Virus record (IMG/VR): IMGVR_UViG_3300002835_001090
Span: 1 to 23,829 of that record
Strand: one strand, 5' to 3'
Length of the DNA: 23,829 nt
From: a virus
Positions 1-23,829 of the stretch are shown here, piece after piece. Each line of letters begins with the position of its first letter. Position 1 is the first letter of the stretch. A program made the translations under genes and the position numbers. Below the pieces are notes generated by a model. It worked only from the letters and a program-made list of their open reading frames with translations, was not told where the DNA came from and made no database searches.

Positions 1-195
1 ACAACAACTATTAAATTTGATGAGAGTTTGGAAATAGATGGAGAAATTGTTATTAAAGGTGAATCAGGCGGTAGAAAAAATACCGACTGGATTAATGACC
101 CCGATTTTATCTCAAATCTAAAAGATAAAATTATTGGAAAAAGTTACGCAGATAGAAATGGTGGAAAAATTGGTGCTTATAATAAATTTGCTTAA
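1..195 (+). CDS. C-terminal end of an unrecognised gene (5' truncated)
   Basis: Frame 1 is open from the window edge to a TAA at 193-195 and gives 64 residues, with no start in view. The fragment is hydrophilic, mixes acidic and basic residues, and ends in a Gly/Asn/Lys-rich tail (GAYNKFA). I recognise no domain. It lies 115 bases upstream of a tail-protein gene on the same strand, so a virion role is plausible but is only inferred from position. It is accepted as coding because the open frame is continuous and its codon use resembles the genes that follow. Confidence 0.6.
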   Translation, partial: TTTIKFDESLEIDGEIVIKGESGGRKNTDWINDPDFISNLKDKIIGKSYADRNGGKIGAYNKFA

Positions 196-285
196 AAAAA
201 CAAAGCAATATTAATTAAATAATATTAAAGCATTTATTAAAGCTAGCATCTGCATTAATATTAATAATAAATTTTTTAAAAGTAA

Positions 286-293
286 ATATTTAT
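286..293 (+). promoter_or_regulatory. ATATTTAT promoter-like element upstream of the 1380-residue tail gene
   Basis: ATATTTAT lies 17 bases before the ATG at 311, inside the 115-base gap 196-310. The same octamer sits 12-19 bases before the starts at 12794, 18246, 19641 and 22651. Apart from this, the gap holds only AT-rich sequence and no convincing terminator hairpin. Read in T4 late orientation (TATAAATA), this copy is the poorest of the five, because it continues TAGAA instead of AAATA. The promoter role is an inference from recurrence and position. Confidence 0.4.
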
Positions 294-310
294 TAGAAAA
301 GATTTTTTAA

Positions 311-3300
311 ATGCCAATTAACCCGTTTAATTATAATATAGATTATTTTGATAGTGTTCCTTTTGGGCCTATTACTGATAGTAATTTTTTAAATTATTTA
401 TTTACACATAATTTACAAAATTTAGACCCTTCCATTAGCAATGTTCTAGGAATCACAACACCAATACAAGGTGGTCGTGGGCAAGAATATGATGTCGCAC
501 AATCAACTTTTACAACCGTTGATGTCCCAGATTTATTAGAAGTTTCAAATACGTCTTCAGAGTACAATAATTTTACCAATCCATTGGACGATAATTTGGC
601 CAAAAACCCTTCCTTTAATGAGTTGGCGACTTGGTATCCAGATTATGCTTTGATTTATTTAAACGAAACTGATACTTATAAAACGTTATACGGTGTACCA
701 ACGACATTGCAGTTAGGTTTTGTTGGTAACGTTGAAACTTATATCCAAAACGGTGTAACCACAAATGTTTCAACTGAGTTAATAGAAAATAGTAAAAAAG
801 AAAACAAATACGGGCCAAACGCTTTGGTTGCTTATGACACAATATCTGATGAAATTTTAATAAGACCAGATACTGGTTTAATACAGTACAACACGGGGAT
901 ACAAGGTGATTTTAGGGATGAGATTTTTAATCGTACATTAGGTGTTGGTATTATACCTTTTAGTACCATAGGTTCAGGTATTAATTACAAACCTGACGGT
1001 CAAAACATATCTGAATTAGATAGGATTGCGAGAGAAAGACGTGGTTTTGAAGCTAGGGAAAGGGTTAGAATAAATTTTATCGATGACACTGTTGGTACCT
1101 TAAATTTGGATCCACTTAATTTATTAGCTGGTGGTCCGTTAATACAAAGAGATTTCACGATAACCAGACCTGCAAATTTTATTGGGAGAGCGGCAGAATT
1201 TTTGGCAGGTTTAGGTGGATTTAGTATTCCAACAAGTATTCTACAGGATTTTGATTTTAATATAAGTATTTTTAATAAAGACGGTAGTTTAAGTAATCAA
1301 GCTGACCCAAAAAATATTAATGAGATAGATGTTAAATCTAGTTTACTAAATAGAACGGGGCAAGCAACCAGAGAGATTTTATTTGATAACATAAGTAATA
1401 ATAAATACGGACCTAATTTTGAAGAGGATTATGAAACAAAAAATAAAGGCACTTATTTAAATTCATCGAAAGAAAAACTTTTAGAAAGTAAAACAGAAGA
1501 CCAGTATGGTGGTTTTTATGGTAAATATGAACCGTATGAAATGGTTGGTAGGTCTTTTTCGGAAAAAGCTGGTTATTCACAAGAAAATACAATTGTAGAA
1601 TTTAATGACTACAATAAAGACGGTACAACTTATAATGGTACAGTAGTAGAACAATTTACTTCCACTGATCAAACAGGAACTGTTGATGAAAAATTTGATT
1701 GGAGGGTTAGGGACAAAGTTGGTTTTACGAAGGGTATTTTAGCCTATACCCAAAAATTAGTTAATAATTCAAAAAGAGGTGATGCCGGAAACTATATTGG
1801 TTATTTTAATTCTGCAGAAGCTTTTGATGGGAATGAAACATATACCCAAAGAGTGAATGGGTATGGACATTCAACAGGAGTTAAAAGCCCATCAGAAAAA
1901 CCAACAAAACCATCAGAAGGTAATACGGCAAGGAATTATAATTTTGAAACAGGGTCTGGAGGTGATTATTATTGTCGTTCTTGGTCTTCTCGTAGAAAAT
2001 ATCACACTAGAGATAATTTAATAAGAAAAAGCGGCAATTGGTGGCGAGGTCAAGAAAAAAATAAAAATATGACAATGAATTGGGGTGACAACCCTATCGG
2101 TTCTCCAAAAATTGCATTTGAAAAAGAAGATATTATATCATTAGATAGAAATAATAAAAACCTTAAAGGAGCAGCAATTCCTTATATGTTTTCAATAGAA
2201 AATTTGGCGTGGAAGGATGCGCCACAATTTTATGAATTACCAGAATGTGAAATAGGCCCTAACGGCGGTAGGATTATGTGGTTCCCACCTTATAATATCA
2301 ATTTTAGTGAAAGCAATAGTGTTAATTGGGAAGGAACTTCTTTTATTGGTCGTGGTGAAAACATATACACATACAATAATACCGAAAGAGGCGGTAGTTT
2401 GGATTTCACGATAATAGTTGATCATCCTACTGTTTTAAATCAAATTAGAGACAGATTTAGTAATAACATTATTTCTGATGAAGTTTATCACTCATTTTTT
2501 GCTGGATGTGATTTAGATACGTTAAGAAGTTTAGTTGAAAAAGAAGTTACAACAAATGTTCAAGGTACGGTACAAACTGATGGTACTTTACAAACAACAC
2601 CTTGTGATGTCACACGACCACCTTATAATGAGATAAAAATATATTTTGAAAACTCTAGAAACGCAAGTTCCGATATTGGTAGAGTAGTGGATTTAACAAC
2701 ATACGAAGTTACATCACCAAACATTGCTCCAGAAGGTATTAACCAAAGTGAATGGGCTTCTAACGGTTCCTTATATCCTTGTGGTCCGGCATCGGCAAAT
2801 ACATATAACTATTTAAATAAAGGTATTGAAAATATTTTAACAGGGTTAACAGAGTTTTTGGTTACCGAAGATGGTAAAAATTATAAAATAAAAATTATAG
2901 GATACACATCACCAGACAACCCAACAAGTACTTACAATAAAGATTTGGCTGAAGCTAGAGCCACAAACACAAAAAATTATTTATTACAAAAATTAGTCAC
3001 AAAGGAAAAGGAATTGGGCGGCCCATTCCCTTTATATGGGAACTCAAATTATCCGTCTTATCCTTCAGAAGAAAGTTTAGTAAATAGTACTGACCGTTGG
3101 GAAGTTAGAGGAGAACCAAATCCCGATTCTCAAAATTTAACCGGAAACATAATATACGGTAATCCTTGTGATGCTTTAGATCCAAATGACCCAAATTCAA
3201 AAACATCAAAAGAACAAAGATACGTTTTAATAACACTGGAAGAAAATAAAGCATTACAAAATAATCTATTACAAGGAATTACAAAAGATAACAAAAAAGT

Positions 3301-4453
3301 TGCTATTGACAATGTACAAAATGAAAGAAACGCTTTAATAAATCAGTTTGCACAAGAATATATTACTGAATGTGAATATTTTGAGGCCATAAAAAGAGAC
3401 GCTCCTTTTATTTATACTTCATTACAAGATAAAATTAAAAACTTTCATCCTGCTTTTCACTCTATGACACCAGAGGGTCTTAATAGTAGGTTAACATTTT
3501 TAAATCAATGTACTAGACAGGGGCCTCAAATAATAAATGAAAAAATACCACAAAACATGGTATTTGGTAGACCCCCTATTTGTGTTTTAAGAATTGGTGA
3601 TTTTTATAACACTAAAATTGTTATAGATTCTATTAATATTAATTATGAACCATTACAATGGGATCTAAATCCTGAAGGTATTGGGGTCCAACCAATGATA
3701 GCAAAGGTTACCATGAGTTTTAAATTTATTGGCGGTTCTTCATTAGGTGGCCCAATAAAACAATTACAAAACGCTGTTTCTTATAATTTTTACGCAAATA
3801 CAGGCGTTTATCAACCTTGGAAATATACCGAAAAATTGCTTGATTACAAAAATAAATTTATTTATGGAGCTTTCATGACACCAGAAGATGCAGAAACCGC
3901 ATATGGAAATATAAATACAAATTTAGGTACCACAGAAACTAAAGCCACAGAACAAAACTTACAAAGTGTTAATACAACGGCTAATGGGACAAATGCTGGA
4001 GCTTCGTCAGGTGTTACTTCTGCAACACAAGCAGGAATGCCAACCAGTACTAATAATGCAACACCTATAACAACTTCAGATCCTTCAGATGACATTTTAG
4101 TAATTATAATTGATGAGGAGAATAATTTTTCCGCCAATCTAACACCAGATGGTGATGATAATTGGTCTATATCTAAATTTACTATAGAAACAACGTTAAA
4201 AAATGGCCCATTTATTATTGATAGAACTAACACAGAATTAAATTCTAATATTACAGGTTATGAAATATCAAATATTGAGTTGAATCAAATAATTGTAACT
4301 GAAATTATAAATAGAAAATTAACTTACGTTAATAATGAAAAACTTAGTCTTACTTATAATGTTGTTATAACAAATAAAACAACTACTAGTGCTAATAAAT
4401 CATATATTAAAAACGGTGAAATAATTTTACAACCAAAAACATTAAACGTATAA
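311..4453 (+). CDS. Large tail/baseplate structural protein with OmpA-like domain (putative)
   Basis: This is a 1380-residue protein with no signal peptide or membrane segment. Around residues 626-712 is a segment (IENLAWKD, then IMWFPPY, then GRGENIYTYNNTERG and a beta-rich stretch) of the kind seen in baseplate and tail-tube-associated proteins of contractile tails. Residues about 815-978 look like an OmpA C-terminal (peptidoglycan-binding) domain: GYTSPDNP, then YNKDLAEARATNTKNYL, then a strand RYVLITL. Residues about 1120-1190 form another beta-rich tail-like segment (FYNTKIVIDS, KVTMSFKF). A Thr/Asn/Ala-rich linker (about 1197-1260) leads to a C-terminal beta domain. It lies 6 bases before the gp53-like gene, which supports a baseplate role. 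The exact T4 equivalent is uncertain; the tail assignment is moderate and the OmpA-like match is by motif only. Confidence 0.6.
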   Translation: MPINPFNYNIDYFDSVPFGPITDSNFLNYLFTHNLQNLDPSISNVLGITTPIQGGRGQEYDVAQSTFTTVDVPDLLEVSNTSSEYNNFTNPLDDNLAKNPSFNELATWYPDYALIYLNETDTYKTLYGVPTTLQLGFVGNVETYIQNGVTTNVSTELIENSKKENKYGPNALVAYDTISDEILIRPDTGLIQYNTGIQGDFRDEIFNRTLGVGIIPFSTIGSGINYKPDGQNISELDRIARERRGFEARERVRINFIDDTVGTLNLDPLNLLAGGPLIQRDFTITRPANFIGRAAEFLAGLGGFSIPTSILQDFDFNISIFNKDGSLSNQADPKNINEIDVKSSLLNRTGQATREILFDNISNNKYGPNFEEDYETKNKGTYLNSSKEKLLESKTEDQYGGFYGKYEPYEMVGRSFSEKAGYSQENTIVEFNDYNKDGTTYNGTVVEQFTSTDQTGTVDEKFDWRVRDKVGFTKGILAYTQKLVNNSKRGDAGNYIGYFNSAEAFDGNETYTQRVNGYGHSTGVKSPSEKPTKPSEGNTARNYNFETGSGGDYYCRSWSSRRKYHTRDNLIRKSGNWWRGQEKNKNMTMNWGDNPIGSPKIAFEKEDIISLDRNNKNLKGAAIPYMFSIENLAWKDAPQFYELPECEIGPNGGRIMWFPPYNINFSESNSVNWEGTSFIGRGENIYTYNNTERGGSLDFTIIVDHPTVLNQIRDRFSNNIISDEVYHSFFAGCDLDTLRSLVEKEVTTNVQGTVQTDGTLQTTPCDVTRPPYNEIKIYFENSRNASSDIGRVVDLTTYEVTSPNIAPEGINQSEWASNGSLYPCGPASANTYNYLNKGIENILTGLTEFLVTEDGKNYKIKIIGYTSPDNPTSTYNKDLAEARATNTKNYLLQKLVTKEKELGGPFPLYGNSNYPSYPSEESLVNSTDRWEVRGEPNPDSQNLTGNIIYGNPCDALDPNDPNSKTSKEQRYVLITLEENKALQNNLLQGITKDNKKVAIDNVQNERNALINQFAQEYITECEYFEAIKRDAPFIYTSLQDKIKNFHPAFHSMTPEGLNSRLTFLNQCTRQGPQIINEKIPQNMVFGRPPICVLRIGDFYNTKIVIDSININYEPLQWDLNPEGIGVQPMIAKVTMSFKFIGGSSLGGPIKQLQNAVSYNFYANTGVYQPWKYTEKLLDYKNKFIYGAFMTPEDAETAYGNINTNLGTTETKATEQNLQSVNTTANGTNAGASSGVTSATQAGMPTSTNNATPITTSDPSDDILVIIIDEENNFSANLTPDGDDNWSISKFTIETTLKNGPFIIDRTNTELNSNITGYEISNIELNQIIVTEIINRKLTYVNNEKLSLTYNVVITNKTTTSANKSYIKNGEIILQPKTLNV

Positions 4454-4459
4454 TAAAAA

Positions 4460-4786
4460 ATGGCAAAACAATATTACGATAGATATCAACAGTTTAGGTT
4501 TAATAACCAAGTTAGGGTACTACCTTTTATAAAAATACCAGCAGCTGATGGTGATATTTTTATTGAATATACCAACAGAACTAGACTTGACATTGTATCA
4601 AATAGATACTATGGTTCACCTTATTATGGTTGGTTAATTATGCAAGCAAATCCACAATACGGCGGTTTAGAATTTGACATTCCAGAAGGTAGTACTATTA
4701 GAGTACCATTTCCTTTGATTAGTGCTTTACAAAGTTACCAACAAGAAGTTAAAAATTATAATGTTTTATATAATATCAATAGTTAA
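4460..4786 (+). CDS. 53: gp53-like baseplate wedge protein
   Basis: This 108-residue protein resembles the N-terminal part of the T4 gp53 baseplate wedge family. The hallmark is a central block YYGSPYYGWLIMQAN followed by an acidic/Gly stretch and IRVPFPL, which fits the family pattern of an Asp/Tyr-Tyr-Gly turn, a Trp helix ending in Asn, and a closing basic-Val-Pro strand. T4 gp53 is nearly twice as long, so this is a short form. In T4 the protein joins the wedge to the baseplate periphery and hub. The start is preceded by an A-rich stretch (ATAATAAAAA) and no Shine-Dalgarno sequence. Its TAA overlaps the next gene's ATG (TAATG), which suggests translational coupling. The two giant tail genes on either side fit a baseplate operon. 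Confidence 0.75.
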   Translation: MAKQYYDRYQQFRFNNQVRVLPFIKIPAADGDIFIEYTNRTRLDIVSNRYYGSPYYGWLIMQANPQYGGLEFDIPEGSTIRVPFPLISALQSYQQEVKNYNVLYNINS

Positions 4787-7700
4787 TGGGATATACAGAG
4801 AGTCAATTTAATCCACAACTAATTAAAAGAGAAACATCGACAACAGTAAATGGTGGTCAAACTATCCCTAAACAACCATATACCTTAATCGATCCAAATC
4901 CAGGACAAGAAATAGTACCACTTGAGGATTTGTTTATTTATGCTGATTTAAAAGTTAACGCAAGACCTAAAACTTTATTAACACAAGATAAGGAAGATAA
5001 ATATACAATATCAAACTTAAACGGTAATTCTATTAGTATTTCAGTACCACAAGAATCAACGGCAGTAGACGGTAAAACTTTATTTAAAAATAAAACCAAT
5101 TTAACAACTGATTGGACTGAAATTGGTGGTTTTAAAACTTTATTTAGTGAAACAGGCAGAGATTATGAAGGTTTTGGTATTACAAACATAGATATTCAAA
5201 TTAAAAGTCAGGTCGCACCAACAGTTGTTATTGATTTTGTGGATGTTCGTGGTGCAACACTTTTTGAACAAGGATCTTGTTCACCGTATGGTTTCTTTTT
5301 TCAATTACCGTATCCTGTTTTTGAACTAACGGTTAAAGGGTACTACGGTAAGGCAGCAACTTACTATTTAAATTTGGTAAAGTTTAACACCAAATTTAAT
5401 TCTGAAACCGGCAACATGGAATCTCGTGCAGAATTTATTGGTTATTCTTTTGCCTTTTTATCTGATGTTTTAATTGGATATGTTATGGCTGCTGCTTTAT
5501 TACCAGATAGTTATGGTTTTAGAGAAAATTTAAATAATATCTATCAAAAAACAGTTGCCGATTACGATGGAGGCGTAAATAGTTTTTGTAGTGACCCTTC
5601 AGGTTGTATAACTATTTTAGATTTACTGAAAAAATTAAATGATTTTGAAAAAGAAGATAAAGAAGATATTGTTGCGACATCAGAATATTTAAAAGTAACA
5701 CAATTAAAAGACTTATTAAATAAATATAAAACTTATAGAGAAACCATAATTGCGTTTTTAAACGATACCAGTCTTAAAAATAACAAACAAAAAACAAAAA
5801 GTGGTACTTCTGCAAGTAATTATCGAATTTCTTGGGGTAATAATACAACATCTTTGAATTCGGTAAAAACATTATTAGCCTCTGGTGGCCTTTTAGCGAC
5901 ATATTTTAATAATAAAAGTGGCCTTTTACTTAATAATATAAAAGATATTATGACATCTCCGGTTGGTGGTGGATTTCCGTATCAGCTACCAGAACCAGAG
6001 CCAGTAAAATGCTTATTAAAAACACCAAACCAATTTGAAAATACTAATAATAATACTAATACTAATAGTTCGTATCAGATATATGATAGTGAAACAATAA
6101 AAAGTAAACAATGGTTTGGGCCTAGTAATTTTTGGACACCAAATACACCAACTGACGGAAGTGAAGCACCAACATATGGTTATGAATTAAATGTATCTCA
6201 AAGTGATAATGAGTATTTTATTGATTTTGGTTATATTTTAGAAAACGTAGACGCTGAAATTAAAAATATAGATGAAATTCTAAAAAAAGAACAAGATAGT
6301 TTAACGGCTGAAATTGACAAAATTGTAACAAATAGATTTGGATTTAATCCAACTATAAGAAATGTTTTTACTATTTTATTGTCTAATACTGAAGCTTTCA
6401 TGGGTGTTTTAAAAAAGGTTTCAGTTGCTGCAGAAGAATATCACAAAACGGAAGAATTAAATGCTTTCACAAAAACAAACGGGCCTAGCGGTGTTGAAAA
6501 TACAAAAATAAATTCTTCTGAGTCTAAAAAGGCAACGGTTTTTTCTTGGCCAACATATTTTGAAAAAGAAACAAATGACAATAACGGACAATTGGCAGAC
6601 GTTCAAAAATACCCAGGTGTTAATGAAAAATTTCTTGCTTGGCCAGAAATTGTCTTTGTGGAAGACTTTTTAAAAGCATATCTAAAGTTAAACGAAGAGA
6701 TTGATTTGTTAAATCAAGAATTCGATGGCAAACCAGGTTATGATAATTTTGCACCAATAAATCCTTTAGAATCTCCCGCTTGGTTTGATGGTTCACCTAA
6801 TAAATATTTAAACACTGTAGGTAAGACTGACCTTTATAAAGTTATCGGTGAAAGATTGTTCATTGCTTTAGACCACAGCGTTTTTCAACCAATTAGGTTA
6901 ACTGAAGACGCTTTATTGATTGGACAGGGAAAAGATACTGGTATTGGTAAAGGTGACTGGAACCCGTTAAAAGGTGATGATTTTATTAAAAAAATGGCAG
7001 AATTAGATTCTTGGAATCTTTTAAATTCATCGAATGATAAAACCCTTTTAAGTGGTGCATTGGCCGGTTTTAGTGATACAAAAGGATTTATTAATGCCAT
7101 CATAGAAGCCTTGGGTGTTGATTTAAGAACAACCCTCAAAGGTGGTAACATTGCAAAAGGTACGGTTGTTGGAAACGATGCTCACGGGTTTAAAAGAGAT
7201 GATGATTATTATAGTTACATGTCGGATAAAAATTTAGGGATATCTATAAAAAAGAACAATGATGGTGAAGTTTGGATACACCCAAATCCGTTTAAAATGA
7301 ATCCAGATTATTTGATTAAAATAATCTCACCAGAAGACGTTAATGAAATACGAGGAATTAATTTAACAAATGAAAATTTTAAAAATTTTTTAAATAATAC
7401 TTTCACTACTGATGTTAATAGAGTTATTAATGGTTTAAAGCTTGAAACAACAGAATTTGATCCAAAAATAACATATGCAATAACCGAGTCAAAACAACAA
7501 ATAATTTCTTTTGAATCACAAAAGTTATATATAAATTTGGCTATGTCAATGATTGATAAAAACCCAAATGATAATGAGTGGTGGAAAAGTGGTGATGTTA
7601 ATAATTCCGGTCAAGGACCATTAGGTGATATAACCACTAACATGGGTTTAATAGGTTTTTGGGATGACGAAGTAACCAGACAGAATCAATTCAGTCTTAA

Positions 7701-10700
7701 TTCTAAAAGAGTTAATGGTATTTATTTTTTACCAGAATCAGCTCTTAAAGAAAGTGATAACAATGAATATCCTTTACCACTAAATAGTTCTCAGGCTGAG
7801 GGAGAAAAATTGGAGAAGGAACAAATAACAACATTAAAAGCTCCTTTAGTCACAACCCCAATGTGGTTAGATAATGTTAGAGATTTCAGAGTAAAAATTA
7901 CAGGTAGTAACAATATCAATACAAATTATACAGAAGATACTCAATATAAAAATTTAGCGTATTTATTTTTACATTCTTTAAAAACAACACCACTTGTTTT
8001 TAGATTAATAGATGACAATGGTGATTTATATTACAAGGATGATGGGGAAATTAAACCTAAGAATGAAAATGGGCCCAGTCTAATTTGGTCGCTTAGAGCT
8101 TTTAATTCAATATCGGGGGTTGCTAAAGTACCGAAAGCTTGGTTATTAACTTTAGGTTCACAATTATGGCGTTGGCGAGAATTTAGTGGAAAAAATACAG
8201 ATGGTTCTTGGAAAAAATTTTTACTTTGTGAAAAGTGTGGTGTTACAAACAACACACCATCAGGTAGTGATCCTTTAATACAACCAGGGTATAATAGTTA
8301 TGATAATAGTTTTCTTCGTCGTCCAGTATATAATGATAATGATAGTCCTATATTCACAAGAATCCAACCAAGGAATTATTTAGAAGCAATTTATGGGGGC
8401 ACATATGGTACAGATTACAATAAAGCCCTAACAACACCAAAATCGGTTTTTGGTGGTAACACCAATAATATCGAAAACGGTCAAAAAATTAACGATGAGA
8501 AAAACCAAATATTTTTTAGTTACCAATCAGTTTACCCTAACAATAATCAAACGGCTGGCACCTATAAATACATAGACAGCACAACTACTAACCCAAACGT
8601 AAAGTACGCATGGCCACAAGTTTATATTTCTCCACACCATATACCATTTATACCAACAGATATTTTTAACGACGGTAGTGATGGTGAAGGTGCTATTTTT
8701 GTTATGGTAACAGATTATTTTGCTTTTGATAAGAAACAAGATTATCAAACCATAATGCCTCAAATATATAACGGTGTCGATTATAATGAATGGAATCCCC
8801 TTACTATCGACGGATCATCCAGTGATAATATATTCGGGCCAACACACCGTTCAAAATTTGAAGATGGTAATCTAGGAATGATAGTTCAATATTTACCAGA
8901 TAGCGTTAAAGATAAAATTGTAACAATATTTGAAAATTGGGCTTTAGGAGATTGGAAACAAATAATAAAAATAGTTGACCCTGTTAATTTCGCTGGATCA
9001 AATGCTAAATTATTAGATAACTATAGTTACGTAAGTGATGATGACAATTCTTCTTCGGCTAAAAATTTTTCAAGAGAGGCTGTTGGTAAAACTGAATACG
9101 CTTTAGTACCAAACCCAAATGAGACGCTAAAAAAATTATTAACTGATCAGTATTGGGTCTTGAATTCGACCCCAAAAATTTGGTATGGATATCAAAATGA
9201 ATCCAATAATGACACTGATAAAAACAATCAATTTTATGAAGATGGTTTTGTTGTTACTAAAACACAATTTGAAACATATTTAACCAGTTTTTACACAACA
9301 TATACACAAAATCTACCAACAAGAATAAAAGAAATCGAGGACGCAAATAAAGATGATAAATCTGGAAATAAGTCCTTAATAGAAGATTTAGATTTAAAAT
9401 TATCAATATATCGTTCTTTTAAATCTTTAAGTGAGAAATGGATTCAAAGAACACCAGACAATCAGGAATTGTTTTTTAATATTGGTGGAACATTTGATTC
9501 CAAACTATGCAATAAAAAACCTACAACATTGGCCTCTCATTTTCAATATCGCAATAGAATTTGGGGTGATATTGGTGATAAATCTGTTATTGATATTACA
9601 AAACTAAACGAACTTAAAGACAACAAAAAAATATCTTTATATCAACTTATAACCGATATCTTAACCGACAATGAATATATGTTTTTCGCTTTACCAACAT
9701 ATATTAATTTAACAGGAAAATTTACAGAAGAAGAATCAATTAACATGTTTAAACCAATATTAGATATTTCAGATTCAAGTTGCGGCCCACTTTTTATATG
9801 TATGTATGTTGGTGGCGTCTCTAGAAAATTGGCTTTAAATGTTAACAATACAAACTGTAAAGTAGATAATAATGATGTCGCTAAAGTTTTACAAAATGTT
9901 GACGATGATAGTTGGAGTTTAGAAGATATTAACCAACCAAGTGATGTTGCTTCTGGTGAATTTACTGCGTTTAAAGTTTTATATGGCATTCAAAATCAAA
10001 ACCATTTTAAAAATATCCAATTAGATCAATCGGAATTTACTGAGACTGCAGAATCTTTAAACGTTATCGATAAATTGGCACAAAACCAAGGTAGTGATAG
10101 AACCGCAAAAGGTCAAAATTTAAATTCCGCTTATTTAACGCGTTCTTATACTTGTACCATTGAATCTATGGGCAATATAATGATTCAACCAATGACATAT
10201 TTTGATTTACAAGGGGTACCGATGTTTAGTGGGGCGTATTTAATAACCGAAGTTAACCACAACATTAAACCTAACAATGCGTCAACAAGTTTTAAAGGCG
10301 TTAGACAACCAAGAACCATTGTACCTTTAGTTACCAGTGCGTCAGCGGCGATGAATTTAAATTTTGATAAAACAAAAGCCTCTTCTAACGCTGGTACTAC
10401 TTCTATTAGAAATCTTAGGGGAGGGGTTAATTGGAAAGATCAAATTAAAACCAACGAACCTTTTTACAATAAAATTAATAAAAATAGTAAGGAAGCTGAT
10501 ATTATGAATGTTATTCGTAAATATGTTGAAGGTGGTTATTATCACCCAGTTACGTGGTATATAAATGACGAAGGCAAGAAAAATGGATTCAGTGTTTATA
10601 ACCGTAGTGGTGAAACCATGTTTGGTGAAGATAGGGCGGCAGGGCAAACAGAAAATACATCAGCAGGGGCGGATTTTTGGGCATATATAGATACACAATC

Positions 10701-11265
10701 TGGTTATGGTGATTACGGAACATTACCACCAACAAAACCAACTCTCGGTGCAACTTCTGCTAATAACTACAGTAGAAATCATAAAACCAACCAATGGGAT
10801 AAAACTATTTTACAAGAATTATCCACAAGAAAAAATGTTTGGACGTGGAAGTATGTACCAACAAATGATACAAAACTTGAGCAATTAAGTAATAAAATGG
10901 CTAAAGTACAAGTAGACACACTATTAAACGGAAAATGGGTTAATAAAAAAAATGAAAAAACTTATAAATTTCCTGAAGACTTAAAAAAGAGAATAAAAAA
11001 TGATGGTAGATTATTGTTTGCTTGGTATCGAGCTCGATATAATGGTCCGGGATTTTTTCAAAATTACGCAACAAATTTAATTGACGTTTATGAACAAAAC
11101 CCTAATATCACTGATGACGATTTATTAATAGTCGATTTAGATTTTAGATGGGAGTATGCCCGAACTTTAAATGCTAATAGCGTTATACTAATACAAAATG
11201 ATGTTTTAAAAATTGCCGAAATAGTGGGAGCACAACCACCCAATAAAAATATAGTTACAACATAA
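4786..11265 (+). CDS. Giant baseplate hub-like protein with C-terminal lysozyme-like region (putative)
   Basis: At 2159 residues this is the largest gene in the window. Residues about 140-235 hold a beta-rich domain (VVIDFVDVRGATLFEQG, PVFELTVKGYYGKA) typical of phage and contractile-injection tail proteins. Residues about 1787-1830 carry a hub-type signature: SYTCTIESMGN, MIQPMTYFDLQG, then MFSGAYLITEVNHNIKP, as in gp27/VgrG-like hub proteins. From about residue 1885 to the end is a separate region beginning YVEGGYYHPV, then GETMFGEDRAAG and FWAYID, and later a Trp/Tyr-rich helix (LLFAWYRARYNGPGFF). This resembles peptidoglycan hydrolases of the GH108 type and may act like the lysozyme of T4 gp5. 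Catalytic function is inferred, with the Glu in VEGG as candidate residue. It begins in the TAATG overlap with gp53 and ends flush against a convergent gene. Confidence 0.6.
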   Translation: MGYTESQFNPQLIKRETSTTVNGGQTIPKQPYTLIDPNPGQEIVPLEDLFIYADLKVNARPKTLLTQDKEDKYTISNLNGNSISISVPQESTAVDGKTLFKNKTNLTTDWTEIGGFKTLFSETGRDYEGFGITNIDIQIKSQVAPTVVIDFVDVRGATLFEQGSCSPYGFFFQLPYPVFELTVKGYYGKAATYYLNLVKFNTKFNSETGNMESRAEFIGYSFAFLSDVLIGYVMAAALLPDSYGFRENLNNIYQKTVADYDGGVNSFCSDPSGCITILDLLKKLNDFEKEDKEDIVATSEYLKVTQLKDLLNKYKTYRETIIAFLNDTSLKNNKQKTKSGTSASNYRISWGNNTTSLNSVKTLLASGGLLATYFNNKSGLLLNNIKDIMTSPVGGGFPYQLPEPEPVKCLLKTPNQFENTNNNTNTNSSYQIYDSETIKSKQWFGPSNFWTPNTPTDGSEAPTYGYELNVSQSDNEYFIDFGYILENVDAEIKNIDEILKKEQDSLTAEIDKIVTNRFGFNPTIRNVFTILLSNTEAFMGVLKKVSVAAEEYHKTEELNAFTKTNGPSGVENTKINSSESKKATVFSWPTYFEKETNDNNGQLADVQKYPGVNEKFLAWPEIVFVEDFLKAYLKLNEEIDLLNQEFDGKPGYDNFAPINPLESPAWFDGSPNKYLNTVGKTDLYKVIGERLFIALDHSVFQPIRLTEDALLIGQGKDTGIGKGDWNPLKGDDFIKKMAELDSWNLLNSSNDKTLLSGALAGFSDTKGFINAIIEALGVDLRTTLKGGNIAKGTVVGNDAHGFKRDDDYYSYMSDKNLGISIKKNNDGEVWIHPNPFKMNPDYLIKIISPEDVNEIRGINLTNENFKNFLNNTFTTDVNRVINGLKLETTEFDPKITYAITESKQQIISFESQKLYINLAMSMIDKNPNDNEWWKSGDVNNSGQGPLGDITTNMGLIGFWDDEVTRQNQFSLNSKRVNGIYFLPESALKESDNNEYPLPLNSSQAEGEKLEKEQITTLKAPLVTTPMWLDNVRDFRVKITGSNNINTNYTEDTQYKNLAYLFLHSLKTTPLVFRLIDDNGDLYYKDDGEIKPKNENGPSLIWSLRAFNSISGVAKVPKAWLLTLGSQLWRWREFSGKNTDGSWKKFLLCEKCGVTNNTPSGSDPLIQPGYNSYDNSFLRRPVYNDNDSPIFTRIQPRNYLEAIYGGTYGTDYNKALTTPKSVFGGNTNNIENGQKINDEKNQIFFSYQSVYPNNNQTAGTYKYIDSTTTNPNVKYAWPQVYISPHHIPFIPTDIFNDGSDGEGAIFVMVTDYFAFDKKQDYQTIMPQIYNGVDYNEWNPLTIDGSSSDNIFGPTHRSKFEDGNLGMIVQYLPDSVKDKIVTIFENWALGDWKQIIKIVDPVNFAGSNAKLLDNYSYVSDDDNSSSAKNFSREAVGKTEYALVPNPNETLKKLLTDQYWVLNSTPKIWYGYQNESNNDTDKNNQFYEDGFVVTKTQFETYLTSFYTTYTQNLPTRIKEIEDANKDDKSGNKSLIEDLDLKLSIYRSFKSLSEKWIQRTPDNQELFFNIGGTFDSKLCNKKPTTLASHFQYRNRIWGDIGDKSVIDITKLNELKDNKKISLYQLITDILTDNEYMFFALPTYINLTGKFTEEESINMFKPILDISDSSCGPLFICMYVGGVSRKLALNVNNTNCKVDNNDVAKVLQNVDDDSWSLEDINQPSDVASGEFTAFKVLYGIQNQNHFKNIQLDQSEFTETAESLNVIDKLAQNQGSDRTAKGQNLNSAYLTRSYTCTIESMGNIMIQPMTYFDLQGVPMFSGAYLITEVNHNIKPNNASTSFKGVRQPRTIVPLVTSASAAMNLNFDKTKASSNAGTTSIRNLRGGVNWKDQIKTNEPFYNKINKNSKEADIMNVIRKYVEGGYYHPVTWYINDEGKKNGFSVYNRSGETMFGEDRAAGQTENTSAGADFWAYIDTQSGYGDYGTLPPTKPTLGATSANNYSRNHKTNQWDKTILQELSTRKNVWTWKYVPTNDTKLEQLSNKMAKVQVDTLLNGKWVNKKNEKTYKFPEDLKKRIKNDGRLLFAWYRARYNGPGFFQNYATNLIDVYEQNPNITDDDLLIVDLDFRWEYARTLNANSVILIQNDVLKIAEIVGAQPPNKNIVTT

Positions 11266-11724
11266 TCAAACCCTACTACCACAATAAGGGCCTAAACCAC
11301 TCTCGACTGATTCGGGGGTGGTTAATTTTTTACCACATTTCCCACATTTTCCTGAATGGTAAACTTTAATGGTTGAATATTTGTTTGGACTTTTTAAAAA
11401 ATAATTGAAAAACCAATCAACGACTTTGTTCGAATTAGCTAAATTTGTTATTTTACTTTTTGGTGAGTGCCTATATAATTCATTTTTACCACCAAAAAAC
11501 GTTCCTAAAAAAGTATAAGCAGAGTTATTATCTTGACCAGTTAAAACCGATACATAAAAAATATCAGAAGGTGTTTTAGGTTCGGGGGTTTTATAATTAG
11601 AATTTCTAACTTTAAAAGTAAAACGATTGCCAGTTATTTCATTAACAACCGTAAAGGTTGAATTACCGGCAAAAATAAAATTTTTAAGATTACCATTTTT
11701 AAGCTCGTGGGTTTCTTTTTCCAT
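11266..11724 (-). CDS. Small zinc-binding protein, DUF6011-like
   Basis: This is the only convincing minus-strand gene. Starting at the ATG whose complement is 11722-11724 it gives 152 residues. The longer frame, up to 11778, would run into the divergent neighbour, so the shorter start is preferred. The C-terminus carries a Cys cluster: YHSGKCGKCGKKLT, then PESVESGLGPYCG, with C127, C130 and C148 and nearby H123. This matches the short zinc-binding motif found in DUF6011-type proteins of phages and plasmids, whose role is unknown. The first 100 residues are beta-rich and unrecognised. The gene ends exactly where the 2159-residue gene ends on the other strand (stops abut at 11265/11266). It has its own likely promoter at 11749-11756. 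Its opposite orientation in an otherwise + strand region suggests a later, moron-like addition. Confidence 0.7.
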   Translation of the reverse strand: MEKETHELKNGNLKNFIFAGNSTFTVVNEITGNRFTFKVRNSNYKTPEPKTPSDIFYVSVLTGQDNNSAYTFLGTFFGGKNELYRHSPKSKITNLANSNKVVDWFFNYFLKSPNKYSTIKVYHSGKCGKCGKKLTTPESVESGLGPYCGSRV

Positions 11725-11748
11725 TTTATTTCTTATCTTTTGTGAATA

Positions 11749-11756
11749 CAAATATA
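11749..11756 (-). promoter_or_regulatory. Bacteroidota-type -7 box (TATATTTG) for the minus-strand gene
   Basis: On the minus strand TATATTTG matches the Bacteroidota sigma factor -7 consensus TAnnTTTG exactly. It lies about 25 bases upstream of the start at 11724, within the 47-base divergent gap 11725-11771. No clear -33 TTG box was found. The opposite promoter, for the + strand gene at 11772, must lie in the same gap; TATCTTTTG at 11734-11742 is a near match with one extra T. Confidence 0.4.
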
Positions 11757-11771
11757 AAAAATAATTTTTAC

Positions 11772-12404
11772 ATGGCAATAATTACTGTTGGAAATATTGT
11801 AACTGAAAACGGGTTAACAGGGATTCCTAACAATTTTATTGTTATGGACTTTGAAACTTTTCAAAAAGAAAGTAATAATCAACTACCAACCTTATTTATT
11901 GGTTGGGAAGCCACAAAAAAACTTTTACCAGAAACTTCTATTTTAAATAAAAAAATAAAAGACAATCTTTATTGGACCTTTTCATCAACAGAGAAACGAA
12001 CCATATTTGAAAACGATTTAAAAAGTTTCATCACCAAATCACATCAAGATTTTGTTAAAAATATCCCTTTTTATTCTTTAGATCCTATTATTTTAAAAAT
12101 AAAAACCACAAAAGATTTACTTCAAAAATTACAAAATTTTAAGGAAAGTTTTACATATTTATATGGTAATAGAATTGTTTACATTTATTACAATTCTAGC
12201 ATAATTTCATTGGATTTAAATTTATTAAAATTTATATCTTTTGATGAAAATGAAATATTGGAGTATTTAAAAAAAGAAACTAAATTTTTTGAAAACAAAG
12301 AAAAAGAATTTAAAACCGAACTTAAATATTTTGATATTAAATATATCCCATATTTAATATATTGTGACACAACAAAAAACTCTGCTTTTAGCATCCTTCA
12401 TTAA
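11772..12404 (+). CDS. Hypothetical protein, first gene of a small-gene operon
   Basis: The frame is open from 11742, but the ATG at 11772 is the better start. It leaves room for the divergent promoter and gives MAIITVGNIV, a typical soluble N-terminus. The product is 210 residues, rich in Lys, Phe and Ile, with mixed helix and strand. A short motif LPTLFIGWEATKKLLP lies near residue 40. There are no membrane segments, Cys clusters or nucleotide-binding loops, and I do not recognise the family. The last 41 bases overlap the next gene, so the two are probably co-translated. Confidence 0.65.
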   Translation: MAIITVGNIVTENGLTGIPNNFIVMDFETFQKESNNQLPTLFIGWEATKKLLPETSILNKKIKDNLYWTFSSTEKRTIFENDLKSFITKSHQDFVKNIPFYSLDPIILKIKTTKDLLQKLQNFKESFTYLYGNRIVYIYYNSSIISLDLNLLKFISFDENEILEYLKKETKFFENKEKEFKTELKYFDIKYIPYLIYCDTTKNSAFSILH

Positions 12405-12768
12405 CGAAAATGAAATACCTTTATTTTTAGAAAGAATACAAAAAAATTTTAAAGTTAAAAAAGAAAATGTATTTTTTTTTAAAATGTTAAACGGTGAAAC
12501 TTTTTTAACCTATAAAATATATATCGATATTGAAAGAAGGATTAATTTTAAAAAAGAACTCCCAAAAACAATCCAGATACATAAAAAATTAAATACATTT
12601 TTTACAATTAACGCTTTGAATAAATTAATTGAAGAAAAAAGCGGTCTTGCTGGAAATCTTGAACATAAAGAGTATAAAATAAATTGGCAAGAATTTGATA
12701 ATAAAATAATTTTGATTAAAAACGAAAATTTAGAAATCCTACCTATTGAAAGATTTTTTATAAAATGA
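12364..12768 (+). CDS. Hypothetical protein with GTG start overlapping the previous gene
   Basis: A 134-residue frame begins at GTG 12364, inside the end of the upstream gene. The first in-frame ATG (12484) would remove about 40 residues that look like a real domain start (KTLLLASFINENEIPLFLERI), so GTG is favoured. The protein alternates hydrophobic strands and basic helices and includes a segment LNGETFLTYKIYIDIERR. I recognise no known family. The tight overlap suggests it works with, or is made in step with, its upstream neighbour. The alternative is that translation starts at 12484 and gives 94 residues. Confidence 0.6.
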   Translation: MTQQKTLLLASFINENEIPLFLERIQKNFKVKKENVFFFKMLNGETFLTYKIYIDIERRINFKKELPKTIQIHKKLNTFFTINALNKLIEEKSGLAGNLEHKEYKINWQEFDNKIILIKNENLEILPIERFFIK

Positions 12769-12770
12769 TG

Positions 12771-12783
12771 ATATTTATAAATA
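12771..12783 (+). promoter_or_regulatory. T4 late-type promoter, ATATTTATAAATA
   Basis: This stretch contains both ATATTTAT (12771-12778) and a perfect T4 late promoter octamer TATAAATA (12776-12783). It starts just after the previous stop and ends 10 bases before the ATG at 12794. If it acts as a T4 late promoter, the transcript would begin only a few bases before the start codon, giving an almost leaderless mRNA. It would drive the three genes up to the terminator at 14510. Confidence 0.55.
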
Positions 12784-12793
12784 AAAAGAAATT

Positions 12794-12982
12794 ATGACCA
12801 ATAACAAACAACAAGAAACCGAACTTCAAGCAAGATTAAATTCTTTTTTGAATACAAATAAAAATCAAGAATGTTCCGGAGAAGAATGTGAAATTAAAAA
12901 CCCGGAAGAAATTGTTAAAAGGGAACATAAAAAAATAATTACCAGTGATGGTAGACAATTACTAAGTGAATACACAATCTAA
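12794..12982 (+). CDS. Small hypothetical protein (62 residues)
   Basis: This is a short acidic/polar protein, Gln-, Asn-, Glu- and Lys-rich, with two Cys in CSGEEC and no membrane segment. It is accepted because it follows a late-type promoter directly, has a good A-rich start context, and ends two bases before the next ATG. Its function is unknown. Its grouping with the two tagged proteins downstream suggests the same late, possibly virion-related, expression unit. Confidence 0.6.
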   Translation: MTNNKQQETELQARLNSFLNTNKNQECSGEECEIKNPEEIVKREHKKIITSDGRQLLSEYTI

Positions 12983-12984
12983 CC

Positions 12985-13386
12985 ATGGCAAATTTAAGTG
13001 AAGATTTAAAAAGATATAAACAATTATTGGGGTATGATCCAAAAATTGGTGATCAATCTAAAAAACAAGTTTTAGATGAAAACTATGATGACCCTAAAAT
13101 ATTTGTAAGTCATGGTGCAAAATATCTTGAAAAGATAAAAGATTCATTAAATTTATCCGCAGATTCATTAGAACTTTTAGAAGACATTAATTTTGATGAC
13201 ATACCTAATCAAAAACTAAAACAATCTGTTAAAAATTTTATAGATAACCTTGATAAATCACGTGCTGATTTAAAAAACTCTTTTGTCGTTGTTTATCGAG
13301 ATTATCTTTATCACAGTAACATGGAGGAAAAAAATAAGTTTAAAAGTAAATATATTAATACAAACGATAAATTTAATTTAAATTAA
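12985..13386 (+). CDS. Hypothetical protein sharing an N-terminal tag with the next gene
   Basis: This is a 133-residue, mostly helical, charged protein. Residues 3-18 (NLSEDLKRYKQLLGYD) are identical to the start of the following 363-residue protein, after which the two are unrelated. The middle is helical (YLEKIKDSLNLSADSLELLEDI) and the C-terminus is basic and Asn-rich. It starts two bases after the previous stop with little leader. In many marine and T4-like phages, virion proteins carry short N-terminal helical peptides of this kind (charged helix, Leu-Leu/Met-Gly). T4 internal head proteins share an N-terminal capsid-targeting sequence removed by the prohead protease. A similar role here is inference only. 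No enzymatic motif is visible. Confidence 0.65.
   Translation: MANLSEDLKRYKQLLGYDPKIGDQSKKQVLDENYDDPKIFVSHGAKYLEKIKDSLNLSADSLELLEDINFDDIPNQKLKQSVKNFIDNLDKSRADLKNSFVVVYRDYLYHSNMEEKNKFKSKYINTNDKFNLN
12989..13037 (+). repeat. 49-base direct repeat, copy 1 (N-terminal tag)
   Basis: It is identical base for base to 13411-13459. It encodes residues 2-18 of the 133-residue protein. The identity includes third codon positions and ends abruptly. Confidence 0.9.
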
Positions 13387-13406
13387 AAAATAAAATAAAA
13401 TAAATT

Positions 13407-14498
13407 ATGACAAATTTAAGTGAAGATTTAAAAAGATATAAACAATTATTGGGGTATGACCCAAGAATTGGTGGTGACTCCATTAATGAAAAAAGATATC
13501 ACAGTTATGCAGGTGATACTGATTATGCCGAAGGTGATGAAGAAGAAACTGAGGAAACTGAAACCGAGGGTTTTGGTGAAGAAGGTGGTGAAGAAACCGA
13601 AGGTGAGGATAACGCTGATTTTGATTTTGGTGGAGAAGAAACCGAAGAAGGTGGTGAGGAAGAAGCAACTGAAGAAGGTGAAGAAGAGGGTGATGAATTT
13701 GGTACCGCGGATGAATTTAGTGCGGCAGACGAGTTAGAATCCGAAGATGATGAAACCGAAGAGATTGATGTTACTGATATTGTTAAAAGAGCGGATGACG
13801 CCAAAGGTTATGCTGAAAAGGCAGTTGCAGCGGCAGAACAAGGTAAAAACATGATTCAAGATTTAATGTCAAAATTTGATGCTTTACAAACGTCATTATC
13901 AAAAATTGACACAGTTGCAAATGAATTAAATACAATTAAAAGTGACCTTCAGGCGCAAAAACCAAAAGAAAAGTTAGAATTACGTTCTTTAGATTCTTAT
14001 CCTTTTAATGTTAAATTAACTGATTATTGGGATGATGAAAAATTAAAAGACAATTATGAAATAACTTCTAGAAAACCTGACGGTAAAAGTCCAGATGGAA
14101 ATACTAAAGTTTGGAAATTAAACCCAGAAGAAGTTAAAGATTATAGCTCAACCGACATTAAAAAATCTTTTGTTCCTGAGTCAAGGTCTAAGAAAAAAGT
14201 TTTAACTGAAAATAAAACCGCAGATGATGTAACAAAAATGTTTAATTTACTTGGTGGAGCTGTAAAAGTTGGACCGGTATTAAAAGCAATACAATATTTG
14301 ATACAGGGTAGAGAAAGTGAAGTTGGAGCTTTTGCTAATTTAAAAGTAGTAGAAGGTTTAAAAAAATATATAGCCCAGATACCACAAGATAAACTAGATA
14401 AGTTAAAAACAATGAAAGGGGAAGAAATACAAAACGTCTTCTCAAAAAACCAAGATTCATTAAAAAAATTAATGGATTACGTTGAAAAATTAAAATAG
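13407..14498 (+). CDS. Acidic coiled-coil protein with shared N-terminal tag, putative virion/core protein
   Basis: This 363-residue protein has four parts. Residues 1-22 are the shared tag (NLSEDLKRYKQLLGYD). Residues about 38-130 are extremely acidic, with runs of Glu, Gly and Thr (GGEETEGED type). Residues about 130-190 form a predicted coiled coil (AEKAVAAAEQGKNMIQDL, then LSKIDTVANELNTI). Residues about 190-363 are a mixed domain (RSLDSYPFNVKLTDYW; later LLGGAVKVGPVLKAIQYL). Very acidic helical proteins with a targeting peptide resemble phage scaffold or internal head proteins, but that is inference. A DNA-mimic or packaging role is also possible. It is the last gene before a strong terminator. 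Long frames on either strand inside the acidic part are by-products of GAA/GGT repetition. Confidence 0.7.
   Translation: MTNLSEDLKRYKQLLGYDPRIGGDSINEKRYHSYAGDTDYAEGDEEETEETETEGFGEEGGEETEGEDNADFDFGGEETEEGGEEEATEEGEEEGDEFGTADEFSAADELESEDDETEEIDVTDIVKRADDAKGYAEKAVAAAEQGKNMIQDLMSKFDALQTSLSKIDTVANELNTIKSDLQAQKPKEKLELRSLDSYPFNVKLTDYWDDEKLKDNYEITSRKPDGKSPDGNTKVWKLNPEEVKDYSSTDIKKSFVPESRSKKKVLTENKTADDVTKMFNLLGGAVKVGPVLKAIQYLIQGRESEVGAFANLKVVEGLKKYIAQIPQDKLDKLKTMKGEEIQNVFSKNQDSLKKLMDYVEKLK
13411..13459 (+). repeat. 49-base direct repeat, copy 2 (N-terminal tag)
   Basis: It is identical to 12989-13037. It encodes residues 2-18 of the 363-residue acidic protein. Confidence 0.9.
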
Positions 14499-14509
14499 TA
14501 TTTTTATAA

Positions 14510-14540
14510 AAACCCATCAGAAATGATGGGTTTCTTTTTT
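14510..14540 (+). terminator. Intrinsic terminator after the acidic protein gene
   Basis: A perfect 10-bp stem (AAACCCATCA, 14510-14519, with TGATGGGTTT, 14524-14533) closes a GAAA tetraloop and is followed by CTTTTTT. It lies 11 bases after the stop at 14498. It separates the small-gene block from the replication block. Confidence 0.93.
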
Positions 14541-14544
14541 CTAG

Positions 14545-14560
14545 TCTATTTACAAATAGA
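14545..14560 (+). promoter_or_regulatory. 16-base palindrome in the gp32 leader, possible operator
   Basis: TCTATTTACAAATAGA has 7-bp arms around a two-base centre. It sits right after the terminator and 58 bases before the gp32-like start. The rest of the leader (14561-14618) is AT-rich and looks unstructured, with no clear -7 box. The palindrome could be an operator or part of the promoter for the replication operon. No known consensus is matched. Confidence 0.3.
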
Positions 14561-14618
14561 ATTTTTAAATTATACTTAACATAATTAATTTAATGTTTAA
14601 CAATTTAAAAAAAGTAAA

Positions 14619-15470
14619 ATGAGTAATGATGTATTGGGGGCGATAATGTCCCAGTATGAAAAAAACAAAAGTGCTTCAGGTGGTAAATCATTTAATGGGC
14701 CTGATTTCTCTAAATACTTTAACCCACGACTGGAAGAAGGTGATAAAAATGGTGAAGTAACCATTCGTCTTATGCCTTCCAAAACAAAAGGTGGTTCACC
14801 TTTTGAAGAAGGTCACTTTCATGTGGTACAGGTTAATGGTGAATGGAGAAAACTTTATTGTAGACAACACAATGATGGTGAGACTTGTCCATTGTGTGAG
14901 GTTGAAAAAGCCTTAAAAGCTACAGGTAACGAAGAAGACAAGAAGTTAGCCAAAACTTACCAGGCATCTAAATTCTACATGGCCCGTGTTATTGATAGGT
15001 CAAAAGAAGAAGATGGTATTAAAATTTGGCGTTTTAAACACAATTACAAAGGTGAGGGTGAACTTGATAAAATGATTCCACTTTTCACTAAAAAAGGTGA
15101 CATTTCTGATCCAAGAGAAGGTCGTGATTTGGTTATCATGTTAGGTCGCGGTGATAAAAACAACACCAAAATAACTTCTATTATGGCAGAAGACCCATCT
15201 ATGTTAACAAACGACAAAACAAAAGCTAATGTTTGGATGAAAGATGAAACCACTTGGAAGACGGTTTATAAAGCTTCACCAATTGATTATCTTGAAATTA
15301 TCGCAAACGGTGATACACCAATATGGGATAAAAAACTTGAGAAGTTTATTCCTAAAGGTGAGGAAACAGCAAAAAAAGAAACAACCACCACTAGCACTAA
15401 ATATATCGCTCCCGTAGTTGATGAAGATATTGATGCTACAGTGGAAGATGATGACCAGATGCCATTTTAA
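14619..15470 (+). CDS. 32: gp32-like single-stranded DNA-binding protein
   Basis: This 283-residue protein fits the T4 gp32 family. An N-terminal basic/helical region (1-35) is followed by an OB-fold core. Zinc ligands are visible as C81-x2-H84 and C90-x2-C93 (LYCRQHNDGETCPLC), placed like the gp32 zinc site. The core contains VTIRLMPSK and FHVVQVNGEWRKLYC. Residues about 248-283 are a Thr-rich linker and an acidic tail ending DDDQMPF. That tip resembles the protein-docking tail of bacterial SSB (DDDIPF), which is not what I expect of T4 gp32. The protein coats single strands during replication and recombination and should recruit UvsX and helicase partners through its tail. It is the first gene of the replication block, 10 bases before uvsX. 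Confidence 0.88.
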   Translation: MSNDVLGAIMSQYEKNKSASGGKSFNGPDFSKYFNPRLEEGDKNGEVTIRLMPSKTKGGSPFEEGHFHVVQVNGEWRKLYCRQHNDGETCPLCEVEKALKATGNEEDKKLAKTYQASKFYMARVIDRSKEEDGIKIWRFKHNYKGEGELDKMIPLFTKKGDISDPREGRDLVIMLGRGDKNNTKITSIMAEDPSMLTNDKTKANVWMKDETTWKTVYKASPIDYLEIIANGDTPIWDKKLEKFIPKGEETAKKETTTTSTKYIAPVVDEDIDATVEDDDQMPF

Positions 15471-15480
15471 TATTTAAGTT

Positions 15481-16524
15481 ATGTCAGAAAAAACAGAGAA
15501 AACAGAAAAAAAGAAATCTATTGGTAAAAAAGAGTTTTCACTAGATGCTTTAAAAAATAAATTTAGTGTTAAAACCAAATATAAAGAAACCCAATATTTT
15601 GATTGTGGTGAAGCTTTCCACAAAGCTTGTGGTCTTCCAGGGCCAGTGACTTGTGGTATTTCAATGTTCTTGGGGCATAGCAATTCATCTAAAACAACCG
15701 CTTTAATTAAAGCAGCTTCAGATGCCCAGAAAAAAGGACATCTTCCTGTTTTTATTATAACCGAAAGAAAATGGTCTTTTGAACACGCAAAAGAATTAGG
15801 GTTCCAATGTGAAAAAAATGCAGATGGAGAATGGGAAGGCTTTTTCTTTTTCCGTGATGATTTTGATTACATTGAAGAAATCACTGATTACATGAATGAA
15901 CTTTTGAATCTCCAAGAAAAAGGTGAACTACCACATAGCTTGGCTTTTTTTTGGGATTCAGTTGGTTCTGTACCTTGTAAAATGACTTTTGAAGGTAAAG
16001 GTGGTAAGATGCATAACGCGTCAGCTCTGGCCGATAAAATCGGCTTGGGTATCAGTGGAAGGATTGCAAAATCTAAAAAAGAAGATTACCCATACGAAAA
16101 CAGTTTAGTTATTGTAAACCAACCGTGGGTTGATCTACCAGATAATCCATTTGGACAACCTGAAATTAAAGCAAAAGGTGGTGAGGCCATTTGGTTGGCA
16201 TCGACCTTAGTTTTCTTATTTGGTAATCAAAAGAAATCAGGTATTTCACATATCATGGCAATTAAAGATAAAAGAAAGGTTGGTTTTGGTATTCGCACCA
16301 GGGTTTCGGTTCTTAAAAACCATGTCAACGGTTTAGGTTATAAAGACGGCAAAATAGTTGCAGTACCACATGGTTATATTGAAGATACACCAGAAGCTGT
16401 CGAACAGTATAAAAAACAATACTCTAGTTTTTGGAAAGAAAAATTAGGTATCACTGGTGGAGCCGATTTTTCTCTAGAAGAAGAAGAAAATAACGATTTT
16501 CAAATTTATGGAGATATAGAGTAA
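15481..16524 (+). CDS. uvsX: UvsX-like RecA-family recombinase
   Basis: This 347-residue ATP-dependent strand-exchange protein has a Walker A loop in the UvsX style, GHSNSSKTT (65-73), where the usual Gly before Lys is Ser, as in phage UvsX. The candidate catalytic Glu is E95 (ITERKW), Walker B is SLAFFWDSVGS (153-163), and the loop-2 region is IVNQPWVDLP (211-220). The C-terminus is acidic (SLEEEENNDFQ), as in RecA/UvsX. The length is close to T4 UvsX. It lies between the gp32-like gene and the nuclease and helicase genes, as expected for recombination-dependent replication. Its TAA overlaps the next ATG (TAATG), so the small downstream gene is probably translationally coupled. Confidence 0.9.
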   Translation: MSEKTEKTEKKKSIGKKEFSLDALKNKFSVKTKYKETQYFDCGEAFHKACGLPGPVTCGISMFLGHSNSSKTTALIKAASDAQKKGHLPVFIITERKWSFEHAKELGFQCEKNADGEWEGFFFFRDDFDYIEEITDYMNELLNLQEKGELPHSLAFFWDSVGSVPCKMTFEGKGGKMHNASALADKIGLGISGRIAKSKKEDYPYENSLVIVNQPWVDLPDNPFGQPEIKAKGGEAIWLASTLVFLFGNQKKSGISHIMAIKDKRKVGFGIRTRVSVLKNHVNGLGYKDGKIVAVPHGYIEDTPEAVEQYKKQYSSFWKEKLGITGGADFSLEEEENNDFQIYGDIE

Positions 16525-16751
16525 TGAAAATAGATTGGACAAAATATCAGAATATTACATCCACTATGAAATCTACTCGCATCGAAGATATGATACATAT
16601 GATGGTTGAATCTTATTTAAGGCACGAATCAACAGAAAGAACTGTTACTGAACTTAAATATTTAGAGATATTGATTCCAACGGAAGAAGACACAAAACAA
16701 ATTGTTAAACCTTTTAATTTTGTGACTAATGACGGGTCTCAAGAAAGTTAA
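16524..16751 (+). CDS. Small hypothetical protein between uvsX and the FEN nuclease
   Basis: This is a 75-residue, predicted helical protein (RIEDMIHMMVESYLRHE) with no cysteines or membrane segment. It starts within the uvsX stop (TAATG) and overlaps the next start by 23 bases. Being fully embedded in the operon supports it as a real gene. T4 places the small mediator UvsY and other accessory proteins near these functions. No sequence resemblance to UvsY is visible to me, so a recombination-accessory role is only a positional guess. Confidence 0.6.
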   Translation: MKIDWTKYQNITSTMKSTRIEDMIHMMVESYLRHESTERTVTELKYLEILIPTEEDTKQIVKPFNFVTNDGSQES

Positions 16752-17757
16752 GAAAAAAGAAAACACCAAAACCCTACTTATTGATGGCAATGTTTTAATG
16801 AAACGTTCTTATAACGGAGCTAAAAACTTGTTTTATAAAGAAGTCCACATTGGCGGTATCTATCAATTTTATACAACTTTAAGAAAATTAATTTTAGAGT
16901 TAACGGTTGATAAGGTTATTATTATGTGGGATGGTGAACGAGCTGGTTATTTAAGACTTAATTACTACCCTGAATACAAAGGTAATCGGCCAAACTTTTT
17001 TGATGAAAATTACGAAATCCAAAAATTAAGAGTTAAAGCTTACGCAGAAGATTTATTTCTTCGGCAATATGAAAACCCAGATTGTGAATCTGATGATTTG
17101 TTGGCATATTACGCTCTTAATAAAAAAGAAAACGAAGATGTTATTATATACACAAATGATAGAGATCTCTGTCAGTTAATTTCTGAAGAGGTAAACCTTT
17201 ATTTAGCAGATAAAAAAATACTATTAGGTATTGGTAACTATAATTGGTATTTTGAACACTACTATGAAAATGCTGGTTTAGTAAAAATAATAGAAGGTTG
17301 TTCGACTGATAATATAAAAGGCATTGAAGGTGTATCTGAAACAACACTCTTAAATTATTTCCCTGAAATTAAAGAAAAAAAAGTTACTTTAGAAGAAATT
17401 CTAGAAAGAACAAAAGGCTTGAAAGAAGAAAAAAATTTAAAGATATTTGATGCAATACTTGAAGGGAAAACCAAAGGAAAACACAAAGGTAATGTTTACG
17501 AAGTTAATAAAATAATCATTGATTTAAGTCAACCACTTTTAACTGATGATGCAAAAGAAGAGGTTTTAAATCTAGTAAATTTACCTTTGAATCCTGAAGG
17601 TCGAAACTATAAAAATGTTTTAAAAATGATGTTTGAAGACGGTGTTATGTATGCTTTACCAGGCGGTGAACATGGGTATGTAAATTTCTTAGAACCTTTT
17701 ATTAAACTCTCCAAAAAAGAAAAAACAAATTACAAAAAAATCAAAAATATAAATTAA
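16729..17757 (+). CDS. rnh: T4 RNase H-like 5'-3' exonuclease (FEN family)
   Basis: This 342-residue flap endonuclease/RNase H removes RNA primers and 5' flaps on the lagging strand. The metal ligands are in family order: D19 (LLIDGN), D68 (IMWDGERAGY), E120-S-D122-D123 (CESDDLLAYY), D144 and D146 (YTNDRDL), D194 (GCSTDNIKG). The arch region carries the conserved YKGNRP (83-88), and a helix-hairpin-helix follows (IKGIEGVSETT). Length and residue order match T4 RNase H well. It overlaps the preceding small gene by 23 bases. The lysine-rich end (KKEKTNYKKIKNIN) may be a partner- or DNA-binding tail. Confidence 0.88.
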   Translation: MTGLKKVKKKENTKTLLIDGNVLMKRSYNGAKNLFYKEVHIGGIYQFYTTLRKLILELTVDKVIIMWDGERAGYLRLNYYPEYKGNRPNFFDENYEIQKLRVKAYAEDLFLRQYENPDCESDDLLAYYALNKKENEDVIIYTNDRDLCQLISEEVNLYLADKKILLGIGNYNWYFEHYYENAGLVKIIEGCSTDNIKGIEGVSETTLLNYFPEIKEKKVTLEEILERTKGLKEEKNLKIFDAILEGKTKGKHKGNVYEVNKIIIDLSQPLLTDDAKEEVLNLVNLPLNPEGRNYKNVLKMMFEDGVMYALPGGEHGYVNFLEPFIKLSKKEKTNYKKIKNIN

Positions 17758-17777
17758 ACCATTAAAAAATAAAAATT

Positions 17778-18200
17778 ATGAAAAAATTTGAATTTTTACT
17801 TAAAATAAATTCTAAAATTATTTGCCAAAGATATTTCGCCGTTAAAGGGTTTAACCAAAAAATAACTAATTCAATAGATATTATGCATTGTGCTAATGAT
17901 TGTGTTGATTTAATACAAGATGGTTTAAAAAGCAAATCAATTGAATATCTTTGGGGCCAGTTTAACCCATATGAAATACAAACAATTGATCAAATCAATA
18001 GAAACCCAATTTACGAAAAAGAAGATATTTTTGATTTTGAAATTAGAATTGATGAAAAAGTTGTTGCAGCAAAAAGGTTTACAGGAAATGTATACCCACA
18101 AAGAGTAAGATATAGCGTTGATATCAGAGATTTAATCCCTAAAATTATAAACCAAATTCAAAGTACTTTAAGTTTAGAAAATATTTCTGTGGAAGGCTAA
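17778..18200 (+). CDS. Hypothetical protein with internal duplication
   Basis: This 140-residue protein is made of two related halves: residues 4-50 (FEFLLKINSKIICQRYF, then NSIDIMHCANDCVDLI) and residues 85-128 (FDFEIRIDEKVVAAKRF, then YSVDIRDLIPKIINQI). Both have a strand-turn-strand pattern, then Arg/Lys-Phe, then S-[IV]-D-I and an amphipathic helix, so the fold is probably a tandem alpha/beta repeat. No known family is recognised. It follows the nuclease by 20 bases with an A-rich start context and precedes the helicase. Its place in the replication operon is the only functional hint. Confidence 0.65.
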   Translation: MKKFEFLLKINSKIICQRYFAVKGFNQKITNSIDIMHCANDCVDLIQDGLKSKSIEYLWGQFNPYEIQTIDQINRNPIYEKEDIFDFEIRIDEKVVAAKRFTGNVYPQRVRYSVDIRDLIPKIINQIQSTLSLENISVEG

Positions 18201-18218
18201 ACTAAAAGAAACAAATGA

Positions 18219-18231
18219 ATATTTATAAATA
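18219..18231 (+). promoter_or_regulatory. T4 late-type promoter before the helicase N-half, ATATTTATAAATA
   Basis: This is the same 13-base sequence as at 12771-12783. It holds ATATTTAT (18219-18226) and TATAAATA (18224-18231) and ends 14 bases before the ATG at 18246, in the short gap after the preceding gene. A late-type promoter in front of a replication helicase would be notable; it may supplement read-through from upstream. Confidence 0.5.
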
Positions 18232-18245
18232 ACAAGGATTAAAAA

Positions 18246-19583
18246 ATGACAAAAAATGTTACTTTAGGTTATCTGGGATATAAATTCCAAATGGAGCTTA
18301 TAAACCAAATTTTACATCCGGCAAATAAAAAATTCTCCGAAAGGATTATTGATATCGTACACGCAAGGTATTTTGACAATGAATATTTTCGTCTCATCGT
18401 AGCCCAAATTAAGGACTACTATGAAAAATACGAAAAGGTTCCTACAATTGACACTTTAGAAACTATTCTTAGAATAGAAGTTAAAGATAAAGTCACCCAG
18501 GACTATGTTTTTGAAATGTTAAAAGAAATCAATAATCTTGCCGTTCAGGATTGGGAATTTATCCAACAAAAATCTTTAAACTTTTGTCGTCAGCAAGAAC
18601 TTAAAAAGGCAAACGAAAAAATAAACAAAATCATTGATAACGGTGATTTTGATAGTTATGAAAAATGTGCTGAAATTTTAAGAGAAGCTCTTTCTGTTGG
18701 TTCGGAAAAAGATGATGGAACATCTATAAGTGAAAACATTGAAGCAGTTTTAGAAAAGGATTTTAGACATCCAATTCCTACGGGAATAAATGGTATTGAT
18801 GAGTTAACCGATGGTGGTTTATCACGAGGTGAACTTGGTGTTGTATTAGCTCCATATGGTACTGGAAAAACCACAATACTAACCAAAATCTCAAACAGTG
18901 CTTACAATGAAGGTTATAATGTTTTACAAATTGTTTTTGAAGATATGCCAGATGTTATTAAAAGAAAACATTTAGCATGTTGGTCTGGAATTGAATTAAA
19001 TGAATTATCTGACAGAAAAGAAGAAGTTTTACAAAAACACAAAGAAGTAACAACTAACAAAACAAACGATTTAAAAATTAAAAAGTTTTCTTCTGAGGGC
19101 GTAACAATTCAGGCCATTAAATCTTTTATTAGACATGAGATATCAAAAGGTTTTAAACCAGATTTGGTGGTTTTAGATTATATTGATTGCGTTGAATCTT
19201 CAAAAATATATTCTGATGAATGGTCTGGTGAAGGTAATGTTATGAGAGGCTTTGAATCAATGTTAAGTGAATTTGGTTTGGTTGGTTGGACAGCTGTGCA
19301 GGGAAATAGATGTGTTACCCTAGATACCGAAATAGATGTGTTGAATAAAGGTAAAATCCAAATTAAAGATGTTGTTGAAGGTGATGAAATTTTAACCCAT
19401 AAAGGTTATAAAAAGGTTATAACAAAATTCCCTGTAGAAAAACAGGGTGTTTATAAGATAACAACCAAAAGTGGTAAAGTTATTAAAGTTTCAAATAAAC
19501 ACGAATTCCCAGTTAAATATGGTAAATTAAAATCTATTAAAAATGGTTTATCTGTTGGGGATGAATTATTTATAAAAAAATAA
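18246..19583 (+). CDS. 41: gp41/DnaB-like replicative helicase, N-terminal half fused to N-intein
   Basis: The ORF has 445 residues: 355 of helicase and 90 of intein. The helicase part has a helical N-terminal domain (1-150), then a RecA-like core: Walker A APYGTGKTT (202-210), catalytic-type Glu in VFEDMP (E232), Walker B LVVLDYID (307-314), and the start of motif H4, AVQGNR (350-355). At that Arg the sequence turns into an intein. The missing end is encoded by 20993-21310, 1.4 kb downstream beyond an endonuclease gene. The spliced product would be 461 residues, close to T4 gp41 (475). The enzyme unwinds DNA ahead of the replisome as a hexamer. Neither half alone has a complete motor, so trans-splicing should be essential. 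Confidence 0.93.
   Translation: MTKNVTLGYLGYKFQMELINQILHPANKKFSERIIDIVHARYFDNEYFRLIVAQIKDYYEKYEKVPTIDTLETILRIEVKDKVTQDYVFEMLKEINNLAVQDWEFIQQKSLNFCRQQELKKANEKINKIIDNGDFDSYEKCAEILREALSVGSEKDDGTSISENIEAVLEKDFRHPIPTGINGIDELTDGGLSRGELGVVLAPYGTGKTTILTKISNSAYNEGYNVLQIVFEDMPDVIKRKHLACWSGIELNELSDRKEEVLQKHKEVTTNKTNDLKIKKFSSEGVTIQAIKSFIRHEISKGFKPDLVVLDYIDCVESSKIYSDEWSGEGNVMRGFESMLSEFGLVGWTAVQGNRCVTLDTEIDVLNKGKIQIKDVVEGDEILTHKGYKKVITKFPVEKQGVYKITTKSGKVIKVSNKHEFPVKYGKLKSIKNGLSVGDELFIKK
19311..19580 (+). other. N-terminal half of a split intein (gp41-type)
   Basis: This 90-residue segment begins with the nucleophile Cys (CVTLDTEIDVLNKG, block A). It continues with GDEILTHKGY and VYKITTKSGKVIKVSNKHEFPV, the block B region with its His, and ends SVGDELFIKK at a stop. 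Length and layout match gp41-type split N-inteins (about 88 residues). The insertion point is directly after QGNR in helicase motif H4. No endonuclease domain is present in the intein itself. Confidence 0.93.
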
Positions 19584-19593
19584 CAAAAAATTT

Positions 19594-19657
19594 GTATTCC
19601 AGTCCACCCGTTAGATATTTATTTATAAAGAAATGAATATATGGGTAGACTTAATAT
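19594..19657 (+). promoter_or_regulatory. Hairpin hiding the start codon of the helicase-associated HEG
   Basis: AGTCCACCCGT (19601-19611) pairs with ATGGGTAGACT (19641-19651) over 11 positions with one C-A mismatch and one G-U pair. An outer GTATT (19594-19598) pairs with AATAT (19653-19657) after a small internal loop. The right arm begins exactly at the HEG start codon. The loop contains ATATTTAT and TATAAAG. The layout parallels the hairpin at 22613-22669 and that of T4 I-TevI. Confidence 0.65.
19615..19622 (+). promoter_or_regulatory. ATATTTAT promoter-like element in the HEG 1 hairpin loop
   Basis: The octamer lies 18 bases before the ATG at 19641. It is followed by TTATAAAG, whose last eight bases differ from the T4 late consensus near the 3' end. 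A transcript starting downstream of it would lack the left hairpin arm. Confidence 0.45.
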
Positions 19658-20855
19658 AGAACAATTATTGAATAAGAAAATTTTTAAAGAATTAGACTTA
19701 AATAAAATAACAGAAAAACAAATGTCAGAGATATATAAAGTGTTGGATGTTTTTGATACTAAAACGATTAAAAATCGTTTGGTAAACATTAGAGATTTTA
19801 TTAAATATGGTGTGGAAGACGATTGGTTAGGTAGAATAGAAATTATTAGAAATACTATAAAAAATGACGTTACATCAGATTATTCTCTAGAAATTAGATA
19901 CGGTAAAAATAATATCGACAAAATTAAGTCTTCTTTTAAAGAAAAATATTCAATAACAAAAAATAAATTTATAAATAAATTCGGCGAAATAGAAGGACCA
20001 AAAAAATGGGAAGAATATTTAGTGAATAGTAAAACACCTTGGGGTTTGGGGTTATGTATAAATAAATTCGGCGAAATAGAAGGACCAAAAAAATGGGGAG
20101 AAAGGTTAAATAAAAAAATTAAAACCATGTCCGAAAGGAAAAAAATTAAACCCTACAGAAATGGTAGAACTTTAGTGGAGTACCAAAATAGGTATGGTGT
20201 TGAACTTGGTTTTAAGTATTGGGATGAAAGAAACAAAAGACAAAGTTATGTTAACAGTAAAGAGTATTATGTTAGTCTTTATGGTGAAATAGAAGGACCA
20301 AAAAAATGGGAAGAATTTACTAAATCAATGGATAAAACTTCTTTAAAATCTTTTAAAGGTAGGCACGGTGATGAGGTCGGGGAAAAACTTTACGAAAAAC
20401 ACATTACTCGAATAAAATATACCAGTACAATAGATTATTATAAAGAAAAATATGGCGATGAATTAGGGGCTTTAAAATACCACAACCTTTTATTACGTAA
20501 ATTAGTTAGTTTTAATGGTTATTCTAAAATATCACAACAATTATTTTGGTCTATTTATGAAAAATTTAACGGTGATGTGTCTGATATGTATTTTGCTGAA
20601 TTAAATGATGAGTATGTTATTTACACACATGAAGAATGGTCTAGAGTTATTAAACTAGATTTTAAGTTTGGTAATAAAATCATAGAGTTTGACGGTGATT
20701 ATTGGCATTCTAAACCCGAACAAATAGAAAAAGATAAATTAAGGAATGAGTTTTTATTATCTAAAGGATATGAATTACTTAGAATAAAAGAGGGTGAATT
20801 TCGTAAAACCCCTTTATTAATTACAGAAAAATGTTTAAAATTTATAACACAATGA
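19641..20855 (+). CDS. Free-standing homing endonuclease, Vsr-like (EDxHD type), inside the split helicase gene
   Basis: This 404-residue protein lies between the two helicase halves. Residues 110-284 hold six copies of a motif of the form aromatic-x2-[KR]-[YFH]-G-x-E-x-G-x-K-x-[WY] (starts near 110, 139, 181, 210, 238 and 267), probably the DNA-recognition region. The C-terminal domain (about 295-395) resembles very-short-patch-repair endonucleases: KLDFKFGNKIIEFDGDYWH (338-356), then KDKLRNEFLLSKGYELLRI (364-382), with acidic and His residues spaced as in the EDxHD family found with fractured phage genes. It should cut helicase alleles that lack the insertion, near the QGNR site, and so spread the unit. 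Its start codon lies in a hairpin, and its stop overlaps the C-half start (ATGA), so both are probably translated from one message. Confidence 0.85.
   Translation: MGRLNIEQLLNKKIFKELDLNKITEKQMSEIYKVLDVFDTKTIKNRLVNIRDFIKYGVEDDWLGRIEIIRNTIKNDVTSDYSLEIRYGKNNIDKIKSSFKEKYSITKNKFINKFGEIEGPKKWEEYLVNSKTPWGLGLCINKFGEIEGPKKWGERLNKKIKTMSERKKIKPYRNGRTLVEYQNRYGVELGFKYWDERNKRQSYVNSKEYYVSLYGEIEGPKKWEEFTKSMDKTSLKSFKGRHGDEVGEKLYEKHITRIKYTSTIDYYKEKYGDELGALKYHNLLLRKLVSFNGYSKISQQLFWSIYEKFNGDVSDMYFAELNDEYVIYTHEEWSRVIKLDFKFGNKIIEFDGDYWHSKPEQIEKDKLRNEFLLSKGYELLRIKEGEFRKTPLLITEKCLKFITQ
19971..20010 (+). repeat. 40-base direct repeat in HEG 1, copy 1
   Basis: It is identical to 20058-20097 at a distance of 87 bases (29 codons, in frame). 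It encodes the INKFGEIEGPKKW unit. Confidence 0.9.
20058..20097 (+). repeat. 40-base direct repeat in HEG 1, copy 2
   Basis: It is identical to 19971-20010. The near-absence of silent changes points to recent duplication or conversion within the gene. Confidence 0.9.
20286..20316 (+). repeat. 31-base direct repeat in HEG 1, third related copy
   Basis: It is identical to 19986-20016, exactly 300 bases upstream (100 codons). It encodes the GEIEGPKKWEE unit. Confidence 0.85.
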
Positions 20856-20992
20856 AAGAACACGATTTAAATATTACCGATTTTGATATGGATGAAATAG
20901 TTTCTATAGAATTTATTGGTGAAGAAGAAACGGTAGACATTACCGTAGAGGATACACATATGTTTTATGGTAATGATATATATACCCACAAT
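20852..20992 (+). other. C-terminal half of the helicase split intein
   Basis: The 47 residues end VDITVEDTHMFYGNDIYTHN (blocks F and G) with the penultimate His and terminal Asn needed for cleavage. The next residue is Ser, the +1 nucleophile. Length and pattern match gp41-type C-inteins. Confidence 0.93.
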
Positions 20993-21313
20993 TCATCTAT
21001 ATCAGCTGACGTTGTAACAGGTGACCAAATGGGTGGTTCTATTAAGAAAGCACAAATCGGTCATTTTATTATGTCAATTGCAAGAACTTTACCACAAAAA
21101 GAATCTGGTAGAGCAACACTTGCAGTTTTAAAATCACGTTTCGGTAAAGATGGTGTCATTTTTGATGACTGTACTTTTGATAACGGAAAAGTATATATTG
21201 ACACCGAAAGTTCACAAACCTTCTTGGGTTATGAAAAGAAACAAGAAGAAAGAAAAGAAAGTCATGTTCGAGAAAGAATTCAACGAGCAAAAGAGTTACA
21301 AAAAGGAAAATAA
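20852..21313 (+). CDS. 41: C-intein fused to the C-terminal half of the gp41/DnaB-like helicase
   Basis: This is a 153-residue ORF: 47 residues of C-intein and 106 of helicase. It begins at the ATG in the ATGA overlap with the endonuclease stop. A start at 20831 (seven residues longer) is possible but lies deeper in the endonuclease gene. The helicase part begins SSISADVVTGDQMGGS and continues IKKAQIGHFIMSIARTL and VLKSRFGKDG, the DnaB motif H4 end and C-terminal region, and joins directly to AVQGNR of the N-half. A charged helical tail follows (EERKESHVRERIQRAKEL). Translation coupled to the endonuclease would tie the supply of this half to endonuclease expression. Confidence 0.92.
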   Translation: MKEHDLNITDFDMDEIVSIEFIGEEETVDITVEDTHMFYGNDIYTHNSSISADVVTGDQMGGSIKKAQIGHFIMSIARTLPQKESGRATLAVLKSRFGKDGVIFDDCTFDNGKVYIDTESSQTFLGYEKKQEERKESHVRERIQRAKELQKGK

Positions 21314-21341
21314 TTATTAAATTTAGTAAAAAATTAAAAAA

Positions 21342-22598
21342 ATGGAGATTTCAAATAAAATACTCTCAGACATAACTGTCTATATGAAGTACGCAAAGTA
21401 TGTTCCAGAGTTAAACAGAAGAGAAACTTGGGAAGAATTGGTGACCAGAAATAAAGAAATGCACCAAAAAAAATACCCACAACTTAAAGAAGAAATAGAA
21501 AAAGTTTATCAATTGGTTTATGATAAAAAAGTTCTTCCATCAATGAGGAGCTTACAGTTTGGTGGTAAACCAATTGAGATTAGCCCAAATAGGATCTACA
21601 ATTGCGCTTATTTGCCAATTGACCATACAGATGCTTTTGCTGAAACAATGTTTTTATTGTTAGGTGGTACAGGTGTTGGGTATTCAGTACAAAAACATCA
21701 CGTAGATAAGTTACCTGAAATTAAAAAACCAAATCCAAGTAGAACTAGAAGATATCTTATCGGAGATTCAATCGAAGGTTGGGCTGACGCAATTAAAGTA
21801 CTTATGGAATCTTATTTTGGTGGTAAATCATCAACACCAGTATTTGATTTTTCTGACATCAGACCAAAAGGAGCTAGATTGGTAACATCTGGTGGTAAAG
21901 CTCCAGGACCACAACCACTTAAAGATTGTCTTCATAATATTAAAAAAGTTTTGGATAACAAAGAAGACGGTGAAAAAGTAACACCTATTGAAGTTCATGA
22001 TATGGTTTGTTATATTGCTGACGCAGTATTGGCGGGTGGTATTCGTAGAGCAGCTTTGATTAGTTTATTTTCGGCTGATGATGATGAGATGATTGCTTGT
22101 AAATCAGGTAACTGGTGGGAACAAAACCCACAAAGAGGGAGAGCTAATAATTCAGCGGTATTGGTACGTCATAAAATTACACAAGATTTTTTTATCGACC
22201 TTTGGAAACGTATTGAACTAAGTGGAGCTGGTGAACCAGGTATCTACTTAACTAACGATAAAGATTGGGGAACCAATCCTTGTTGTTTTATTGGTGATAC
22301 TAAAATAGATTGTGGTAACGATGTTAAAACTATTAGAGATATTGTAAAAATGATTAACTCAGGAGAAGAAATCGAGTTACCAACATTTAACATTGAAGCA
22401 GGGATTATCGAAAATAAAAAAGTTGTTGCCGGACAACTAACTAAAAAAGATAGTTCAGTTATTAAATTAACTATAGATGTTAATGGTATTGAAAAAGAAA
22501 TAACCTGTACTGATGACCATAGATTTTACACAATTAATAGAGGTTGGGTTGAAGCTAAAGATTTAACAGAAGTGGATGATATACAAGAAATGAAATAA
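21342..22598 (+). CDS. nrdJ: Class II (NrdJ-like) ribonucleotide reductase, N-terminal part fused to N-intein
   Basis: The ORF has 418 residues: 314 of reductase and 104 of intein. Reductase features are MRSLQFGGKP (68-77), IYNCAYLPID with candidate reducing Cys C88, FLLLGGTGVGYSVQ (104-117), AGGIRRAALI (231-240), and TNPC ending at C314, the candidate thiyl-radical Cys. In the joined protein the next active-site Cys (FCNLCEV) follows 11 residues later. This is the spacing of C408/C419 in the Lactobacillus adenosylcobalamin-dependent enzyme and shorter than in E. coli NrdA, so class II is favoured. The enzyme makes deoxynucleotides for phage replication and would need host cobalamin. It follows the helicase C-half by 28 bases. 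Confidence 0.88.
   Translation: MEISNKILSDITVYMKYAKYVPELNRRETWEELVTRNKEMHQKKYPQLKEEIEKVYQLVYDKKVLPSMRSLQFGGKPIEISPNRIYNCAYLPIDHTDAFAETMFLLLGGTGVGYSVQKHHVDKLPEIKKPNPSRTRRYLIGDSIEGWADAIKVLMESYFGGKSSTPVFDFSDIRPKGARLVTSGGKAPGPQPLKDCLHNIKKVLDNKEDGEKVTPIEVHDMVCYIADAVLAGGIRRAALISLFSADDDEMIACKSGNWWEQNPQRGRANNSAVLVRHKITQDFFIDLWKRIELSGAGEPGIYLTNDKDWGTNPCCFIGDTKIDCGNDVKTIRDIVKMINSGEEIELPTFNIEAGIIENKKVVAGQLTKKDSSVIKLTIDVNGIEKEITCTDDHRFYTINRGWVEAKDLTEVDDIQEMK
22284..22595 (+). other. N-terminal half of a split intein (NrdJ-type)
   Basis: These 104 residues start CFIGDTKIDCGND (block A nucleophile Cys). They continue with a longer insert (VKMINSGEEIELPTFNIEAG), then KEITCTDDHRFYTINRGWV (block B/His region), and end at a stop after DDIQEMK. 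The insertion point is directly after the active-site Cys of NPC. The layout resembles NrdJ-1-type split N-inteins and differs clearly from the helicase N-intein. Confidence 0.92.
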
Positions 22599-22612
22599 CA
22601 AAATTCGTTGTC

Positions 22613-22669
22613 TTTTTACCTACCTCCCATATATTTATATAAAAAACATTATGGGAGGTAAAGTAAAAA
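22613..22669 (+). promoter_or_regulatory. Hairpin hiding the start codon of the reductase-associated HEG
   Basis: TACCTCCCATA (22621-22631) is a perfect reverse complement of TATGGGAGGTA (22650-22660). Beyond a small internal loop, TTTTTAC (22613-22619) pairs with GTAAAAA (22663-22669), giving up to 18 bp of stem. The start codon ATG (22651-22653) and the following GGGAGG lie in the right arm. The loop holds ATATTTATATAAAA. Read-through mRNA should hide the start; mRNA initiated in the loop should not. Confidence 0.75.
22631..22638 (+). promoter_or_regulatory. ATATTTAT promoter-like element in the HEG 2 hairpin loop
   Basis: The octamer lies 12 bases before the ATG at 22651, within the 20-base loop region. 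It continues ATAAAA rather than the full TATAAATA, so it is a variant of the proposed phage promoter. Confidence 0.45.
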
Positions 22670-23619
22670 AGGGTAGTCTTAAAAATAGGGGTTATATTGG
22701 GTACCATGAAACATGGGATAATAAAAGGGTGTTTTTAAGAAGTAAGGCTGAATTTATTGTGGCAAAGATGTTAGACATTGAAAAAATACCATATTTAACC
22801 GAATTTAAGGATTATAGGATAAACGGTGTTGGTTATAGACCAGATTTTTTCATATTTGAAAACACACAATACAGTAGTATTACTAAAATAATAGAAGTTA
22901 AGGGACAAGACAATAAGCGTGAAGCTTTAAGATATAAAGAAATTTTTGGTGATTACTTTGAAAATATTGGTATAACATATAATGTTATTTGGAACTTACA
23001 CCCAATAATAAAAAAATATAATATAGATAATGATGTTAGTAATTGGATACAAACTTCAGTAGATAAATACGATAGTATATCTGATGTGAGTGGTGAAAAT
23101 AACCCTATGTTTAACAGAAAACATACTGAAAATACGAAAAAAAAGATTTCAGATTTAGCTAAAGAAAGAACTACAAATGTTGATTACAGGAAAAAAATGT
23201 CTAAAGCACAAAAAGATTTTTGGGAGACACAAAAAGGGGTAGAGTTAAAAAAAATTATATCAGATAGGATGAAAAAAGAATATGAATTAAAAAACCCTAT
23301 CATAAAATATAATTGTAACAAATGTGGGTTAGAATTTAATAAAAGAAAAAATGATGATAGAATTTTTTGTTCAACAAAGTGTGAAAGAGAATGGAAGTAC
23401 GCTAACATTGATGGATATGGTAAACATATGAATAAAATCGATGGATATAGAAAAAATATATTAACATATATTGATAAGATATTAAATTACTACGAGCTTT
23501 CACAAGAAGAATTTTTTACTAATCTAACTAATGTGGTAAATAAGGCTAAACAAGACGGGGTTATACCAAAAAATAAAGGCATAACACATGAAACATTAAA
23601 AAAATATAACATAAAATAA
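22651..23619 (+). CDS. Free-standing homing endonuclease, PD-(D/E)XK type with NUMOD3 and zinc finger, inside the split reductase gene
   Basis: This 322-residue protein lies between the two reductase halves. The nuclease core is residues about 25-120: SKAEFIVAKML (E34), then YRPDFFIFE (P64-D65), then IIEVKGQ (E82, K84), the PD-(D/E)XK arrangement. Residues about 148-171 match NUMOD3, a DNA-binding module of phage homing endonucleases (GENNPMFNRKHTENTKKKIS). A zinc-finger-like C222-x2-C225 and C240-x3-C244 follows (YNCNKCGLEFN, FCSTKCERE). The C-terminal 70 residues are basic and helical. It should cut reductase genes lacking the insertion, near the active-site Cys codon. The nuclease family differs from that in the helicase. 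Its start codon lies in a hairpin (22613-22669), and the C-half ORF begins 13 bases after its stop. Confidence 0.83.
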   Translation: MGGKVKKGSLKNRGYIGYHETWDNKRVFLRSKAEFIVAKMLDIEKIPYLTEFKDYRINGVGYRPDFFIFENTQYSSITKIIEVKGQDNKREALRYKEIFGDYFENIGITYNVIWNLHPIIKKYNIDNDVSNWIQTSVDKYDSISDVSGENNPMFNRKHTENTKKKISDLAKERTTNVDYRKKMSKAQKDFWETQKGVELKKIISDRMKKEYELKNPIIKYNCNKCGLEFNKRKNDDRIFCSTKCEREWKYANIDGYGKHMNKIDGYRKNILTYIDKILNYYELSQEEFFTNLTNVVNKAKQDGVIPKNKGITHETLKKYNIK

Positions 23620-23632
23620 AAAAAACAAAAAA

Positions 23633-23740
23633 ATGGCTAGATTAAAAAAAATTGAATATTTAGATGAAAAACACGATGTTTATGATATTGAAGTAGAGGA
23701 TAATCATAACTTTTTTGTCGAAGGGGTTTTAGCTCATAAC
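23633..23740 (+). other. C-terminal half of the reductase split intein
   Basis: The 36 residues end VYDIEVEDNHNFFVEGVLAHN (blocks F and G, read from Val 16 on), with penultimate His and terminal Asn. The +1 nucleophile is Cys, whereas the helicase intein uses Ser. The length is close to other NrdJ-type C-inteins. Confidence 0.92.
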
Positions 23741-23829
23741 TGTGAAATTGCATTGAGACCAAATCAGTTTTGCAACTTATGTGAGGTAAATGCTAGTGAT
23801 ATTGAATCACAAGAAGATTTTGAAGAACG
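23633..23829 (+). CDS. nrdJ: C-intein fused to the C-terminal part of the class II ribonucleotide reductase (3' truncated by window end)
   Basis: The ORF starts at ATG 23633 in a strongly A-rich context (AAAACAAAAAAATG) and stays open to the end of the window. The first 36 residues are a C-intein. The rest begins CEIALRPNQFCNLCEVNAS and joins directly to TNPC of the N-part, giving NPC-CEI...FCNL, the reductase active-site loop. The Cys of FCNL would be the second reducing Cys. The remaining catalytic barrel and C-terminal redox tail must lie beyond the window. Confidence 0.92.
   Translation, partial: MARLKKIEYLDEKHDVYDIEVEDNHNFFVEGVLAHNCEIALRPNQFCNLCEVNASDIESQEDFEE

What the first reader, a model, noticed from the sequence alone, without database searches (positions are those of the whole stretch)
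22613..22669. Start codon of the reductase HEG sequestered in a perfect stem with a promoter-like element in the loop
TACCTCCCATA and TATGGGAGGTA form an 11-bp perfect stem, extended by TTTTTAC/GTAAAAA. The ATG is inside the right arm and ATATTTATATAAAA is in the loop. Read-through transcripts would be translationally silent; transcripts started in the loop lack the left arm and would be translatable. This is the switch known for T4 I-TevI, here with a different nuclease family and a split-intein gene.
Basis: partly seen in the sequence, partly recalled or inferred. Interest (0 to 1): 0.85.

Follow-up and report, generated by a model that had tools for sequence, protein, structure and literature searches.

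The report
Late-promoter hairpins silence phage homing endonucleases
In this uncultured phage, a selfish DNA-cutting gene lodged inside a split reductase gene has its start codon folded into an RNA hairpin with the phage's own late promoter in the loop, so it should be readable only late in infection; related phages carry the same design on many such genes, which makes a switch known from phage T4 look like a recurring rule.

Summary
The hairpin is real and exactly where stated (22613-22669). Its 11-bp arms enclose the ATG (22651), and ATATTTAT (22631-22638) ends 12 nt before that ATG. (1) ATATTTAT is the most enriched upstream 8-mer in four of five related contigs and in the window. It is strand-specific, precedes gp25-like baseplate genes in 11/11 contigs and most tail-sheath genes, and is absent before gp32, UvsX and nrdJ (0/80): a lineage late promoter. 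(2) The window's second split-intein endonuclease (19641) has the same design. (3) Relatives and free-standing endonucleases (GIY-YIG, HNH, Vsr-like) share it, with unrelated stem letters. Stems on endonuclease genes far exceed those on other motif-bearing genes (score at least 35: 9/39 versus 0/318). Wobble pairs exceed the DNA-symmetric alternative (62:30), pointing to RNA. (4) Predicted cost of opening the start region falls from 17.5 to 1.5 kcal/mol without the left arm. The mechanism is the one known for T4 I-TevI, and closest to Aeh1 mobE, which also splits a reductase gene. New are the lineage, the promoter, the split inteins and the breadth across nuclease families. Everything is computational: no start site, expression timing or host is known.

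The parts
22621..22631 (+). left (5') arm of the inhibitory stem, TACCTCCCATA
   Evidence: sequence; fold; perfect complement of 22650-22660
22650..22660 (+). right (3') arm TATGGGAGGTA, containing the start codon
22613..22619 (+). outer left extension TTTTTAC
22663..22669 (+). outer right extension GTAAAAA
22631..22638 (+). ATATTTAT, lineage late-promoter element (ends 12 nt before ATG)
22640..22647 (+). predicted transcription start zone (inferred by analogy with the host -7 element spacing); transcripts from here lack the left arm
   Evidence: inference; not mapped
22651..23619 (+). free-standing homing-endonuclease gene: PD-(D/E)XK-like N-terminal domain, NUMOD3/I-TevI-type DNA-binding region
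21342..22598 (+). NrdJ N-part fused to split-intein N half (class II ribonucleotide reductase)
23633..23829 (+). split-intein C half fused to NrdJ C-part (runs off the window)
19591..19660 (+). second hairpin of the same design, over the start codon of the helicase endonuclease gene
   Evidence: fold z -4.8; left-arm shuffle z -4.4
19615..19622 (+). ATATTTAT in the second hairpin (ends 18 nt before ATG)
19641..20855 (+). Vsr/MTES_1575-like homing-endonuclease gene between the halves of a split-intein helicase
18246..19583 (+). DnaB/gp41-like helicase N-part with split-intein N half
20831..21313 (+). split-intein C half with helicase C-part

Best explanation
The hairpin is a cis-acting RNA timing switch on a homing-endonuclease gene that sits between the halves of a split-intein reductase gene. 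Long transcripts that read through from nrdJ carry both arms; the start codon is paired and the endonuclease is not made, while the two reductase halves on the same message can be translated. Late in infection, polymerase carrying the phage's late specificity starts at ATATTTAT inside the hairpin; that RNA lacks the left arm, its short A-rich leader and AUG are open, and the endonuclease is made. Shown here in silico: stem, nested motif, motif = virion-gene element, compensatory evolution, RNA-type wobble bias, recurrence on other endonucleases. Inferred: start site, timing, translation effect, and that the protein is an active homing endonuclease.
For: Hairpin and position. Motif is top upstream 8-mer and strand-specific, 155 sense versus 7 antisense at 10-19 nt before ATG; before gp25-like genes 11/11 (9 distinct), tail sheath 8/9 (ATATTTAT or the 7-mer TATTTAT) at 21-51 nt; absent before gp32, UvsX and RNaseH-like genes and before nrdJ 0/80. 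Relatives keep the hairpin with different letters; own arms beat swapped arms, p 0.003. L268 has two extra codons in the right arm matched in the left arm. Endonuclease genes versus other motif genes: cross-start pairing 20.7 versus 10.0, p 4e-13; free-standing only, p 2e-7; G.U 62 versus A.C 30 against 104/93 in controls, p 0.013. Opening cost 17.5 to 1.5 kcal/mol. Published precedents I-TevI/II/III, segB, mobE.
Against: No transcript or protein data. 21 of 51 endonuclease genes lack an exact ATATTTAT near the start, and 13 of 30 with it are not individually significant by left-arm shuffling. In several NrdJ-endonuclease relatives the stem ends just before the ATG rather than enclosing it. 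Some ordinary late genes also have start hairpins. The cultured split-intein endonuclease of Aeromonas phages Aes123 and AS-gz lacks the design. The helicase gene itself also has the motif (18219), so the motif is not exclusive to virion genes, and two gp23-like capsid genes lack it.
Confidence: 0.78

Rival explanations
1. The hairpin is a constitutive translation damper and ATATTTAT is a translation-initiation element, not a promoter; there is no timing switch.
For: The motif sits at a narrow distance (mostly 10-19 nt) from many start codons.
Against: Only about one gene in seven has it (209/1449); distances of 21-51 nt occur before tail-sheath genes; nrdJ, gp32 and UvsX lack it.
Confidence: 0.08
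2. The stem is an RNA-processing or 3'-end protecting element of the upstream nrdJ N-part message (RNase site or stabiliser).
For: It starts 15 nt after the nrdJ-IntN stop codon; several relatives have the stem just before, not over, the ATG.
Against: Free-standing endonuclease genes share it; the nested promoter element is unnecessary for this; no terminator-like site.
Confidence: 0.07
3. The inverted repeat is a DNA operator around the late promoter, bound by the endonuclease or another protein (I-TevI autorepresses through an operator at its late promoter).
For: Symmetry around a promoter element; published autorepression by I-TevI.
Against: Arm sequences are unrelated between proteins about 50% identical; G.U exceeds A.C, an RNA-strand signature; no similarity to the intein insertion site.
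Confidence: 0.05
4. Chance inverted repeat in AT-rich DNA.
For: Similar-length AT-only inverted repeats occur elsewhere in the window.
Against: Second of 499 motif sites, above all 318 control starts, kept in relatives.
Confidence: 0.02

Closest known systems
Aeromonas phage Aeh1 mobE (HNH endonuclease splitting nrdA)
   Same: Free-standing endonuclease between two parts of a reductase gene; late promoter; RNA hairpin over the translation start (described in PMC2988022 and PMC3014915)
   Different: That split has no intein; the hairpin hides a ribosome binding site; T4-type phage of Aeromonas; HNH nuclease
T4 I-TevI (td intron), also I-TevII, I-TevIII, segB
   Same: Long early RNA forms a hairpin hiding the start region; late promoter between left arm and start gives open RNA
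   Different: The I-Tev genes lie in group I introns; T4 late promoter TATAAATA; Shine-Dalgarno based. Here split inteins, ATATTTAT, and the ATG itself in the stem
Fractured genes: split inteins with an endonuclease between the halves (Dassa et al. 2009; citation seen, paper not held)
   Same: IntN gene, endonuclease gene, IntC gene; phage-type host genes
   Different: As far as I know (memory, not checked) no expression switch was described there
T4 genes e, soc, 49
   Same: Start region sequestered in an RNA helix; for gene e late promoters inside the structure give well-translated RNA
   Different: Not mobile-element genes
seg43(25) of Aeromonas phage 25
   Same: Stable hairpin immediately upstream of, not over, the start, like relatives L270 and L273-L275
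   Different: No nested late promoter is mentioned in the text read

Membership tests
Hairpin-silenced homing endonuclease with nested late promoter (I-TevI/mobE kind) | the gene encodes a homing-endonuclease-type protein | tested here: met
   NUMOD3 E 8e-7; I-TevI DNA-binding domain 1i3j E 2e-4; lies between split-intein halves
Hairpin-silenced homing endonuclease with nested late promoter (I-TevI/mobE kind) | nuclease domain identified | tested here: inconclusive
   VRR_NUC below cut-off; PD-(D/E)XK-like order of strands and helices in the model; best fold matches include PD-(D/E)XK enzymes but none below E 0.03
Hairpin-silenced homing endonuclease with nested late promoter (I-TevI/mobE kind) | RNA stem that pairs the start region | tested here: met
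   (prediction, not probing)
Hairpin-silenced homing endonuclease with nested late promoter (I-TevI/mobE kind) | late promoter between left arm and start codon | tested here: met
   motif is the upstream element of virion genes; start site itself not mapped
Hairpin-silenced homing endonuclease with nested late promoter (I-TevI/mobE kind) | host gene transcribed before the late period | tested here: inconclusive
   nrdJ has no late motif in 80 of 80 loci; timing not measured
Hairpin-silenced homing endonuclease with nested late promoter (I-TevI/mobE kind) | long RNA silent, short RNA translated | not testable with these tools
   predicted opening cost only
T4 gp55-type late promoter | TATAAATA element | tested here: not met
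   lineage element is ATATTTAT
Group I intron-encoded endonuclease | group I intron around the gene | tested here: not met
   no Rfam match in the window at gathering threshold; intein halves flank it
Fractured gene with split intein | IntN-fused gene, endonuclease, IntC-fused gene in order | tested here: met
Fractured gene with split intein | the halves trans-splice | not testable with these tools
   needs expression of both halves

The most novel reading that the evidence does not exclude
In this phage lineage, endonuclease genes of at least four nuclease types, free-standing and split-intein-borne, have independently acquired or kept a hairpin built around a late promoter. The 'express me only late' switch would then be a general, convergently evolved requirement of endonuclease genes living in or beside early essential genes, not a T4 peculiarity.
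Probability: 0.6. Interest if true: 0.75.

Novelty: new variant of a known kind. Interest (0 to 1): 0.62.

Why it matters
It extends a switch known from a handful of T4-like endonuclease genes to an uncultured phage lineage with another late promoter, starts without Shine-Dalgarno sequences, and split inteins. It suggests that selfish endonucleases in essential genes are widely kept silent early. It predicts start sites and expression timing for dozens of genes, and gives a sequence signature (ATATTTAT inside a start-codon stem) for finding late-timed endonucleases in metagenomes.

Tried and rejected
Terminator: no terminator-like site. Known RNA family: none in Rfam. I-TevI-like operator (hairpin resembling the intein insertion site): best 20-nt match no better than shuffles. 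Plain translation element: motif present in a minority of genes, absent before nrdJ in 80 loci, variable distance at tail sheath. PHROGs on 20 motif-bearing proteins did not reveal function, so I used sheath, gp25 and gp23 profiles instead; the two gp23-like genes had no motif. Accessibility gain of the ATG alone, long versus short RNA, did not separate endonuclease genes from other motif genes (p 0.24); the strength of cross-start pairing did. Fold search gave no significant match. Split-intein endonuclease of Aeromonas phages: no nested hairpin. sigma-70 scan: no more than chance.

Full report
WHAT IS THERE. The window is a 23.8-kb linear virus record, about 30% G+C, with gp32-like, UvsX-like and helicase genes, a class II reductase gene and large baseplate-type genes. 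Two of its genes are fractured: a gp41-like helicase (18246-19583 and 20831-21313) and NrdJ (21342-22598 and 23633 onward). Each is cut by a split intein, with an endonuclease gene between the halves (19641-20855; 22651-23619). The ATG at 22651 is inside the right arm, and the conserved GGKVKxG that follows it in relatives supports that start.

MORE THAN CHANCE? The 101-nt region folds at -22.5 kcal/mol, z -2.7. With only the left arm shuffled, the observed duplex is matched in 0.5% of trials. Among 499 ATATTTAT sites in nine contigs it has the second-best nested stem. It scores above every one of 318 other gene starts bearing TATTTAT.

THE LOOP ELEMENT IS THE LINEAGE'S LATE PROMOTER. I read 12 related contigs besides the window. 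In G001, G010, G004, G006 and the window the most over-represented upstream 8-mer is ATATTTAT; in G007 it is among the top five. It is strand-specific: 155 sense and 7 antisense within 10-19 nt of ATG across 1537 genes, followed by an A-rich stretch and with an A/T block 13-15 nt upstream. It stands before gp25-like baseplate genes in 11 of 11 contigs (nine distinct). ATATTTAT or its 7-mer TATTTAT stands before tail-sheath genes in 8 of 9 at variable distance, and before the window's own large baseplate-type gene (286-293). It is missing before gp32-like, UvsX-like and RNase H-like genes and before nrdJ in 80 of 80 loci. Exceptions: the helicase gene has it (18219) and two gp23-like genes do not. 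The element resembles the Bacteroidetes -7 element TAHHTTTG (PMC6847099) with A in place of the last G; TATATTTG itself is also enriched in two contigs. A Bacteroidota host and a phage late sigma factor are therefore inferences, not results. By that spacing the start would fall near 22642, inside the loop and downstream of the left arm.

THE DESIGN RECURS. The window's second endonuclease start is in a hairpin with ATATTTAT in it (z -4.8). In homologues of that gene about 50% identical, most starts are paired by arms with unrelated letters. L098 uses TGCCCCCATCTAA/TTAGATGGGGGTA, L105 TGCGGTTAACTTTTT/AAAAAGTTAACTGCA, and L092 a 23-bp stem. NrdJ-endonuclease relatives (L003, L268-L279) all have a stem at the junction (weak in L274), with TATTTAT in its loop except in L270/L271; L268 has two extra codons in the right arm and a matching change on the left. 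In L270 and L272-L275 the stem ends just before the ATG, so hiding the codon itself is not universal.

BEYOND SPLIT INTEINS. Endonuclease genes were picked by Pfam profile, without reference to structure. Of 51 non-redundant endonuclease genes, 30 have ATATTTAT near the start, against 209 of 1449 other genes (odds ratio 8.5, p 1e-12). Expected pairs across the presumed start site are 20.7 against 10.0 (p 4e-13), and the free-standing subset alone gives p 2e-7. Left-arm shuffling is significant at 0.05 for 17 of 30 endonuclease genes and 19 of 209 controls. A stem score of 35 or more is reached by 9 of 39 endonuclease genes and 0 of 318 others. GIY-YIG, HNH, NUMOD3-type and Vsr-like genes are among those with the design.

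RNA, NOT DNA. With G.U and A.C scored equally, endonuclease stems hold 62 G.U and 30 A.C (controls 104 and 93; p 0.013 for the difference). A DNA palindrome would show no such strand bias. In the helicase-endonuclease family a gene's own left arm pairs better than arms swapped in from relatives (p 0.003). The predicted cost of opening the start region is 17.5 kcal/mol in the long RNA and 1.5 in the short RNA for the NrdJ endonuclease, and 17.4 and 2.3 for the helicase one. In Flavobacterium, start-region structure and upstream adenines, not Shine-Dalgarno sequences, tune initiation (PMC6847099), so pairing the ATG is a plausible off state.

HOW IT WORKS (inferred). Read-through RNA keeps the endonuclease off while both reductase halves can be translated; late transcription from within the hairpin turns it on. 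This would spare the host gene early and time cutting to replicating, recombining DNA.

COMPARISON. Reviews describe this arrangement for T4 I-TevI, I-TevII, I-TevIII and segB and for Aeh1 mobE, and start-region sequestration for late genes e, soc and 49 (PMC2988022, PMC3014915). Here the promoter, the host-gene arrangement and the phage lineage differ. So it works like them and is a new variant; it is not a T4-promoter or group I intron system.

LIMITS. No expression data; uncultured phage of unknown host; the nuclease domain is only weakly assigned. Contigs were chosen because they hold homologues, and the endonuclease genes are not phylogenetically independent. Many endonuclease genes lack the exact motif, and the cultured Aeromonas split-intein endonucleases lack the design.

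Noticed in passing
window 22676-22740: A second predicted hairpin inside the endonuclease coding region (TCTTAAAAATA...TTTTTAAGA; short-transcript fold z -3.2); weaker in L003.
   Followed up: partly
window 18219-18226: ATATTTAT also precedes the helicase gene itself, unlike gp32, UvsX and nrdJ; helicase genes of two other contigs have it too.
   Followed up: partly
window 12771-12778: ATATTTAT before a 62-aa ORF (12794-12982) of unknown function, a possible late gene.
   Followed up: no
G008 contig, about 59500-59850, minus strand: A GIY-YIG endonuclease gene begins in a 19-bp perfect hairpin (TTGTGATTTCCATTATGTA.../TACATAATGGAAATCACAA) without ATATTTAT.
   Followed up: no
L027 2656-5649: The same reductase gene carries an uninterrupted intein of about 378 aa, inserted one codon earlier (NP|CC) than the split intein (NPC|C).
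   Followed up: partly
G001 and G006: TATATTTG, like the Bacteroidetes host -7 element, is enriched upstream of genes and may mark early promoters.
   Followed up: no
window 20831-20855: The helicase IntC-half gene overlaps the end of its endonuclease gene by 25 bases, while the NrdJ IntC half starts after a gap, so the downstream halves are probably initiated differently.
   Followed up: no
L008 4415-4540: In another contig a split-intein endonuclease start (GTG) lies in a strong hairpin whose loop holds CATAAATA, one base from the T4 late element.
   Followed up: no
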